Shown: piece by piece, positions 1 to 64,000 of the stretch
Layout: each line of letters opens with the position of its first letter
Position numbering within the stretch: position 1 is the first letter of the stretch
Source: Streptomyces inusitatus
Lineage (GTDB): Bacteria > Actinomycetota > Actinomycetes > Streptomycetales > Streptomycetaceae
NCBI RefSeq assembly: GCF_014651115.1
Contig: NZ_BMWG01000001.1
Span: 372,001 to 436,000, forward strand
DNA length: 64,000 nucleotides
Reading direction: 5' to 3'
The notes under the pieces: model-generated
Database searches by the model: none
Told to the model about the DNA's origin: nothing
Seen by the model: only the letters and a program-made list of their open reading frames with translations
Made by a program: the position numbers and the translations under genes

Positions 1-726
1 CGCAGAAGCGCCCTGGTGACGGCGGCCGGAGCCGGGGCGGCGGTCACCCTCGGCGCGGGCGCGGGCACGGCAGCCGCCGATCCGGCCGGCCGCCGCCACC
101 GGAGCCGGTGGAGCAAGGAACGCCCCCTGCGGGTGGACATCGTGGTCTTCGACGGCGTGGAGGAACTCGACCTCTTCGGGCCGCTCGAAGTCTTCGGCCT
201 GGCCGCCGCCCTCGGCCACCCCATCGCCGTGCGGCTGGTCACCAGCGGTCAGCCGGGCACCGCCAAGCTCTCCTTCGGCACGGAGGTGACGGTGCCCGGG
301 GCCTGGGACGCGCGGTCGGCGGATGTGATCGTGGTGCCCGGCGGCGCTTTCCGCCGGAAGGACAAGCCCGGGATCTGGACCGAGATCGAGAAGGGCGTGC
401 TCACCCGTGAGCTGCGCCGCGCGGTCCGGCCTTCGCTGACCCTGATGGGAGTCTGCACCGGAGTGGTGGTGCTGCACGCCGCCGGGGTGATCGGCAACCG
501 GCCCTGCACCACCCATGAGGGCGCGAAGAAGTATCTGCGGGACGCGGGGGCGGACGTCCGCGACGCCCGGGTGGTCGACGACGGGAATCTGGTCTGCGCG
601 GGCGGCATCAGCTCGGGCATCGACGGGGCGCTGTGGGTCGTGGAGCGGGAGCTGGGCTCGCAGGCGGCCGTGACCGTCGAGTCCGTGATGGAGTACGACC
701 GCCGGGGCACGGTCCTGCGCACCTGA
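1..726 (+). CDS. DJ-1/PfpI family protein, Tat-exported, 5' end outside window
   Basis: The reading frame is open from the first base, so the true start is upstream. The first residues read RRSALVTAAG followed by an Ala/Gly-rich hydrophobic stretch ending AAAD, which looks like the second half of a twin-arginine signal peptide; the GTG at 16 is therefore probably not the start. The mature part begins near LRVDIVVFDGVEELD, the typical opening of PfpI/DJ-1 proteins related to the sensor domains of AraC-type regulators. The nucleophile elbow is GVCTG, with Cys in the expected place. No DNA-binding domain follows, so this is a free-standing secreted domain. The family assignment is firm; the substrate is unknown. 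Confidence 0.8.
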   Translation, partial: RRSALVTAAGAGAAVTLGAGAGTAAADPAGRRHRSRWSKERPLRVDIVVFDGVEELDLFGPLEVFGLAAALGHPIAVRLVTSGQPGTAKLSFGTEVTVPGAWDARSADVIVVPGGAFRRKDKPGIWTEIEKGVLTRELRRAVRPSLTLMGVCTGVVVLHAAGVIGNRPCTTHEGAKKYLRDAGADVRDARVVDDGNLVCAGGISSGIDGALWVVERELGSQAAVTVESVMEYDRRGTVLRT

Positions 727-760
727 GAGCGGGCCGGGCCCGGACCCGGCAGAGGCAGGG

Positions 761-1180
761 TCAGACCCGCCGGGCCATGCCCACCGAGGCGGGCGCGGTC
801 TCGGTGAAGCCGAACTTCGCGTAGAGGTGGCGGGCGTCGCCGTCGGCGATGAGGGAGACATACGCGCCGGCGGGGGCCCTGCGCTCCAGCTCGCCCACCA
901 GCTCGGCCATGATCAGCTTCCCCAGGCCCTGCCCCTGGTGCTCGGGGAGCACACAGATGTCGACGATCTGGAAGAAGCAGCCGCCGTCGCCGACGATCCG
1001 GCCCATGCCGACGGTCTCCCCGCCGTGGTGGACGAGGACTCCGTGCCAGGTGTTCGGCAGTCCGGCCTCGGCGGCGGCGAGCGGCCACACGGTGAGGCCG
1101 GTGGCGCCCCGCAGTCGGCGGTAGGTCTCGACGGAGGGCACACCGGCCCGGACTTCGTAATGACCGCTGAGCGTATTCAT
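761..1180 (-). CDS. GNAT family N-acetyltransferase
   Basis: 139-residue single-domain GNAT protein. The acetyl-CoA binding signature is clear: a beta-4 strand ending ICVLPEHQGQGLGK (the R/Q-x-x-G-x-G/A loop), followed by the helix carrying IMAELVGELE and a C-terminal LYAKFGF segment. It converges on the upstream partial gene. No Shine-Dalgarno sequence is visible before the ATG, so the transcript may be leaderless; the small palindrome TGTGTTACACA overlaps the start codon. Substrate cannot be inferred. Confidence 0.85.
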   Translation of the reverse strand: MNTLSGHYEVRAGVPSVETYRRLRGATGLTVWPLAAAEAGLPNTWHGVLVHHGGETVGMGRIVGDGGCFFQIVDICVLPEHQGQGLGKLIMAELVGELERRAPAGAYVSLIADGDARHLYAKFGFTETAPASVGMARRV

Positions 1181-1310
1181 GTGTTACACACTAGAACACT
1201 GTCCGGTCCGAGCAGCTCGGGGGCGCTCGGAGCGGATCGGGGCCTTACGGGTCCGGGTCGGGTGCGCCGGTGTGCCGGGTGTATCGGCGTGCCGGGTGTA
1301 TCGGGTGGGC

Positions 1311-2702
1311 TCAGTGGCTGTCGCCCGCTGCGGCGAGCGCGCGGTCGACGCCCTGGCCGCGCAGGCGGTAACTGTCGCCCTTGAGCGTGATGATGTCGGC
1401 GTGGTGCGCGAGCCGGTCGATCATGGCGTAGGTGACCGGGCTGTCGCCGAACACATCGCTCCAGCGGGCGAAGGGCTTGTCGCTGGTGACGACGACGGAG
1501 GCCCGCTCGTAGCGGTGGGAGACGAGCCGGAAGAGCAGATTGGTCTCCTCCGGCCCGAAGGAGAGATAGCCGATCTCGTCCACGATGATCAGCGCGTACC
1601 GGTCGAGCGCGGCCAGCTCCTCGGTCAGCCGCCCGGCGGCCTGGGCGGCGGTGAGCCGGGAGACCCACTCGGAGCCGGTGGCGAAGAGCACCTCGTGACC
1701 GGCCCGGCAGGCCCGCATCCCGAGCGCGATGGCCAGATGCGTCTTACCGGTGCCGGGCGGGCCGAGGAAGACCGCGTTCTCGTGCGCGTCCACGAAGTCC
1801 AGCGTGCCGAGCCGGGTGATGGTCTCCCAGTCCAGGAAGCGCTGATGGTCGTCGTCGAACTCCTCCAGCAGCTTGCGCGCGGGGAACCCGGCGGCGCGGA
1901 TCCTCGATTCGGCGCCGCCCGCGTCCTTGAGCTCCCGGGGGCCGCTCTTGCCCTGGGCGGGGATGTACTCCCGCAGGACGACGGGGGCGGCGGGGTCCCG
2001 TTCCGCCGAGACCGGGCGGCCCGTCTCGCGCTCGGCGCGCTGGGAGCGGTCCGAGCGGTCCGGCAGCTCCGGGAGTTCGCCCAGCTCCGGCAGGTTCAGA
2101 TCCCCGGACGGCAGGGTGGCCCGCCGCCGGCCCGGGACCGGGTCGCCGGACATCGGCTGGCTGTGCCCCTCCATCGGTCCCGACATGTACGCGAGGATCG
2201 CGGCCGAGAGGATGAAGGCCATGTGGATGATGGTTCCCCACATCAGCGAGTGGTGCGAGGTGTGGTCGACGTCGACGAACATCTGGAGCAGATGCACCGA
2301 GGAGATGCCCACGATCGCCGTGGCCAGCTTCACCTTCAGCACATTGGAGTTGACGTGCGAGAGCCATTCGGGCTGATCGCGGTGGCCCTGGAGACCGATG
2401 CGCGAGACGAAGGTCTCGTACCCGCCGACGATGACCATGATCAGCAGATTCGCGATCATCACCACGTCGACGAGCTTGAGCACGGCGAGCATCACATGGG
2501 TCTCGTTCACCTGGCCGCTCAGAACATGCAGTACCAGGTGCCACAGTTCATTGAAGAATTTGTAGACATAGACGCCCTGCGCCGCCACCAGGCCGAAGTA
2601 GAGCGGGGCCTGGAGCCAGCGGGTGGCGAACAGCGCGTATCCGAGTGAGGGAGCCGCGTAACTCCTGAAGTCGGGTTTGGGTGCGGGGGTGGGGGCGGAC
2701 AT
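1311..2702 (-). CDS. Fusion of YqhA/UPF0114 membrane protein with IstB-like AAA+ ATPase
   Basis: One uninterrupted frame joins two unrelated families. Residues about 10-165 match the YqhA/UPF0114 membrane family, with four hydrophobic segments (around LYFGLVAAQGVYVY, MIANLLIMVIVGGY, LATAIVGISSVHLLQMF and IIHMAFILSAAILAYM). A polar Pro/Arg/Glu-rich linker of roughly 90 residues follows. Residues about 265-455 are a complete IstB/DnaC-like ATPase: Walker A GPPGTGKTH near 312, Walker B LIIVDEIGY near 372, sensor motif VVTSDKPFARW and the C-terminal YRLRGQG. IstB is normally the helper ATPase of IS21 transposition, but no IstA transposase or IS ends are visible. Alternative starts exist at 2723 (ATG) and 2729 (TTG); none has a good ribosome site. 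A separate internal start for the IstB half cannot be excluded. Confidence 0.8.
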   Translation of the reverse strand: MSAPTPAPKPDFRSYAAPSLGYALFATRWLQAPLYFGLVAAQGVYVYKFFNELWHLVLHVLSGQVNETHVMLAVLKLVDVVMIANLLIMVIVGGYETFVSRIGLQGHRDQPEWLSHVNSNVLKVKLATAIVGISSVHLLQMFVDVDHTSHHSLMWGTIIHMAFILSAAILAYMSGPMEGHSQPMSGDPVPGRRRATLPSGDLNLPELGELPELPDRSDRSQRAERETGRPVSAERDPAAPVVLREYIPAQGKSGPRELKDAGGAESRIRAAGFPARKLLEEFDDDHQRFLDWETITRLGTLDFVDAHENAVFLGPPGTGKTHLAIALGMRACRAGHEVLFATGSEWVSRLTAAQAAGRLTEELAALDRYALIIVDEIGYLSFGPEETNLLFRLVSHRYERASVVVTSDKPFARWSDVFGDSPVTYAMIDRLAHHADIITLKGDSYRLRGQGVDRALAAAGDSH

Positions 2703-3102
2703 GGCGTGGCCGAGCAACGGCATCTCCAAGGTGCATGGCGAAGAACGGGCGCAGCGCCCGCTTACACGCCTCCAACGACCCAGCGCGGCCAGGCGTCACG
2801 GACGCCACGCCGATGACCGGGCCGGTAAACCGCCGCGCAAGAGAGATCATCAGGACTCGCGAAGCTCCGTTCCGGCCATTCTCCGGCTTGTATCGAGCAA
2901 GCGGCCGGAGATCATTTACGTTGTGTGGGCACCCGACTCCCCAGGGTGACTCCCTTCGGGGAGCCCTCCGGAGCCGAGCGCCGGAGCCCGGGAGCGAGCC
3001 GGATCCGCCGGGCGGGGGCCGCCGACGCGCCGCCGCGACCCGGCCCCTTCCCGTGACGGGCCCCGCTGGCGTACACCGGTTTCCTACGATCACTGAAGGG
3101 CG

Positions 3103-3819
3103 GTGACCGTGATGCTCATGGAAGCGTTGCGCGATCTCCCGCCGCATCTGCGGCTGCTGGCCTGGCCCGCGCTCAATCTCCGGGGTGAACTCCCCGGAGT
3201 GCGGGTGACGGTGCCCGTCGAACTGACGACGAGCCCGGCTTCCCTGCTCAGCTACAGCCGGGGCACGAGCGTCGAACTGTCCCCGGAGGCCGAGGCGGAC
3301 CCGGGGGCGCTGCTCACGGCGGAGAAGCCGGCCCGGCTGCTGGCCGAGCCGCTGCGGCTGGTGACCACACTGGCGCTGTGGGACGAGGTGGTCCGCGAGA
3401 GCGGCGTCCACGCGGGCAGCATCTATCTCGCCTCGGAGGCGGCCGTCGCCCGGCTGCTGACCACCGCGCACGACTGCGCGCCGCCCTCGTCGGTGGAACT
3501 CCCCGAGCTGCTGGAGCAGTTGCACGCGCTGGAGCTGCTCTACCGCTTCCCGGTCCCCTGCAAGTTCCGGGGCGGGCACGGGCGGGAGCGGCAGTGCCGG
3601 ATCAACGGCTGGGGACGGCTGCTCTTCCGGCTGCTGTGCGAGGCGGACACCGATCCGTACGGCATCGGCGCGGCCCGCGAGCGGCTGACCGAGCATCTCG
3701 CCACGCACCGGGAGGCCTATCTGCGCGGGGTACGGGCGGCGACCGCCGCCACGGACGGCGCGGGGGCCGGGGTGTGGGAGTCCATCCACGCCGAGCAGCC
3801 CATTCCGGTACTGATCTGA
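3103..3819 (+). CDS. Conserved hypothetical protein of about 238 residues
   Basis: Not recognised. The product is soluble-looking, rich in Leu and Ala, without signal peptide or membrane segment. It has a central helical stretch (PELLEQLHALELLYRFPVP), a short basic patch with two cysteines (PCKFRGG and RQCRING), and a C-terminus ending EQPIPVLI. Codon use is typical of the genome, so it is a real gene. The start is ambiguous: GTG at 3103, GTG at 3109 and ATG at 3112 are close together, with AAGGG just upstream. It is followed 114 bp later by the aldo/keto reductase on the same strand. Confidence 0.7.
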   Translation: MTVMLMEALRDLPPHLRLLAWPALNLRGELPGVRVTVPVELTTSPASLLSYSRGTSVELSPEAEADPGALLTAEKPARLLAEPLRLVTTLALWDEVVRESGVHAGSIYLASEAAVARLLTTAHDCAPPSSVELPELLEQLHALELLYRFPVPCKFRGGHGRERQCRINGWGRLLFRLLCEADTDPYGIGAARERLTEHLATHREAYLRGVRAATAATDGAGAGVWESIHAEQPIPVLI

Positions 3820-3933
3820 ACGGCCGTACAGGGCAGGCAGATTGACGCCGCACGCCGGATTCCCACCCCCCGCGTCCACGGCTGCGGCCGAAGAAGCCGA
3901 AGACCGAAGACGCCGAAGACGAAGGAGACATAC

Positions 3934-4863
3934 GTGATAAGCGCTGTACGCAACCCCGCCGGGCTCTCCGCGATCGGCTTCGGGGTCCGGGAGCCGGGCG
4001 GCTCCGGGGGCCGCCGTCCCTCGTCCGGCGAGCCCGCCGAGGCGATCCGGGCCGCGCTGGACGGCGGGGTCAACTGGATCGACACCGCGGAAGTCCGGGG
4101 CGGGGGCGGCTTGGAACGGATCGTGGGCGAGGTGATCGCCGGGCGGCCCGGTGTCGGGGTGTGTACGAGGGTCGATCCCGAGCGGGACGACCACCTCGGC
4201 GGCAAGGGCATCCGGGCCGCCCTGGAGGAGTCCCTCACCCGGCTGGGCCGGGACCGGGCCGAGGTCGCCCTGCTGCACCGGCCCGCCGACGACGTCCCGG
4301 CGGGGGAGGCCTGGGAGGCGCTGATCCGGCTCAAGGCGGAGGGGCTCGTCGGGGCGATCGGGCTCGCGGGCTTCCCCGCCGCCGAGGTGAAGGCGTGCGC
4401 CGCCACCGGTGAGCTGGACTATCTCCAGGTCCGGGCCTCACTGCTGCACCGGAGCGAGCTGACCCTGCTGGGGCCGCTGTGCGAGCGCTACGACGTCGGT
4501 CTGCTGGTCGCCGGTCCGCTCGCCCACGGTCTGCTCGCCGGAGGGCCGCCGCCGGGAGCCATGGATCCCGGGCCGGAGGACTTCCGCCGGGCCGGGGTCC
4601 ACGCCCGCTACTTCGCGCCCGGCGTCCTCCCCGGCCACGAGCGCACGGTGGCCGCCCTGCGCGCGCACGCCGCCAACACCCGGCAGTCGCTCCCCCGGCT
4701 GGCCCTGCGCTGGCTGCTCGCCCGGGGCGAGGTGACCTGTGCCCTGGTGGGGGCCGGGACCGCCGGGCACGCGGCCGACAGCGCGGCCGCCGCCGGGCCC
4801 CTGCTCACGGCCGACGAGTTCGACGAGATCAACGCCGTACTCGCTCTCGCCGAGGATCACTGA
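3934..4863 (+). CDS. Aldo/keto reductase-like protein with degenerate active site
   Basis: 309-residue TIM-barrel AKR-family protein. AAGGAG lies six bases before the GTG start. The family core is visible: GGVNWIDTAEVRGGGG in the usual beta-2 position, EVALLHRP around the active-site His, and an ARLALRWLLARG-type segment late in the barrel. Active AKRs use Asp, Tyr, Lys and His; here Asp and His are kept, but the Tyr position of the TAEVYG-type motif is Arg and the usual Lys strand reads VCTRVDP. It may therefore be a non-catalytic relative or use another mechanism. Its last 7 bases overlap the convergent flavin reductase gene. Confidence 0.8.
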   Translation: MISAVRNPAGLSAIGFGVREPGGSGGRRPSSGEPAEAIRAALDGGVNWIDTAEVRGGGGLERIVGEVIAGRPGVGVCTRVDPERDDHLGGKGIRAALEESLTRLGRDRAEVALLHRPADDVPAGEAWEALIRLKAEGLVGAIGLAGFPAAEVKACAATGELDYLQVRASLLHRSELTLLGPLCERYDVGLLVAGPLAHGLLAGGPPPGAMDPGPEDFRRAGVHARYFAPGVLPGHERTVAALRAHAANTRQSLPRLALRWLLARGEVTCALVGAGTAGHAADSAAAAGPLLTADEFDEINAVLALAEDH

Positions 4864-5858
4864 TCCGGGGCCCGGACGGCCGGTGCCGGGGCCGGGGCCG
4901 GGGTCTTGGCGGCCCGCAGACGCTCGACGGCTCGGGCGGTCTCCTCGTCCACCAGATCGTGGTGGAGCGCGATCGCGGCGGCCGAGCCCGCGCCGGCGGC
5001 GGTGATCAGCTGGGCGCGCCGGTCGGCGACATTGCCCACCGCCCACACGCCGGGCACACTCGTCCGGCCCGTGGGGTCGACGCGTACCCAGCCGGTCTCG
5101 TCCACGGCGCAGCCGAGGCCGGTGAGCAGGGTGTCGCCCGGCACCGGGCGCGGGAGGACGAAGACGGCCTCCCGGGGGGTCTCCCGGCCGTCGGCCAGCT
5201 CGACGCCGCGCAGTCGGCCGTCCGCCGTCGACAGCCGCTTGACTCGGCCCTCGACGGTACGGACGCCTCGCGCGTCCAGCCGTTCGCGCTCCTCGTCCGT
5301 CACCTCGGCGGTGTGCGCGAAGAGGGTCACATCGGGCGACCACTGGCGCAGCAGCAGGGCCTGCTCCACCGCGCCCGGCCGGCCGCCGAGTACGCCGAGG
5401 GGCCGGTCGCGGACCTCGTGGCCGTGGCAGTACGGGCAGTGCAGGACGTCCTTGCCCCACTGCTCGCGCACTCCGGGGAGGTCGGGGAGTTCGTCGCGCA
5501 GCCCGGTGGCCACCAGGACCCGGCGGGCGGTGAGGGCCGGGCCGCCCGCGAGCCGTACGGAGAAGCCGTCCGGAGCGGGGGCGATGTGGTCGGCGCGGGC
5601 GTCGACGAGGTGCGCGCCGTATCCGGCGACCTCGGCGCGTCCGGCGGCGAGCAGGGCGGCGGGGGCCATGCCGTCCCGGGAGAGAAAGCCCTGGAGGTGT
5701 GCGGCGGGGGCGTTGCGGGGCTCCCCGGCGTCGATGACGGCGACCCGGCAGCGGGCCCGGGTCAGCACCAGCGCGGCGCTCAGCCCGGCCGCTCCCGCGC
5801 CGACGACCACCACGTCGTACTGAGGATCTTCCGTGGTTCCGTTCCTCGTCTCGTTCAT
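4857..5858 (-). CDS. NAD(P)/FAD-dependent oxidoreductase, thioredoxin-reductase-like
   Basis: 333-residue two-Rossmann-fold flavoprotein. The FAD-binding motif is VVVVGAGAAGLSAAL near the N-terminus, and a second nucleotide-binding segment reads LGVLGGRPGA. The redox pair is present as CPYCHGHE, a variant of the thioredoxin-reductase CxxC typical of actinobacterial TrxR-like proteins, and the FAD tail motif VWAVGNVAD is intact. The frame is open further upstream, but ATG 5858 (MNETRN) places the FAD motif at the usual distance and leaves a clean divergent promoter region. The divergent XRE-cupin gene is the probable regulator. Confidence 0.85.
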   Translation of the reverse strand: MNETRNGTTEDPQYDVVVVGAGAAGLSAALVLTRARCRVAVIDAGEPRNAPAAHLQGFLSRDGMAPAALLAAGRAEVAGYGAHLVDARADHIAPAPDGFSVRLAGGPALTARRVLVATGLRDELPDLPGVREQWGKDVLHCPYCHGHEVRDRPLGVLGGRPGAVEQALLLRQWSPDVTLFAHTAEVTDEERERLDARGVRTVEGRVKRLSTADGRLRGVELADGRETPREAVFVLPRPVPGDTLLTGLGCAVDETGWVRVDPTGRTSVPGVWAVGNVADRRAQLITAAGAGSAAAIALHHDLVDEETARAVERLRAAKTPAPAPAPAVRAPDQ

Positions 5859-5890
5859 GGGGGCAGCGTGCGCCGGGCTTCCCGGTGGCG

Positions 5891-5904
5891 GCAACTGTTG
5901 TTGC
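5891..5904. promoter_or_regulatory. Small inverted repeat in divergent promoter region
   Basis: GCAAC-TGTT-GTTGC is a perfect 5-bp inverted repeat in the 79-bp gap between the flavin reductase and the XRE-cupin gene. Its location suggests a binding site for the cupin regulator; short arms make this tentative. Confidence 0.35.
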
Positions 5905-5937
5905 TGTTTCCGGGACGGCCGGGGTCCAATGGGCGGC

Positions 5938-6537
5938 ATGGACCACGCACCCGCCATCGCCCACGCGCTCGCCGGGGTCGGCCCCCGGCTCAAGCGCCTC
6001 CGTACCGAGCGCGGTGTCACGCTCACCGCGCTGGCGGAGGCCACCGGCATCTCCAAGAGCACCCTGTCCCGGCTGGAGTCCGGCGGCCGGCGGCCCAGCC
6101 TGGAGCTGCTGCTGCCGATCTCCCAGGCCCATCAGGTCCCGCTGGACGAGCTGGTGGGCGCCCCCGAGGTGGGCGACCCCCGGGTCCGGCTCACGCCCCG
6201 GAAGGGGAACAACGCCACCGTGCTGCCGCTGACCCGGCAGCCCGGACCGCTCCAGTCGTTCAAGATGATCCTCCCGGCGACCCGGAGCACCCCCGAGCTG
6301 TGCACACACGAGGGGTACGAGTGGATGTACGTCCTGGCCGGGCGGCTGCGGCTGGTGCTGGCCGACCACGATGTGGTGCTGGGGCCCGGCGAGGTCGCCG
6401 AGTTCGACACCCGGCTCCCGCACTGGTTCGGCTCCACCGGCGAGGCCCCGGTGGAGGTGCTGAGCATCTTCGGGCGACAGGGCGAGCGCATGCACGTCCG
6501 GGCCAAGCCCGCCGCCCGCCGGGAGAGCGCGGGGTGA
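5938..6537 (+). CDS. XRE-family transcriptional regulator with C-terminal cupin domain
   Basis: 199-residue regulator. An N-terminal helix-turn-helix spans roughly residues 14-68 (LKRLRTERGVTLTALAEATG, then SKSTLSRLESGGR). A cupin sensor domain fills the C-terminal half (EWMYVLAGRLRLVL, then DHDVVLGPGEVAEF and PHWFGS). This architecture is common for repressors that bind a small ligand in the cupin barrel. ATG 5938 is chosen over ATG 5929 because GGGCGG precedes it. It is transcribed away from the flavin reductase, and local control of that gene is the simplest reading. Confidence 0.85.
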   Translation: MDHAPAIAHALAGVGPRLKRLRTERGVTLTALAEATGISKSTLSRLESGGRRPSLELLLPISQAHQVPLDELVGAPEVGDPRVRLTPRKGNNATVLPLTRQPGPLQSFKMILPATRSTPELCTHEGYEWMYVLAGRLRLVLADHDVVLGPGEVAEFDTRLPHWFGSTGEAPVEVLSIFGRQGERMHVRAKPAARRESAG

Positions 6538-6670
6538 TGCCGTCTTCGATCCCCCTGTCGCCCGGGCGACCGGGGTCCGTCGCCCGGGCGGCCGTCCCCG
6601 GATGCCGTCCGCCCGGCGACCCGGCAGGGTGATCCCCAGCAGGGAGTTCCCGTACAGACAAGGACCGCCC

Positions 6671-7012
6671 ATGTCCGTGACCCATCGCCGGTGTCTCGCC
6701 CCGGCCGCCGGGGCGGTGTTCCTGGCCCTCACCCTCGCGGGCTGCTCCGGCCTCGGCCGTACCGCGCCGGGGACCGTCTCCTACGACACCCCGGGCCATC
6801 GCCATGTGACCTTCTCGAATCCGCTGGTCACCGGGTGCCACAAGCTGGAGGACGCCGGGGCGCTGAAGCTGGAGAACAACACCCTCGTGGACATGCAGAT
6901 GTATCCGACCGAGGACTGCTCCGGCGAATCCTCGGCGTACATCGCGACCACGACCTCCAATGTCGTCGCCCCCGGGGCGGTGCCCTGGCGGGCGTTCAGC
7001 CTGATCCACTGA
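6671..7012 (+). CDS. Small secreted lipoprotein, function unknown
   Basis: 113-residue exported protein. The signal peptide RRCLAPAAGAVFLALTLAGC ends in a lipobox (LAGC), so it should be lipid-anchored to the membrane. The mature part has two further cysteines (TGCHKLED and EDCSGES) that could form a disulfide and is otherwise beta-rich (NNTLVDMQMYP). I do not recognise a functional family. The start at 6671 is preceded by AGACAAGGA. A palindrome, GTCGCCCGGGCGAC (6558-6571), lies in the gap upstream. Confidence 0.7.
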   Translation: MSVTHRRCLAPAAGAVFLALTLAGCSGLGRTAPGTVSYDTPGHRHVTFSNPLVTGCHKLEDAGALKLENNTLVDMQMYPTEDCSGESSAYIATTTSNVVAPGAVPWRAFSLIH

Positions 7013-7149
7013 ACCCCGGCGGGGTCCGGATTCCGTACCTCCGAAATTGTTTCCCGTGAAACCGATGAGTTCCGCACGGCCCTCCGGTCCTACCTTTCGT
7101 ACCTGCTGTATTCGCTTTGAACAGCACCACCACGAAAGGGCGCACCACC

Positions 7150-7689
7150 ATGAGGAAGCTTGTCGAGACCACGTTCGTCACCCTGGACGGCGTGATCGGT
7201 TCCCCGGAGAAGTGGAGCGCGCCCTACTGGGACGAGGAGTACTCCGCGCACTCCCGCGATCTCCTCTTCGCGGCGGACTCGCTGCTGCTCGGGCGGGAGA
7301 CCTATGAGGGATTCGCCGAGGTCTGGCCCAGGATGGAGGAGGTCGAAGGGGAGTACGCGGTGCGGATCAACAGCATGCCCAAGCATGTGGCGTCGCGGAC
7401 CCTGACCGAGGCGAAGTGGAACGCGACGGTCATAGCGGGGGACGTGGCGGAGGAGGTGGCCGCGCTGAAGGCGCTGCCGGGTCGGGGGATTCTGAAGTTC
7501 GGCACCGGCGAGCTGGACCGGACCCTGTTGGAGCACCGGTTGGTGGACGAGTACCACTTCTGGATGTTCCCCGTCATCGCCGGAGGCGGCGACCGCCTTC
7601 TCGACGGCATCGACACCGCGCATCTGAAGCTCGTCGAGTCGAAGCCGCTCGCCTCCGGTGTGGTGCTGCTGACCTACACCCCCCGGTAG
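7150..7689 (+). CDS. Dihydrofolate reductase-family protein (RibD C-terminal-like)
   Basis: 179-residue protein of the RibD C-terminal/DHFR-like superfamily: TTFVTLDGVIGSPEKW at the N-terminus, LLLGRETYEGFAEVWP in the nucleotide-binding region, and a C-terminal LVDEYHFWMFPVIAGGGDRL segment. The start at 7150 has GAAAGGG upstream. These single-domain relatives are widespread in actinobacteria and their substrates are mostly unassigned; a role in folate or riboflavin synthesis should not be assumed. Confidence 0.85.
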   Translation: MRKLVETTFVTLDGVIGSPEKWSAPYWDEEYSAHSRDLLFAADSLLLGRETYEGFAEVWPRMEEVEGEYAVRINSMPKHVASRTLTEAKWNATVIAGDVAEEVAALKALPGRGILKFGTGELDRTLLEHRLVDEYHFWMFPVIAGGGDRLLDGIDTAHLKLVESKPLASGVVLLTYTPR

Positions 7690-7772
7690 CCCCCGCGCGG
7701 CGTACTTGGCCGGATCCCGCCCGGCCCGGCGCGGGAGCGCCGGGTGCGGGCGGGAGGGGTGGGGGCGCGCGG

Positions 7773-8456
7773 TCAGGAGGCGAGGGAGGCGTCCGAGTGG
7801 ACGGCTATCAGGGCGAGTTGGACGCGGTCGCGTGCGCCCAATTTGGCCATCAGGCGGCTGACGTACTTCTTGGCGGTGAGAGGGCTCAGACTGAGCCGCT
7901 CGGCGATCTCGTGATTGGTGCAGCCCTGCCCGATCAGCGCGGTCACCTCGCGCTCCCGGGCGCTCAGCAGGGCGGTGAGGGAGCGGACGCCGCGCGCCGC
8001 GAGGTGCGGGCGGGGGCCGGCGCGCAAGACGTACTCGGTGATGAGCCGGCGGGTGTGCCGGGGGCCCAGCCAGGAATCCCCCCTGGCCAGCACCCTGATC
8101 GCGGAGAGCACCACCTCGGGCTCGGTCTCCACGGCGAGGAAACCGCTCGCGCCCGAGGCGAGCGCGGGAAACAGGAACTCCTCCTCGTCCTCACGGTAGT
8201 TGCTGTAGGCGAGAACTCTGGTGTGGCCGGGGCCGGATCGCGCGGTGATACGGGAAATGGCCTCCAGGCCGCTCATTCCCGCGAGCCGGACCTCCAGCAG
8301 GGCGATGTCGGGGCGGGTCGCCGCGACCAGGGCCACCGTCTCGTCACCGCTGGCCGCGTCGCCGATGACCTCAATGCCCGGGTCCGACGCGAGAAGCAGC
8401 GAGAAGGCGGCGCGCACCGCGGCCCTCGGCTCGGCGATCACAACTCGGATGGGCAC
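7773..8456 (-). CDS. Orphan NarL/LuxR-type response regulator with atypical receiver
   Basis: 227-residue two-domain regulator. The receiver (about 1-120) has lost key phosphotransfer residues: the acidic pair after the first strand reads AEPR, the phospho-acceptor Asp is Glu (IALLEVRLAGMSG), and the conserved Lys of the GASGFLLK-type motif is absent (GASGFLAVE). The C-terminal LuxR helix-turn-helix is intact (LSAREREVTALIGQGCTNHE). It should act independently of phosphorylation or respond to a ligand. GTG 8456 follows AGAGGA by six bases; a GTG at 8471 is possible. No histidine kinase is adjacent. Confidence 0.85.
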   Translation of the reverse strand: MPIRVVIAEPRAAVRAAFSLLLASDPGIEVIGDAASGDETVALVAATRPDIALLEVRLAGMSGLEAISRITARSGPGHTRVLAYSNYREDEEEFLFPALASGASGFLAVETEPEVVLSAIRVLARGDSWLGPRHTRRLITEYVLRAGPRPHLAARGVRSLTALLSAREREVTALIGQGCTNHEIAERLSLSPLTAKKYVSRLMAKLGARDRVQLALIAVHSDASLAS

Positions 8457-9201
8457 GTACGTTCCTCTCACAAAGATGAGTCAAATGACAGTGGCAGTAC
8501 GGTCCAGCGGATCGTAAAGAGATCGCAACGGACTGCTCAACCACGTGTCAATGAAACGAGTCGGCAAACGTCAACGACGCATATGAATCGGCCAGATGTG
8601 CCGGTCTCCCCCGAGTGCGCCCACTCCACCCACATCGGCGGAGATCGCACCCCTGCTTGTCCTCCCCGGAGGACATGGCTGGTCACTGCGACGGCCGGTG
8701 AGTGAAGGAAGTGTCTCCCGTGGCGTCTGGTGACGGCCGCTCATTGCTGCCTAACGTGCACATGCCATGACGACCGGTGCCCCTGGACACCGCGCCCGGT
8801 CCACAGGTACCCCCGGCCTCGCCCGGGGCATCGGGAGGGGGATACGGACATGACCACGGCCTTGCCAGGACAGCTCTCGCCCTGTCCCCGCGCCCACGCT
8901 CCCGCCCGCCGGACCGCCGGCCGCTCCCCGGCCCGGGCGGTCCGTACGGGGCTGACCTGAGGGTCACCCGTACCCCTGGCACACATGGACGGGAGCGCGA
9001 GCGCGCCGGTGCGCGAATGCGCGCCCCGGTCCGGAGCACCGGGCCCCGAGGCCCGGCGAGCACCCCCAAGGCGTACCCGTCCCGTACCCGTCCCATGGCG
9101 AGCCCCGGACCCCGGCCACCGAAGCCCGGGCCCCGCCGGCCCCACCGCCCTCAGGCCCCCGCCGACTCCACCGGAGCCGGCCCGTTCGCAGGAGACCGTC
9201 G
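8457..9201. other. 745-bp intergenic region upstream of pabAB
   Basis: The first 150 bases are noticeably less GC-rich than the flanks and probably hold the promoter of the divergent orphan regulator. I see no conserved protein, RNA gene or strong hairpin. The only possible gene is a 36-codon frame at 8850-8960, listed separately. Confidence 0.5.
8850..8960 (+). CDS. Possible short leader ORF upstream of pabAB
   Basis: A 36-codon frame starting ATG 8850 is preceded at eight bases by GGGAGGGGG, an unusually strong Shine-Dalgarno sequence. The peptide is Arg/Pro/Ala-rich (PARRTAGRSPARAV) and matches no family I know. It ends 241 bp before the pabAB start. It could be a regulatory leader or chance. 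Confidence 0.3.
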   Translation: MTTALPGQLSPCPRAHAPARRTAGRSPARAVRTGLT

Positions 9202-11286
<2,085 letters not shown>

Positions 11287-11496
11287 GCGAGCCCTGAGCG
11301 GGGGTGGGCCAGGAGAGGGACGGGGGCAGGGGCGGGGCGGCCCCCGGTGCACCGCCGACCGGTCCGCGCATCCTCCGATCGGCCGACCCCCGTGTCGGCC
11401 GATCGACCCGGCCCGCCCTCCGGAAGGGGGAGCAACGGCTTCCGGTCCTTGGCGGAGGATGGAGGGGACCTTCTCCGCCTTCGTTGGGAGCCGCCC

Positions 11497-12093
11497 GTGA
11501 CCACCGCTGACCGCATACTGCTGGAGGCCGCCGGACGCGGTGACGACGCCGGGGTGCGCGGCGCGCTCGCCGCGGGGGCCGGGATCGAGTCGCGGGACGC
11601 GAATCTGCGCACCCCGCTGCTGCTGGCCGCGCTCGGCGACCATGTGCCGGTCGCCCGGACGCTGATCGAGGCGGGTGCCGACCCCGACGCGCAGGACAGC
11701 AGACACGACAGCCCCTGGCTGGTCACCGGGGTGACCGGCAGCGTCGCGATGATGCGGGTCCTGCTGCGCGGCGACCCGGACGTACGGCTGCGGAATCGTT
11801 TCGGCGGGGTCTCGGTCATCCCGGCGAGCGAGCGCGGGCATGTCGCCTATGTCCGCGCCGTACTGGCGGAGACCGACATCGAGGTGAACCACGTCAACGA
11901 CCTCGGATGGACCGCCCTGCTGGAGGCGGTGATCCTCGGCGACGGCGGCCCGGCCCACCAGGAGATCGTGGAAGCACTGCTCGCGGCGGGCGCGCGCCCG
12001 GAGCTCGCGGACGCCGACGGGGTCACCGCCCTGCTGCACGCCGAGCGCCGCGGGTACGAGGAGATCGCGACCCTGCTGCGAGCGGCCCGGTGA
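11497..12093 (+). CDS. Ankyrin-repeat protein
   Basis: 198-residue protein made almost entirely of ankyrin repeats, beginning LLEAAGRGDDAGVRGALAAG and including the canonical turn TPLLLAALGDHVPVARTLIE; a later repeat reads GWTALLEAVILGDGG. No signal peptide or membrane segment, so probably a cytoplasmic protein-protein interaction module. The GTG start at 11497 has GGGAG upstream. Its stop overlaps the start of the next gene (GTGA at 12090), so the two are translationally coupled. Confidence 0.85.
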   Translation: MTTADRILLEAAGRGDDAGVRGALAAGAGIESRDANLRTPLLLAALGDHVPVARTLIEAGADPDAQDSRHDSPWLVTGVTGSVAMMRVLLRGDPDVRLRNRFGGVSVIPASERGHVAYVRAVLAETDIEVNHVNDLGWTALLEAVILGDGGPAHQEIVEALLAAGARPELADADGVTALLHAERRGYEEIATLLRAAR

Positions 12094-13262
12094 ACCGCCG
12101 TTCGCGCGCGGCCCTGGTCCTCGCCCCCGTGGTGGCCGCGCTGCTCGCCGGATGCGCCGCGGCGGACCCGAACCCGGCCCCGGACCCCGCGCCCGACCGG
12201 CCCGCCGCGACCGCCACCGGGACCGCCACCCCGGCCCCGGCCCCGGTCCCGGCCCCGGTGCCCAAGGACGAGAGCCCCGGCCGCGCCACCCCGCCGGGCA
12301 CCCTCCTCGTCGCCGACTTCGGCGGCGACACCGTCACCTTCCTCGACCCGGAGCGCGGCCCCTTCGCCTCCGTCCGGGTGGGCACCGCCCCCTACGGCCT
12401 CGCCGTCGGCGCGGACGGCCGCGCCTGGGTCGCCACCGCCGAGGGCGTCGCGATCGTGGACACCCGTACCCGTACCGGCCTGGGCCGGATTCCGTACCGT
12501 ACGGACTCCGGCCCCGTCACCACCGGGGAGTACCGGGGCGGCGGCATGGGCATCGCCCTCTCCCCCGACGGCCGGCGGCTCTACGTCGGTGTGAATGTGC
12601 CGGACGGCCCGGGCGTACTGGAGGTCGTGGACACCGCGACCCGGAAGGTCACCGCGACCGTCCCCGTCGGCCGCCGCCCCTTCGACGTCGACGTCTCCCG
12701 GGACGGCCGCGAGGTGTACGCGACCAACCACGACTCCTTCGACGTGACCGCCGTCCGCACGGACGACCTGCGCCCCCGCCGCCACGAGGTCGCCCCCTAC
12801 GGCACCGAGGGCGGCCTCGGCTCCTGGCTCAAGCCCCACTACGCCGCGGTCCGCGCCGACGGCCGGCTGCTGCTCCCCTTCGAGGGCGAGCGCCTCGCCG
12901 TACTCGACCCCCGTACCGGCCGGGTCACGATCGAGCGCATGACCGCCGACACCCACCAGCACGGCGCGGCCCTCACCCCGGACGGCACCCTGCTCGCCGT
13001 CGGCACCGGCCCGATCGGCTCCGGCGACCGCGACGCCTCGCTGACGGTCCGCACCGAGGACGGCACCGAGCGCGTGATCCCCCTCGACGGCCCCCACGAG
13101 GACGTCGCGGTCTCGGCGGACGGGCGCACCGCCTATGTGACCGGCGGTTTCACCCGCGACGGGTACTGGGACGGCATCACCGTGGTCGACCTCGAAGAGG
13201 AGACCACCCGCAGGCTGCCCGGCGGGGTGCGTCCGCTGGGGATCGCGGTGCTCGGCGGGTGA
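12090..13262 (+). CDS. Secreted YVTN-type beta-propeller lipoprotein
   Basis: 390-residue exported protein. The signal peptide ends in a lipobox (ALLAGC). A Pro/Ala/Thr-rich stalk follows, then repeated blades such as GTAPYGLAVGADGRAWVAT, GMGIALSPDGRRLYVGV and GRRPFDVDVSRDGREVYATN, which are typical of YVTN/NHL-like seven-bladed propellers. It should sit on the outer face of the membrane, perhaps as a binding scaffold. Start GTG 12090 overlaps the ankyrin gene stop, an unusual coupling of a cytoplasmic and an extracellular repeat protein. Confidence 0.85.
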   Translation: MNRRSRAALVLAPVVAALLAGCAAADPNPAPDPAPDRPAATATGTATPAPAPVPAPVPKDESPGRATPPGTLLVADFGGDTVTFLDPERGPFASVRVGTAPYGLAVGADGRAWVATAEGVAIVDTRTRTGLGRIPYRTDSGPVTTGEYRGGGMGIALSPDGRRLYVGVNVPDGPGVLEVVDTATRKVTATVPVGRRPFDVDVSRDGREVYATNHDSFDVTAVRTDDLRPRRHEVAPYGTEGGLGSWLKPHYAAVRADGRLLLPFEGERLAVLDPRTGRVTIERMTADTHQHGAALTPDGTLLAVGTGPIGSGDRDASLTVRTEDGTERVIPLDGPHEDVAVSADGRTAYVTGGFTRDGYWDGITVVDLEEETTRRLPGGVRPLGIAVLGG

Positions 13263-13278
13263 TCCGCCCCGGGCGCGC

Positions 13279-13506
13279 AGCGCGCGGATCGACGCGCAGC
13301 ACATCCGCGGGGACAACCGCGTGGACGTGGTGCATGTGCAGACCGTCAACGACTTCCCGTACTGGAAGGAGCGGGGCCTGCTCCGGCCGTTCCGGCCCGA
13401 GGGTCTGGACCGGGTCGACCCGGACTTCGTGGACCCGGACGGGACCTACTACGCGCTGTTCGTGTTCGCGTTCTCCAATGTCGTCGACACCACTGTCATC
13501 CCCGAG
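13279..13506 (+). pseudogene. Fragment of an iron-type ABC solute-binding protein
   Basis: An open stretch reads IDAQHIRGDNRVDVVHVQTV, then NDFPYWKERGLLRPFRPEGL and VDPDGTYYALFVFAFSNVVD. This resembles the middle of periplasmic-type substrate-binding proteins for ferric iron or related ligands, where the polypeptide passes from FPxWKxxGLL to the second lobe. There is no N-terminal signal or remaining C-terminal half, and no start with a ribosome site, so this is a degraded remnant. Confidence 0.6.
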
Positions 13507-13683
13507 GCTGGCACTGAGACACCGCGATCTTCCGGTGTATGGCATTCCGCGCGTAACCCGTGCGGCCTCTGTTACACAGCAGCAGGAGAGCTGTGAGGAC
13601 AGCCCCGTAGTTTTCGATGTGTGCCGCCAACCGGGGGGAACCGGGGGAAGCGGCGGCACACCAAAACGAGGGGAATCTTCACC

Positions 13684-14145
13684 ATGCGTACGCGCAACAT
13701 CGTCATCGCCGCCGTGACGTCCGTCTGCCTGACCATGGGCGTCGGCGTGGTGGGAGCCGTCACGACGGCCCAGGCCAACGCCAAGCCCGCGTCGGTGTCC
13801 GCCGAGGCCGCGCGCGCCACACACGCCGTGCACGCCGCGCCCACCGCGCCGCCCTCCAAGAGGAAGTCCAAGACCAAGAAGATCGTCGGACAGGTCGAGT
13901 ACCTCGCCCCCGGCAAGATCATCGTTACCCCGAACGGCAAGACGGGGCAGGCGCTGTGGCTCGCCATCGACACCAAGATCAAGGACCGGATGGGCGACCT
14001 CTGCTTCAAGGACGAGCCCCTCCCGTACACCTGCACGCCCGACGAGTTCGAGGAGACGCTGAAGAAGCTCTCGTACGCCCCCTGGGTCACCGTCACCCAC
14101 AAGGACGGCGTCGCCCTGACCATCACCAGCGTCGTCCCGGTCTGA
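13684..14145 (+). CDS. Secreted protein of unknown function, 153 residues
   Basis: GAGGGGAA precedes the ATG. A signal peptide (IVIAAVTSVCLTMGVGVVGA, cleavage near TAQANA) leads to a short basic linker (SKRKSKTKK) and a compact C-terminal domain with two cysteines (LCFKDEPLPYTCTPDEFEE) that could pair. The domain begins KKIVGQVEYLAPGKIIVTP, suggesting a small beta-barrel. I do not recognise the family. Confidence 0.75.
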   Translation: MRTRNIVIAAVTSVCLTMGVGVVGAVTTAQANAKPASVSAEAARATHAVHAAPTAPPSKRKSKTKKIVGQVEYLAPGKIIVTPNGKTGQALWLAIDTKIKDRMGDLCFKDEPLPYTCTPDEFEETLKKLSYAPWVTVTHKDGVALTITSVVPV

Positions 14146-14186
14146 GCGAACCGGCTCTCCCGGCCCGTGTGAACGGGTCCGCGCAC

Positions 14187-14229
14187 AAAGGCCGTGCCAC
14201 CGCCCCGACCAGGCGGCGGCACGGCCTTT
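14187..14229. terminator. Bidirectional hairpin terminator
   Basis: AAAGGCCGTGCC and GGCACGGCCTTT form a perfect 12-bp stem with A/T ends on both sides, placed between two convergent genes. Suitable for both strands. Confidence 0.8.
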
Positions 14230-14269
14230 CGGCGTTCCGGGCTTGTCACCGAGCCTGCCACCGGGCCTG

Positions 14270-15229
14270 TCACCGGGAGCCGTCGTTCTCCTCGAACAGT
14301 TCCCGGGCGCGGCACAGCAGCGTCTCCCGGACGGTGTCCGGGGACAGTACGCGCAGGGGGGTGCCCAGGCCGAGGAGGTACGCGGCGAGCTGGTCGGCGT
14401 CGTTGCCGCCGATCTCGACGACGGTGGCGTCGGGGCCGTCCGGGCGGTGGGCGCCGATCGTCGGCGGGACGATCCGCAGGGCCCGGTCCATGGGGTGCGG
14501 GAGCCGGACCGTGGCGTAGAGCGGGTAGACGACACCGGCGATGCCCTGGGCGACGAGAAGGGCCGGGTCGGGCGGGTCGCCCAGTTCGGCCGGTCGCCCG
14601 GTCGGCAGCGCCCGCAGCACCCGGTCGGCGCGGAAGGTCCGCCACTGGTCCCGCGCCACGTCCCGGGCGACGAAGTACCAGCGGTGGCCCGTGCGCACCA
14701 GCCGGTGGGGGTCGACCTCCCGGACGGTGGTCCTCCCCGCGTGGTCGCGGTACGACAGCCGGGTCCGCTCGCCCCGGCGGCAGACGGCGGCCAGTTCCAG
14801 CAGCTTGCCGGGCCCGATCTGCGGCTCCTCGGGCCTGGGGGTGTGCACGAAGGTCGCGTCCATCTCGCCCAGCCGGTCCGCGATCCGCGGCGGCAGGACC
14901 TGCCGCAGTTTCAGCAGCGCCGACAGCGCGGCCTGGTCACCGCCGAGTACGCCGCTGCGCGCGGCCTCCCGCAGCGCGACGGCCACGGCCAGCGCCTCCT
15001 CGTCGTCGAGGACCAGCGGCGGCACCCGGGTGCCGCCCCCGAGGCGGTAGCCGCCCCACGGCCCCGGGTCGGACTCGACGCCGTACCCCAGCTCCCGCAG
15101 CCGGGCGACGTCCCGCCGGACCGTGCGCTCGGTGACCGCCATCCGCCCGGCCAGCTCGCGACAGGTCCAGGCGGGCCGCGCGGACAGCAGCGAGACCAGG
15201 CGCAGCAGGCGGGCGGAGGTGCTGATCAC
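14270..15229 (-). CDS. WYL-domain transcriptional regulator (YafY-like)
   Basis: 319-residue regulator. An N-terminal helix-turn-helix (TCRELAGRMAVTERTVRRDV) is followed by the RELGYGVESDPGPWGGYRLG wing typical of DeoR/YafY proteins. The WYL-type ligand domain spans about 130-220 (RRGERTRLSYRDHAGRTT, VDPHRLVRTGHRWYFVARD), and a WCX-like C-terminus ends LCRARELFEE. The frame is open far upstream, but GTG 15229 gives the usual length and leaves a divergent promoter with a palindrome. Likely represses itself and the divergent VOC gene. Confidence 0.88.
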   Translation of the reverse strand: MISTSARLLRLVSLLSARPAWTCRELAGRMAVTERTVRRDVARLRELGYGVESDPGPWGGYRLGGGTRVPPLVLDDEEALAVAVALREAARSGVLGGDQAALSALLKLRQVLPPRIADRLGEMDATFVHTPRPEEPQIGPGKLLELAAVCRRGERTRLSYRDHAGRTTVREVDPHRLVRTGHRWYFVARDVARDQWRTFRADRVLRALPTGRPAELGDPPDPALLVAQGIAGVVYPLYATVRLPHPMDRALRIVPPTIGAHRPDGPDATVVEIGGNDADQLAAYLLGLGTPLRVLSPDTVRETLLCRARELFEENDGSR

Positions 15230-15249
15230 GTCCCGCAGTGTGCCCCACG

Positions 15250-15272
15250 ACCAGGACCGGATCTGTCCTGGT
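15250..15272. promoter_or_regulatory. Candidate operator for the WYL regulator
   Basis: ACCAGGAC and GTCCTGGT form a perfect 8-bp inverted repeat with a 7-bp spacer, centred in the 63-bp gap between the WYL regulator and the VOC gene. Position and symmetry fit autoregulation plus control of the neighbour. Confidence 0.55.
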
Positions 15273-15292
15273 CCCGTCCTAACGTCCCTCCC

Positions 15293-15715
15293 ATGAGCAC
15301 CGATCCCGTCACCGAACCCGTACCCGTCACCGCACCGGCCACCGCACCGGCGATCCGCGTCCTGTCCGTCGATTTCGACTGCCCGGACCCCGCCGAGCTG
15401 GCCCGCTTCTACGGCGAGGCCCTCGGCCTGCCCGTCGCCCTCTCCAGCGACGATTTCGTCCTCCTCGGCCGGGAGGGCTCCCCCGGACTGGGCTTCATCC
15501 GCGTCGCCGACCACCGGCCCCCGACCTGGCCGGACCCTTCCCAGGGCAAGCAAGCCCACCTCGAACTCGGCGTCGACGCCGCCGAACTGGACGCCGCCCA
15601 CGCCCGCATGCTCGCCCTGGGGGCCGTGGAGCCCGCCTTCCAGCCGCACCCCGAGCAGCGAAGGGTCCTGCTGGACCCCGCCGGCCACCCGTTCTGCCTC
15701 TCCACGCTGGGCTGA
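15293..15715 (+). CDS. VOC (glyoxalase/bleomycin-resistance fold) protein
   Basis: 140-residue single VOC-fold protein. After a Thr/Pro/Ala-rich N-terminus it reads VDFDCPDPAELARFYGEALG, the classic opening of glyoxalase-like proteins, and ends VLLDPAGHPFCLS, the usual C-terminal strand with the metal-ligand region. Divergent from the WYL regulator across a palindromic operator, so it is probably induced by the regulator's ligand. Could be a resistance or small-molecule-modifying protein; the substrate is not inferable. Confidence 0.85.
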   Translation: MSTDPVTEPVPVTAPATAPAIRVLSVDFDCPDPAELARFYGEALGLPVALSSDDFVLLGREGSPGLGFIRVADHRPPTWPDPSQGKQAHLELGVDAAELDAAHARMLALGAVEPAFQPHPEQRRVLLDPAGHPFCLSTLG

Positions 15716-15801
15716 GCACCCCGACCGACAGGGGGCGGGGCCGTCGAGGGGCTCCCCGCCCCCCTTCCCATTCACTTGCCCAACCAGGTATCTTGCATCG
15801 C

Positions 15802-16203
15802 ATGGAACCAGGCGATCCGACCAAGCAGGCCCGCGCGGCCACCCAGCTGCGCAAAGGGGTCCTGGAGTACTGCGTACTCGCCCTGATGCGGGACCGCCCC
15901 CGCTACGGCGTGGAACTCCTCCACGCCCTGGAGGACTCCGGCGCCCTGGCCACCAGCCAGGGCACGGTCTACCCCCTGCTCTCCCGGCTCCGCCGCGACG
16001 ACCTGGTCACCACCACCTGGCAGGAGTCCGCCTCCGGCCCGCCCCGGCGCTACTACGCGCTCACCGAGAGCGGCCGGGCCGCGCTCGACGAGTTCACCCG
16101 CGTCTGGCCCGGCTTCCGCGACGCGGTCGACACCTTCCTGACCGCCCCGCCGTCCCCGTCCCCCTCCCCGTCCCCCTCCCCCTCCACCGGAGACCTCGCA
16201 TGA
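15802..16203 (+). CDS. PadR-family transcriptional regulator
   Basis: 133-residue winged-helix regulator: QLRKGVLEYCVLALMRDRPR, YGVELLHALEDSGALATSQG and VYPLLSRLRRDDLVTTTWQE are textbook PadR segments. The C-terminus carries a low-complexity Pro-Ser tail from a CCGTCC-type DNA repeat. Little 5' leader separates the start from a possible -10, so the transcript may be leaderless. Its stop overlaps the HAAS-protein start (ATGA), the usual PadR/HAAS operon. Confidence 0.9.
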   Translation: MEPGDPTKQARAATQLRKGVLEYCVLALMRDRPRYGVELLHALEDSGALATSQGTVYPLLSRLRRDDLVTTTWQESASGPPRRYYALTESGRAALDEFTRVWPGFRDAVDTFLTAPPSPSPSPSPSPSTGDLA

Positions 16204-16808
16204 AGACTTCCGCCGACCCCGTACGCGACTACCTCTCCGCCGTCGAACGCGAGGCCTCCGCACTCCCCGCCGACCGCCGCCAAGAACTCCTCGCCGACCT
16301 CGCCGAACACATAGAGGTGACGCGCGCCGAACGCCCGGGCGTCGCGACGGGCGAGATCCTCGCGGAGCTGGGAGACCCCCGTACGATCGCGGCGACCGCC
16401 CTGTCCGAGGCGGGCGGCGAGACCGCCATGACCGAAGGCGGTGCCGCCGCTCCCGCTCGTCGCGGCAAGGTGCACCCCCTGGTCCCGCTCCTGATGCTCA
16501 CCCTCTCCCTCCCCTTCACGATGGTCTTCTCCATCGGCCCCGACGCGGCATTCGACCCCGGCCCCGTCTTCGGCGTCCTGTTCCGCCTCATCGGCGCGGT
16601 CCTCCTCTGCACCTCCGTCCACTGGACCGCCGTCCAGAAGACCACCGGCGTCCTGCTCACCGTCGTCGTCCCGACCGTCCTCTTCGTCACCTGGAACCTG
16701 ATCAGCGGCTGGGCGGCACCCGAAACCCAGGCCCTCCTGGGCAGCCTGGGCGCACTCACCCTGATCACCGGCACATCGGTCTGGCTCTGGCGTACCCGCC
16801 GCGTCTGA
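16200..16808 (+). CDS. HAAS-domain integral membrane protein
   Basis: 202 residues. The N-terminus (DYLSAVEREASALPADRRQE, LLADLAEHIEVTRAERPG, ILAELGDPRTIA) is the HAAS helical signalling domain regularly encoded after PadR. It is followed by about four membrane spans (around LVPLLMLTLSLPFTMVFSI, VFGVLFRLIGAVLLC, TGVLLTVVVPTVLFVTW and LGALTLITGTSVWLW). Translationally coupled to the PadR gene; probably a membrane sensor or envelope protein under its control. Confidence 0.85.
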   Translation: MKTSADPVRDYLSAVEREASALPADRRQELLADLAEHIEVTRAERPGVATGEILAELGDPRTIAATALSEAGGETAMTEGGAAAPARRGKVHPLVPLLMLTLSLPFTMVFSIGPDAAFDPGPVFGVLFRLIGAVLLCTSVHWTAVQKTTGVLLTVVVPTVLFVTWNLISGWAAPETQALLGSLGALTLITGTSVWLWRTRRV

Positions 16809-16840
16809 GCCCCTCCGGCGACACCGGTAGGTTCTCCGCG

Positions 16841-17710
16841 GTGACTTCGATGACGACCCAAGGTCTCGTATCGACAACCGACGGAGCGCGGCTCCACTGG
16901 ACCGCCCTGGGCGACACCACCCGACGCCCCGCCGTGATCCTGCTCCACGGCGGCCCCGGCCTGCCCGACTACCTCAGCCCCCTCGCCCCCATGACCGCCG
17001 ACCTCGCCCCCACCTACCGATACGACCAACGCGGCACCGGCCAATCCCCCTGGCCTGGCCCCCACACCCTCACCCGCCACACCGACGACCTCGCCGAACT
17101 CCTCGACGCCCGGGACCTACCCAGCGCCATCCTCATCGGCCACTCCTACGGCACCGACCTCGCCGTCCGCTTCTGCCTGCGCCACCCCACCCGCGTCGCC
17201 GCGACCCTCCTGATGTGCGGCCCCTTCACCGGCGCCTGGCACACCGCATACCGCGCCGAACGCCTCCGCCGCATGTCCCCCGCACAGCGCGACCGCCTCC
17301 GCACCCTGAAAGACCTCCCCCACCGCACCGAGGACCAGGAAGTCGAACTCCTCACCCTCTCCTGGTTCACCGACCACGCCGACCCCGAACACGGCCTGCA
17401 CCAAGCAGCCATTGCCGCCCGCGACCGCCGCCCCGTCAACTGGTCCATGAACCGCGAACTCAACGCGGAAGCCCTGACGGATCCCCTAGACGACCACCTG
17501 ACCGACCTCCGCGCCCACCTGCCCGAACACACCGAACTCCTCGCCGGCACCGAAGACCCCCGGCCTCTCGCGGCACTCGAATCACTCTCACTCCGGCTCG
17601 GGCTTCCCTTGACCCGTATCGAGGGCGCGGGGCACGAGCCTTGGGTGGAGCGGCCTGAGGTGGTGCGTAGTCACCTTCGGCGCTTTGTGCGGGGGGTTGT
17701 GGGTAGGTAG
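16841..17710 (+). CDS. Alpha/beta hydrolase, proline-iminopeptidase-like
   Basis: 289-residue alpha/beta hydrolase. The oxyanion-hole region is LLHGGPGLPDYL, followed by YDQRGTGQSP, both typical of proline iminopeptidases, and the nucleophile elbow is GHSYG. The C-terminal catalytic His lies in EGAGHEPW. A short cap domain lies between. Start GTG 16841 or ATG 16850. Substrate may be a peptide or an ester. The CRISPR island begins about 30 bp downstream. Confidence 0.85.
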   Translation: MTSMTTQGLVSTTDGARLHWTALGDTTRRPAVILLHGGPGLPDYLSPLAPMTADLAPTYRYDQRGTGQSPWPGPHTLTRHTDDLAELLDARDLPSAILIGHSYGTDLAVRFCLRHPTRVAATLLMCGPFTGAWHTAYRAERLRRMSPAQRDRLRTLKDLPHRTEDQEVELLTLSWFTDHADPEHGLHQAAIAARDRRPVNWSMNRELNAEALTDPLDDHLTDLRAHLPEHTELLAGTEDPRPLAALESLSLRLGLPLTRIEGAGHEPWVERPEVVRSHLRRFVRGVVGR

Positions 17711-17738
17711 GGCTTTGCCGGGGCGGGGGGAAGCTCTG

Positions 17739-17792
17739 GAGCAGATGAAGGAAAACAGCATGGTCATGTGAGAACGTCCCGGGTCGGGAAGT
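17739..17792 (+). promoter_or_regulatory. Leader remnant of CRISPR array 1
   Basis: GAGCAGATGAAGGAAAACAG and the following bases up to GGGAAGT match the last 55 bases of the conserved leaders of arrays 2-4, with several substitutions. The upstream half of the leader is missing here. Confidence 0.6.
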
Positions 17793-18001
17793 GTTGGCCC
17801 CGCGCGCGCGGGGGTGGCCCCTACCAGCTCCGAGTCCGCGCGGCCGCCACGCCGTTGGCCCCGCGCGCGGGGGTGGCCCCCCGGGCTTCGGCGCGCAGCT
17901 TGCTGATGACTGGTTGGCCCCGCGTGCGCGGGGGTAGCCCGACCGCGCTGGGCACCTCGTACCAGTGGGGTGGGTCGGCCCCGCACTGGCGCGCGGGGAT
18001 C
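17793..18001 (+). CRISPR. CRISPR array 1, type I-E-like, 4 repeats
   Basis: Repeats start at 17793, 17854, 17913 and 17974, separated by 33-bp spacers. The repeat begins GTTGGCCCCGCGCGCGCGGG and continues GGTGGCCC (28 bp). The second repeat has lost two bases, and the last is degenerate with an internal change (CACTGGCGCG). Partial palindromy (CCCCGC/GCGGGG) and the 61-bp period are typical of type I-E arrays in Streptomyces. No cas gene is visible in the window. Confidence 0.9.
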
Positions 18002-18023
18002 CCTCCCGTACGGGCCCAGCCGC

Positions 18024-18120
18024 CTACTTCCCAAAGAAGGCGTTGTAGACGGTCACCTGTGCGCGCTACCGCCCTACTTGTCCGTCACCTTCACCCACAA
18101 AGCCACCGCCTTCCCCGGCC
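18024..18120 (-). pseudogene. 3'-end remnant of a subtilase-like secreted protease gene
   Basis: The minus strand reads [12 protein letters not shown], a stop, then after a 2-bp frame change [11 protein letters not shown] and a stop. This is the pattern of the last beta-strands of many Streptomyces S8 proteases (VKVTDxxGN...QTVYNAY). It directly abuts the distal end of CRISPR array 1 and closely matches the sequence beyond array 2. Confidence 0.5.
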
Positions 18121-18179
18121 GCAGGGCCGATCACGTCGATACCGTGGATTCGATCCTGGCCCTCGCAAGGAGCGGAAGC

Positions 18180-19202
18180 ATGGACCGTCGCAGCTTCTTC
18201 ACCGCCTCGGGCGGCGGAGCCCTCGCCTTCCTCGGTATCTCCGACGCCGAAGCCGTCACCCGGCGCGTTCACGCGGCGAACGGAGGTGTCAGGGTCGGCT
18301 ACGGCGAGGTCGAGGCCGTCTGGCAGATGGCACAGGTCCTGGGTGCGAACTCCGCCGAGTACGGCGGCGGTCACATCCGCCATCTCGCGGTCAGCTATCT
18401 CACCCACAACGTCGGCCCCTGGCTCAGGGGCCGCTACACCGAAGCCACCGGCCGGGCTCTGTACGCGGCAAGCTCCAGGCTCGCTCACCTCATCGGCTGG
18501 ATGAGCCAGGACGAGGATGACGAATCCGCCGCCCACGACTACTACGTCCACGCCTACCGGCTCGCCGACGAAGCCGGTGAGGAAGAACTCGCCGCCACCG
18601 CCCTGCGCGGGCTGACCGCACAGACCATGGAAGCCGGCCCACGCCACCGAGGGCGGGCCCTGGCACTGGCGGAGGGATGTGTCGCACGGGCAAAAGGGAT
18701 CAACGACCTGCGGGCACGGGCCTACTACGAGGTCACCCTCGCCGAGGCAGCCGCTCTGGACGGCGACCACCGCCTCGCCACCCGCACCCTGGCCTTGTCC
18801 CAGACCCACATCGAGCACGACTGGGACGCCCCCTCGACCACCTCATGGGCGTCCCACTTCACCATCGGCCGCTGGTCCCACGTCTCCGGTCTGATCCTCG
18901 CCCAGATGGGCGACCTCACCGGTGCCCAGGCCCAGCTCCACCAGGCCCTGACCGTCCACGGCCTCGACAGCCGCCGCAGCCGCGCCAACGTCCTCGGCCA
19001 GCTCGGCGCCCTCCACCTCCGCCAGGGCGACCTGGACGGCGCCCTCAGCACCTGGACCCGGTTCCTGGACGCCGCCGAAGGCGTCCAGTCCGCCCGCGTA
19101 CGCGACTCCGCCCAAGACCTGAGCACCCGCCTTGCCCGGTACCCCCACGACCCCGACGCCCGTAACCTCACCGACCGGGCAGCCGCTTACCTGACCGCGT
19201 AG
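18180..19202 (+). CDS. TPR protein related to XRE-TPR regulators, without DNA-binding domain
   Basis: 340 residues. AAGGAG seven bases upstream selects ATG 18180. The protein opens [20 protein letters not shown], the segment that in related Streptomyces regulators follows the N-terminal helix-turn-helix, and continues with the same all-helical TPR sensor ([40 protein letters not shown], and repeats such as [20 protein letters not shown]). It is therefore either a stand-alone sensor or a regulator that lost its DNA-binding half. Confidence 0.75.
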
Positions 19203-19251
19203 CCCCGTCCGCAGGCCGTCCGTCTTCTCAGCAGACGAGTTCCAAGCCGGA

Positions 19252-19482
19252 TCAACCATGAATGATCTTGACCGCTGTGACGACGAAGGCGGGCGGACCG
19301 GCGATAGTCGCCGACCGTCGGTCCGGCTCCCTCCCGGGGTCGGCCGGGGCAGAGCCGTGCCCGTAGGGGTCCTTCGCCAGGGTCGTCTGCATCGCGGCGT
19401 CGAACTGAGCCCTGAACCGGGGTTCCATCTGCCGGTAGACCTTCTCCCCCTCGCCCGCGTAGGTGATCCGGTAACAGCTCAC
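19252..19482 (-). CDS. Small RelE/ParE-like toxin candidate
   Basis: 76 residues beginning MSCYRITYAGEGEKVYRQM and containing AKDPYGHGSAP and DRRSATIAG, a pattern seen in small actinobacterial proteins with a RelE/ParE-like fold. The ATG overlaps the stop of the upstream gene (19479-19482). Its position as the short second gene of a two-gene unit supports a toxin-like role; no activity can be read from the sequence. Confidence 0.55.
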   Translation of the reverse strand: MSCYRITYAGEGEKVYRQMEPRFRAQFDAAMQTTLAKDPYGHGSAPADPGREPDRRSATIAGPPAFVVTAVKIIHG

Positions 19483-20030
19483 CGTCCCTCCCCCTGCCCC
19501 TGGTAGGCCGCCCTCAGCTCGGCGACAAGGGCGTCCTCCTCCGCCAAATCCTCCGGCGGATATCCCCAGCGCAGTGCGGCATAGGTCAACTCATGCCCCG
19601 GAGTACGGGAGATCTCCGCCTCGAACTCCGCCCGCCGGTCCTCGTCAAGCGCCTGCCGAATGCCCTCGATCGTCGCCGGGAACGTCTTCGCACCCACAGG
19701 GAAGCCGGTGGACCACACCGTGGGCGCGGTCTCCCCCTCCACCTCGTCCAGCGGCGGATGCGTCGGAGCGACCGGTTTCCCGTCGCCGTCCCTCACCCCC
19801 GAGAAGTCCCCGCTGCGGAGCCGCCCCACCGTCGTCGCATCCGACTCCGCCGCGCCCGGTGGCAGGGTCCAGTCGAGGATCACGTAGACGAGATGCTTCG
19901 CCGGAGTCCGGGCGACCACGGCGTCGAACTCCGCCGCTTTCTCCGGCTCCAGCTCCGCGCGGACGCCCCCGATACTCGACGGCACCTCAACACGCGCCCC
20001 TGCCAGGGGGATGCTCCACACCGGCCCCAT
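19479..20030 (-). CDS. Tandem-duplicated antitoxin-like protein
   Basis: 183 residues made of two homologous halves. VWSIPLAGARVEVPSSIGGV and RAELEPEKAAEFDAVVARTP in the first half align with VWSTGFPVGAKTFPATIEGI and RQALDEDRRAEFEAEISRTP in the second, each followed by a hydrophobic helix and an acidic linker. The fold looks like small helical actinobacterial antitoxin-type proteins (DUF6247-like). It overlaps and precedes the toxin-like gene. The duplication is unusual and may double the toxin-binding sites. Confidence 0.6.
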   Translation of the reverse strand: MGPVWSIPLAGARVEVPSSIGGVRAELEPEKAAEFDAVVARTPAKHLVYVILDWTLPPGAAESDATTVGRLRSGDFSGVRDGDGKPVAPTHPPLDEVEGETAPTVWSTGFPVGAKTFPATIEGIRQALDEDRRAEFEAEISRTPGHELTYAALRWGYPPEDLAEEDALVAELRAAYQGQGEGR

Positions 20031-20144
20031 GCCCGGCCCTCACCTTCGTTCGCGAAGCCTTCGAAGCGGCCACGCTAGAGCCCGGCCGGGACAGAGAAAC
20101 GGATACCAGGCGCTCTCAACACGATCGGGTGACCGACCCCACCG

Positions 20145-20292
20145 CGCCTCTGGGCGCAAGGTCAAGCACGTCGGCCCCGGGCCTGTGGTCCGGCTACTGG
20201 GTCCAGTTGAACTCGCCGTTGGCGTTGGTCTTCCGCCGCTGGGGCTTGCTCTGGGAGTAGGTGTCCCATGCGGTGCTGCGGGTGTCAGTCAC
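20145..20292 (-). pseudogene. Duplicated 5' end of the methyltransferase gene at 21923-22756
   Basis: From GTG 20292 the minus strand reads TDTRSTAWDTYSQSKPQRRK and TNANGEFNWTQ, nearly identical to the start of the intact methyltransferase gene at 22756. A three-codon deletion, then a Tyr-to-stop change at 20194-20196 and loss of homology after LDLAP, show it is a dead copy. Confidence 0.85.
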
Positions 20293-20460
20293 TGCCTGTC
20301 CGTTTCGGCTGGAGTGTGCGAGGAACGGCAGCGCGGTAGCCGTGATGGCGGGTACGGTGCTGCAAGGTGGCCCTGTGGCGGTGGACAGCGCTTGGGGCTG
20401 CCTCCGGAGCAGGTAAAGAAAAACAGCATGGTCACGTGACAACACCGCAGGTCAGAAAGT
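20161..20460 (+). repeat. Direct repeat, copy A (methyltransferase 5' end plus CRISPR leader)
   Basis: About 300 bp repeated in the same orientation at roughly 22615-22926. Both copies contain the methyltransferase 5' end and the CRISPR leader, so the duplicated unit ends exactly at the first CRISPR repeat. The copies lie about 2.46 kb apart and bracket array 2 and both methyltransferase genes. Confidence 0.85.
20320..20460 (+). promoter_or_regulatory. Leader of CRISPR array 2
   Basis: A 140-bp stretch starting at GAGGAACGGCAGCGCGGTAG and ending AGGTCAGAAAGT is shared, with few changes, by arrays 2, 3 and 4 (leaders at 20320, 22787 and 24222). It contains the A-rich block GTAAAGAAAAACAGCATG close to the first repeat, as expected for a type I-E leader carrying the array promoter. 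Confidence 0.8.
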
Positions 20461-20611
20461 GTCGGCCCCGCACGCGCGGGGGTAGCCCGTCGCGAGTGTC
20501 GGCGGCGAGGCGCTCGGCGACGTCGGCCCCGCACGCGCGGGGGGTAGCCCTCCGAGCGAGACGTATGCGCCGCCGCTCCGGGTGTCCGCCCCGCGCGTGC
20601 GGGGATACCTC
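20461..20611 (+). CRISPR. CRISPR array 2, 3 repeats
   Basis: Repeats start at 20461, 20522 and 20584 with 33-bp spacers. The first repeat begins GTCGGCCCCGCACGCGCGGG and continues GGTAGCCC. The second carries one extra G, and the terminal repeat is degenerate (GTCCGCCCCGCGCGTGCGGG). No cas genes nearby. Confidence 0.9.
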
Positions 20612-20628
20612 CCGTGCGGGGCCCAGCC

Positions 20629-20840
20629 GCCCACTTCCCGAAGAAGGTGTTGTAGACGGTCACCTGCGCGCTACCACCCTGCTTGGCCGGGTTCTTCAAA
20701 GCCGCCCTGTCCTTCACGACCTTCAACCTGGCCCAAGTCTTGCCGCCGTCATAGAAAGCGTGCGCGGTCAGCGCCTTGACGTTGCCCTTGGCCGCCGCCG
20801 CGCCGTGAACCTGGAGCGGGGCGGCCTGGGTGGCACACGC
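20629..20840 (-). pseudogene. 3'-end remnant of a subtilase-like secreted protease gene, second copy
   Basis: The minus strand reads ALTAHAFYDGGKTWARLKVV, then ALKNPAKQGGSAQVTVYNTF and FGKW. This is the C-terminal DGGxTW...NPxxGG...TVYN pattern of Streptomyces S8 proteases. The stop seen beyond array 1 (TAG) is TGG here. No catalytic domain is present. It abuts CRISPR array 2 and the stop of the PCMT-like gene. Confidence 0.6.
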
Positions 20841-20869
20841 CAGGGCGGTGCGTCCGGGCGGCCTGGGTG

Positions 20870-21916
20870 CTAGCGGCTGAGCCGCAGGTTCCAGCCCGCG
20901 CCGTCCGGTCCGCTGGTGGGGATGAGGGTGGGGGAGTAGTCGGCGCGGCCGGGCTGTCCGGCGGCGTTCCAGCCGGTGATCCAGTCTCGGACGACGGCGA
21001 GGGACGGGGAACCGGGGCTGTCCGCGACGATCTTGCCGTCCTGCGTGAGGGCGGCGGCGGAGGTGGGGGTGGAGTGTCCGAACAGCATTCCGTCGGGGAG
21101 GCGGACAAGTGTCAGGCCGGGGTCGGCCGTGGAGGCGGCCCAGTACTGGAGCGGCTTCCAGGGGGCGTCGGCGGCCGGGTCCTCGGCGTGGCCGGGGTTG
21201 CTCAGGCGTTCCAGGGTGGCGCGGGCACCGGAGCTGTGCCAGTCGTCGTTCTCGCGCCAGGCGATGGACACCCAGGAATGCTCGGGTGCCCGGGTCTCCC
21301 AGTCGATCCAGCGTCCGGGCAGGTCGAGATCGGGCTTCGGGGAAGGGGTGGCATCGATGTAGTTGCCGCCGGTGACGGTCTCGATCTCGGGTCGGCCGTG
21401 GTTGACGCGGATGACCGCGAGCACGGTCAGGTCCGGGATCGCCGCGACCGGCAGGGTGGAGACGATCCGGCCGCAGTCGGCGGTCTGATCCACCCACGCC
21501 TTCGGGAGCAGGGGCGGCGCGCACCAGGCCCCGATGCGGTCGTACGGGGCGGAGCCGGGATAGCCGGCGACTCCGTCGGCGGTGTGGCAGCGGATGTGGG
21601 TCAGCCCGCGCCGGTGGTGGATGAGATTGGCCCAGCGGATGAGATACCCGTTGATGTCCAGGCTGGTCACCGAGCCGGTGGGGCCGGTGAGGTGGGCGAG
21701 CAGCGCGCCCGAGTAGCCGGACCCGGTCCCGATCTCCAGCACCCTCGCGCCTTCGACCACGTCCAGGTAGGAGATGTCGCGGTGAACGAAGACCGCGTTG
21801 GTGCGGTGGACGGTGGGTCCGCGTCCGTCGTGATGGGTGTAGTGCCGCTCCGGTACTGACTCGGCGGACTTGGCGACTGCGGGGGACACCGGGGCGTCGA
21901 CGGCGGGTGCGCTCAA
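20870..21916 (-). CDS. PCMT-type methyltransferase of the RiPP-associated kind
   Basis: 348 residues. A protein-L-isoaspartate-methyltransferase-like SAM domain occupies about 30-190: VLEIGTGSGYSGALLAHLTG is motif I, GPTGSVTSLDING the next strand, and APYDRIGAWCAPPLLPKAWV the PCMT core. A C-terminal extension of about 150 residues, ending in a beta-rich WNLRLSR, resembles that of the methyltransferase at 61206-62399. Such extended PCMT enzymes accompany ATP-grasp and FxLD peptide-maturation systems in actinobacteria, but no precursor or maturase is intact nearby. It starts 6 bp after the upstream methyltransferase, so the two form an operon. Confidence 0.75.
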   Translation of the reverse strand: MSAPAVDAPVSPAVAKSAESVPERHYTHHDGRGPTVHRTNAVFVHRDISYLDVVEGARVLEIGTGSGYSGALLAHLTGPTGSVTSLDINGYLIRWANLIHHRRGLTHIRCHTADGVAGYPGSAPYDRIGAWCAPPLLPKAWVDQTADCGRIVSTLPVAAIPDLTVLAVIRVNHGRPEIETVTGGNYIDATPSPKPDLDLPGRWIDWETRAPEHSWVSIAWRENDDWHSSGARATLERLSNPGHAEDPAADAPWKPLQYWAASTADPGLTLVRLPDGMLFGHSTPTSAAALTQDGKIVADSPGSPSLAVVRDWITGWNAAGQPGRADYSPTLIPTSGPDGAGWNLRLSR

Positions 21917-21922
21917 CGCTGT

Positions 21923-22756
21923 TCACTCCTCAGGAGGGTGGGGAACTCGCGTGCTCAACCGCCCCGATCGGGTGAAAGTCACGGCGTCGGGGCTGGTGGG
22001 ATTCAGATGGACGGAGTGGTGTGGTACTCCGCCGGCGGGGGCGCGAACCGTACGCCGAAGCACCAGGTGACCTTCCGGCCCGTGATCGCGGCTGCCCCGG
22101 ACGAACAGCGTGCCCGTGCGCCGACTCCCTGGGGGCGGGGAGATCACGGAGGCCGACACGTCCGCGTAGCCCTGCTCCTTGAGGATCAACTCCCAGGCGG
22201 CGGGCTCATAGTCCCACCGCTTGACGACGGCCGGGTCCTCGTCGGGCCCACGCGGGATGTACGAGGCCTGGCAGCCGTAGCACCCTTCGACCGGGGGCCG
22301 CTGGGAGAAGGCGAACACTCCCCCCGGCTTGAGGTTCGCGTGAACGGCCGGCAGCAGCAGTCCGGGGTCGGTGAACCAGGCCGCGCCGAACACGCTGTAG
22401 ACCGCGTCGAAGACCGTGACCGCGTCTTTGAGATGGGCGAGGGCATCGGCCTGGTGGAGTTCCATCCCGTCCATGCCCGGCCATCGCTCACGCGCCTTGT
22501 CGAGCTGCCTGGCGGAGAGGTCGACCCCCACGGCCCGCATACCGATCGCCGCGAGGTGAGCAGCGTTCCCTCCGGACCCGCACCCGAGGTCCAGCACGCT
22601 GTCTCCAGGCGCGAGTCTGAGCACATCGACCCCGGGGCCGTGATCCGGGTACTGGGTCCAGTTGAACCATGTGGTCTCACCGTTGGCGTTGGTCTTCCGC
22701 CGCTGGGGCTTGCTCTGGGAGTAGGTGTCCCATGCGGTGCTGCGGGTGTCAGTCAC
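21923..22756 (-). CDS. Class I SAM-dependent methyltransferase
   Basis: 277 residues from GTG 22756. N-terminal WDTYSQSKPQRRK leads to the SAM-binding motif SVLDLGCGSGGNAAHLAAIG, the acidic strand AVGVDLSARQLDKARERW and the post-motif FDAVYSVFGAAWFTDPGLLL. A Cys pair lies in EGCYGCQ. The core domain ends near GTLFVRGS; the final 50 residues are low-complexity and may be readthrough after a frame change. Its promoter must lie in the leader of CRISPR array 3, which runs divergently. First gene of a two-gene operon with the PCMT-type enzyme. Confidence 0.8.
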   Translation of the reverse strand: MTDTRSTAWDTYSQSKPQRRKTNANGETTWFNWTQYPDHGPGVDVLRLAPGDSVLDLGCGSGGNAAHLAAIGMRAVGVDLSARQLDKARERWPGMDGMELHQADALAHLKDAVTVFDAVYSVFGAAWFTDPGLLLPAVHANLKPGGVFAFSQRPPVEGCYGCQASYIPRGPDEDPAVVKRWDYEPAAWELILKEQGYADVSASVISPPPGSRRTGTLFVRGSRDHGPEGHLVLRRTVRAPAGGVPHHSVHLNPTSPDAVTFTRSGRLSTRVPHPPEE

Positions 22757-22926
22757 TGCCTACTGTCCGTTTCGGCTGGAGTGGACGAGGAACGGCAGTG
22801 CGGTAGCCGTGATGGCGGGTACGGTGCTGCAAGGTGGCCCTGTGGCGGTGAACAGCGCCTGGGCGACCCTTGAAGCAGGTAAAGCAAAACAGCATGATCA
22901 CGCGACAACGCCCCCGGTCAGAAAGT
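22615..22926 (+). repeat. Direct repeat, copy B
   Basis: Partner of the repeat at 20161-20460. It includes the intact methyltransferase 5' end and the array 3 leader (22787-22926). Recombination between the copies would delete both methyltransferases and array 2. Confidence 0.85.
22787..22926 (+). promoter_or_regulatory. Leader of CRISPR array 3
   Basis: Same conserved block as before arrays 2 and 4: GAGGAACGGCAGTGCGGTAG through CCCGGTCAGAAAGT, with GTAAAGCAAAACAGCATG near the first repeat. It doubles as the divergent upstream region of the methyltransferase operon. Confidence 0.8.
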
Positions 22927-23076
22927 GTCGGCCCCGCACGCGCGGGGGTAGCCCGTCACCATCAACGTCCAAAGGGGAACCCACACCGTCGGCCCCGCAC
23001 GCGCGGGGGTAGCCCCGATCTTCAAGAGGCCGTCCCGGTATCGTCCGGGTCGGCCTTCCCTGCTCAGCGGGGTACT
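22927..23076 (+). CRISPR. CRISPR array 3, 3 repeats
   Basis: Two perfect repeats at 22927 and 22988 with a 33-bp spacer, then a second 33-bp spacer and a strongly degenerate terminal repeat at 23049 (GTCGGCCTTCCCTGCTCAGC). Same consensus and orientation as array 2. Confidence 0.85.
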
Positions 23077-23193
23077 CGCGATCGTCTCGTGGTGGCGGAT
23101 GGCCTCGGCGATGATGAAGTTCACCGAAAATCACGGACATGATGACTGGCCCCGCCCTGTCTACGACGGGGGACAGGCCGGGGCGGTTCGGGT

Positions 23194-23532
23194 TCAGTCA
23201 GGGTGCCGGGCGGGTTGGGTGCGGAGGACGGCAAGCCTTCGCTGATAGATCTGGCCCGAGTAGTACGAGGTCTCGGCCGGGCTGTCCGCGCTGGTCTCGA
23301 TCACATGCTGGGCGGCGGCCTTCAGGGCTGCCGCCCAGGCGAGGGTGTGGTGCCGACCGTCACGTCCACACTCCTGGGGCTCCCCGGCGAGGCAGAGAGG
23401 AAGAGTAGGGCCGACCTTGTTCGCAGCGTGCCTCACGTACATGGCGATCCGGTGCCACTGTTCCTCCGCACGCTCCACTGCCGGTCTGTGGCCCTCGATC
23501 CACGCGGTGAAGTCGTCGCCGTGATCGTCCAT
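23194..23532 (-). CDS. Hypothetical protein, 112 residues
   Basis: GGAGG lies eight bases before the ATG and codon use is normal, so this is a real gene. The protein is helical and charged (MDDHGDDFTAWIEGHRPAVE, RAEEQWHRIAMYVRHAANKV) with two cysteines (LCLAGEPQECG) and a Tyr pair (SYYSGQIYQRRL). No recognisable family. It is downstream of the radical-SAM remnant on the same strand and may be a survivor of the former gene cluster. Confidence 0.6.
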   Translation of the reverse strand: MDDHGDDFTAWIEGHRPAVERAEEQWHRIAMYVRHAANKVGPTLPLCLAGEPQECGRDGRHHTLAWAAALKAAAQHVIETSADSPAETSYYSGQIYQRRLAVLRTQPARHPD

Positions 23533-23634
23533 GGTGCCTGCCTCCGGCTCGATCGGTTGGGTGAGCGATGAGCGATCGTAGACAGCGTTCGGGAGTCGGG
23601 CGGGGCCTTTGGGGGCACGGTCCCCCTCACGGGA

Positions 23635-23803
23635 TCACGGGAGGCAGGGCCCGCACGCGGGGAGGCAGACCGGCCCGGCCGCGCACGCCTGGTTGGTGGC
23701 CTGCTCAATCTGAGTCCTTGCCGTTGCCATCTCGGCGCCGTTCCAGATGGCCGTCAGGGACGCCTCACGGACGTTGCCGACATTGATGCCGCGTCTCCAG
23801 ACG
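23635..23803 (-). pseudogene. C-terminal SPASM-type tail of a radical SAM protein
   Basis: The minus strand reads RGINVGNVREASLTAIWNG and ends CAAGPVCLPACGPCLP before a stop. GNVRE-x-SL-x-x-IW followed by four clustered Cys is characteristic of the auxiliary iron-sulfur cluster region of SPASM/Twitch radical SAM enzymes that modify peptides. No core radical-SAM domain precedes it: the frame runs into DUF6879-like sequence in another frame, so this is a recombination remnant. Confidence 0.65.
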
Positions 23804-24073
23804 CCAGGCGGTGTGCTTGAACTCCCTGAACAGGTTGGCGATCGACGGGAACGGTTGCAGCTCCGGCGCGGGGAGGCGCGGCGCATAGCGGACGAGGAGA
23901 TCTCGCGGCACTCGGACGAACGTCTCGGAGTCCTTAACGTCCCGCAGTTGGACGAGATGGCCCGGGTCGGTCTCTCGGTCGCCCTGGACGAGGATCTGAT
24001 CGGTGCCCTCGATCTCGTAGAGGGTGGGGCAGTCGCCATCGCCGCTGGTCGTGCCGATGAACCTGAGTGTCAT
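23765..24073 (-). CDS. Small conserved protein fused to truncated DUF6879-like sequence
   Basis: 102 residues. The first 66 (MTLRFIGTTSGDGDCPTLYE, then DPGHLVQLRDVKDSETFVRV and PRDLLVRYAP) match a small Streptomyces protein that commonly precedes a DUF6879 gene. The rest, LFREFKHTAWRLETR, looks like the start of DUF6879 itself, after which the frame collapses into the radical-SAM remnant. The first module may still be functional; the second is cut off. Divergent from the leader of array 4. Confidence 0.55.
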   Translation of the reverse strand: MTLRFIGTTSGDGDCPTLYEIEGTDQILVQGDRETDPGHLVQLRDVKDSETFVRVPRDLLVRYAPRLPAPELQPFPSIANLFREFKHTAWRLETRHQCRQRP

Positions 24074-24221
24074 GTGGGCGTCCTCCGTTGAAGTGTGGCT
24101 CAGGAACAGGATGCTCGGAACAGCTCCCGCGCACCGCGAAGTTGCAGCAGATTGCTCAATGGGTCGACTGGCGAGTAGTTGCGCGCAACAGCGATGGGAC
24201 GATCCTGAGACGACTGCCGAG

Positions 24222-24357
24222 GAGGAACGGCAGCGCGGCGGCCGTGATGGCGGGTACGGTGCTGCAAGGTGGCCCTGTGGCGGTGAACAGCGCTTGGGCA
24301 GCGAAGCAGGTAAAGAAAAACAGCATGATCACGCGACAACGCCCCAGGTCAGGAAGT
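24222..24357 (+). promoter_or_regulatory. Leader of CRISPR array 4
   Basis: Third copy of the conserved leader, GAGGAACGGCAGCGCGGCGG through CAGGTCAGGAAGT. The homology starts abruptly at 24222. The sequence upstream, including a 12-bp palindrome GTTGCGCGCAAC at 24178-24189, is unique to this locus and probably serves the divergent small gene. Confidence 0.8.
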
Positions 24358-24628
24358 GTCGGCCCCGCACGCGCGGGGGTAGCCCCTGGAGCCCCTGCCG
24401 GGCGGGCTGGGGCAGGACGTCGGCCCCGCACGCGCGGGGGTAGCCCACCGGTTGCCGGTGATGTCGACATCGGCCTGGGGTCCGCCCCGCACGCGCGGGG
24501 GTAGCCCTTTGATTGGGGAGGGCGCGCTTGTCGGGGTCGCGTCCGCCCCGCACGCGCGGGGGTAGCTCGGGTCGCCGGCTGGTCGCCGAGGGGTGCGGCA
24601 GTCGGCCCCGCACGTGCGGGGAACCTCT
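24358..24628 (+). CRISPR. CRISPR array 4, 5 repeats
   Basis: Repeats start at 24358, 24419, 24480, 24541 and 24601; spacers are 33, 33, 33 and 32 bp. Repeats 1-2 match the array 2/3 consensus, repeats 3-4 share a G-to-C change at position 4 (GTCCGCC), and the last is degenerate (GTGCGGGGAACC). The longest array in the window. Confidence 0.92.
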
Positions 24629-24681
24629 CGGGCGGGGCACGGTCGGCTACTTACCGAAGAACAACCCCTCCCACCACCCCC

Positions 24682-24978
24682 TCACCCCGAAGCCGAACCA
24701 GCACCCCGCCCACACCGAACATCCGGGCAGCGAATCGCCGTTACGGCCCCGGTCTCGGCGTCCCTGAGTACGTGAGTGTGTGAGGTCGCGTGCGCGTGCG
24801 TACGAACCCGGACGCCCCAGCGGGTGAGACGGGCGGCCAGCCACGGCGCGTGGACGTCGTACGTCCGGGCGATGGCTTTCAGGGAATCGCCATGGGTGTA
24901 GCGGTTGATGACGGTGGTGCGGTCGGAGATGAGGCGGTTGCGGGCGGCGGCTTTCTCCGCTGGGGTGCGGCGTGGCAC
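24682..24978 (-). CDS. Small HTH-type DNA-binding protein
   Basis: 98 residues from GTG 24978, chosen because AGGAG lies six bases upstream; a longer frame to 25161 begins with Pro-rich sequence and is unlikely. RRTPAEKAAARNRLISDRTT leads to a resolvase-like helix-turn-helix (VINRYTHGDSLKAIARTYDV, HAPWLAARLTRWGV), followed by a His/Thr-rich tail and two Cys near the end. Could be a regulator or recombinase remnant. Confidence 0.55.
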   Translation of the reverse strand: MPRRTPAEKAAARNRLISDRTTVINRYTHGDSLKAIARTYDVHAPWLAARLTRWGVRVRTHAHATSHTHVLRDAETGAVTAIRCPDVRCGRGAGSASG

Positions 24979-25106
24979 TGGGGGCTCCTGTTCTGGGGTG
25001 GGTGGCCCCGGCCGTGGCGGGGGAATGGACGGCCGGGGCCGGGAGGGTGCGGGGCGCACTCTCCCCTCCCCTGGTGTGCGGCCAGGGGGGATTGGGGGGG
25101 GACGGG

Positions 25107-25313
25107 TCAGGGGTGGTCGGTGGGGGTGGCGGGGCGGACTTTGGTCTTGGGGGTGTCCCATTCGCGGCCGCCGCCGAGGGGGCGGAGGAAGTAGAGGGTG
25201 CCGTATTCGGCCATGAGGACGCCGAGGGATTTGGACTGGGTGTCGTAGGCGATGTCGCCGACCGCGAGAACGTTGTTTGGTACAGGGAATTCGGAAGCGT
25301 CAGGCATCGCCAT
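25107..25313 (-). CDS. Small hypothetical protein beside the XRE/DUF397 locus
   Basis: 68 residues (MAMPDASEFPVPNNVLAVGD; EYGTLYFLRPLGGGREWD). ATG 25313 or 25307. Small beta-rich proteins of this type are often encoded near WhiJ-like XRE/DUF397 genes in Streptomyces, here divergently. Function unknown. Confidence 0.6.
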   Translation of the reverse strand: MAMPDASEFPVPNNVLAVGDIAYDTQSKSLGVLMAEYGTLYFLRPLGGGREWDTPKTKVRPATPTDHP

Positions 25314-25359
25314 TCCCCACTCCTCTCCGTAGCGCTTCCACTACTCTGGGCGGCCCAGC

Positions 25360-26256
25360 GTGGCGGGGAGTTGGGAACTCTTCAACAGGCCAGAGGCGAA
25401 GGAAGGATTGATTCCCATCGTAAATATCAAGGAACTCGACCCTGAAGAAGGGCCACTGGCGGCCTACGGAGCCCGTCTACGGGCGGCGAGGGAAGCGCGG
25501 GGGTGGACGCAGGAGCAGTTGGCCGACCGGATGAAATATTCCGGGCAGCATATTTCGGCGCTTGAAACTGCTCGGAAGCCGCCAACTCTGCGAAGCTCAG
25601 TGAGCGCCGACATGGCCTTCGGAATCGCAGGGAAGGTCGAATCCTTCAAACGGGCGTACTACGAGATCAAGCGTGGTTCGCTGATGGAGGGCTTCCCGGA
25701 GTACCTGATGCGCGAGTCCCAGGCGGCGGAGATCCGGCTGTTCGACGCAGGGCTGGTCCCAGGACTGCTCCAGACACACGCGTACGCACAGGAACTTGCC
25801 AATGGCGCGGTGCAGCGAGACGAGATCACGCCGGAGCAGGCCGCCGAGCGGGTGGAGTTCCTGATAGAGCGACAGGCCGCCCTCGTTCAGACGCCACCGC
25901 CACTGATCTTCGCGGTGCTGGACGAAAGCTGCATCCGCCGCCCCATCGGCGATCAGAGCGTCATGGACGAACAGCTCGCACGACTGATCGAGTTCTCACA
26001 ACTGTCGAACACCTCGCTTCAGATCGCCCCGTACTCCATGGGGGCACTCAGGCCGTTCGACCGATTGGTGAACCTTCTGACGATGCACGACAGATCTCTG
26101 ATGGCCTACACCGAATCGCAGAGCCAAGGGTATCTGGACCGCGAACTCACCTCTGTGGTACCGCTGATGAAGAGATATCATCAGCTCCAGACCCATGCGG
26201 CTTCCCAAGCTGAATCCGTCGCCATGATCGAACAGCTACGAAAGGGCACCCCGTGA
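25360..26256 (+). CDS. XRE-family regulator with DUF5753 (WhiJ-like)
   Basis: Up to 298 residues. The helix-turn-helix is LRAAREARGWTQEQLADRMK followed by YSGQHISALETARKPP; the rest is the DUF5753 domain (YYEIKRGSLMEGFPEYLMRE, LVPGLLQTHAYAQELANG, LDESCIRRPIG, LQIAPYSMGAL). The domain start is clear, but the first codon is not: GTG 25360 or TTG 25408, the latter preceded by GAAGG. Overlaps the DUF397 gene by GTGA, the standard WhiJ-type pair implicated in developmental control or toxin-antitoxin behaviour. Confidence 0.88.
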   Translation: MAGSWELFNRPEAKEGLIPIVNIKELDPEEGPLAAYGARLRAAREARGWTQEQLADRMKYSGQHISALETARKPPTLRSSVSADMAFGIAGKVESFKRAYYEIKRGSLMEGFPEYLMRESQAAEIRLFDAGLVPGLLQTHAYAQELANGAVQRDEITPEQAAERVEFLIERQAALVQTPPPLIFAVLDESCIRRPIGDQSVMDEQLARLIEFSQLSNTSLQIAPYSMGALRPFDRLVNLLTMHDRSLMAYTESQSQGYLDRELTSVVPLMKRYHQLQTHAASQAESVAMIEQLRKGTP

Positions 26257-26459
26257 CGACCACGACCGACTCCCCCCTCCGTTGGGTCAAGTCGAGCTAC
26301 AGCAACAACGGTGGTTCCTGCGTCGAATGGGCCCCGTCGCACGTGTCCGTCACCGGTACTGTCCCCATCCGGGACAGCAAGAACCCGGCCGGCCCGGTCC
26401 TTCTCCTGTCCAGCACCGCGTTCGCCGGACTGGTCACCCTCGCCCGCGCCGCCGCCTGA
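26253..26459 (+). CDS. DUF397 protein, partner of the XRE regulator
   Basis: 68 residues with the complete DUF397 signature: WVKSSYSNNGGSCVEWAPSH, VPIRDSKNPAGPVLLLSSTA and a C-terminal Phe/Leu helix. Starts inside the stop of the DUF5753 regulator (GTGA). DUF397 proteins act with these regulators, probably by direct binding. Confidence 0.92.
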   Translation: MTTTTDSPLRWVKSSYSNNGGSCVEWAPSHVSVTGTVPIRDSKNPAGPVLLLSSTAFAGLVTLARAAA

Positions 26460-26505
26460 GTCGGCGCGCGCACCTAAGGACGTCCGTCGGTCCGGCGGGC
26501 GTCCT

Positions 26506-26985
26506 TCAGGTTCCGCCGAGTGTCGGCGGCTCACCATGTTCCAGATAGACGGTCGAGCCGTCCGCCCGAGCCCGAATACCGGCGGTGATCCGGCGTACGA
26601 GCCGGGGAATGGTCAGCTCCGGCAGCCGTTCGGCGGGGTGGAAGTCGTAGCCGCGAAGCTCGTCGGCCTGGATCCTGACCCGCCGACGCTGCTCCGCGCC
26701 GAGGAGGCCGCCGTCGAAGAGGTAGAGGACCTTGTCCCCCTCTCCCGGATTCGGTGCCCAGTCCACGACGAGCAGTCGGCCGATCCGAGGCGCAATGCCC
26801 AGCTCCTCCTGGACCTCTCGCGCGCAGGCCCGCAGGGGTGACTCGCCGCGCTCGACGTATCCACCCGGGATATCGCGGTAGTCCTTGTAGGACGGCTCGA
26901 CGAGCAGGACGCGATCGACCTCGTCGAAGAAGAGAACACCAGCTGCCATGCGGGGGTGGGCCATCTTCGCCTCGTGCTCGTTCAC
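26506..26985 (-). CDS. NUDIX hydrolase
   Basis: 159 residues. The NUDIX box is complete: GGYVERGESPLRACAREVQE followed by ELGI, giving the Gx5Ex7REUxEExGU metal site. N-terminus MNEHEAKMAHPRMAAGVLFF. Hydrolyses a nucleoside-diphosphate-linked compound; substrate unknown. Its promoter and first 17 codons are nearly identical in DNA to those of the TetR gene at 60101 (see findings). Confidence 0.9.
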   Translation of the reverse strand: MNEHEAKMAHPRMAAGVLFFDEVDRVLLVEPSYKDYRDIPGGYVERGESPLRACAREVQEELGIAPRIGRLLVVDWAPNPGEGDKVLYLFDGGLLGAEQRRRVRIQADELRGYDFHPAERLPELTIPRLVRRITAGIRARADGSTVYLEHGEPPTLGGT

Positions 26986-26995
26986 AAGGTGGACT

Positions 26996-28219
26996 CTAAC
27001 TGCTGTCGATGATGTGCAACCTGTGGGCCAGGCCAGCTACGGACTGGGACGGGCGGCCTCTCGTACCGCGAATCCAGCCGATGACCAGTTCCCGGCTCAG
27101 GTAGTGGTGACGTACCTGTTCAGGAGCGGCCTGTTCGGCGTCCAGCAGAATGGACAAAGCTTCGTCGGTCCGGTTCCAGGCACTGAGCGCTCGGGCGACC
27201 TCAAGGCTGTGTCGCACTCGCCGCTCCACCGGCATGGCACTGGTGTCGATTCGGGGTCCGAGGTCCGCTGCTACCTGTAAATCCCCGAGCTCTCTGGCTG
27301 TTGCCACGCGATGGATGGCCACGTTGGTTGGGCCGAAGGCTGTCCACAGATGGTTGGCGTCGGAGCCTAACCTGCGCGCGGATTCGTCCGCTTCCCTGAG
27401 GAAGCTCTGAACTGTCGCTCGGTCCTCTGCTCTTGCGGCTGCCATGGCCCCGGCGAGGAAGAGTGTGCCGTACACCGAAAGGTATTCGTCGTCTGCGTCG
27501 CCCAGTTCTGGCTGCATCACGGCTGCTGCGTCGTTCACCAGCTGGACCGCCGCAGTGAAGCGTCCAGTGGCCAGAAGGCAGTGCGCGACCGACCGGATGA
27601 GCGAGCCCGATACCGCGCTCTGACCGCTGAGCTGTGCGGCTCCCAGCCCTCGGTCGGCGGCGATCCAAGCCAGCTCCGGCTCCCCGACCTTGCCCAGTAC
27701 CAATGCCGCACCCTGGTAGGTCAGGGCAAGCAGGGCATGAACCTCTTCCCGTTCGCGCCCTGAGTACGCACGGGATGCGGCGAGGGCATCGGCAAGAACG
27801 AAGGGAAGGCGTCGAGTGGCGAAGCTGTAGCGCGATGCCTGGTACGCATCGAGAATCTCCCTCACGTCAGCCTGGAGATCCTTCAAGGTGGGAGGTTCGC
27901 CATCGGAAGGAGGTCCCAGCAAGGGCGTGAGTTGTCTGTAATCCATGAGCGCTTCGTGCAACGCGGGGGCTGTCCGCTTGCCGCCATTACCTGGCCAATC
28001 CATGAGGGTTGGCTCTGCAAGCAACTCTCCAAGGGAAACATCGAGGGCCTTGGCGAGCGAGGTGATCACCGAGAGGCGATCGAGTTCGATCCGGTTGTTC
28101 TCCGCTTTACTCAACCAGTCTGCGGTGCGTCCGACAAGGCCGGCCAAGACCTCCTGCGAGAGGCCGCGTCGACGCCGGTACCAAGCGATGCGCTCGCCGG
28201 TGGTCAGATTCTCTGTCAT
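26996..28219 (-). CDS. XRE-family regulator with TPR sensor domain
   Basis: 407 residues. Helix-turn-helix at about 8-62 (TGERIAWYRRRRGLSQEVLA, GLVGRTADWLSKAENNRIEL), then a long all-helical TPR-like region (HALLALTYQGAALVLGKVGE, SLIRSVAHCLLATGRFTAAV, RHSLEVARALSAWNRTDEAL). Start ATG 28219 or 28228. It is divergent from the radical-SAM operon across a 141-bp gap containing a hairpin, so it is the likely regulator of that operon. Confidence 0.85.
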   Translation of the reverse strand: MTENLTTGERIAWYRRRRGLSQEVLAGLVGRTADWLSKAENNRIELDRLSVITSLAKALDVSLGELLAEPTLMDWPGNGGKRTAPALHEALMDYRQLTPLLGPPSDGEPPTLKDLQADVREILDAYQASRYSFATRRLPFVLADALAASRAYSGREREEVHALLALTYQGAALVLGKVGEPELAWIAADRGLGAAQLSGQSAVSGSLIRSVAHCLLATGRFTAAVQLVNDAAAVMQPELGDADDEYLSVYGTLFLAGAMAAARAEDRATVQSFLREADESARRLGSDANHLWTAFGPTNVAIHRVATARELGDLQVAADLGPRIDTSAMPVERRVRHSLEVARALSAWNRTDEALSILLDAEQAAPEQVRHHYLSRELVIGWIRGTRGRPSQSVAGLAHRLHIIDSS

Positions 28220-28260
28220 CCCTCGCATGTCCTGACTGTCACCTCGTGGCTAAAAGAAAC

Positions 28261-28281
28261 CCCCGGAAGGTTTTTCCGGGG
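28261..28281. promoter_or_regulatory. Hairpin upstream of the radical-SAM operon
   Basis: CCCCGGAA-GGTTT-TTCCGGGG, a perfect 8-bp stem with 5-base loop, lies between the divergent XRE-TPR regulator and the operon. Could be an operator, or an attenuator in the 5' leader of the operon mRNA. Confidence 0.45.
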
Positions 28282-28360
28282 CACTGCGGGGTGCTTTGCC
28301 TACTCTCGCAGCAGATCGAGAAGGTCGCCGGGAAACGCAGGCAACGCCCTGGGAGGCGCA

Positions 28361-29386
28361 GTGAGCACCACACGATCCGTAGCCGGTGCACCAGCGGTCG
28401 ACTGGACTGCATTACACAACTTCGCCGCTCTGCGGGGGCAGCTAAGAGTGTCCTTGACGCCTCGCTGCAACATCGCGTGCTTCTTCTGCCACAACGAGGA
28501 TGACATCCCACCGCCGCTGACCCGTGCGGACCGCAGCCGACAGCCTCGTGCGCGTGTCTACCAGGCGGGAGATTTCCTGACTGTCATCGCCTCGATGATG
28601 GCGGCAGGCCTCAAGCGCGTGTACTTCACGGGCGGGGAGCCCTTGAACTCGCCCGTGGCCCGCGACGTGCTGACGGCTCTGCCGCCTTCCGGCCTTGACA
28701 GCTCGTACACGCTGATCACGAACGGCACTCAGGTCCGGACCCATCAGGAGTGGCTCACCCAGACGCCTCTGGACAAGATCAAGGTGTCGCTTCACTACTT
28801 CTCCGACGAGTCTCTGCGTGCCATCGCGGGCACTCACATCGGCATCGGCACGGTGCTGGACGGTATTGCCGCATCGCAGGAGATGTTCGAGCGGGTCGAA
28901 CTGAACTGCCTGCTGCTCAAGCAGAACACACATGAGGTGCAATCGATCCTTGAGTTCGCGCTGAATCGGCGGATGCCGGTTCAGTTCATCGAACTGGTTC
29001 CGACGGATTTCAACGATGGCCGCGCCGATACCGCTGTCTCCGCCGAGGGAATCATCGGGCATCTGAGGACCCTCACCCAGGACGAGCACATCGAGGTGAC
29101 CGGGGTCGGTCAGGGGCGGCGGATCTTCCGCGTCGACGGGGTGGAGATCGATGTCATCCACCGCGATCTGGGCCGCCACCATGTCGGCCAGTGCGGTACC
29201 TGTCCTGTCCGGGCCAAGTGCGTCGAGGGGTTCTGGGCCCTGCGCGTCGACCACGCTGGTGGCATCCAGCCCTGCCTGCTCCGCGGTGACCTGCGCCTGG
29301 ACGTCAAGGACCTGGTCAAGGAGTCCGGACGGCTCGCCTCTGCCGTTGCCGGACACATCTCGCAGTTCACCGAGGGGACCTTGTGA
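28361..29386 (+). CDS. MoaA-like radical SAM enzyme, first gene of operon
   Basis: 341 residues. GGGAGG precedes GTG 28361; the frame is open upstream but without a ribosome site. The radical-SAM cluster motif is CNIACFFC (Cys36, 40, 43), followed by the SAM-binding TGGEP at 90-94. The middle resembles MoaA (VELNCLLLKQNTHEV, PVQFIELVPTDFN). A second Cys cluster (CGTCPVRAKC, then IQPCLL) sits where MoaA binds its substrate-side iron-sulfur cluster, suggesting a nucleotide or similar substrate. The stop overlaps the kinase start (GTGA). It differs from viperin, which lacks the C-terminal Cys cluster. Confidence 0.85.
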   Translation: MSTTRSVAGAPAVDWTALHNFAALRGQLRVSLTPRCNIACFFCHNEDDIPPPLTRADRSRQPRARVYQAGDFLTVIASMMAAGLKRVYFTGGEPLNSPVARDVLTALPPSGLDSSYTLITNGTQVRTHQEWLTQTPLDKIKVSLHYFSDESLRAIAGTHIGIGTVLDGIAASQEMFERVELNCLLLKQNTHEVQSILEFALNRRMPVQFIELVPTDFNDGRADTAVSAEGIIGHLRTLTQDEHIEVTGVGQGRRIFRVDGVEIDVIHRDLGRHHVGQCGTCPVRAKCVEGFWALRVDHAGGIQPCLLRGDLRLDVKDLVKESGRLASAVAGHISQFTEGTL

Positions 29387-30021
29387 TATTGCCCGCCGCC
29401 TATCGGCCCGTCCCGCGCACCGAGAGCCGCCAAGGCCCGTTCGTCGTTCTGGAAGGCGTATCCGGCATTGGCAAGTCCACTCTGACCGCTCTGCTGGCTC
29501 ACCGCATGAACGCGACCAGCCTGCACACCTTGGCCGACCCGCACACCGGATGGAGTCCGGAAGCGAACGAACAGCTCCGGTCCCTGCCCCAGTTCGCGTT
29601 CTACCTTTCCGGCTTGCTGCACGCCTCCGATCTCGTTCGTCAGGCCGTGACCGTCGGCCCGGTAGTCGCCGATCGCTATGCCTCCTCGGTGGCGGCTTGC
29701 CATGCCGCCGTCCACGGCCTCGACCCTGCCGAAGTAGGCGTACTGATCGATCCCTTCCGTCCCTATCTGATCGTCCCCGATGCCACGTTTTACCTGACCT
29801 GCTCCGAGGCGACCCTGCGTAGCCGAATGACCGGCAAGCTCGACATCAAGCAGGACGACACCGACCTCTTCGACGTGGCCGACCGCTACAAGCAGCTCTT
29901 GGAGAACTTCGAGCAGGTCGCCACCAGTGACTCCACGGCCGTGATCCTTCCCACCGATGACCAGAGCCCCGACCAGCTCGCCGACACGATCGCGGCACAC
30001 CTGGAGGAAGCCCGTGCTTAA
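29383..30021 (+). CDS. Thymidylate-kinase-like nucleotide kinase
   Basis: 212 residues. P-loop GVSGIGKST at about 25-33, the DRY motif (VVADRYASS) near 95 used by thymidylate kinases, and a late segment TFYLTCSEATLRSRMTG that fits the LID/Arg region. The N-terminal extension of about 17 residues is unusual. Probably phosphorylates a nucleotide-like intermediate of the operon. Start GTG overlaps the radical-SAM stop by 4 bases; the end overlaps the next gene by 7. Confidence 0.82.
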   Translation: MILPAAYRPVPRTESRQGPFVVLEGVSGIGKSTLTALLAHRMNATSLHTLADPHTGWSPEANEQLRSLPQFAFYLSGLLHASDLVRQAVTVGPVVADRYASSVAACHAAVHGLDPAEVGVLIDPFRPYLIVPDATFYLTCSEATLRSRMTGKLDIKQDDTDLFDVADRYKQLLENFEQVATSDSTAVILPTDDQSPDQLADTIAAHLEEARA

Positions 30022-30523
30022 TCCCATCGACGCCGAGACCGTTGTCCGCGACGGCGGGGCACACGGCCGGTTCCCCGGCCAGATCCACGCCGGAGTCGCC
30101 TGGTGGATGGCGGCTTGCTTCGTCGTCACCGCACGGGCTTGCCGCCTGGTGGTCGCCCACGACGGCAAACCGTCCTCAAGCGAGTTCTTCGACCGACTCT
30201 GCCAGGGTGCCGTCAACGCTCAGCATTACGCCTGCCAGGTCCTGAACCGTGGCCAAGCCGACGAGGTCGCGCTACTGGCCGCCATGCGCCAGGCCGGAGA
30301 CGCACCCGGCATCCTCGTCACCACCAAGGAGACCGGCGGCGACACCGTGCAGGTCACAATCACCCTGTACGGCCGCGACGGCAAACCACTCGATGAGACA
30401 GACGGGCTCGCCGCGATCCGGCGGATGATCGCCGAAGACCGGGTGCCGATCCCTGTCAACGAAGCCTCCAAGGGCAGAGTCCAGCCCTTCACAGCGGCGG
30501 CCGGTGAGGGCAAGAGCAAATGA
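30015..30523 (+). CDS. Phosphohexomutase domain-I-like protein lacking the catalytic serine
   Basis: 169 residues resembling only the first domain of phosphomannomutase/phosphoglucomutase: RFPGQIHAGVAWWMAACFVV, CRLVVAHDGKPSSSEFFDRL (the GRDTR-SS-type strand), then APGILVTTKETGGDTVQVTI where a mutase has the TASHNP loop. The phosphoserine is missing, and domains II-IV are absent. The rest, LYGRDGKPLDETDGLAAIRR, keeps the domain-I ending. Probably a binding or regulatory protein for a sugar-phosphate-like compound. The assignment rests on pattern similarity and should be treated as tentative. Confidence 0.6.
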
Positions 30524-31311
30524 TCAATACAGCTGATGTCGTCCTCACCGGCACGGACATTCTGTTCGTCACCCTCGACTCGCTGCGCTACGACGTCGCC
30601 CGTACAGCCCTGGCCGAGGGCCGCGCTCCCCACCTCGCCCGGCTGCTGCCCGGCGGAGTATGGGAGCTCCGGCAGACTCCCGGCACATTCACTCTCCCCG
30701 CCCACATGGCCTTCTTCTCGGGATTCCTGCCCAAGCTTCCACAGCCCGAACAGCCCCCTCGCCTGTGGGAATGCCGCCCGCCGTCGTTCAAGACCGTGCC
30801 GTCCCAGACGTTTCTGTTCGAGGCCCCGAACCTCCTCGAAGGACTGAAACAGCACGGCTACCGCACGGTGTGTGTCGGCGGTGTCACCTACTTCTCCCGC
30901 GAGACCCCACTCGGCGGTGTACTGCCAGACATGTTCGACGAAGATCACTGGCGACCGGAGTTCTGCTCACCCGAACCGGACTCCACCCGTCACCAGGTCG
31001 ACCAGGCCCTCGCTCTGGCCAACCAGCACTCCGGGCGCCCGCTGTTCCTGTTCGTCAACATCTCGGCCACCCATGTACCCCACGGCTTCTACATCGGGGA
31101 CAGCACCGACAGCATCCGCTCCCAGATCGCTGCCCTCGCCTATGCCGACACACATCTCGGACGGCTGATCGACACACTGACCCACGACCGCCACTGGCTG
31201 ATCATCATGTGCGCCGATCACGGCGATGCCTTCGGGGAGGGCGGATACCGGGGGCGGGGAATCGTACGCCCGGAAGTCACCAACGTCCCGTTCGCGGCCT
31301 GGCTGTCCTGA
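30520..31311 (+). CDS. STM4013/SEN3800-family sulfatase-like hydrolase
   Basis: 263 residues of the alkaline-phosphatase/sulfatase superfamily. ILFVTLDSLRYDVA provides the first metal ligands, HTPGTF-like QTPGTFTLPAHMAFFSGFLP the region around the nucleophile Thr, VCVGGVTYFSRETPLGGVLP the family-specific middle, and CADHGDAFGEGGY the last metal site. This closely follows the STM4013 family, usually found beside STM4011/STM4012 radical SAM proteins of a poorly understood peptide or small-molecule pathway; here it is coupled to a different radical SAM. Start overlaps the upstream stop (ATGA). Confidence 0.82.
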   Translation: MINTADVVLTGTDILFVTLDSLRYDVARTALAEGRAPHLARLLPGGVWELRQTPGTFTLPAHMAFFSGFLPKLPQPEQPPRLWECRPPSFKTVPSQTFLFEAPNLLEGLKQHGYRTVCVGGVTYFSRETPLGGVLPDMFDEDHWRPEFCSPEPDSTRHQVDQALALANQHSGRPLFLFVNISATHVPHGFYIGDSTDSIRSQIAALAYADTHLGRLIDTLTHDRHWLIIMCADHGDAFGEGGYRGRGIVRPEVTNVPFAAWLS

Positions 31312-31333
31312 CACACCGCTACTCTCGCGTCGC

Positions 31334-31801
31334 ATGAGCGACGACAGCAACAGCGCCCCTGCCCGCGACGCATCCGTGGTCGTAGCCGTGGACGAGAAGG
31401 GACAGGCGGCGATCCTGTCCGCCCACTTCCCCGACCACGGCGGCGAATATCTGTTCCTGCCGGGCGGGCGCAGGGAGGACGGCGAGACCCCTGAGCAGTG
31501 CGCCCGGCGAGAACTCGCCGAGGAGGCGGGGATCACCGCCGAAGCGTGGAGCCCACTGGGCTCTTATGCCATCACCCTCGCTTCACCCGCCCGTGTCCAC
31601 CTCTTCGAGGCGCGCCGGCTCTCTCTGGGCCCGCAGCAGCTAACCCCCAGCGAACTGGATTTCAAGCTGACGTGGTGGCCGATCGACGAAGCCGTACAAG
31701 CCGCCGTCGAGGGCCGCTTCCTCCTCCCAGCCGGCCCTCTCGCACTCATGCTGGCTGCTCGCTGGAATAACCACAGGTCAACATGTGTCGTCCCCGCGTA
31801 G
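31334..31801 (+). CDS. NUDIX hydrolase, last gene of radical-SAM operon
   Basis: 155 residues. NUDIX box GGRREDGETPEQCARRELAE followed by EAGI is complete. Starts at ATG 31334, 22 bp after the sulfatase-like gene, and probably belongs to the same transcript. The last residues (NNHRSTCVVPA) are encoded by the first half of a CRISPR-like repeat, so the C-terminus appears to have been replaced or extended. Confidence 0.85.
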   Translation: MSDDSNSAPARDASVVVAVDEKGQAAILSAHFPDHGGEYLFLPGGRREDGETPEQCARRELAEEAGITAEAWSPLGSYAITLASPARVHLFEARRLSLGPQQLTPSELDFKLTWWPIDEAVQAAVEGRFLLPAGPLALMLAARWNNHRSTCVVPA

Positions 31802-31814
31802 CGGGGGTGGTCCC
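31787..31814 (+). repeat. Solitary CRISPR-like repeat
   Basis: GTCGTCCCCGCGTAGCGGGG followed by GTGGTCCC is a 28-bp type I-E-like repeat (close to known Streptomyces variants) with the same ends and stem as the arrays at 17.8-24.6 kb. No second copy follows at 61 bp. It overlaps the stop codon of the NUDIX gene. Confidence 0.65.
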
Positions 31815-31817
31815 TCC

Positions 31818-31840
31818 GTGGCCCCGGGGACCGGGGCCAC
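31818..31840. terminator. Hairpin terminator after the radical-SAM operon
   Basis: GTGGCCCCGG-GGA-CCGGGGCCAC is a perfect 10-bp stem with 3-base loop, immediately after the solitary CRISPR-like repeat. No T-tract, as is common in Streptomyces. Confidence 0.75.
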
Positions 31841-31961
31841 AAGGACTTCCGGCGTCCGGGTGAGCCCTGAGGGAACCCCCTGATCCCGTCTGCCGTTCTC
31901 CCGGTGTACCGCCGGGGCGGCACCCAGCCGCTCTTGGGCCACCCCACCGCAAGGACCGCGC

Positions 31962-32543
31962 ATGTTCCTGTTCTCCCAGCCCATTGAGACCGCTCGGCTG
32001 ACTCTTCGCCCGTTCAGCTTGGACGACGAGGCGGACATGCTGGAGTTCGAGTCGCGGCCGGATGTGGCGCGCTATCTCTACAACGAGCCGCGTACCCCTG
32101 AGAACAACGCCAAGGAGCTGGCGGCGCGGACGACGCAGACGGTTCTGCTGGCCGAGAAGGACGCGCTGACGCTGGCGGTCGATCTGGACGGCAAGGTCAT
32201 CGGGTATGTGCTGCTGGTGTGGCTGAGTGAGGAGAACCGGCAGGGGGAGTTCGGGTTTGTCTTCAACCCGGAGTTCCAGGGCCGAGGGTATGCCACGGAG
32301 GCGGCGGCGGAGATGCTGCGGATCGGGTTCGAGAAGCTGGGGCTGCACCGGATCATCGGGCGGTGCGATGTGCGGAACACCGGGTCGGCGCGGGTGATGG
32401 AGCGGTTGGGGCTGCGCAAGGAGGCGCATTTCGTGGAGTCGGAGATCTTCAAGGGGGAGTGGGGCGGGGAGCTGCACTTCGCGATGCTGGCGTCGGAGTG
32501 GCGCGCCTCGCCGCTCAGCAAGGCCGAGGACGCGACGGCCTGA
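31962..32543 (+). CDS. GNAT acetyltransferase, RimJ-like
   Basis: 193 residues with ETARLTLRPFSLDDEADMLE at the N-terminus, the acetyl-CoA loop NPEFQGRGYATEAAAEMLRI, and GLHRIIGRCDVRNTGSARVM plus MERLGLRKEAHFVES near the end, all typical of RimJ/RimL-type acetyltransferases. Monocistronic, followed by a strong terminator. Substrate (amine or protein N-terminus) unknown. Confidence 0.88.
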   Translation: MFLFSQPIETARLTLRPFSLDDEADMLEFESRPDVARYLYNEPRTPENNAKELAARTTQTVLLAEKDALTLAVDLDGKVIGYVLLVWLSEENRQGEFGFVFNPEFQGRGYATEAAAEMLRIGFEKLGLHRIIGRCDVRNTGSARVMERLGLRKEAHFVESEIFKGEWGGELHFAMLASEWRASPLSKAEDATA

Positions 32544-32552
32544 CACGATCCC

Positions 32553-32590
32553 GCGAGCCCCGGCCGCCCCCATCGGGCCGGGGCTCGCGT
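32553..32590. terminator. Strong hairpin terminator
   Basis: CGCGAGCCCCGGCC and GGCCGGGGCTCGCG form a perfect 14-bp stem with 10-base loop, 10 bp after the acetyltransferase stop. Confidence 0.85.
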
Positions 32591-32670
32591 GTGTCCGGGT
32601 GAATTCAATGAACTCGCCATTCGGCGAGTGGCATTGGCATCTGCGATGCGGAATCCGCTACGATCACGGC

Positions 32671-33114
32671 ATGATTACGGAGCGGCCACCCTTCGGTGCG
32701 CTGCGGGCCCGGGAATACCGGGGCCCGCTGCGCATCCTGTGGCTCGCCCTGTTGGTGATCAGCCTGATGTACGCGCATGGGCTGTACGGCGAGAATCCCG
32801 CCCATCACCTCTCCAGCACCGCTTTCTCCACCGCGAATTCCGGCCATTCATCGGCCGAATCCCATGGGGGCCCGGGCGCCGGGACCGGGTCGTCGCCGGG
32901 CCACGCCCCCCATGGGAGCGATCTGGCGCACCCCGATGAGCAGTGCATGCCGGGGCAGCCCCAACTTACCGTCAGCCAGCAGGTTTCCGGCTCGGACGGG
33001 CTGGGGCAGAGCACGCTGCGCGACCGGACGGCTGAGCGGGCGCAGCCCGTCGAGGGCAGCGGTGTCGGATCCTCCCCCGCCTGCCCGCGCACCTCCGGCA
33101 TTCTGCGCATTTAG
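32671..33114 (+). CDS. DUF6153-like small membrane or secreted protein
   Basis: 147 residues with one N-terminal hydrophobic segment (ILWLALLVISLMYAHGL) and a long His/Gly/Ser/Pro-rich exterior (GHSSAESHGGPGAG, PGHAPHGSDLAHPDEQC) with two cysteines. This layout fits DUF6153 proteins, which are His-rich and may bind metal. A 7-bp inverted repeat (ACTCGCC-ATTC-GGCGAGT, 32613-32630) lies in its promoter region. Confidence 0.65.
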   Translation: MITERPPFGALRAREYRGPLRILWLALLVISLMYAHGLYGENPAHHLSSTAFSTANSGHSSAESHGGPGAGTGSSPGHAPHGSDLAHPDEQCMPGQPQLTVSQQVSGSDGLGQSTLRDRTAERAQPVEGSGVGSSPACPRTSGILRI

Positions 33115-33308
33115 GCCGCGACGGCTTTCCGACGGCCGATCGAAACACATTCACTCGCTTTCGACGGCACTTTCCGTGACCTCAATCTGTCTTTCAACCG
33201 GTGAATGCCGCACAGGGATTCGCGCTGCCTGAAAACAAAGCGCCATTCCCTTATTTCGTGCTGCCCGTAAACCGGTTCGAGGCATCATCACGAAACGAGA
33301 GCCCAGCG

Positions 33309-34421
33309 ATGTCATCTTCCACGTCGTCTTCCGCGCCCGCGATCCGTACGAGTCTGTCCGGGCTGGTCGGCAATACCCCGCTGCTGCGGGTCGCCGAGCC
33401 CTTCACCCCGGACGACCGGGGGTTCTGGGCCAAGCTGGAGGGCTTCAACCCCGGCGGGATCAAGGACCGGCCCGCCCTGCACATGGTCGAGCGGGCACGC
33501 GCCCGGGGCGAACTGCTCCCCGGGGCCAGGATCATCGAGTCCACCAGCGGCACCCTGGGACTCGGTCTGGCGCTCGCCGGGATGGTCTACGGCCACCCCG
33601 TCACCCTGGTCACCGACCCGGGCCTGGAGGGGTCCATGACCCGGCTGCTCAGCGCGTACGGGGCACAGGTGAACGTGGTCTCCGAGCCGCACCCCACCGG
33701 CGGCTGGCAGGAGGCCAGGCGCGAGCGGGTGGCCCACCTCATGGCGCGGCACCCGGACTCCTGGTGCCCCGACCAGTACAACAACCCGGACAACACGACC
33801 GCGTACACCCCGCTCGCGCTCGAAATCGCCGCCGAGCTGGGGCATGTGGACGTCCTGGTGTGCAGCGTGGGCACCGGCGGCCACTCCGCCGGGGTGTCCA
33901 GGGTGCTGCGCGGGCTCTATCCACGGCTGCGGATGGTCGGCGTCGACACCATCGGCTCCACGATCTTCGGGCAGCCCGCCCGGCCCCGGCTGATGCGGGG
34001 CCTCGGCTCCAGCATCTATCCGCGCAATGTGGCGTACGACAGCTTCGACGAGGTCCACTGGGTCGCCCCCGCCGAGGCCGTGTGGGCCTGCCGCGCGCTC
34101 GCCGCCTCGCACTACGCCACCGGCGGCTGGAGCGTCGGATCGGTCGCCCTGGTCGCGGGCTGGCTCGCCCGCACCCTGGGCCCGGACGCCCGGATCGCGG
34201 CGATCTTCCCCGACGGGCCGCAGCGCTATCTCGGGACGGTGTACGACGACGACTACTGCGCCGCCCACGGGCTGCTGGACGGCCCGCCCGCCTCCGAGCC
34301 CGAAGTCGTCGGCCGGCCCGACGAGAAGGAGGTGACCCGCTGGACGCGGTGCACCGACGTCGCCGACCCGCTCACTCTCGCCCGTACGGCGGAGAACGAC
34401 ACCAGCGGCGAGGAGCGGTGA
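33309..34421 (+). CDS. PLP-dependent cysteine-synthase-family enzyme
   Basis: 370 residues of the fold-type II PLP family: [18 protein letters not shown] at the N-terminus, the PLP lysine in [35 protein letters not shown], and the phosphate-binding Gly loop [11 protein letters not shown]. It diverges from ordinary cysteine synthases at the C-terminus, so it may add a nucleophile to an O-activated amino acid in specialised metabolism. Overlaps the MFS gene by GTGA: synthesis and export of one product are likely linked. Confidence 0.85.
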
Positions 34422-35722
34422 CGGCGGGCACGCTCGCGCAGTTCCGCTCCCACCGGCCCAGTGTCCAACTGCTGATGATGAATCAGTTCACCATCAATCT
34501 GGGCTTCTACATGCTGATGCCGTATCTGGCCGCCCATCTCTCCGGCGGCCTCGGACTCGCGGGCTGGACCATCGGGCTCATCCTCGGCATGCGCAACTTC
34601 AGCCAGCAGGGCATGTTCCTGGTCGGCGGCACCCTCGCCGACCGGCTCGGCTACAAACCGCTGATCGTCGCGGGCTGTCTGCTGCGGACCGTCGGTTTCG
34701 CCGCCCTCGGGCTGGTGGACTCGCTGCCCGCGCTGCTGGCGGCCTCGGCGGCGACCGGGCTGGCCGGGGCGCTCTTCAACCCGGCGGTGCGCGCCTATCT
34801 GGCGGCGGACGCGGGTGAGCGGCGGGTGGAGGCGTTCGCGCTGTTCAACGTCTTCTATCAGGCGGGGATTCTGCTGGGGCCGCTGGTGGGTATGGTGCTG
34901 ACCGGGGTCGACTTCCGGCTCACCTGTCTGGTGTCGGCGGCGGTCTTCGCCGTACTGAGCGCCGTCCAGATCCGCGCGCTGCCCGCGGCGCGCGGGTCCG
35001 GGAAGACGGCACAAGACGACGGCGGGAGCGGGGAGAGCGTCCTCGCGCAGTGGCGGAGCGTGGTCCGCAACCGGCCGTTCCTGCTGTTCTCCGCCGCCAT
35101 GATCGGCTCGTACGTGCTGACCTTCCAGGTCTATCTGGCGCTGCCGCTGGAGATACGGCGGGCGGGCGGCGACGGCGGCTTCGGCACGGCGGCGGTGGCG
35201 CTGCTCTTCGCCGTCTCCGGGCTCTCCACCATCCTCTTCCAGACCCGGGTCACGGCCTGGTGCCGGGCGCGCCTCGCCCCGGGGCAGGCGGTGACCCGGG
35301 GCGTGCTGATCATGGGGCTGGCCTTCGTGCCGCTGCTCGCCGCGACGGCACTGCCGGTGCCGGACGGCGGTGGGTACGGCGGCGGCGCGGCGCGCTGGCT
35401 GCTCGCGGCCGGGCCGCCGGTGCTCGCCGCGCTGCTCCTCGCGCTGGGGACGATGATCGCGTACCCCTTCGAGATGGACACCATCGTCCGGCTCTCGGGC
35501 GACCGGCTGGTGGCCACGCACTACGGGCTCTACAACACCATCTGCGGAGTCGGCATCACCCTGGGCAATCTCCTCACCGGCGCGGCCCTGGACACCGCCC
35601 GCGCGGCGGGCCTCGCCGCACTGCCCTGGCTGGCGCTGCTCGCGCTCGGCCTGCTCTCGGCGGCGGCGCTCCGGGCGCTGCACCGGACAGGCCGGCTGGA
35701 AGCCGCGCCGGAACCGGGCTGA
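34418..35722 (+). CDS. MFS transporter
   Basis: 434 residues, about twelve hydrophobic spans. The A-motif between TM2 and TM3 reads [15 protein letters not shown], and the C-motif-like region [13 protein letters not shown] suggests an antiporter of the drug-exporter branch. A hydrophilic loop ([17 protein letters not shown]) separates the halves. GTG 34418 overlaps the stop of the PLP enzyme, pointing to export of that enzyme's product. Confidence 0.88.
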
Positions 35723-35735
35723 TTCTCACTCGGGC

Positions 35736-36992
35736 TCACACCGGGATGTCGGCCGGAGGACGTGGGGAGAGGAGGAGGTCCTCGTAGGCGTGGTGACGGC
35801 GGGTGGTGGTGCGGTGGTGCAGCAGACCGGCCGCGCGGGCGGGCTCGCCCGCGTCGACGAGGGCGCGGGCGAGGGTGTCCTGGATGATCTCGCGCTCGAC
35901 CCGTACCCCGCCGATCCGTTCCGCCTTGTCGCCCAGGCCGGTCAGCAGCTCCACCGCCGCGCGGGGGCGGCCCGCGGTGATCTCCGCCAGCGCCCGCACC
36001 ACGGGGGCCAGGACATCGCGGTAGTCGGGGCGTTCGTCGGCGGCGGCCCGGCGGGCGAGGATGCGCAGGTCGTCGGTGGCGGCCTCCACGGCGAGGGCGA
36101 GGGCGAGATTGAAGGTGTGGAAGATCTCGGCCGTCCCGCCGGGCGCGGCGAGGAGTTCCCGGATGTGGTCCGGGTCGCTTCGCCCGGCCGGTGTCTGTCC
36201 GGCGAGGAGCAGACGCCAGTTGGTCGCGGCCCGCATGCCGACATCCGTACGCGCCAGTGCCGTGTCCGCGCGCCGGCGTGCGTCGGGGAAGTCGCCGCAG
36301 GCGATGGAGTGCAGTGCGGCATGCCAGTTCAGATGCCGTGACTGCACTGCCCGCGGGTCCGCCCGGAGCCACTCGTCCAGGAAGTCGATCGAGTCCCGCC
36401 CGGCTCCCAACTCGTGTTCGGCGTGCGCGAGGGCGTGCGCGGCCACGCCCGAGCGGGGATACAGGGCCAGGGCCCGCCCGGCCAGCGTGTGCGCCTCCCG
36501 GGCCCGGCCCTGTTCCGCCCGGGTCACGGCCAGCCAGCTCGTCCACGGCCAGCTCTCCGGGCCGGCCAGCGCCGCCTGACGCTCCGTCAGTGCTTCGCCG
36601 TGCGCGCGGTAGGCGGCGTCCCCGCACTCGGAGAACGCGCCCAGCATGAGTCCGGCCTGCTCGTCGGCGGGCCAGCGGTCGAAGTGGCCCATCAGATGGT
36701 CGGCCGTCAGCCGGTACTGCCGGTGGGTGTGGAGGAACACCCCGTACACGAGACTCGCCTCGCGCTCACCGGCGGCCAGTGCGTCCCGGTGGGCGATCAC
36801 CAGTTGCTCCTTCAGCACGGTGTCGTCCCACCGGTCACCGGTCGCCAGCGCCAGCAGCGCCCGCGCCACACCGCAGCCCGGGTCCGAGCCGACCCACTGG
36901 CGCAGCAGCGGCAGCGCCCGCCCGCTCAGGGAGAGCAGCCCGGTCACGGCCCGCTCCCCCACCGGCGTACCCGCGGTCGTCAGGCCGGTCAT
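35736..36992 (-). CDS. TPR-rich protein (TTC38-like)
   Basis: 418 residues, all alpha-helical, with degenerate TPR units such as REASLVYGVFLHTHRQYRLT, WLAVTRAEQGRAREAHTLAG, GVAAHALAHAEHELGAGRDS and HLNWHAALHSIACGDFPDAR; the His/Trp spacing is characteristic of TTC38-type proteins. The frame is open upstream, but ATG 36992 overlaps the chaplin-like gene's stop (ATGA) and gives a full-length product. Convergent with the MFS gene, 13 bp apart. Confidence 0.8.
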   Translation of the reverse strand: MTGLTTAGTPVGERAVTGLLSLSGRALPLLRQWVGSDPGCGVARALLALATGDRWDDTVLKEQLVIAHRDALAAGEREASLVYGVFLHTHRQYRLTADHLMGHFDRWPADEQAGLMLGAFSECGDAAYRAHGEALTERQAALAGPESWPWTSWLAVTRAEQGRAREAHTLAGRALALYPRSGVAAHALAHAEHELGAGRDSIDFLDEWLRADPRAVQSRHLNWHAALHSIACGDFPDARRRADTALARTDVGMRAATNWRLLLAGQTPAGRSDPDHIRELLAAPGGTAEIFHTFNLALALAVEAATDDLRILARRAAADERPDYRDVLAPVVRALAEITAGRPRAAVELLTGLGDKAERIGGVRVEREIIQDTLARALVDAGEPARAAGLLHHRTTTRRHHAYEDLLLSPRPPADIPV

Positions 36993-37312
36993 ACGCTGGA
37001 CATGAAAAGGGCGGTGCAGACGATGCCGCTGTTGCCGCAGTGGTTGCGCGGCAGGTCCAGGGGCAGACCGGCCTGGTTGGCGCTGCCCAGCCCGCTCCCG
37101 GCCACCGTGGCGCCCTCGGCGCGGGCACTGCCCTGGTTGACGCAGGTGTTGCCGAAGACCGCGTTCCCGATGCCGATGATGCCCGCGTGAGCCGCGCCGG
37201 CCGGGAGCAGCGCCGCCCCGGCCACCGCGCCCAGTACCGCTGCCCGCACACCCACGCGTCCCGCGCTGCCGCCCGTACCCGTGCCGCCCGTACCCCGTGT
37301 CTCCACGCCCAT
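36989..37312 (-). CDS. Chaplin-like small secreted protein
   Basis: 107 residues. GGGAG seven bases upstream selects ATG 37312. After a Gly/Thr-rich start, the signal peptide (VRAAVLGAVAGAALLPAGAA) ends near HAG. The mature part, GIIGIGNAVFGNTCVNQG and GLGSANQAGLPLDLPRNHC followed by GNSGIVC, has the chaplin pattern of an FGNTC motif, a Gly/Ser/Asn core and a second Cys in a CGN context. It is not a canonical chaplin: the order of motifs is shifted. Coupled to the TPR gene by a 4-base overlap. Confidence 0.7.
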   Translation of the reverse strand: MGVETRGTGGTGTGGSAGRVGVRAAVLGAVAGAALLPAGAAHAGIIGIGNAVFGNTCVNQGSARAEGATVAGSGLGSANQAGLPLDLPRNHCGNSGIVCTALFMSSV

Positions 37313-37427
37313 CACGCTTCTCCCTCACCCGGGACCGCGTCCCGGCGTCCGCACGGATCACACGGCCGGAGGAGCCCGGACCGCACTCCCGTCAACGAGG
37401 GAGCGCCGCTTCCGACACGAACGCCGG

Positions 37428-38579
37428 TCAGTGGAAGGTGCGGAGGAAGATGTCCGTCTTGCCGTTGGTGTCGCCGGGCACGATGTCGTCGGCGGCGGAC
37501 TGGAAGACGACATGGCGTCCACCGCTGCTGACGGCGTCGACCTCGGCCGATGCGGGCCGGTCGGTGACGGTCTCGTCGGTGCCGGTCACCAGGTCGCGCA
37601 GGGTGAGCGGGGCCGGGCCGGTCGTGCCGGAGGGGGTGTGGAGGAGGTAGCGGCCGGTGGGATCGATGGCCACGCCCTTGACGTTGGGCACGTGTTGGGC
37701 GGTGCCGGAGGCGGTGTCGTGGACGTAGGTGTCGGAGCCCGAGAGATAGACGGCCTTGCCGCCCTCGTCGCTGAGCTGGACCAGCTCCGCCGCCTTGCCG
37801 GGGCCCTCGATCGGGCCGGTGACGGCGTTGCCGGACCAGTCCCACAGGAAGACGTCCTTCTCGCCGCCGTCCTGGTAGGCGAGACGGGTGCCGTCCTTGC
37901 TGATGGACGGCCGGATCGGGGCCCGGTTGTGGACGACGTCGATGGTCTGCAAGCCGCCGGTGTCCGGTCTGCGGATCTCGACGCGCTGGTTGGTCTCCGG
38001 ATGCCTGAAGCTGACGCTGAACGCCTGCTGGCCCTGGCCCTCGCCCATGGCCGCATCGCAGGTGTGGATCGAGCACGTGTAGGCCGTCCACCACCCCATG
38101 CTCCCCAGGCTGTACTGGTAGAGGGCCATGTGGTTGTACCTGTACCCCAGATGGGCGACGATCTCCCCGTCGCTGCTGAGCATCGGCGGCCCCACCGGGT
38201 ACCCGCTGCCGAACTTCCTGTTCTGCCCCGTTGCCAGCTCGCGGACGAACGCTTCCTCGTTCCTCCCCGTGTCACCGGGGCTGAGGTTGTTCGCGTACGA
38301 CGTGAAGACGACGCGATGGCCGGCGGGCGCGATCGACGCGCCGGAGGAATCGTCGTTGGCCTGAGTGCCGTCGGCCGCGACGCTGACCCTCTCGACAGCG
38401 GTCGGCCGGACGCTCCCCGCGTCCGCCGACGGCTCGGCCGAGGCGGCTCCGGGCAGGACCGCGGTGATCGCGCCGCAGATCATGGCCGCGCTCAGGGCGG
38501 CCCGTAGACGTCTGGTGGCGCTGGTGCTGGTGCTGGTACTCCGGTTCGCGTTCGTGTTCTCGTTCGCGTTCACCGTCAT
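37428..38579 (-). CDS. Secreted TolB-like beta-propeller protein
   Basis: 383 residues. GGGAGA lies before ATG 38579. A low-complexity Asn/Thr/Ser start (ANENTNANRSTSTSTSAT) precedes a signal peptide (LSAAMICGAITAVLPGAASA). The mature domain has propeller blades such as SSGASIAPAGHRVVFTSYAN, PSISKDGTRLAYQDGGEKDV and GRHVVFQSAADDIVPGDTNG, the WD40/TolB-type seen in many Streptomyces exoproteins. Two Cys lie in YTCSIHTCD. Function unknown, probably a binding protein. Confidence 0.8.
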   Translation of the reverse strand: MTVNANENTNANRSTSTSTSATRRLRAALSAAMICGAITAVLPGAASAEPSADAGSVRPTAVERVSVAADGTQANDDSSGASIAPAGHRVVFTSYANNLSPGDTGRNEEAFVRELATGQNRKFGSGYPVGPPMLSSDGEIVAHLGYRYNHMALYQYSLGSMGWWTAYTCSIHTCDAAMGEGQGQQAFSVSFRHPETNQRVEIRRPDTGGLQTIDVVHNRAPIRPSISKDGTRLAYQDGGEKDVFLWDWSGNAVTGPIEGPGKAAELVQLSDEGGKAVYLSGSDTYVHDTASGTAQHVPNVKGVAIDPTGRYLLHTPSGTTGPAPLTLRDLVTGTDETVTDRPASAEVDAVSSGGRHVVFQSAADDIVPGDTNGKTDIFLRTFH

Positions 38580-38705
38580 TTTTCTCCCAGGAAGAGACAG
38601 CACACGGTTTCTCCTCCGGTTCCCCACCGGAGGAACACATGCATGCAACCACGGCGGCGCGGTGGGGTCGAGACGCGGTTTCGGTCAGACGGAGTTCGGG
38701 CGGGC

Positions 38706-39647
38706 TCAGGCCGAGTCCCGCTCCGCCGCCTTCCAGCCCTGGCGGCGCAGCACCTCGGCGATGTCCGGGGCGCGGTAGTGGTCGCCCTTGAGGACCTTGC
38801 CGTCCGCGCGGAGTACGGGGGCGCCGTCCGGGCCGAGCTTCGACATATTGGCGCGGTGCACCTCGGCGAGGACCGCGTCGAGGTCGATGCCGTGGACCAG
38901 GGCCGTGCCGTAGGCGACATAGACGACGTCGGCCAGTTCGTGGGCGAGGCTGTCCAGCGGTCCGGCGACGGAGACCTCCTCGACCTCGGCGACCTCCTCC
39001 GCGAGCAGCTCGTGGCGGTGGGCGGCCAGCTCCGGCGGGATCTCGGACGGGGTGGTCCGGGCGTCGAGCCCGAAGGCGTGGTGGAACTCCTGGACCAGGA
39101 CGGCGGGCGACTGCGCGGGCTGCTGCTTCATCCGGCCGACTCTACGTGCGGGGTCGCTCCCGCGTACCGGGTCGCTCCCGCGTACGGGGTCACCTCTGCG
39201 TACGGGGTCGCCCTCCGCCGCCACGCCCTGGGCCCGGCGGCAGAAGGTGACGCCGACGGCGACCAGGGCCACGGCCAGCAGCACCGCGCTGAGCGTGTGG
39301 CCGAGGCCGGTGTCGGAGAGTATGGGCTGTACGCCGCCGTCCGGGCCGCCGTACGAGGACCCGCCCGGGCCGACGGCCCGCGGCGAGGCCGGGGCCGCGA
39401 CCGCCGGGGCCGTACCCCCGGCGATGACCGCCGCGAGGCAGGCCGCGCACAGCAGCAGCGCGCTGTGCCATCCGACGCCACCGCCTGTGCCACCGTCCCT
39501 GCCGCCGCCTCCGCGTACGAGAACCGTCCGGCCGATGTGTCCCACTCGCGAGGAATCCACGAGCACTGTCGCCGCCACCGCCCCACCCTTCACCGCGTCC
39601 GCCCCACTCTCGGCGCTCTCGCCATGTCCCAAGACGGCGAACACCAT
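38706..39647 (-). CDS. Membrane protein fused to MazG-like pyrophosphohydrolase
   Basis: 313 residues in one frame with high third-position GC throughout. N-terminal part: signal or anchor (LLLCAACLAAVIAGGTAPAV), a Gly/Pro/Ser-rich stretch, then a second membrane span (TLSAVLLAVALVAVGVTF). A short hexapeptide repeat follows (GDPVRRGDPVRGSDPVRGSD), and from about residue 173 a MazG-like domain (MKQQPAQSPAVLVQEFHHAF, LAEEVAEVEEVSVAGPLDSL, AHELADVVYVAYG), which normally hydrolyses (d)NTPs. A start at ATG 39131 would give the MazG part alone (141 residues), but no stop separates the halves and no good ribosome site precedes it. Confidence 0.65.
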   Translation of the reverse strand: MVFAVLGHGESAESGADAVKGGAVAATVLVDSSRVGHIGRTVLVRGGGGRDGGTGGGVGWHSALLLCAACLAAVIAGGTAPAVAAPASPRAVGPGGSSYGGPDGGVQPILSDTGLGHTLSAVLLAVALVAVGVTFCRRAQGVAAEGDPVRRGDPVRGSDPVRGSDPARRVGRMKQQPAQSPAVLVQEFHHAFGLDARTTPSEIPPELAAHRHELLAEEVAEVEEVSVAGPLDSLAHELADVVYVAYGTALVHGIDLDAVLAEVHRANMSKLGPDGAPVLRADGKVLKGDHYRAPDIAEVLRRQGWKAAERDSA

Positions 39648-39844
39648 CGCCCTGGTTGTTCAGCTATCGCAGGAAATTTCGCGAACCGTTCCTCTGCTCG
39701 TCGGACAGGCGGCTGAGCAGCGGCGACGCATGGACCTCACTCGTACGGTCGGTGTTTTCACTCTCCCGCGCCGTGCGGCGCGCGCTCCGGGGCCGGGGCG
39801 CGAACGCTGATGAGCGACAGCCCTCCGTCAGAAAAGAGAGCGCC

Positions 39845-40888
39845 ATGGCTGTGTCGTCGTCCCCCGGTCCGCTGAACCGCCGCCGGATATCCCTCATATC
39901 CCTTATACCCAGGACAACCGCCTTGTCCCGGACCGGTGCCCTCCCGCTGGCTCTCGCCATGACGGCGCTCTGTGCCGCGCCCGCCGTGGCCGCCGCGCCC
40001 ATCGCCTCCGCCCCGGGCGCGGGCGACGGCGACCGGGTCCGGCCGACGGTGGTCCTGGTGCACGGCGCGTTCGCCGACGCCTCCGGCTGGAACGACGTGG
40101 TCGAGCGGCTCCAGCACCGCGGCTACAAGGTGGTGGCCCCGCCGAACCCGCTGCGGGGCGTCAGCAACGACTCAACCTACGTGGCCTCGGTCCTGAAGTC
40201 GATCGAGGGCCCGATCGTGCTCGCCGGGCACTCCTACGGCGGCGCGGTCATCAGCCAGGCCGCCGCCGGGAACCCCAACGTCAAGGCACTGGTGTACGTC
40301 TCCGCCTTCATGCCGGACGTGGGCGAGTCCCCCGAGGGGCTGTCGTCCAAGTTCGCGGGCAGCGAGCTGGGCCCCGCCCTGAACCCCGTCCCGTACACGG
40401 ACGCGCACGGCGGCGGCACCGACCTCTACATCAAGAACGACAAGTTCCACTCGGTCTTCGCCGCCGATCTGTCCACCGCGCAGACGAAGGTGATGGCGGT
40501 CGAACAGCGGCCCGTCGCGGCGGCCGGATTCGCCGAGAAGGCGACGGCGGCGGCCTGGAAGACCATCCCGTCCTGGTTCGTCGTCGCGAAGAACGACAAG
40601 GCCATCGCCCCCGACCTGGAGCGCTTCGAGGCCGAGCGGGCCAAGTCGCGCACCATCGAGGTCAACTCCTCGCACGTGGCGATGATGTCCCACCCCGACG
40701 CCGTCACCAAGGTGCTCCGCGAGGCGGTCTCCGCCGCGGGCGGCGGGTCCGAGCGGCCCGTACTCGCCGCGACGGGCTCCAAGGCCAAGACCCTCGCGGG
40801 CATCGGCGGCCTGGCGGGCGCGGCCCTGCTCGCGGGCACGGCACTGGTGGTGAGAGCCCACAGGCGCGGCGGCGACGCCCGCGACTGA
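39845..40888 (+). CDS. Secreted, membrane-anchored alpha/beta hydrolase
   Basis: 347 residues. Signal peptide around LPLALAMTALCAAPAVAAAP; hydrolase core VVLVHGAFADASGWNDVV, nucleophile GHSYGGAVISQAA and catalytic His in NSSHVAMMSHP; C-terminal membrane anchor (AGIGGLAGAALLAGTALVV) followed by the basic RAHRRGGDARD. The core resembles salicylate-esterase-like or EstC-type hydrolases common in Streptomyces. The anchor should hold the enzyme at the cell surface. Confidence 0.88.
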   Translation: MAVSSSPGPLNRRRISLISLIPRTTALSRTGALPLALAMTALCAAPAVAAAPIASAPGAGDGDRVRPTVVLVHGAFADASGWNDVVERLQHRGYKVVAPPNPLRGVSNDSTYVASVLKSIEGPIVLAGHSYGGAVISQAAAGNPNVKALVYVSAFMPDVGESPEGLSSKFAGSELGPALNPVPYTDAHGGGTDLYIKNDKFHSVFAADLSTAQTKVMAVEQRPVAAAGFAEKATAAAWKTIPSWFVVAKNDKAIAPDLERFEAERAKSRTIEVNSSHVAMMSHPDAVTKVLREAVSAAGGGSERPVLAATGSKAKTLAGIGGLAGAALLAGTALVVRAHRRGGDARD

Positions 40889-40935
40889 GCGGGGGCGCCC
40901 CGTACGGAGACACGTACGAAGGCGCGTACGGCGAA

Positions 40936-40975
40936 GGCGGTGGGCCCGGCACCCAAACATGCCGGGCCCACCGCC
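40936..40975. terminator. Bidirectional terminator between convergent hydrolase genes
   Basis: GGCGGTGGGCCCGGCA and TGCCGGGCCCACCGCC make a perfect 16-bp stem with 8-base loop, between two convergent stops. Confidence 0.88.
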
Positions 40976-40977
40976 GC

Positions 40978-41835
40978 TCAGTGCCCCCCGATGAAGTCGA
41001 GCACCGCGCCGTTCAGCGCGGGAGCGTTCTCCTCGTGCATGAGGTGGGACGCGTGCAGGATCTCGATCCGCTCGCTGTCGGGGAGGAGCTCCTCCAGCCG
41101 GTCGACGAGCCGGTGGAACAGCGGCGCGCTGTGGATGCCGGTCACCAGCAGGGTGGGCACATGCAGCGCGCGGACCTCGCCGGGGTCGAGCGGGGGCGTC
41201 CCCGCGTCGAAGAGCCCGGCCTTGAGCGCGGAGAGGTTCTCGCGCATCTGCGGCAGCCGTTCGGGCACGAGATGCGCGTACGCGTGCTCGTCCAGCACCC
41301 CCCGCAGAAAGATCCGCATCGCCCGCTCGTCCTCACCGGCGCGGAAGGCCCGCCCGGCGGGGAGCACGGTCCCGAGCTGGAAGCCGAGAAGCGCGCGCAG
41401 CGCGCCGGGCCTGCGCAGCAGCAGCCTCAGCTCCGCCGCCCGGGGCCGGTCGCTCAGATAGAGCGGCACCACCGGCGGCTCCTCCAGCACCAGGCTGCGC
41501 ACCGCCTCCGGCCGCCGGATCGCCGCGAGGAGGCAGATGAACGCGCCCCAGGAGTTGCCGACGAGATGCGCGGGGGCGGCCCCGGTCCGCTCCAGGAACG
41601 CGAGCAGATCGTCGACATGCGGGCCCATCGGGTTGGCGACCCCGGGCGGGATGTCGGGGTTCGGGCGCGCGTACCGCCTGCTGTAGGCGATGGCGCGGTA
41701 CGAGGCGCCCACGGCCGGAAGCTGCGCCTCCCAGGTGCGGAGATCGCTCAGATCGCCGTGGACGAAGACGACGGGGGTGCCCTCGCCGGTCTCCTCGTAG
41801 GCGAGGGAGACGCCGTTGACGTCGGCGGTCCTCAT
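40978..41835 (-). CDS. Alpha/beta hydrolase
   Basis: 285 residues. MRTADVNGVSLAYEETGEGT and PVVFVHGDLSDLRTWEAQLP open the fold; the nucleophile elbow is GNSWGAF (Ser, in the place of GHSxG), and the catalytic His lies in LHASHLMHEENAP near the end, as in epoxide-hydrolase/lipase-like enzymes. AGGA lies directly before ATG 41835. A cap domain (RAAELRLLLRRPGALRALLG) lies between. Substrate unknown. Confidence 0.86.
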   Translation of the reverse strand: MRTADVNGVSLAYEETGEGTPVVFVHGDLSDLRTWEAQLPAVGASYRAIAYSRRYARPNPDIPPGVANPMGPHVDDLLAFLERTGAAPAHLVGNSWGAFICLLAAIRRPEAVRSLVLEEPPVVPLYLSDRPRAAELRLLLRRPGALRALLGFQLGTVLPAGRAFRAGEDERAMRIFLRGVLDEHAYAHLVPERLPQMRENLSALKAGLFDAGTPPLDPGEVRALHVPTLLVTGIHSAPLFHRLVDRLEELLPDSERIEILHASHLMHEENAPALNGAVLDFIGGH

Positions 41836-42068
41836 GTCCTGGGACCTCTCTCGGGGCTTCCCGTCCGGCCCCGGGCACGCGCACCGGCTCCCATGAGAGC
41901 CACCTCCGTTCCGCTCCGCCCCCAGGGGGCTCTCCCCGCTCGGCCCGGCCGCGTAACGGTCCCTCGGGCCGGTGGCCCATCCGGCGTACACCGGCGTGCG
42001 CCCGGCGGCACGCGCTCCTTGACTGGAGCCCGGTACTGGAGTCCCAACGATGCAAGGAGGCGGACGGC

Positions 42069-42515
42069 TTGATCGCGCGCTGGCAGCGGGGAATGGCGGG
42101 AGCGGGGCTCGCGATGGCGGTGGCCTTCGCGGGGGCGGGGTGCGCCGAGGTGGGGAACACCGCCTCGGACATCGCGTCGAGGGCGGTGGCGTCGGCGACC
42201 GCCGCCGTCGACAGGAAGCTCGACGACATCAAGAACGGGGTCGACTCCAAGGACGAGGTCACCCTCGGCACCCCGGGCAAGGACAGCGACGGCCGGACCA
42301 CCGTCAAGGTGACGGCGGCGAACACCGCCGACAGCGCCAAGTCCTTCGCCGTACAGGTCGACTTCCGCGACAGCGGCGGGAATCTGCTGGACACGACGCT
42401 GGTCACCGTCTCCGACGTGCCCGCCAAAGGTTCCAAGGACGGCACCGCGCGCAGCAACCGGAAGCTCTCGGGCAACGAGGTGAAGACCGAGGTGGGCAGG
42501 GCACTGCGGTACTGA
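42069..42515 (+). CDS. Small lipoprotein, function unknown
   Basis: 148 residues from TTG 42069, with AAGGAGG upstream. Signal peptide (GMAGAGLAMAVAFAGAGC) with lipobox AGAGC. The mature part has a helical segment (ASDIASRAVASATAAVDRKL) and an immunoglobulin-like beta domain (TTVKVTAANTADSAKSFAVQ, NLLDTTLVTVSDVPAKGSKD) similar to FxLYD-type extracellular modules. No enzyme motif. Confidence 0.75.
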   Translation: MIARWQRGMAGAGLAMAVAFAGAGCAEVGNTASDIASRAVASATAAVDRKLDDIKNGVDSKDEVTLGTPGKDSDGRTTVKVTAANTADSAKSFAVQVDFRDSGGNLLDTTLVTVSDVPAKGSKDGTARSNRKLSGNEVKTEVGRALRY

Positions 42516-42544
42516 GAGGCCCGGGCCCCCGGCGCGCCCGCTCG

Positions 42545-42718
42545 TCAGGAGCGGCCGGGCCGGGTCGCCCAGAGGCCCGCCGCCGAGCCGAGCAGCAGGA
42601 CGCCGGCCCCGGCCCGGACCCCGATGGTCACCGCCGTGGAGTCGAAGTCGGCGACATTGCTCGTGTAGAGCGCGGCGACGAGGGCGAGTGCGAACAGCAG
42701 CCACAGGGCGGGCCTCAT
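42545..42718 (-). CDS. Small two-span membrane protein
   Basis: 57 residues with two hydrophobic spans (LWLLFALALVAALYTSNVAD and AGAGVLLLGSAAGLWATR). AGGAG lies eight bases before ATG 42718. Divergent from the histidine kinase gene and possibly its target. Confidence 0.65.
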   Translation of the reverse strand: MRPALWLLFALALVAALYTSNVADFDSTAVTIGVRAGAGVLLLGSAAGLWATRPGRS

Positions 42719-42861
42719 GGGTGGATCTCCTGGCGATCGGGGGAAGCGGTCGGGTGTCGCTCCCCATGATGGCGAGGGGGCGGTGTCCGGCGCGGCGGGG
42801 CGGACTCCCCGGTTCGAGGTGTAGTCCGCTCCACCAGGAAGAAACCCGTCGGTCACCTAAT

Positions 42862-44055
42862 ATGACCGATGTGCGTAAGACGGTCCGCCAGGCGTGGAAG
42901 GCATCGCTCCACCTGCTGACGGGGGCCGGGGTGAGTCTGCTCTGCCATCTGATGGTCGGGGTCGTCCTCTTCACCGCCGTGCTGACCGCCACCGTCATCG
43001 GCGCGGGCGTGCTCCCCGAGGCCGTCCTCACCCTGCGGAGACTGGCGGGCCTGGAGCGCCGCCGTACCGCCGCGTGGACGGGCGAGCCGGTGCCCGAGGC
43101 GTACGAACCGCTGACCGGGACGCTCACCGAGCGGGTCCGCGCGGCGGTGGGCGACCCCGGCACCCACCGTGATCTGATCTGGGGCGCGGCGCAGCTCCTC
43201 TACGGGATGGTGCTGCTCTACGCGGCGATGATCCTGTGGGCGCCCGCGCTGCTCGTCGACGGATTCTGGTACGGGATGGCGGGCCGCGAGCCCGTCGCGC
43301 TGCCGCTGATCACCCGGCTCGCCGACCTCCAGGCGCGCCTCTCGCGCACCCTGCTGCTGCCCTCGCCCAGGGCCCGGCTGGCGGAGCGGATCGAGCAGCT
43401 CACCGTGACCCGCGCCGACGCGGTCGCCGCGCAGGGGGCCGAGCTGCGCCGGATAGAGCGGGATCTCCACGACGGGGCGCAGGCGCATCTGGTGGCGCTC
43501 TCGATGCGGCTCGGGCTGGCCAGACGGGCGTACGACAAGGATCCGACGACCGCGCTGCGGCTGCTGGAGCAGGCCCAGGACCAGGCCGAGTCGGCGCTCA
43601 CCGAACTCCGTCACGTGGTGCGGGGGATCCATCCGCCGATCCTCACCGACCGGGGTCTCGCGGGCGCGGTGCGGGCGCTCGCGGCCGGCAGCGGGCTCGA
43701 TGTCACCGTCGACACCGGCGGGGCCGAGGACGGGCCGCGCGCACCCGCCGCCGTGGAGGCCGCCGCGTACTTCGTCGTCGCCGAGACCCTGACCAACGCG
43801 GCCAAGCACAGCGGCTCCGACCGGGCCGAGGTGCGGCTGCGCCGGGGTCCTGGGCGGCTGTGGATCTCCGTACGGGACGAGGGCCGGGGCGGCGCTACGG
43901 AGAGCGGCGCGGGTGCGAAAACCGGCTCGGCCGGCGGCGGGTCCGGGATGCTCGGGATGCGCCGCCGGGTGGCCGCGCTCGACGGAACAGTGCAAGTGAC
44001 CAGCCCCTCCGGGGGCCCGACCGTGATCGAAGTGGAGCTGCCGTGCGCGTGGTGA
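42862..44055 (+). CDS. NarL-type sensor histidine kinase
   Basis: 397 residues. The N-terminal membrane sensor (GVSLLCHLMVGVVLFTAVLT and LLYGMVLLYAAMILWAPALL) is the putative-sensor type common in Streptomyces. The dimerisation/phospho-acceptor motif is ERDLHDGAQAHLVALSMRLG with His near 203, then the HATPase_c domain (VAETLTNAAKHSG, WISVRDEGRGGA, GMLGMRRRVAALDG). Overlaps the response regulator by 13 bases; together they form a complete two-component system. Confidence 0.92.
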   Translation: MTDVRKTVRQAWKASLHLLTGAGVSLLCHLMVGVVLFTAVLTATVIGAGVLPEAVLTLRRLAGLERRRTAAWTGEPVPEAYEPLTGTLTERVRAAVGDPGTHRDLIWGAAQLLYGMVLLYAAMILWAPALLVDGFWYGMAGREPVALPLITRLADLQARLSRTLLLPSPRARLAERIEQLTVTRADAVAAQGAELRRIERDLHDGAQAHLVALSMRLGLARRAYDKDPTTALRLLEQAQDQAESALTELRHVVRGIHPPILTDRGLAGAVRALAAGSGLDVTVDTGGAEDGPRAPAAVEAAAYFVVAETLTNAAKHSGSDRAEVRLRRGPGRLWISVRDEGRGGATESGAGAKTGSAGGGSGMLGMRRRVAALDGTVQVTSPSGGPTVIEVELPCAW

Positions 44056-44684
44056 TGGCCGAGGACAACGCCCTGTTGCGGGAGGGGCTGATCCTGCTGA
44101 TGACCTCGGCGGGCCACGAGGTGGCGGGGGTCGCCGCCACCGGCCCCGAGGTGCTGCCCCTCCTCCTGGAGCACCGCCCCGACATCGCGATACTCGACGT
44201 CCGGATGCCTCCCGGCTTCCGGGACGAGGGTCTGCGCGCCGCGCTGGAGGCGCGCAAGGAGCTGCCGGAGCTGCCGGTGCTGGTGCTCTCGCAGTACGTG
44301 GAGGAGACGTACGCCGCCGAGCTGCTGGCGGGCGGCGCGCGCGGGGTCGGCTATCTGCTGAAGGACCGCATCGGCCGGGTCGACGAGTTCCTCGACGCGC
44401 TGGAGCGGGTGGCCGCCGGGGGCACCGCGCTCGACCCGGAGGTCGTCACCGAGCTGATGGCCCGCCGCCGCGACGATCCGCTGGACGCGCTGACACCGCG
44501 CGAGCGGGAGGTGCTGGAGCTGATGGCGCAGGGGCTCGACAACGCGACCATCGCCACCTCGCTGGTGATCACCGAACGGTCCGTGCACAAGCACATCGGC
44601 AATGTCTTCGCGAAGCTCGGCCTCCCGCCGAGCGACAGCGGCCACCGCCGGGTCCTCGCGGTCCTGGCGTACCTCAACGCCTGA
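44043..44684 (+). CDS. NarL/FixJ-type response regulator
   Basis: 213 residues. Receiver with intact acidic pair (AEDN), phospho-acceptor in PDIAILDVRMPPG (about Asp52) and Lys in GYLLKDRIG. C-terminal LuxR helix-turn-helix LTPREREVLELMAQGLDNAT, then ITERSVHKHIGNVFAKLGL. The GTG start lies inside the kinase gene. The convergent ABC transporter genes and the divergent small membrane gene are possible targets. Confidence 0.93.
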   Translation: MRVVMAEDNALLREGLILLMTSAGHEVAGVAATGPEVLPLLLEHRPDIAILDVRMPPGFRDEGLRAALEARKELPELPVLVLSQYVEETYAAELLAGGARGVGYLLKDRIGRVDEFLDALERVAAGGTALDPEVVTELMARRRDDPLDALTPREREVLELMAQGLDNATIATSLVITERSVHKHIGNVFAKLGLPPSDSGHRRVLAVLAYLNA

Positions 44685-44696
44685 GGATCACCAGGG

Positions 44697-47180
44697 TCAG
44701 CGTTTGAGGGCGCGGCGGGCCGGGGCCAGGGATCCGGCGTACGCCACCGCCACCGTCGCCAGCGCGATCGCGCCCGCGTGGGCCGCCGGGAGATGCGGCA
44801 GGGTCCCCGCCGCCGTGGCGGCGAAGGCGAGCAGCGGCACGGCGGCCACCGCCGCGCCCACCGCCAGACCGGTGACGATCACGACGACGGCCTCCGCCCT
44901 GAGCATCCGGCGCAGCTGGGCGCGGCCCGCGCCCACCCGGCGCAGCAGGGCCAGTTCGGGGCGGCGGCCCGTGGTGATCAGCGCCAGGGTGGTCAGTACG
45001 GCGACGGCGGTCAGCGCGCCGATCGACGCGACCGCCGCGAGCGAGAGGGCCGCACCCGCCCGCTGCTCCTCCGAGACCGGCCGCTCGGGCGCGGGAGCGG
45101 TGTCCAGACGGGCCCCGGGGATCTCGCCGACGGCCGCCCGCAGTGCCGCCGGGTCCGCGCCGGGAGCGGGCGCGATCAGCACCCGGGCCGGGAGGGGCGA
45201 GGACAGGTGCCGGGACAGCTCGGCGGCGGAGAACAGGAAGTCGCCCAGGCCCAGCGAGTCGCGGTAGACCGCCGCGACCGTCAGCCGGCGCTCCGCCCCG
45301 TCCCCCATCCGTACCGTGACCTGCGAACCGGGGCGTACCTCCAGCGACTTCGCCCGGCGCTCGCCGACGGCGACCGTGCCCGCGCGGCCCAGCCCGGCCG
45401 GGTCACCGGCGGTCCACCCCGGGTCCAGGGTGCGGCTCAGCCCGGCGGGGGTGACGCCGAGCACCGGCAGCCGCTCCAGCCGGGGGCTGCCCGCCTCCGT
45501 ACCGGCGAGCACGACCGTGCTCCGCAGCACCTCGGTCGCCGTGGCCACGCCCGGGAGCGCCCGCAGCCGCGCGGCGTCCGCGCCGGTCACCGCGTACTGC
45601 GCGCGCAGCGCCCGCTCCGCCTCCAGGTCGCCCGCGCGCTGCATCGTCGCGCCCGCCGAGAGCTGCACCGAGGCGAACGCGGCCATCAGCACCAGCGGGG
45701 TGATCGCCGCGCCGAGCCGGGCCGCTTCGGCGGTGCACGCGGCGGCGGCGAGCTTTCCGGCCGGGCCGCCGAGGCGGCGCAGCGGAGCGCCGAGGAGCCG
45801 CAGCGCGCCGCGCGCGATCCACGGTCCGAGCACGGCGCAGCCCGCGACCATCGTCACCACCGCCGTGCTCACCAGCGCGGCCGCCGTGCCCCCGCTCTGG
45901 AGTGTCGCGGTGACCGAGGTGCTCACCCCGGCGATGAGCAGCACCAGGCCGGTGATCCGCCGGGCGTCGCCCGGGGGCTTGTCCCGGGAGGGTGCGCCGG
46001 GGCGGGCGAAGAGGACGGCGAGCCGGGCCGCGCCGACGGTGAGTCCGGCGGTGAGCAGCACGGCGGGGCAGAGCCACCAGGGGGTGGGGAGTTCGAGTCC
46101 GGCGGGGAGCACGCCCCGGCCGCGCAGCCACTCCTGGAGCGCGAGGTGCGCGGGGATCGCGGCCAGGGCGCCGACGAGCGCGGCGGCGGTGGCGACCGCG
46201 CCCACCTCGCGGCCGACGGCGGCCCGGATCTGGGCGGCGCCCGCGCCGACCGAGCGGAGCAGGGCCAGTTCGGCGGAGCGCTGGCGCAGCGCCTGCGCGA
46301 CCAGGGAGCCGAGCACCAGCACGACGACGAGCAGGACGGTGCCGCTGACGGCGGCGACCATCGCGATCAGCCCGTCCCGGGCGGGGGCCGCGTCCAGGTG
46401 CTCGGGCGCGCCCCTGCCGTCCCCGGTGAGGAGGCGGGGTTTCTTGCCCGCCGCCGTGTCCCGGGTCTCCGCGCGGTCCAGTGCGCCGCGTATCCGCGCG
46501 TGCAACTCTTCGACGGGTACGCCGGGTTCGGCGAGTACGCCGACCGCGTCCACGGTCGTGGGGTTCCCGGCGAGCAGCCGGGCGCGGGCGGGGGTGAAGT
46601 AGAGCGCGGCGGGTCCGTCGGCGACGCCGACGACCTGGTGCGTACGCGCGTGTCCCGCCGCGCGTACGACGATCCGCTCGCCCGTGCGTACGCCGAGTCC
46701 GGCTCCGGCGACGGTCTCCGCCGCGTGCCGGGGCGGCCTGCCCTCGCGGAGCGCGTACGGGGCGAGGCTCGCCGCCGCCCAGGGGCGGCCCTCGGCGGTG
46801 CGCGCGCGTCCGGGGCCGGGTCCGGTCTCCAGTGTCAGCGGGAAGAGGCGGTCGGCGATCGCGGCCCGTACGCCGTCGACCTCGTGGACCACTCCCACCG
46901 TGTGCTCCGGGAGGCGGACGCGTTCGGTGAGGGCGGCGCTGGTGTGCTGGCGCTCGCCGCCCCAGGGCTTGGCGCTGTGGCGGGTGGTCTGGTCGCCGGC
47001 GACGACCAGGTCGGCGGCGGCGTAGCGGTCCGCCCGGCCGTGGCCGAGGGCGGCGGAGCCGATGGTGAGGGCGCTCGCGCCGAGCAGCGCCGAGGCGAGG
47101 AGCACGGCGGCGAAGACGGCGGCCCAGGCCGCTCGGTGGGCGCGCAGCCCCCGGCGGGCCAGCAGTTTCACGGCGTTCAC
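44697..47180 (-). CDS. FtsX/MacB-type ABC transporter permease
   Basis: 827 residues, two FtsX-like halves. N-terminal span ([20 protein letters not shown]), large extracytoplasmic domain, then FtsX block 1 ([40 protein letters not shown]); a second external domain, then block 2 ([40 protein letters not shown]). The RSVGA/RRVGA motifs mark the cytoplasmic helix contacting the ATPase. GTG 47180 overlaps the ATPase stop (GTGA). Mechanotransmission-type transporters like this often confer antibiotic or peptide resistance. Confidence 0.9.
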
Positions 47181-47986
47181 CGGGCCACCGCCGTGGGGGT
47201 GTCGGCGGTGCCGAGGACGCGCAGCGTCCGCCGGATCAGCTCGGCGTCCGGGCGGGCGAGCACGCCCGCGACCCCGCCCCGGTCCAGGAAGAGGACCTCG
47301 TCGGCCCATGCGGCCGCCGCCGGGTCGTGGGTGACCAGCACCACCGCGCGCCCGGAGTCGTCGGCGGCGCGGCGCAGCAGCGCGAGGACCGTCTCGGCGG
47401 TCTCCGGGTCGAGCGCGGCGGTCGGCTCGTCGGCGAAGACGACGTCGGGGCGGGTGATGAGGGCGCGGGCCACCGCGACCCGCTGGCGCTGTCCGCCGGA
47501 GAGTTCGGCGGGGCTGTCGTCGGCCCGGTCGGCCATCCCGACGGCCGCGAGGGCCGCGTCGGCCCGGCCGTCCTCGGGGACGCCTGCCAGCAGCAGCGGC
47601 AGGGCGGCGTTCTCCCGTACGGTCAGCGAGGGCACCAGGTTGAGCGACTGGAAGACGAAGCCGATCCGGTCGCGGCGCAGCCGGGTCAGCTCCCGCTCTC
47701 CGAGCCCCGCGAGCGCGGTGCCCCCGATCCGCACGGTCCCGGCGGTGGGCCGGTCGAGCCCGGCGGCGCACTTCAGCAGCGTCGACTTGCCCGATCCGGA
47801 GCGCCCCATCACCGCGAGGAAGCGTCCGCGCGGCACGGTGAGGCTCACCCCGTCGAGCGCGGTGCGCGCGGCCTGGCCCCTGCCGTACACCCGGCGCACG
47901 CCGTCGAGGGTCAGCGCGGGGAACGCCGGGACGGACCCGGCAGCAGGTCCCTGTGTCGCTCTGTCGCGCCGCTTCAACCTGAACAT
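47177..47986 (-). CDS. ABC transporter ATP-binding protein, MacB-like
   Basis: 269 residues. Walker [10 protein letters not shown] near 62, Q-loop [14 protein letters not shown], signature [15 protein letters not shown] near 158, Walker [15 protein letters not shown] and switch His in [14 protein letters not shown]. Partner of the overlapping FtsX permease. The two genes run convergently to the two-component system, an arrangement often seen when the system senses a compound the transporter handles. Confidence 0.93.
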
Positions 47987-48161
47987 CCCGCTCGCTCCCC
48001 CTCGGTGGCCCGCGGCGTCGGCCGCTCGCCCCCCACGCTAGGAAGTTCCGGTTCCGGGCCACAGACAGCGCGCTACCGTCCCGGCGGTGTAGCGGGCTCC
48101 ACCACCGCGGCTCTCCCGGCCCGGGGAAACCCGGTGGAGGCGGGCGGCGCGGGCGATCAGG

Positions 48162-48800
48162 ATGGCGGCCATGGAGAGAGTCGACAGAGAAGCGTTCCTG
48201 CCGGAAGCCCTGCTCGTGGTGGACATCCAGAAGGCCTCCGTCGCCGGTCCCGGGGCCGTCCCGGGCGCGGCCGTGCTCCTGGAGCGGACGGCGGAGCTGA
48301 TCGGGCGGGCCCGGCGGAGCGGAGCGCTCGTGATCCACGTACAGAACGACGGCGCGCCCGGCGCGGGCGACGAGCCGCACACACCCGGCTGGGAGCTGCA
48401 CCACCCGGTCGTGGACGGCCCCTTGGAGTCCGTGGTCCGCAAGCGGCGGGCCGACGCCTTCGACGGGACGCCGCTGGGCGCCCTGTTGACCGGCTCGGGG
48501 GTCCGGGCGCTCGCCGTCTGCGGGGTGATGTCGGACATCTGCGTGCAGGCGACGGCGCGGACGGCGCTGGAGCGGGGGTACGGGGTCGTCCTGCCGTACG
48601 ACGCCCACGCGACCCAGGACATCCCGGCGGCCCCGGGCATCAGCGACACGGTCCCGGCCGCCACGGCCTCCCGGGCCGCCGCCTGGGCCCTGGGTCAACG
48701 GGCCGACATCACCGCGCACTCCGCCGACGTGATCTTCGCCGCTCCTGGGGGACGGACGGGTCGGGACAAGGCCGGTCCATCTACACTTAGCCAAGCCTAA
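48162..48800 (+). CDS. Isochorismatase-family hydrolase
   Basis: 212 residues (ATG 48162 or 48171). The cysteine-hydrolase triad is visible: Asp in LLVVDIQKA, Lys in VRKRRADAF, Cys in CGVMSDICVQATARTA. DAHATQD and the cis-peptide region fit the family. Because a siderophore-binding lipoprotein with an iron box follows, a role in dihydroxybenzoate metabolism is possible, but nicotinamidase-like hydrolysis is equally compatible. Confidence 0.85.
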   Translation: MAAMERVDREAFLPEALLVVDIQKASVAGPGAVPGAAVLLERTAELIGRARRSGALVIHVQNDGAPGAGDEPHTPGWELHHPVVDGPLESVVRKRRADAFDGTPLGALLTGSGVRALAVCGVMSDICVQATARTALERGYGVVLPYDAHATQDIPAAPGISDTVPAATASRAAAWALGQRADITAHSADVIFAAPGGRTGRDKAGPSTLSQA

Positions 48801-48805
48801 CCAAA
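48787..48805 (+). promoter_or_regulatory. Candidate DmdR/IdeR iron box
   Basis: TTAGCCAAGCCTAACCAAA matches most positions of the 19-bp IdeR/DmdR1 consensus (TTAGGTTAGGCTAACCTAA type). It overlaps the isochorismatase stop codon and lies 68 bp before the siderophore-binding gene, as expected for iron repression of that gene. Confidence 0.7.
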
Positions 48806-48872
48806 CCTGCACCGGTCTCCCTCGCGTGAACCCGCGTGAACCCGCCTGACCTCGTACGAAAGCAGAACGTCC

Positions 48873-49865
48873 ATGAACAGCAGCACCGCTTCGCGACGCC
48901 GCAACCTCGCTCTGGCCGCCGCTCTCGCGGGAGCGCTGACGCTCACCGCGTGCGGTTCCGGCTCGGACGCCGGCTCGGACGCCAAGGACAAGGGCGGGGA
49001 GAAGGCGGGCGCGCAGACCCGGGTGGTCAAGACGGCCATGGGCGACGTCAAGGTCCCCGCGGAGCCGAAGCGGGTCGTCGTGCTCGACACCGCCGAGTTG
49101 GACTCCGTGATCACCCTCGGGGTGAAGCCGGTGGGCGCGACCCGCACCGACACCGCCTCCGGCTTCCCGGCGCACCTGCCCGCCGGGACGGTGGAGGGCG
49201 TGAAGATCGTCGGCGAGATGCCCGAGCCCAACCTGGAGACCATCGCGGCGCTCAAGCCGGACCTGATCCTCACCAACAAGGTCCGCCACGCCGACAAGTA
49301 CGAGCAGCTGAAGGCCATCGCCGCCACGGTGATGACGGAGTCCACCGGGCTCCCCTGGAAGGAGAACTTCCTTGTTCACGCGGACGCGCTGAACAAGAAG
49401 GACGAGGCCCAGAAGGCGATCGACGGCTACAAGAAGCAGACCGCCGCGGTCACCGAGGCGCTGGGCGGCAAGGAGAAGGCCGCCGCCACCAAGGTGAACC
49501 TGGTGCGCTTCGTCGAGGGTGCGGACATCCGCATCTACGGCAAGGAGAACTACCTCGGCACCCTGTTCTCCGATGTCGGCCTGGGCCGCCCGGCCATCAC
49601 CGACAAGGCCGAGGACGGCTTCATGCTCAATGTGAGCCCCGAGAAGATCGACCTCGCCGACACCGACGTCATCTTCCACTCGACCATCGGCGACCCGAAG
49701 AAGGCCAAGGCCACCCAGGTCCTGGGCGGTCCGCTGTGGAAGAACATGGACGCCGTGAAGAAGGGCAGGGCCTTCCAGATCAAGGACGAGCTGTGGATCC
49801 AGGGCATCGGCTACACCGCCGCCGGCAAGATCCTCGTCGAGATGCAGAACGCGCTCACCAAGTGA
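48873..49865 (+). CDS. Iron-siderophore ABC transporter substrate-binding lipoprotein
   Basis: 330 residues. Signal peptide with lipobox LTAC, Gly/Asp/Lys-rich linker, then a FecB/FhuD-type fold: VPAEPKRVVVLDTAELDSVI, GVKPVGATRTD, PNLETIAALKPDLILTN, and a long central helix before DTDVIFHSTIGDPKKAKATQ. No permease or ATPase genes follow; a terminator closes the unit, so the lipoprotein must work with a transporter encoded elsewhere. The iron box upstream supports siderophore uptake. Confidence 0.9.
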   Translation: MNSSTASRRRNLALAAALAGALTLTACGSGSDAGSDAKDKGGEKAGAQTRVVKTAMGDVKVPAEPKRVVVLDTAELDSVITLGVKPVGATRTDTASGFPAHLPAGTVEGVKIVGEMPEPNLETIAALKPDLILTNKVRHADKYEQLKAIAATVMTESTGLPWKENFLVHADALNKKDEAQKAIDGYKKQTAAVTEALGGKEKAAATKVNLVRFVEGADIRIYGKENYLGTLFSDVGLGRPAITDKAEDGFMLNVSPEKIDLADTDVIFHSTIGDPKKAKATQVLGGPLWKNMDAVKKGRAFQIKDELWIQGIGYTAAGKILVEMQNALTK

Positions 49866-49912
49866 CCCGCTGACACACCCCAGTACCGCGCATCACCGCG
49901 TATCACCATCCC

Positions 49913-49946
49913 GAGCGGGACCTCGCGACCAACCGAGGTCCCGCTC
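49913..49946 (+). terminator. Hairpin terminator
   Basis: GAGCGGGACCTCG and CGAGGTCCCGCTC form a perfect 13-bp stem with 8-base loop, 48 bp after the lipoprotein stop. Confidence 0.85.
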
Positions 49947-49976
49947 AGGCGTTTCCGGACACCGGGCGGCCCCTTC

Positions 49977-50087
49977 TTACGTCGCCACCGTCGTACTCGG
50001 CACCCAACCGGGGTCCCAACTCTCGTCGTCGTCGGACCGGCTCCACGGCAGGGGCACGGCCACGGACATAATTTTGGTCACCTTCAT
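49977..50087 (-). CDS. Small peptide gene, possible RiPP precursor or signalling peptide
   Basis: 36 residues starting MKVTKIMSVAVPLPW and ending SWDPGWVPSTTVAT, with an acidic run (SRSDDDES) in the middle. GGAG lies eight bases before ATG 50087. The surrounding 150 bp is clearly lower in GC than its neighbours, and the start region is rich in Met/Lys codons. No Cys. A longer frame up to 50267 exists but has no ribosome site. No maturation enzyme is adjacent, so the function is open. Confidence 0.45.
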   Translation of the reverse strand: MKVTKIMSVAVPLPWSRSDDDESWDPGWVPSTTVAT

Positions 50088-50783
50088 AGCACTTACTCCA
50101 TTCATCGCTTTCATTGCCTTCACCGGATTTATGCCTTTGATTCTTTCTGTCCCCGCGTTCGCGATCAAGCTATTTCGAGGAGGCACGCGAGCGCGGGATG
50201 CCCGAGTCCCGGCCGGACGACCGGTCGGGTGAGGTTCTGAGATCCGTCGGGCAGGGCGGACGAGCACGGCGGCGCACGGGTCGCCGCTCAGTCCACTGGG
50301 TCTACTGGTCCGTTCTCTCCGCCGTCCGGGATTCGGGGCGGTGCCACCGTCGGAGCGAGATGTCCGGACGGGGGAGGGGTACGCCCGGGAAGGGGCGTAC
50401 GACGGTGTATCGGGTGTCTCTCACACGGCCCGGGCGAGCGTGTCACCGGGGTCACCGGGCGGGTGCGAGGTCCGCCTCTCCATCTGTCATACCGAGGATC
50501 GTGGCAGGCCGTACGGGCATCCGCAACGCGGTTTTTCCAGTGATCGACGGCGTCCGGCGGGGCTCCGGACCAGCACTTCGACTCCCTTGGCCGGTAGGAG
50601 AGTTGGAGGCTCTCCGTCCGCCACGGGGGCCGCTCCGGACGGATCCGGCGGGCCGTCGCGTAACACCGCGTGATCGGTGCGGGGGGCACGCGGACCCTTG
50701 TGAAACAACGGCAAGAAGCCGGCCCGGTCCCGCTGGTGCGGGAGCCGGGCCGGGCATATCGGCAGCGGGTGATGAGGGACGGA
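50088..50783. other. About 700-bp intergenic region
   Basis: I see no supported gene. The part next to 50088 is AT-richer and probably carries the promoter of the small peptide gene. The far end holds the terminator of the P450 gene. Open frames across the rest are on both strands, lack ribosome sites and show no family. Confidence 0.5.
50717..50755 (-). terminator. Hairpin terminator of the P450 gene
   Basis: CCGGCCCGGTCCCGC pairs with GCGGGAGCCGGGCCGG with a single bulge around a TGGT loop, 29 bp downstream of the P450 stop. Confidence 0.65.
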
Positions 50784-53700
50784 TCAGCCCGCCCAGACGT
50801 CTTCCACATAACGGCCCTCGGCCATGAGGCCGGAGAGCCACGCCGAAGCCTCCTCGGGCGACGCGCCGGTGTGGGCGGCGCAGATCGCGCGGAAGGCGTC
50901 GCGGACCGCGGGGGCCATGGCGCGGCCGTCGCCGCAGACACGGATGTGCGCACCGGCGGCGAGCAGGGACCAGACCTCCTCGGACTCGGCGAGGAGGCGG
51001 TCCTGCACATATCGCGCACCGTTCTCCGGGGCCTTGGAGAAGACGGGCCGCAGGGCGGCGGCCCCGCTCGCGGCGGCCTCCTCCAGCTCGGCGCGGTGAA
51101 GGTAGTCGACCTCGGGGTGGTCGCAGCCGAAGTAGCAGAGCAGCGGGGCCCGGTCCCGGTCGGCGGTCCCGGGAGCCGCCGTGGGGTTGGCGACGGCGAC
51201 ACGGTCGGCGACTGCGGCGCGGAAGGGCGCGAGGCCCGTGCCCGCCGAGATCAGCAGGACCGGCACGGCGGGGTCGGCCGGGAGCCGGAAGTCGTCACGG
51301 CAGGGGGAGACCCGGCCGTGGACGGTGTCCCCCGGCTCCAGACCCGCCAGATACGCCGCGCCCGCGCCGAGGAAGACGCCCTCGCCGTCACGGTGCGGGA
51401 CCGGGGACGCGGCGACCATCAGATCGGCGGTGTCCGGGGCGAGCGCGGGCGAGGAGGAGACGGAGTAGTGGCGGAGCCTCATCGGCGGCAGTACGTCGAG
51501 CAGTTCGGCGAGACCCGGCCGGCAGGAGGCGTACCGCTCCAGCAGCTCGGGCACGGTCGCGCCGTCTGGCTCCGCCGCCAGCCGCTCCAGGGCGACACGC
51601 TCCGGCGGGCAGGGGGTGTGCGCGGCGAGGGCGGCGGCCTGCCGGGCGGTGGCGGGACGGCCCAGCTCGGTGAAGCGCGTCAGAAGCGTGCGCACGGTCA
51701 TCGGCCGGTCCACCGGAAGCCGTTCCGCGCCGGGCGCGGTCGCGCCCAGGACGACGACCCGGTCGGGGGCCAGGGCCAGGGCGCCGATCACCCGGTCGAC
51801 CAGCGCCGCCGGGTTGGCGGGCCGGATCAGCAGATGGTCGGCGCTGCGATAGGTCGTCCCCTCGGGGAGCCGCAGCCGCAGAAAACGCTTGGAGCGGCCC
51901 AGCGGGCTCTCCATGTCCACGAGTTCGGCGGTCTCGGCGACCGTGAGCGGCAGCAGACCCTCATGGTCCGCCGCCGCGCCGTCGCGACCGGGAGCGCTCT
52001 CATCGGCCGGGGCGTCCATGACCGTGTGGCGGGGGCCCGCGGCCGTCTCCCCGGCGGTGTCGTCGGCGTCGGCGTCGGCGGGCACCCCGTACCGGTCGAG
52101 GAGCGCGGTCCACACGCCCGCGCTCCACCGCTCGACCTCCGCGCCCACGTCCATCGAGACGTCCACGGCGGCCCGCTCGGCCAGCGCGACACCCCCGGCG
52201 GCGGCCAGCTCCCGGTCGATGAGCGTGGGAACGCGCTGATAGGTGGCCGACCAGTTGCGATCACCGATGCCCAGCACGGCGTACGGCAGCGCGGCCGGGG
52301 CCCCGCCCGCCTCCAGCCACGCCACGAACCGGGCGGCGTCGTCGGTGGGCCGCCCGTTGTACGAGGAGGCCACGATCAGTACGGGGTGCTCCGGGTCGAG
52401 CGCGTCCACCGCCTCGTCCAGCGGGGCGAGGGACGTCGTGAAGCCGTACCGGGCGCCCTGGGCGGCGAGTTCGGCGGCGAGCCCCCGGGAGGTGCCGAGG
52501 TTGGAGCCGTGCAGCACGGTGAGGGTGGTGCCGGGGGCGCGCAGCCCGGCCCGGGGCTCGACGCCTTCCGTCTCGGCTTTCCCGGCGATCGCCGCCGCCA
52601 CCGCCACCGCCGGGCGGCGCTCGTCGGCGGTCCGGCGCACCGGGGTGAGCGTGAAGCCGTCCGGCTTGAGGGTGAGGGTCTCCTTGATCCGCAGCCGGTA
52701 GTCCTCGTGGTCGAGCAGCCGGTAGCGGTGCACGATCAGCCCGAGCAGCAGCGTCGCCTCGTGCAGCGCGAACTGGCGGCCTATGCAGGAGCGCTCTCCG
52801 TTGCCGAAGGGCTTGTAGAGATGGCCGGGGCGGCGCTCCATGTTCTCGGGGGTGAATCGGTCGGGGTCGAACAGCTCGGTGTTGTCGCCCCAGCCCGGAT
52901 CGCGGTGCAGCGCGGGCGTGATGATGGTGATCGCCTGGCCCTTGCGCACCGGGTGCCGGCCGCCGATGACGGTGTCCTCCAGCGGCTCGACGGCGAAGGC
53001 GGGCGCGGTGGGCCACAGCCGCATGCTCTCGTTGAGCACCCGCCGCAGCAGGGCGAGCCGCCCGACATCCTCGTACGAGGGGTCCGGATCCGGGTCGTCC
53101 CCCCACAGCGCGTCGGTCTCGGCCCGGGCCTCGGCGAGCACGGCGGGGTTCTTGAGCAGGTAGTAGAGGGCGAAGGAGAGCGAGCCGCTGGTGGTCTCGT
53201 GTCCGGCTATCAGGAAAGTGAGCAGCTGGTAGCGGATGTTGGTGTCGTCGAGAGGCTCGCCGGTCTCCTTGTCCACGGCGTTCAGCATCAGATCGAGGAG
53301 GTCGCCGCCCTCGGGGTCGGCTGCCCCGGGGCCCGCAGCCTTGGCGCCCGCCGCCTCGGAGCCCGCCGCCCGGCGGGCGCGCACGATGTCGTCGGCCAGC
53401 CGGTTCATGGCGAGGATATTGGCCTGCTGACGGCTCTCCGCCCTGGCGTAGAGGAAGTCCAGACCGGGGATGAATCCGGTCTTCCGCTGTGCGTGGTCCA
53501 GCGCGCGGACCATCGAGGCGATGAAGGGGTGCTGCTCCCCCCGGTCGAAGCTCCCGAAGTCGTGGCCGAAGCCGCAGAGCCCGATGGTGTCGAGCGTGAG
53601 CCGCGTCATGTCCTCGGCGACCTCCACCGGGGTCCCCGCCTGTGCGTCCCACTTGGCGAGCAGCCGGCGCGCGACCGTCATCATCGTCGGGTGGTAGGCC

Positions 53701-54110
53701 CGCAGCGCGTTGAAGGAGAACGCGGGCATCAGGATGTTGTGCGCCTTCCGCCAGTTCGGCTCGTCCCCGAAGGCGGTGAAGAGCCCGTCCCCCGCGAACT
53801 CCCTGACGGTGGCCAGCGGCTCGGCCGATTTACGGAAGCGGCTCTCGTCGCACAGCTCCGCGACCAGATCACCGCCCGAGACCATCAGCGCGTCCTCCCC
53901 GAAGAACCGCAGATTGAAGATCGGGCCCAGCGCCCGCGCCTCACGCAGCGCGTACTGGGTGAAGGCGTCGGTCGGCACGCTCAGCGCGTGCCCGAAGAAG
54001 GGCAGCGGGGTGCGCTCGGGAACCGTGCCGTTCGGACCTGTGCTGCTCGGGCCCGTACGCGGGCTCGTGCTCGGGCTCGCGTCTCGGCGGATGGTCGTCG
54101 TGGAGTCCAT
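50784..54110 (-). CDS. Self-sufficient cytochrome P450/NADPH-P450 reductase (CYP102 type)
   Basis: 1108 residues, P450 BM3 architecture. The haem domain spans about 30-500: I-helix LIAGHETTSG near 300, ExxR in NESMRLWP, and haem-binding FGNGERSCIGRQFA with the Cys thiolate near 438. A linker leads to a flavodoxin-like FMN domain (LTVLHGSNLGTSRGLAAELA), then FAD/NADPH domains (LRHYSVSSSP, ISAGTGLAPFRA, CGDGRAMAP) ending in DVWAG. Such enzymes hydroxylate fatty acids near the omega end. A Glu/Ala/Gly-rich insert (GSEAAGAKAAGPGAADPEGG) sits before the I-helix. Promoter and TetR operator lie upstream. Confidence 0.95.
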   Translation of the reverse strand: MDSTTTIRRDASPSTSPRTGPSSTGPNGTVPERTPLPFFGHALSVPTDAFTQYALREARALGPIFNLRFFGEDALMVSGGDLVAELCDESRFRKSAEPLATVREFAGDGLFTAFGDEPNWRKAHNILMPAFSFNALRAYHPTMMTVARRLLAKWDAQAGTPVEVAEDMTRLTLDTIGLCGFGHDFGSFDRGEQHPFIASMVRALDHAQRKTGFIPGLDFLYARAESRQQANILAMNRLADDIVRARRAAGSEAAGAKAAGPGAADPEGGDLLDLMLNAVDKETGEPLDDTNIRYQLLTFLIAGHETTSGSLSFALYYLLKNPAVLAEARAETDALWGDDPDPDPSYEDVGRLALLRRVLNESMRLWPTAPAFAVEPLEDTVIGGRHPVRKGQAITIITPALHRDPGWGDNTELFDPDRFTPENMERRPGHLYKPFGNGERSCIGRQFALHEATLLLGLIVHRYRLLDHEDYRLRIKETLTLKPDGFTLTPVRRTADERRPAVAVAAAIAGKAETEGVEPRAGLRAPGTTLTVLHGSNLGTSRGLAAELAAQGARYGFTTSLAPLDEAVDALDPEHPVLIVASSYNGRPTDDAARFVAWLEAGGAPAALPYAVLGIGDRNWSATYQRVPTLIDRELAAAGGVALAERAAVDVSMDVGAEVERWSAGVWTALLDRYGVPADADADDTAGETAAGPRHTVMDAPADESAPGRDGAAADHEGLLPLTVAETAELVDMESPLGRSKRFLRLRLPEGTTYRSADHLLIRPANPAALVDRVIGALALAPDRVVVLGATAPGAERLPVDRPMTVRTLLTRFTELGRPATARQAAALAAHTPCPPERVALERLAAEPDGATVPELLERYASCRPGLAELLDVLPPMRLRHYSVSSSPALAPDTADLMVAASPVPHRDGEGVFLGAGAAYLAGLEPGDTVHGRVSPCRDDFRLPADPAVPVLLISAGTGLAPFRAAVADRVAVANPTAAPGTADRDRAPLLCYFGCDHPEVDYLHRAELEEAAASGAAALRPVFSKAPENGARYVQDRLLAESEEVWSLLAAGAHIRVCGDGRAMAPAVRDAFRAICAAHTGASPEEASAWLSGLMAEGRYVEDVWAG

Positions 54111-54181
54111 TGATCCTGCCCTCCGGTGCTCCGGTGGTCATCGGGTGGGGCGAGGCCGTCGTGCGCCCCGCTTCCCGATTC

Positions 54182-54210
54182 ACTGTACAAGCGACATTGT
54201 CAGGTGACAA
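54182..54210 (-). promoter_or_regulatory. Promoter of the P450 gene
   Basis: On the minus strand TTGTCA (54205-54210) and TACAGT (54182-54187) are separated by exactly 17 bp, a good sigma-70-type -35/-10 pair about 70 bp before the P450 start. The TetR-type palindrome overlaps it. Confidence 0.7.
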
Positions 54211-54215
54211 TGTCG
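54192..54215. promoter_or_regulatory. TetR-type operator
   Basis: CGACATTGTCA-GG-TGACAATGTCG, a perfect 24-bp palindrome with 11-bp arms, covers the -35 and spacer of the P450 promoter and lies 40 bp before the TetR start. Position predicts repression of both genes. Confidence 0.85.
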
Positions 54216-54254
54216 ATCGACAGGGGCGCTTGACTATGTCGCTATAGTGGCCAT

Positions 54255-54875
54255 ATGGCCCATGTAACCGCCGCCGAGCGCCGCCCCCAGCTCATCGCAG
54301 CCGCCATCGAGCTGATGGCCCGCGAAGGCGTCACGGCCGGCTCCACCAGAGCGATCGCCGCCGAACTCGGAGTCGCCCAGGCGACCGTGCACTACACCTT
54401 CGGCACCAAGGCCGACCTCTACCGCGCCGTACTGGAATTCCTCACCGAGGAACTCCTCACCGGCGTCCAGCTGTCCGTGGCCCGCGCCACCAGCCTGGAA
54501 GAGGCGCTCCGGGCCACCGCCGACGCCTTCTGGGCCGATCTCGCCGAGCGGCCCGAACTCCATCTGCTCTGGTTCGAACTGATCACCTTCTCCCTCCGCA
54601 GCCCCGACCTCCGCGAAGTCGTCGAGCGCTACCACTCCGGCATCACCGACCTCGCCGTCACCGTCCTCACCGAGACCGAACGCCGCACCGCCCGCCCCTT
54701 CTCCCTCCCCCCCGCCGAACTCGCCGACTTCTTCCTCTCCGGCCTCGACGGCATCGGCATGCACCTCCTCATCACCGGCGGCGACCTCCCCGACGAGAGC
54801 ACCCGGCGCGCGCTGGACCGGCTGGTGACGGCGGCGGTGGGGCTGGCGTACGCGGACTCCCCCGGCGCGGAGTAG
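54255..54875 (+). CDS. TetR-family regulator of the P450 gene
   Basis: 206 residues. N-terminal helix-turn-helix RRPQLIAAAIELMAREGVTA, STRAIAAELGVAQATVHYTF and GTKADLYRAVLEFL is a standard TetR DNA-binding domain; the C-terminal ligand domain is all-helical. Divergent from the CYP102 gene across a perfect palindrome, so a fatty-acid or similar hydrophobic inducer is likely. Confidence 0.92.
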   Translation: MAHVTAAERRPQLIAAAIELMAREGVTAGSTRAIAAELGVAQATVHYTFGTKADLYRAVLEFLTEELLTGVQLSVARATSLEEALRATADAFWADLAERPELHLLWFELITFSLRSPDLREVVERYHSGITDLAVTVLTETERRTARPFSLPPAELADFFLSGLDGIGMHLLITGGDLPDESTRRALDRLVTAAVGLAYADSPGAE

Positions 54876-54997
54876 GCCCGGCGGCCGGACCGACCCGCCC
54901 CAGCCGGAGCGGGTTGGTTCATTGAGTTCAGCAGTTGCTTGGAGGGTGTCTCACGTGGCAGTTTCGCGAGCTTCTGGTAGCAGGTCGGGGCAGCCTT

Positions 54998-55582
54998 CTA
55001 AGGCCTGGTCGATGCGGCCGCCCTGGCGGCCTGCTCGATCTTCGCGAAGTGGGCCGCACGGGCTTCCTCGTCGATCGGCTGCTCGTTTTCGGCGCGCACC
55101 CCGGTCCGGCCGTCGACGCCCTCACGCAGGATGTCGGCGTGCCCGGCATGCCGAACGGTCTCACCGAGGACATGGACCATGACGGCGAACAGGTTCGTGT
55201 TCGGACAAGGCTCCGACCACCAGGGCACATGGCCGGAGGCATCGAGGGCAAGCTCGTTGATCGTCGCGTCCGAGTGTTCCCACGTGCGCCGGTAGAACCC
55301 GATGATCTGGTCGCGCGTCTCGTCCCCGGCCACCCATTGATCGCTGCCGTCGGAGTCCTGCCACCGGTACAGAGCTTCCGGAGAAGGGCGGTCGAAGACC
55401 TCACCGAAGTACCTGGCCTCGACCGTGGCCACGTGTTTGACCAGGCCAAGGAGGTTGGTCCCGGTCACCGTCAGAGGCCGGCGCGCGTCATATTCGGATA
55501 AACCGTCGAGCTTCCAGAGCAGCGCCTCACGGTCCCGCCGCAGTCTCTTGTGCAGGCTGTCTTTCGCGAACTCGTCGATCAT
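54998..55582 (-). CDS. DinB/DUF664-family protein
   Basis: 194 residues from ATG 55582 (GTG 55600 also possible). Four-helix DinB fold: LDGLSEYDARRPLTVTGTNL, LGLVKHVATVEARYFGEVF (first metal His), and VMVHVLGETVRHAGHADILR with the second and third His. This matches the DUF664 branch used as thiol-dependent metal enzymes, such as mycothiol transferases in actinobacteria. Monocistronic. Confidence 0.88.
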   Translation of the reverse strand: MIDEFAKDSLHKRLRRDREALLWKLDGLSEYDARRPLTVTGTNLLGLVKHVATVEARYFGEVFDRPSPEALYRWQDSDGSDQWVAGDETRDQIIGFYRRTWEHSDATINELALDASGHVPWWSEPCPNTNLFAVMVHVLGETVRHAGHADILREGVDGRTGVRAENEQPIDEEARAAHFAKIEQAARAAASTRP

Positions 55583-55955
55583 GCGGCACGAGCCTGCCAC
55601 GGGCTGCTCATGGCCTCAAGATCCCGTACACGGTCCCCGGTCCGCGGTCCCCGGTCCGCGGTGACAGGACGGGCCGTGGTCAGCGATGGTCACCGCACCG
55701 GCCTGCTGCAAGGAGCTGCTGCGGCGCGTTCCGGGGGAGAACGGCGGACCGACTGGCCCTCTGGTCCGCCAAGGCGCGCTCGGAAGACTCACACTGATCG
55801 AAGCGGAGCACAGCGGGCGGCCCTGGGTGACCGGTACGCCGTCTCCCTCGCCGACCTTGAGGAGCAGGGGAGAGAGACGGCGCAGCGGCTCCGCAGCCGC
55901 CTGGGGCGGCTCGGGTACGGCTGAACTCACCCGGGAGGCCGGGTGGCCGGGCGGG
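55583..55955. other. Intergenic region with a tandem 14-bp repeat
   Basis: GGTCCCCGGTCCGC is repeated twice without gap (55632-55659). No supported gene or clear hairpin. Open frames crossing it are not convincing. Confidence 0.5.
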
Positions 55956-57434
55956 TCACTTCACGGGCTGGGGCACCGCCGGGCGGCGCGGCGGGCGGAC
56001 CGCTGTGACGGTGACGATCAGGCCGGCGGCGAAGAGGGCGGCGGCGACGGTGAAGGCCGTGGTGTAGCCGTGGGTGAGGGCTTCGGCGGCCTGGCCGAGG
56101 AGGGCGGGGTCGCTCTCGGCGGCGGCGCGGTAGAAGGTGCCGGCGGCGTCGCCGAGGCGGTCGTTGGCGGCGGTGGCGGAGACGGTGGTGAGGACGGCGA
56201 GGCCGAGGGCGCCGCCGACCTGCTGGGCGGTGTTCAGGAGGGCGGAGGCGATGCCGGTGTCCTGGGGGCGTACGCCGCTGACGGCGGCCAGGGTCATCGG
56301 GACGAAGCCGGAGCCGAGGCCGAGGCCGGTGAGGAACATCGCGGGGGCGAGCTGGGTCGCGTACGGCGAGCCCGTGTCCAGGGTGCTGAACCAGAGCATG
56401 CCCAGCGCGGCCAGCAGCAGCCCGGGGCCCGCGATACGGCGCGGTGAGAAGCGGGCGACGAGCTTGGATCCGGCGGCGGCCGCGAGGGCCATGCCGATGC
56501 TGAAGGCGAGGTAGGCGAAGCCCGTGCGCACCGGGCTGTAGCCCAGGATCTGCTGCATGTAGAGGGTCAGGAAGTAGAAGGTCGCGAACATTCCCGACCC
56601 CATGAACAGCATGGTCGCGTACGCGCCCGAGCGGCTGCGGTCCCGGAACAGACGCAGCGGCATCATCGGGTTGGCGGTCCTGGCCTGGAGGACGAGGAAG
56701 AGCGCGAGCAGGACGACGGCGGCGGCGAGCGAGCCGAGGGTGAGGGAGTCGGTCCAGCCGTGCTCGCCGCCCCGGGTGATCGCGTAGACGAGGGCGATCA
56801 GTCCGCCGGTGCCGGTGATCGCGCCGGGGACGTCGAGCCGGCCGGAGCGCCGGTCGGCCTCGGCCTCGGCGAGGACACGGGTGCCCGCCAGGATCGCCAC
56901 TCCGATGGGGATGTTGACGAAGAAGACCCAGCGCCAGTCGAGGTAGTCGGTCAGCACCCCGCCGAGCAGCAGCCCGACGGTGGAGCCGAGACCGGCCATG
57001 GCCGCGTACACGCCCATCGCCTTGTTGCGCGGCGCGCCCTCGGGGAAGTTCGTGGCGATCAGCGAGAGCGCGGTGGGCGCGGCGATCGCGGCTCCGACGC
57101 CCTGGAGGACCCGGGAGGCGATCAGTACTTCCTCACCGCTCGCCAGGCCGCCGAGCAGCGAGGCGAGGGTGAAGACGACTATGCCGACCCGGAACATCCG
57201 GCGGCGGCCGAAGAGATCCCCGGCCCGGCCGCCGAGCAGCAGCAGACCGCCGAAGGCGAGGGCGTAGGAGTTGACGATCCAGGCCAGACCGGAGGCGGAG
57301 ACGCCCAGGTCGGACTGGATGCTGGGGAGGGCGATGTTGGTGATGGTGCCGTCGAGGACGACCATCAGCTGCGCCGCCGCGATGACGAGCAGGGCGAGGC
57401 CGGCGTGGCGGCCCGGCGGGGTGGGGCTGGACAT
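55956..57434 (-). CDS. MFS drug exporter, DHA2 (14-span) type
   Basis: 492 residues with about fourteen hydrophobic spans. GGGAG lies upstream of ATG 57434. Motif D1-like LMVVLDGTITNIALPSIQSD in TM1, the A-motif GGRAGDLFGRRRMFRVGIVV, and the antiporter C-motif GLGSTVGLLLGGVLTDYLDW are clear. Divergent from the CocE hydrolase; with the TetR gene downstream they may form a detoxification module. Confidence 0.92.
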   Translation of the reverse strand: MSSPTPPGRHAGLALLVIAAAQLMVVLDGTITNIALPSIQSDLGVSASGLAWIVNSYALAFGGLLLLGGRAGDLFGRRRMFRVGIVVFTLASLLGGLASGEEVLIASRVLQGVGAAIAAPTALSLIATNFPEGAPRNKAMGVYAAMAGLGSTVGLLLGGVLTDYLDWRWVFFVNIPIGVAILAGTRVLAEAEADRRSGRLDVPGAITGTGGLIALVYAITRGGEHGWTDSLTLGSLAAAVVLLALFLVLQARTANPMMPLRLFRDRSRSGAYATMLFMGSGMFATFYFLTLYMQQILGYSPVRTGFAYLAFSIGMALAAAAGSKLVARFSPRRIAGPGLLLAALGMLWFSTLDTGSPYATQLAPAMFLTGLGLGSGFVPMTLAAVSGVRPQDTGIASALLNTAQQVGGALGLAVLTTVSATAANDRLGDAAGTFYRAAAESDPALLGQAAEALTHGYTTAFTVAAALFAAGLIVTVTAVRPPRRPAVPQPVK

Positions 57435-57510
57435 GTGGGGGTTCTCCCGGTGCGGTGCGGGCCGCGCGGTGGCGCGGGCCACCCACAAAAATATACAAGT
57501 GTTGAGTTTT

Positions 57511-57534
57511 ATTTCTCACCGGGCGTTGAGAAAT
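57511..57534. promoter_or_regulatory. Inverted repeat between exporter and CocE hydrolase
   Basis: ATTTCTCA and TGAGAAAT with an 8-bp spacer, in an AT-rich stretch of the divergent intergenic region. A candidate TetR operator, possibly for the regulator at 59481-60101. Confidence 0.5.
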
Positions 57535-57709
57535 GCGTCACGCGGGCGGGCGCGCGATGCCCGCGCTCGCTCCCACCTGGAGGTTTAAACGACATCGTTC
57601 ACCCGTTCGAGTGGATCAGGGTGCGGGGATTCCTCAAGATGATCTTGATGGGGAGATCATTTCTTCGACCACTTCATCAGCACTTCTGCCACGAAAGGCG
57701 GGCACAACC

Positions 57710-59395
57710 ATGGCGGTTGACACCCCGGGGAACCCGTTCACACTCAGCACCGACGCACTCGCCCAGCTGGAAGCGATCCGCGAGGCGCTGCTGGATCCGT
57801 CGCCGCGCCGGATCGGCCGCCTGGACCAGTGGGGGCTGGCCGACACCTACGAGACGTACGCGGAGACCTCCACGTACTCGGAGGTCTCGATCGCCATGGA
57901 CGACGGGACCGTGCTCGACGCGTCGCTGAGCGTCCCGCGCGATCTCGCACCCGGCCAGAGCCTCCCCACGGTCGTCATGCCCGCGCCGCTGATCGGGATC
58001 GGCCACCGGGCCTACCTCGGCATGATCCCGCGCCTGACCCTCGGCGGCTACGCCGTCCTCGCCTACAGCCAGCGCGGTCTGGCCGCCTCCAAGGGCGAGA
58101 TCCACGTCGCCGGACCGCTGGACGTCACCGACGCCACCACCGTCATCAACTGGCTGTCCCAGCACGACGCCGTCGACTCGGAGCGGATCGGATTCTTCGG
58201 CTCTTCCTACGGCGCCGGAACGAGCCTGCTGGCGGCCGCGCGGGACCGCCGGATCAAGGCCGTGGTCGGCACCAGCGCGTGGGGGGACCTGTTCACCTCG
58301 CTGTACGAGAACGGCACCCGCCATCTGAAGGCCTTCGAGGCGCTCGTGGAGCTGTTCGGCGAGGACCGGTGCTCGGAGGAGTTCCGGGGCATCATCCAGA
58401 AGATCCGCGCCAACACCGTCGACGACGAGGTACGGGAGTTCGCCCGGGCCCGGTCGCCCAAGCACCAGCTGGCCGCGTACAACGAGAACCGGACGCCGAT
58501 CCTGCTGACCACCGCCTGGCACGAGACGATCTTCTCGGTGCCCGGCGTCGTCGACCTGTTCACCGGCCTGACGGGCCCCAAGTCGCTGCTCGTCCAGGTC
58601 GGCGACCACGGCAACGGCGAGCTTCCCGGTCTGGCCGGTCTCCTCTCCAAGCCGACCGAGATGGCCTACCGCTGGCTGGACCACCACCTCGGCGGCCACG
58701 CCGGCGACGGGCGCGAGCCCCGCTTCGGCGTCCGCTCGGAGTACATGCACAACCTGCTGTCCGACCTCCACCACCCCGACTGGGAGAGCTACACCCTGCC
58801 CCAGGAGCGCTTCCACCTCGCCGACGCCGCCGCCGGAGAGCGCGACGCGCGGCTGGTCCGGAGCGAGCCGCAGGCGGACTGGACCCGCTCCGTCAAGGCC
58901 ACCGGCCAGGGCACCGAGGTCGTCGTGGCCCCGAAGCTGGTCCAGACCGGTCTGGCCGAGCGCATGGGCCTGCCCCACGTCTACAAGACCGCCGAGGTCG
59001 ACCGCGGCCTCGCCGCGATCTGGACCACCGATCCGCTGGAGCGCGCCATGCGCGTCCAGGGCGAACCGGCGGTGCGGGTGACCGTGAAGCCGGAGGAGAA
59101 GGACGCCACGATCGTGGCCTATCTGCTGGACTGCGACCCGGCCACCGGCAAGGCCGCCATCATCACCCACGCCCCCTACACCCTCACCGGAGAGCAGCCC
59201 GGCCAGGCGGCCACCGTGACCTTCTCCCTCCAGCCCGCCCACTACGTCCTGGCCGCCGGCCGCCAACTCCAGCTGGTCATCGACACCCACGACGATTTCT
59301 TCGCCGACGCCAACACCACACCGTCCGCCATCGAGATCAGCTCCCCGCAGGGCGCCGAGTCCTACCTCGACATCCCGCTCGACGCCCAGGACTGA
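57710..59395 (+). CDS. CocE/NonD-family hydrolase
   Basis: 561 residues. ATG 57710 follows CGAAAGGCGGGCACAACC. The N-terminal alpha/beta-hydrolase domain has the nucleophile elbow FFGSSYGAG (Ser near 165), with Asp and His further on (HETIFSVPGVV, VQVGDHGNGEL). The C-terminal jelly-roll domain (VRVTVKPEEKDATIVAYLLD, and HYVLAAGRQLQLVIDTHDDF) marks X-Pro dipeptidyl-peptidase/cocaine-esterase relatives. No signal peptide, so probably cytoplasmic. Divergent from the DHA2 exporter. Confidence 0.9.
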   Translation: MAVDTPGNPFTLSTDALAQLEAIREALLDPSPRRIGRLDQWGLADTYETYAETSTYSEVSIAMDDGTVLDASLSVPRDLAPGQSLPTVVMPAPLIGIGHRAYLGMIPRLTLGGYAVLAYSQRGLAASKGEIHVAGPLDVTDATTVINWLSQHDAVDSERIGFFGSSYGAGTSLLAAARDRRIKAVVGTSAWGDLFTSLYENGTRHLKAFEALVELFGEDRCSEEFRGIIQKIRANTVDDEVREFARARSPKHQLAAYNENRTPILLTTAWHETIFSVPGVVDLFTGLTGPKSLLVQVGDHGNGELPGLAGLLSKPTEMAYRWLDHHLGGHAGDGREPRFGVRSEYMHNLLSDLHHPDWESYTLPQERFHLADAAAGERDARLVRSEPQADWTRSVKATGQGTEVVVAPKLVQTGLAERMGLPHVYKTAEVDRGLAAIWTTDPLERAMRVQGEPAVRVTVKPEEKDATIVAYLLDCDPATGKAAIITHAPYTLTGEQPGQAATVTFSLQPAHYVLAAGRQLQLVIDTHDDFFADANTTPSAIEISSPQGAESYLDIPLDAQD

Positions 59396-59423
59396 TCCCC
59401 GGCACCGGCACCGGCACGCGAAA

Positions 59424-59451
59424 GCCCGCGCGGACGGCGGTCCGCGCGGGC
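59424..59451. terminator. Bidirectional terminator
   Basis: GCCCGCGCGGAC-GGCG-GTCCGCGCGGGC, a perfect 12-bp stem, between the convergent CocE and TetR genes. Confidence 0.85.
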
Positions 59452-59480
59452 CTCTCGACAGCTTCCGGAGAGTGTCCGGC

Positions 59481-60101
59481 TCACTCCGCCGGGGCGATCA
59501 GGGAGCGCAGCAGCGGTACGGAGAGCCGCAGGATGTCCTCCAGATCCGCTTCGGCGAGATCCGGCATCCTCAGCAGATGGCGCTGGGTCGCGATCCCCAT
59601 CATCATCGCGCCCACCAGCGCCGAGCGGAGCCGGGCGTCCGGCCCGTCGATGGCCGCCGCGATCGGGTCGACCGCCTGCTCGGTGATCCGCCTCCGCAGC
59701 AGCTCGGCGGCCTCCTCGCCGGTCATGCTCGCCCGTACCAGCGCGGTCATCGGGCTGTCCGGGTCCCTGGACCAGCCGCTCAGCATCGTGCGGAGATAGT
59801 TCTCCACCGACTCGCCCGGGTCGTCCGTCGTCAGCTCGGCGATCGGGATCTCCCACCGCACCGCCTCGCGGAACAGATCCTGCTTGGTCCCGAAGTACTG
59901 GATGACCGACGCCTTGTCGACCTCCGCCTCCGCCGCGATGGCCCTGATCGTGGCCCGCTCGAACCCCACCCGCGCGAACTGCCTCCGGGCGGCCTCCAGA
60001 ATCCGCCGCCGAGTCCGCTCCCCCTTGCTCTCGGGGGCGTCCTCCCTGGTCACACCGGCCGCCGTGCGGGTGCGGGCCGTCTTCGCCTCGTGCTCGTCCA
60101 C
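59481..60101 (-). CDS. TetR-family regulator with captured NUDIX-type N-terminus
   Basis: 206 residues from GTG 60101. The DNA-binding domain begins only at about residue 22: GERTRRRILEAARRQFARVG, FERATIRAIAAEAEVDKASV, IQYFGTKQDLF. The preceding 20 residues (DEHEAKTARTRTAAGVTRED) are nearly identical to the start of the NUDIX protein at 26985, and so is the promoter DNA, so the leader seems borrowed. The likely targets are the adjacent CocE hydrolase and DHA2 exporter. Confidence 0.88.
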   Translation of the reverse strand: MDEHEAKTARTRTAAGVTREDAPESKGERTRRRILEAARRQFARVGFERATIRAIAAEAEVDKASVIQYFGTKQDLFREAVRWEIPIAELTTDDPGESVENYLRTMLSGWSRDPDSPMTALVRASMTGEEAAELLRRRITEQAVDPIAAAIDGPDARLRSALVGAMMMGIATQRHLLRMPDLAEADLEDILRLSVPLLRSLIAPAE

Positions 60102-60132
60102 ACGATGGACCCTAACCGCCCGCGCGAAACCG

Positions 60133-60906
60133 CTACAGCGAGTCGCCCTCGATCTCCGTGTACTCCTTGCGCAGCGCGTCGATGATCGCGTGGGATCCGG
60201 GCAGCTCCACCCCGTCGACACCGCTGATCGCCCGGACCCCGATCGCCGCATTGGTCGCGAAGGCCGCCCGCATCGCCGACAGCTCCCCGAGCCGGACCGG
60301 CCTCGTGTCATGGTCATGGACCCCCCTGAGGAGTTCCATCGTCACCCCGGGCAGACAGTCCCCCTCCGGCCAGATCACCCGCTCCCCGTCGAAGAAGCCG
60401 ACGTTCCACGTCGCCCCCTCCGACACCACCCGGTCCCGGTCGACGAAGAGCGCGTCGTCGAATCCACCCAGCTGAGCCTGGCGACGCTGGTACAGCCCGC
60501 CGAAGAGACCAACACTCTTCACCCCCGGGACATCCCGCACATACACCGCCGACCGCACCCGCAACGGCGGCAGCGGCAGCACGCCCGCCGGCCGCGAGGT
60601 CACCAGCACCTGAGGGTCGTCCGCCGCGCTCGGACGCCCCAGATCCAGCCCGGGATCGAAAACCGTGACCCGAACCGTGGCGGAACCCGCCCCCGGCACG
60701 GCCCGCCGCGCCAGCTCACGAACGCGCGGCAGATCCAGCTCGACACCGAAGAGAGTCCGGCAGTCACGCCGCAGTCGGTCCAGATGCAGCGACAGCCCGC
60801 GCACCCGGCCGTCATCAACCCTCATCGTCGTGAAATGGCCGTAGTTCGTCAGCGCCAGGGCCTGGAGTCGCCCCGGCTCGACCGGCGCGCCGTTGAGTTC
60901 TGCCAT
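60133..60906 (-). CDS. Class IV aminotransferase / 4-amino-4-deoxychorismate lyase-like
   Basis: 257 residues with the class IV PLP fold: MAELNGAPVEPGRLQALALT, LSLHLDRLRRDCRTLFGVEL, a Lys candidate in VPGVKSVGLFGGLYQRRQAQ, DALFVDRDRVVSEGATWNVG and GDCLPGVTMELLRGV. The overall pattern fits PabC-like lyases or D-amino-acid transaminases. It could supply the step after PabAB (9202-11286), although the genes are 49 kb apart. Confidence 0.82.
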   Translation of the reverse strand: MAELNGAPVEPGRLQALALTNYGHFTTMRVDDGRVRGLSLHLDRLRRDCRTLFGVELDLPRVRELARRAVPGAGSATVRVTVFDPGLDLGRPSAADDPQVLVTSRPAGVLPLPPLRVRSAVYVRDVPGVKSVGLFGGLYQRRQAQLGGFDDALFVDRDRVVSEGATWNVGFFDGERVIWPEGDCLPGVTMELLRGVHDHDTRPVRLGELSAMRAAFATNAAIGVRAISGVDGVELPGSHAIIDALRKEYTEIEGDSL

Positions 60907-60965
60907 ACGGCTCAGGATGCCATCGGGCAGGCTCTCCGGGGCCGGTGTTACGGAAACATCGGCAG

Positions 60966-61185
60966 TCGTCTCGGGTCACCGCCGAAGACGCCGTCAGCAT
61001 CGACGCCGACGCCGCGATTCCGCGCTACTGGCGGCTGGAGTTCGGCCCGCCTCCCCGACTGAATCATCAGCGAGCTGGACAACAGTCGCTGCACCGAGAG
61101 AGCGATCGCGCTCCCCGGAACCGTCACCCGGATCGACGCCCCCTTCCCCATGGGAATCGACCCCGCCGGGATCGCGCGCCGGTGA
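60966..61185 (+). pseudogene. Remnant of a Uma2-family nuclease gene
   Basis: One frame reads IDADAAIPRYWRLEFGPPPR, the usual IPxYWRLEL-PPPR segment of Uma2 (PD-(D/E)XK-like) proteins; after a frameshift another frame ends RIDAPFPMGIDPAGIARR and a stop, the typical Uma2 C-terminus. The N-terminal two thirds are gone. Confidence 0.55.
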
Positions 61186-61205
61186 GAGGACACCCGTCCC
61201 GGCGG

Positions 61206-62399
61206 TCAGGTGGGCAGATCCCAGGTCGGCCCACCCTCAGTGTCGAGCTGAACCCGCTGTCCGTTGGGGGTGACAGTGAGGGTGAAGGCGGTCTGCGGTG
61301 GTGATCCGGCCGCTCGCCACGCATCGACAGCGGCCTCGATGTTGTCCCAGAGACGGACGGGGCCACCCTGACGGACGAGGAATCCGTCGCCGCTGTCGTC
61401 GGGGGTCAGGGTGGCGAAGGAGCCGTCGCGGACATCGATGGCATGAACCAGCTTGGGTCCCCCAGCGACCCTGGTGGTGAGGTCCTGGGCTCCGGGGGCG
61501 GCGAGTTGGGCGAGGAAGAGCGGGATCCAGTCCCGGAAGACCTCCGGGCCGTGGCGGGCGGAGCGTTCCTCGGCCGGCTGCCGCAGCAGGCCGGAGAAGT
61601 CGCCGAGACCGGGCGCTGCCTGAGGACGGGCGATCATGAAGGACACCGTGCCGGGCAGGAAGCGGCCCTCGGCGGTGCCGTCCTCTTTGACGGTGAGGCG
61701 GACGAGGCCGGAGCCGTAGAGCCAGCCGGACACCGTCGTGAGGATCGTGCCACCCGGTTTGACCTGGCGCAGCCAGGCCGACGGGATGGTCCGCACCGAG
61801 CAGGTGGCGATCAGATGGTCGTACGGTGCACCCTCGGGGTCCCCTTGGAGGCCGTCGCCCCGGATCAGCCGGGGCGTGTACCCGGCCGTAGTGATCGCGG
61901 TACGGGCGCGGGCGGCGGCGGCCGGGTCGTACTCGATCGAGGTGACGTTGTCGCTGCCGAGACGGTGACACATCAGCGCGGTGGAGTAGCCGGTGCCGGT
62001 GCCGATCTCCAGGACGCGGGCAGCGTCCTTCGGGTCCAGGTCCTCCAGCATTCGTACGACGAGGCCGGGGAGAGTGGAGGAGGACGTGGGCTCCCCGCCG
62101 ACCGGGCCGTCGACGTCGTTGGGGTGCACATGGCCGTCGAGCTGGGTGACCAGGGTTTCGTCCGCGTACACCTCCTCCAGCCAGACGTCGGCGCTCCCGG
62201 TGCCGGGGGCCGCCGGAGTCCACATGGTGCCCTGCGGACCGTCGCTGCGGCGGAAGAACTCCGGGACGAAGACCTCCCGGGGGACCGTCGTGACGGCCGC
62301 CCGCCAGGCGGCCGAGCGCAGCCGTCCGGTGTCCTCCAGCTCATCGGCCAGTTGTGTGCGCAGCCGGGCCGCGAGCCCGTCGGGGTCGGGGTCGGTCAT
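61206..62399 (-). CDS. PCMT-type methyltransferase, ATP-grasp peptide-maturation-like
   Basis: 397 residues. N-terminal WRAAVTTVPREVFVPEFFRR, SAM motif AARVLEIGTGTGYSTALMCH, SIEYDPAAAARARTAITTAG and APYDHLIATCSVRTIPSAWL are the PCMT-type core; the C-terminal extension (HAIDVRDGSFATLTPDDSGD, VRLWDNIEAAVDAWRAAG, TLTVTPNGQRVQLD) is typical of the methyltransferases of ATP-grasp peptide-maturase systems. No ATP-grasp ligase or precursor gene lies in this window, so it may be orphan or its partners were lost. Homologous in layout to the enzyme at 20870-21916. Confidence 0.85.
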   Translation of the reverse strand: MTDPDPDGLAARLRTQLADELEDTGRLRSAAWRAAVTTVPREVFVPEFFRRSDGPQGTMWTPAAPGTGSADVWLEEVYADETLVTQLDGHVHPNDVDGPVGGEPTSSSTLPGLVVRMLEDLDPKDAARVLEIGTGTGYSTALMCHRLGSDNVTSIEYDPAAAARARTAITTAGYTPRLIRGDGLQGDPEGAPYDHLIATCSVRTIPSAWLRQVKPGGTILTTVSGWLYGSGLVRLTVKEDGTAEGRFLPGTVSFMIARPQAAPGLGDFSGLLRQPAEERSARHGPEVFRDWIPLFLAQLAAPGAQDLTTRVAGGPKLVHAIDVRDGSFATLTPDDSGDGFLVRQGGPVRLWDNIEAAVDAWRAAGSPPQTAFTLTVTPNGQRVQLDTEGGPTWDLPT

Positions 62400-62549
62400 G
62401 CGGAGAGTCCCTTCTCCAGTACGTCGACGAGCGCGGTGACAACGGCAACCCTGACATCCGCCGTCTTGTCCACCGGCCTTCAGGACAGACCTCCGTCGTG
62501 GGCGGTGAGTGCGGCCGTGTCCCTGTGGGCGTCTGTTCGTTGCCAGGCC

Positions 62550-63146
62550 GTGGGATTCACGGGGAGGGGAAAGGCACGGTGGGTGCCGTGGGCTGCGCTG
62601 CTCACGGCGGCTGTGACCGTGCTGGGTATGAACGAGGCTGTCGCTCTGGCGGCGGCTCCGGCGTCCTGCGTCGGCGGGGATCGGGATTCGCGGGGGCGGT
62701 CATCGGTCGATGGCGGCGAAGTCTCATGGGAGGACGAGACCGTATATGACGACGCGCGGCGGCACGCGATGTCCGCGTGGAGCGGCCGGGGCCTGGAGAA
62801 GATCCGGTTCCCCGAGGACGACGCCTCCCGGGTCGCTGATCTGGAGTGGGCGGATGTCGATCGCACGGACGGCGAGTGGCGCAACGTGGGCGGCGCGTGG
62901 ATCGGCCTGCCGGGTACGGACACTCTTGCTCTGAATCGTGCGTACGTGGGCCGGGGTAAGACGCACGGCAACAAGGCGGACCGTCGACAGATCGCCGCGC
63001 ACGAGCTCGGGCACGCCTTGGGGTTCTGCCACAAGGACCCGGGGCGGGGCGGAGCGACGCTCATGGCACCGCGTCTGCGGGACGGTGCCGCAGACGGCCG
63101 GCCGACGGCCCGCGACCGTCGCGACTACCAGGCGCTGTGGGGCTGA
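62550..63146 (+). CDS. Secreted matrixin-like (metzincin) metalloprotease
   Basis: About 198 residues. The zinc-binding consensus HELGHALGFCH (HExxHxxGxxH) lies near residues 150-160, followed by a Met-turn-like GGATLMAPRLRDG, which marks a metzincin of the matrixin branch. A signal peptide (ARWVPWAALLTAAVTVLGMN, cleaved near AAAP) precedes the catalytic domain. The start is uncertain: GTG 62550 gives a positively charged n-region, GTG 62583 has better ribosome-site spacing. The next gene starts 2 bp after the stop. Confidence 0.8.
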   Translation: MGFTGRGKARWVPWAALLTAAVTVLGMNEAVALAAAPASCVGGDRDSRGRSSVDGGEVSWEDETVYDDARRHAMSAWSGRGLEKIRFPEDDASRVADLEWADVDRTDGEWRNVGGAWIGLPGTDTLALNRAYVGRGKTHGNKADRRQIAAHELGHALGFCHKDPGRGGATLMAPRLRDGAADGRPTARDRRDYQALWG

Positions 63147-63147
63147 C

Positions 63148-63663
63148 ATGAGGATTCGTCTGGTCGCGGTCGTGGCTGCCGCCGTTGTCGTCCTGGGGAC
63201 GGTGGCCACGACCGTGTACGACCGGTTGACCGAGCCCACGGCGGCGTTCGACGCCGTCACACTCCACGACCCGGACGATGACCATCAGGTCGCTGCCGCC
63301 GCCGACGATGTCTGGCACGGTACCGTGCGGCGCCGACTGGGCATGCGCACGATCGCGGGAATCCCGTCCCAGCTGTACGAGGTGAAGGTCGGCCGCGTCT
63401 TCAAAGGCGGTTTGACCGGAGTGGTCACCGTTACCCAGACGGCGGACGATCCGCCGCTGGACGACGAGCACTCCTACGTCTTCGCAACAGTGCCTTGGCG
63501 GGAAGCCCGGGACGGACACGCCGTCCTCGCGGAAGCCCGACCCCGGTCCGCCGAAGATCTGGCCGCCCCTGCCCCGGACCGAGCCGCCGGAGAACCGGCC
63601 GACAGCACGGTGGGCGACCACTGGACATGGGTGAGCAGCCACCTGCCCTCCTCGCGCCCCTGA
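63148..63663 (+). CDS. Small secreted protein downstream of the metzincin
   Basis: 171 residues with an N-terminal signal or anchor (RIRLVAVVAAAVVVLGTVAT). The mature part (AADDVWHGTVRRRL, GIPSQLYEVKVGRVFKGGLT, GVVTVTQTADDPPLDD, EHSYVFATVPWREARD) has the strand pattern of TIMP/netrin-like OB-fold proteins. Cotranscribed with the metalloprotease, so it may be its inhibitor or partner; this is an inference from fold-like pattern and context only. Confidence 0.6.
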   Translation: MRIRLVAVVAAAVVVLGTVATTVYDRLTEPTAAFDAVTLHDPDDDHQVAAAADDVWHGTVRRRLGMRTIAGIPSQLYEVKVGRVFKGGLTGVVTVTQTADDPPLDDEHSYVFATVPWREARDGHAVLAEARPRSAEDLAAPAPDRAAGEPADSTVGDHWTWVSSHLPSSRP

Positions 63664-63846
63664 CTTGTTCCGCGTCGGCGGAGACATTTACCTTCGACTG
63701 GCCCGTTCGAAATACCGTCGGCCCAAGTGTCGGTCGGGCTCAGGATTCTTCTCCAGCTGCCTTCTTGGGGCGTTGCCTGACGGGTACTGTCGGGCGGCCG
63801 AGCGGCCCGGCACACGGCAGCATGCAAGGGTGCCCGCCTGTCTTCA

Positions 63847-64000
63847 CTACCGGCCGATCCCGGCCCATCGGGCCAGGGATGTGAGTGTCGGGTTGGACCG
63901 GTAGTGCAGGGACAGAAGGACCCGCATCGTCTCCCGCGACATCGGGTGGACACGGAGCAGTTCAGGGGCGACTTCCCTGCCGCGTTGCAGGGACTTGAGC
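63847..64000 (-). CDS. C-terminal end of an unknown protein, cut by window edge
   Basis: The last 50 codons of a minus-strand gene: LKSLQRGREVAPELLRVHPM, SRETMRVLLSLHYRSNPTLT and SLARWAGIGR before a stop. Rich in Arg and Leu, helix-forming, with a possible helix-turn-helix at the very end. Too short to assign. Confidence 0.4.
   Translation of the reverse strand, partial: LKSLQRGREVAPELLRVHPMSRETMRVLLSLHYRSNPTLTSLARWAGIGR

Follow-up and report, generated by a model that had tools for sequence, protein, structure and literature searches.

Conserved gene cassette of Streptomyces with a radical SAM enzyme, a kinase, and a NUDIX hydrolase as a candidate for modified-nucleotide synthesis

The window analyzed, a stretch of 64,000 nucleotides from Streptomyces inusitatus, contains five forward-strand genes, described as a coupled operon by a first-pass annotation, that form one unit across genomes. 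Of the 34 named loci, 31 have the order radical SAM, kinase, mutase-like protein, hydrolase, and NUDIX; the remaining three contained only radical SAM, kinase, and NUDIX, and this three-gene core was found in all 34. The co-occurrence of the set is far above chance. The gene set is compatible with the proposal of the first-pass annotation, synthesis of a modified nucleotide guarded by a NUDIX enzyme, and we assign a probability of about 0.6 to the cassette being a modified-nucleotide pathway. The gene set, its order and conservation, the motifs, and two predicted folds are the observations from which we infer every reaction discussed below. The features of the locus are as follows:

26996..28228, minus strand: divergent XRE-TPR regulator gene, 410 aa
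28229..28360, no strand: intergenic region between the regulator and radical SAM genes, 132 bases, presumed promoter and operator
28361..29386, plus strand: radical SAM gene, 341 aa; cluster C36/C40/C43, auxiliary C278/C281/C287/C305
29383..30021, plus strand: P-loop kinase gene, thymidylate-kinase superfamily, 212 aa; Walker A GVSGIGKS, DRY motif
30014..30523, plus strand: gene for a lone phosphohexomutase domain I, 169 aa; SHNP phosphoserine loop missing
30520..31311, plus strand: STM4013/SEN3800-family hydrolase gene, 263 aa; alkaline phosphatase superfamily
31334..31801, plus strand: NUDIX hydrolase gene, 155 aa; Nudix box intact

The five reading frames and the divergent regulator were located where they had been annotated. 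The GTGA overlap between the radical SAM and kinase genes, the ATGA overlap at the hydrolase gene, and the gap of 22 bases in front of the NUDIX gene were also confirmed, but the second overlap comprises 8 bases (30014 to 30021) instead of the 7 bases given before. The regulator, which probably controls the operon, is a near full-length match to the phage family phrog_5823 (317 bits).

Distribution of the cassette

Among 392 Streptomyces genomes, 20 contain the cassette, 17 of them with all five genes, and it is also located on two linear plasmids. Beyond the Streptomycetaceae, no relative of the radical SAM enzyme was found at E 1e-30 among 394 genomes of the class (137 genera) and 296 genomes of the phylum (198 genera), two samples that overlap; this threshold was passed by the own genome and one further genome of the same genus only. 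The radical SAM gene was missing from most of the sampled Streptomyces genomes as well.

A form with three genes is present on two phage-like contigs, its radical SAM and kinase proteins being 51 to 52% and 48 to 50% identical, respectively, to those of the window. Their NUDIX protein is a different one, weakly similar to ours, and the genes for the mutase-like protein and the hydrolase are missing from both. Among named phages, 16 records matched, with an identity of not more than 29.4%. The three 3-gene loci form a single clade inside the tree of the five-gene loci (support 97/93). In these three genomes, all matches to the mutase-like protein at E 1e-5 were full-length frames, and a match to the STM4013 hydrolase was missing in two; in one of the three genomes, a separate STM4013 gene adjoins two other radical SAM genes, presumably STM4011 and STM4012. 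The chances are about even that the cassette is horizontally mobile and combines the production of a modified nucleotide or nucleoside with protection of its maker.

A sixth conserved gene was not present in the flanks of the 35 loci (window included), where the most frequent families occurred in 10, 8, 6, and 6 loci. From their sequences and the Pfam tallies of a sample, these are taken to be a HATPase, XRE/DUF5753, DUF6879, and a YfbR-like HD protein, families that are common in Streptomyces. The conserved gene set also contains no transporter, a point against its reading as a synthesis cassette.

Radical SAM enzyme and the possible thionucleotide pathway

The CX3CX2C cluster reported for the radical SAM protein is present (C36-x3-C40-x2-C43), and so is a C-terminal cysteine cluster. 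The latter had been called MoaA-like; however, its spacing is C-x2-C-x5-C-x17-C, versus C-x2-C-x13-C in MoaA. This auxiliary motif together with CH[ND]E occurred in 33 of 33 cassette copies, in none of 41 other radical SAM frames chosen via similarity searches, and in both AbmM copies, from which the AbmM-type signature (FCHNE plus C-x2-C-x5-C-x17-C) was defined here. The FCHNE signature has N or D at one position in the cassette copies, and the phage-like copies share both motifs. Residues R29 and R295 align with Arg17 and Arg268 of MoaA, and arginine occupies both positions in 33/33 of our proteins, 2/2 AbmM, and 12/12 MoaA sequences. The position of MoaA Arg266 is R in 12 of 12 MoaA proteins but A or S in all 33 of ours. 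AbmM (PDB 8wm2) resembles the cassette enzyme in FCHNE, the identical auxiliary spacing, the two arginines, and a Ser at the Arg266 position. Unlike our gene, that of AbmM is located in the large albomycin cluster, the AbmG of which was also considered as a kinase homologue and rejected, since our kinase profile gave no match.

The overall score and the fold, on the other hand, favor MoaA over AbmM. In the profile ranking, in which MoaA scored 78.6 bits, two MoaA sequences were followed by AbmM in third place with 49.9 bits, and viperin-like proteins reached 30.6 bits or less; the overall identity with AbmM was 26%. When the predicted model was compared with known folds, MoaA reached a Z of 26.9 versus 17.2 for AbmM, which was also outranked by viperins, BlsE, and others; DesII was among the structural matches, too. 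The auxiliary loop is poorly modelled in this structure, with pLDDT values below 50 for residues 274 to 276 and 286 to 288. The trees were in favor of neither: one build yielded a node of our proteins, AbmM, and one long-branched row (80/71), and when this row was left out, ours joined MoaA (72/54); the AU test of the grouping of ours with AbmM gave p = 0.307. None of 149 genomes exceeded the cut-off of the NCBIfam viperin model, and the trees were built without a true viperin outgroup. The host genome carries its own MoaA.

In the proposed pathway, the kinase would phosphorylate a nucleoside or (deoxy)nucleoside monophosphate and would supply or trap the substrate in this way. The radical SAM enzyme would bind the phosphorylated nucleotide via the two arginines shared with MoaA and alter the sugar. 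Replacement of the ring oxygen by sulfur, which would yield a 4'-thionucleotide, is suggested because the auxiliary iron-sulfur site is of the AbmM type; this sulfur-for-oxygen chemistry in particular is a tentative assignment, less probable than not. AbmM of the albomycin pathway swaps sulfur for oxygen with its own iron-sulfur cluster as donor (PMC12691670). The NUDIX enzyme would clear the polymerase-ready modified triphosphate from the pool of the producer, comparable to ThmC, which was reported to be protective against 4'-thiothymidine (PMC12691670). The NUDIX protein scored 62.5 bits with the Pfam NUDIX model (cut-off 21.1), and the Nudix box Gx5Ex7REUxEExGU was present in 41 of 41 relatives, with the last hydrophobic position left unscored. 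In the five-gene form, the product may be released when the hydrolase removes a phosphate, and a sugar phosphate may be bound or positioned by the mutase-domain protein; both extra proteins can be lost.

That no pathway with this gene set had been described holds for the five genes among the matches listed from the open-access literature but not for the three-gene core, which has an analogue by gene types in thmA-C of the 4'-thiothymidine cluster in Photorhabdus asymbiotica. There, genes for a radical SAM enzyme, a nucleoside kinase, and a nucleoside triphosphatase are adjacent, with changing neighbors (PMC12691670). The same combination, with a NUDIX enzyme as the NTP-hydrolyzing component, is present in all of our loci, and two genes are inserted in front of the NUDIX gene in 31. 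A set on an Escherichia coli plasmid that was found with AbmG (L161) contains a radical SAM enzyme, a deoxynucleoside kinase, and the NUDIX enzyme NudI in the order of our core. It may be a relative of thm, as judged from its similarity to AbmG and not by comparison with the P. asymbiotica sequence itself. Its radical SAM protein is without the auxiliary cysteine motif, unlike ours, the annotation of its kinase is deoxynucleoside kinase, and no mutase-like and hydrolase genes are in between. The thm-like proteins of L161 do not qualify as orthologues of ours by the scores of our profiles, 13.5 bits for the radical SAM protein, 16.0 bits for the kinase, and 17.7 bits for the third protein.

The most far-reaching version of the thionucleotide pathway is a doubtful one: mobile 4'-thionucleotide cassettes would be common to streptomycetes, linear plasmids, and phages, with an AbmM-type radical SAM enzyme that gives auxiliary-cluster sulfur to a (deoxy)nucleotide ring, the product being a weapon against competitors or phages and the NUDIX immunity being carried along. 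If true, trios of radical SAM, kinase, and NUDIX enzymes would have arisen repeatedly, in Streptomyces and in Enterobacterales, by recruitment of members of different enzyme families, as a common design for making and surviving a toxic nucleotide. If the proposed pathway is right, rare 4'-thio chemistry would extend beyond albomycin and 4'-thiothymidine, dozens of natural AbmM-like enzyme variants would be available for study, and roughly 1 in 20 sampled Streptomyces genomes would offer a nucleoside analogue from a compact source that can be cloned. The cassette would also be a test case for an exchange between phages and bacteria of nucleotide-poison cassettes that come with their own immunity; such an exchange would link antibiotic making and phage defense.

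Phage defense or GTP cyclization as alternatives

Phage defense of the viperin type, a speculation of the first-pass annotation, is an unlikely explanation but the strongest of the alternatives. Here, the radical SAM enzyme would make an intracellular chain-terminating nucleotide against phage polymerases, with the kinase replenishing the precursor and the NUDIX enzyme removing the excess. Prokaryotic viperins also have a radical SAM gene beside that for a P-loop nucleotide kinase, and at E 1e-8, the kinase profiles of a defense database matched 11/11 (PDC-M51B) and 6/11 (VakA) of the kinase copies tested. The thymidylate-kinase-like character of the kinase was verified by the Pfam Thymidylate_kin model (35.5 bits, cut-off 27), which assigns it to the superfamily, while the score with NCBIfam DTMP_kinase was below the cut-off (53.3 versus 83.25 bits). 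The radical SAM enzyme gave weak pVip and viperin matches, the distance between one plasmid copy and the nearest type I-E CRISPR gene is 4.8 kb, the spread is sparse and mobile, and relatives are present on phage-like contigs, as might be expected of rival phages. However, the NCBIfam viperin model was matched with 32.6 bits versus a cut-off of 180 bits and the MoaA-type models with about 112 bits. In addition, the cassette enzyme has an auxiliary cysteine cluster, which to our knowledge is absent from viperins, and a NUDIX gene accompanies it in all 34 loci.

The flanks also argue against defense, albeit in a weak test: PADLOC indicated no enrichment, with 18 families for 120 flank proteins and 120 families for 120 control proteins. 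The flank sample was taken from 289 called proteins of 90 to 1,200 aa not more than 6 kb from the cassette; 140 of them were drawn at random, and the two longest proteins plus the final 18 of the draw were removed. The control sample came from 179 called proteins in 12 stretches 0.6 to 0.7 Mb from a cassette in 6 genomes; 140 were drawn, and three very long proteins plus the final 17 were removed. Ten of the 18 flank families were Cas12f/Cas12u models matched by one or two proteins, and two proteins were of the OrfB/TnpB type by Pfam. The others were mad2, mad3, mad8, two restriction models, two PbeA models, and Csx1, the last matched by two flank proteins despite the overall result. Among the 25 listed of the 120 control families, 22 had a single protein each.

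Less probable is a MoaA-like GTP cyclase that rearranges GTP or a different purine nucleotide, the product being pterin-like or a cyclic nucleotide, with no thio-sugar involved. MoaA, the GTP 3',8-cyclase, is the nearest protein by fold and profile, and of the three arginines that were mutated in MoaA structure 2fb2, our enzyme retains two. Nevertheless, our enzyme remained far under the cut-offs of the NCBIfam moaA models (112.4 of 231, 111.9 of 284.05, and 111.3 of 325.25 bits), the Arg266 position and the auxiliary spacing differ in each of the 33 copies, and the C-terminal tail is [TIV]L in all 33 instead of the GG found in the two MoaA copies compared. The conserved set is also without MoaC or another cofactor gene.

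Mutase-like protein and hydrolase

The first-pass annotation had named the third protein after domain I of the mutases. The domain I fold is kept in the predicted model (Foldseek E 2.9e-09; VIA Z up to 20.3, rmsd 3.5, 150 aligned), yet a mutase step is unlikely because the phosphoserine loop is missing. With 169 aa, the protein is a single domain and does not have the four-domain architecture. In 39 aligned rows, H25, W30, W31, N68, H71, C74, and R136 were invariant, and the position of the phosphoserine loop was variable with no SHNP (counts from 38 rows).

The hydrolase belongs to the STM4013 type, as predicted (NCBIfam NF038075, 331.5 bits, cut-off 250), but the STM4011/STM4012-type partners expected with it are outside the conserved set. 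The cassette shares this family member with the STM4011-STM4015 set and differs from it by the missing second radical SAM gene. The literature search for STM4013 led to a single publication, which deals with the sigma54 regulon of Salmonella and gives no function in the passages considered here.

Sugar-nucleotide or sugar-phosphate tailoring, with these two proteins as the core and a radical SAM enzyme that modifies a sugar-1-phosphate or NDP-sugar, is improbable: the phosphohexomutase domain I fold, the alkaline-phosphatase-superfamily hydrolase, and the structural matches to BlsE and DesII, whose substrates are nucleotide- or base-linked sugars, agree with it, but both proteins are missing in 3/34 loci that retain the core and in both phage forms, the phosphoserine loop is lost, and the conserved set contains no glycosyltransferase.

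Thr58 of the hydrolase is at the presumed nucleophile position. Residue 250 is His in 37 of 39 copies but Arg in the hydrolase of the window, and judged by this exchange, the enzyme of the window may be impaired.

Conservation of the cassette and its core

All five ORFs that the first-pass annotation had proposed as a coupled operon were present at window positions 28361-31801 (+), for a radical SAM enzyme, a P-loop kinase, a mutase-like protein, an STM4013-type hydrolase and a NUDIX protein. Three of their junctions are overlaps, two of 4 bases and one of 8 bases, and the remaining one is a gap of 22 bases. The five genes had a GC content of 0.64 to 0.68 and a GC3 of about 0.80, compared to a GC content of 0.712 for the window; the gene that follows downstream has a GC3 of 0.907. 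These values fit an acquisition of the cassette from outside. The upstream side is occupied by:

26506-26985, minus strand, second NUDIX gene, different from the cassette NUDIX, directly behind the XRE-TPR regulator on the same strand
26996-28228, minus strand, XRE-TPR regulator, divergent from the cassette

Downstream, at 33201-35722, a cysteine-synthase-like and an MFS-transporter-like gene were assigned by eye rather than by family search. A similar pair exists in the locus L127, where no cassette was seen, so that the pair in the window is probably unrelated to the cassette.

A first search of 61 genomes, own genome included, revealed the short mutase-like protein in three other genomes of the genus, the other weak matches being within full-length mutase frames. 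Among 392 Streptomyces genomes (own included), 120 contained a match at 1e-8, and in 20 of these the short protein was the clearly separate best match (E value 3e-28 or better, next match 1.7e-13). Nearly all remaining matches were within frames of at least 450 amino acids, the length to be expected of phosphomannomutases. All five genes were near the short protein in 17 of the 20 genomes; the copies in genomes G146 and G002 look broken, and no NUDIX match was found near the short protein in G081. The decayed G002 copy (L017:4053-5299) has a partial mutase-like gene and a hydrolase split over two frames, and neither a radical SAM nor a kinase match is present there.

An independent radical SAM scan yielded 34 named loci with 65-75% identity, from Streptomyces and Actinacidiphila, which overlap partly with the genomes of the mutase-like search. 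Co-occurrence of the set was borne out, with all five genes in conserved order in 31 of the 34 loci, and the radical SAM, kinase and NUDIX genes were together in all 34, the radical SAM match being divided between frames in two (L049, L051). The flanks are unrelated between loci. The complete five-gene set is also found on two linear plasmids, one from S. albidoflavus and one from Kitasatospora. On the former (L081:1-15429), 4.8 kb separate the cassette from a type I-E CRISPR-Cas gene set, at the cas3 end of the latter. No description of the five-gene set was found in the open-access literature searched, among the matches listed (including PMC10853773, PMC7074753, PMC3844500 and PMC9032320).

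In three of the loci (L036, L044, L046), neither the mutase-like nor the hydrolase gene is present. These loci form a single clade (97/93) within the five-gene tree rooted with the Kitasatospora copy, and again one clade with a phage-copy root, where Kitasatospora branches first (71/61). Their genomes contain full-length mutase matches only, and one of the three possesses an STM4013 hydrolase elsewhere (415 bits), adjoining two other radical SAM genes in an arrangement that resembles the canonical STM4011-STM4013 one. The position of this clade and these matches indicate a core of radical SAM, kinase and NUDIX genes, to which the mutase-like and hydrolase genes add a dispensable module.

The radical SAM enzyme between MoaA and AbmM

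MoaA models gave the radical SAM protein of the window 112 bits, short of their cut-offs of 231-325, and the viperin model gave it 32.6 bits against a cut-off of 180; a true MoaA (364.8 bits) is also encoded in the genome. A profile search of solved sequences ranked MoaA first (78.6 and 75.4 bits), followed by the albomycin radical SAM protein AbmM (8wm2, 49.9), viperin-like proteins (at most 30.6) and BlsE (27.3). By structure, the model predicted for the protein (pLDDT 84.7, auxiliary loop weak) was closest to MoaA (Z 26.9, rmsd 3.0, 296 aligned), and AbmM (Z 17.2, rmsd 4.2, 257 aligned) ranked under viperins and BlsE. The SAM-site motif CH[ND]E together with a C-terminal C-x2-C-x5-C-x17-C occurred in 33 of 33 cassette copies and in both AbmM genes that a set of 382 Streptomyces genomes yielded. 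Searches with MoaA, viperin and AbmM supplied 41 further radical SAM frames for comparison, of which 26 showed the MoaA auxiliary spacing and none combined the two motifs. Judged by this signature, within a comparison set chosen by similarity, AbmM is set apart as the likeness of the cassette enzyme.

Arg17, Arg266 and Arg268 of MoaA bind the substrate phosphates. Arginine is at the first and third of these positions in the cassette enzyme, AbmM and MoaA alike; the Arg266 position is Arg in 12 of 12 MoaA proteins, Ala or Ser in cassette copies and AbmM. The title of 2fb2 names a MoaA triple mutant of these arginines. Trees placed AbmM or MoaA as sister of the cassette enzyme, favoring neither decisively.

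Partner proteins and parallels to nucleotide pathways

Pfam places the kinase in the thymidylate-kinase superfamily (35.5 bits), and its 15 best solved matches were all thymidylate kinases, one of them thymidylate/uridylate. At E 1e-8, the defence-database models PDC-M51B and VakA matched 11 and 6 of 11 copies, respectively. Walker A was kept in 39 and DR[YW] in 40 of 40 relatives, and the Nudix box in 41 of 41 NUDIX relatives. The mutase-like protein consists of one phosphohexomutase domain I (model pLDDT 93.2, Z of at most 20.3), with variable sequence in place of the phosphoserine stretch and a new invariant set, H25, W30, W31, N68, H71, C74 and R136, in 39 rows that leave out the more distant Kitasatospora copy. 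In the hydrolase, D20, T58, H185, H188 and D233 were kept in 39 of 39 copies. The window hydrolase (30520-31311) may be impaired, since it has Arg at 244 and 250, positions with His in 32 and 37 of the 39 copies, respectively.

According to PMC12691670, the adjacent genes thmA (radical SAM), thmB (nucleoside kinase) and thmC (nucleoside triphosphatase) of Photorhabdus asymbiotica lead to 4'-thiothymidine in E. coli, thmC alone protects E. coli, AbmM performs a sulfur-for-oxygen swap with its own iron-sulfur cluster as donor, and ThmA has no significant homology to the albomycin radical SAM enzymes. In tubercidin biosynthesis, the final hydrolysis is reportedly carried out by a Nudix enzyme (PMC6112128). 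A search with the albomycin kinase AbmG hit two conjugative E. coli plasmids, NZ_CP027324.1 (L161) and NZ_CP045714.1 (match H22), the plasmid kinase being about 34% identical to AbmG over 65% of its length. The gene order at L161:5063-7073 is radical SAM (best NCBIfam match viperin, 86 bits, cut-off 180), deoxynucleoside kinase and NudI, which resembles thmA-C in gene types and is presumably a thm relative. The likeness of the cassette to these systems is one of parts, for L161 also of order, but not orthology. These parallels support a modified-nucleotide pathway, in which the NUDIX protein would serve release or immunity.

Phage-like carriers and upstream regulators

A scan of viral contigs gave four loci. 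One (L157) contains all five genes; the single flank protein compared with phage families had no structural match. The others are:

L158:7839-10540, radical SAM, kinase and NUDIX cassette on a phage-like contig
L159:7827-10231, radical SAM, kinase and NUDIX cassette on a phage-like contig
L160:7788-9056, radical SAM frame (about 420 residues) on a viral contig and, behind it, a gene of unknown function

In L158 and L159, radical SAM (51-52%) and kinase (48-50%) are identical to those of the window to the extent indicated, the NUDIX is weakly similar to the cassette NUDIX, the AbmM-type cysteine signature is present, and endolysin and minor tail genes are near the cassette, with a Dit match in L158. 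The L160 protein has FCHNEG and lacks the auxiliary cysteine motif. The divergent regulator upstream in L158 is a member of phrog_5823, a phage family that matched the XRE-TPR regulator of the window over nearly its full length (317 bits).

An XRE- or TPR-type gene was within about 3 kb upstream in 22 of the 34 loci, divergent in 19 of these, a count in which L029, L030 and L038 had less than 600 bases of upstream sequence and for which the reference regulators came mostly from the same loci. These genes represent several non-orthologous families. At L024:7487-9180, and likewise in L021, L023, L027 and L028, the region upstream of the cassette contains a divergent gene pair, one member regulator-like and the other for an HD protein. 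This HD family is present in six loci, the divergent pair in five, and the protein, YfbR-like in the Pfam tally, is a possible 5'-deoxynucleotidase.
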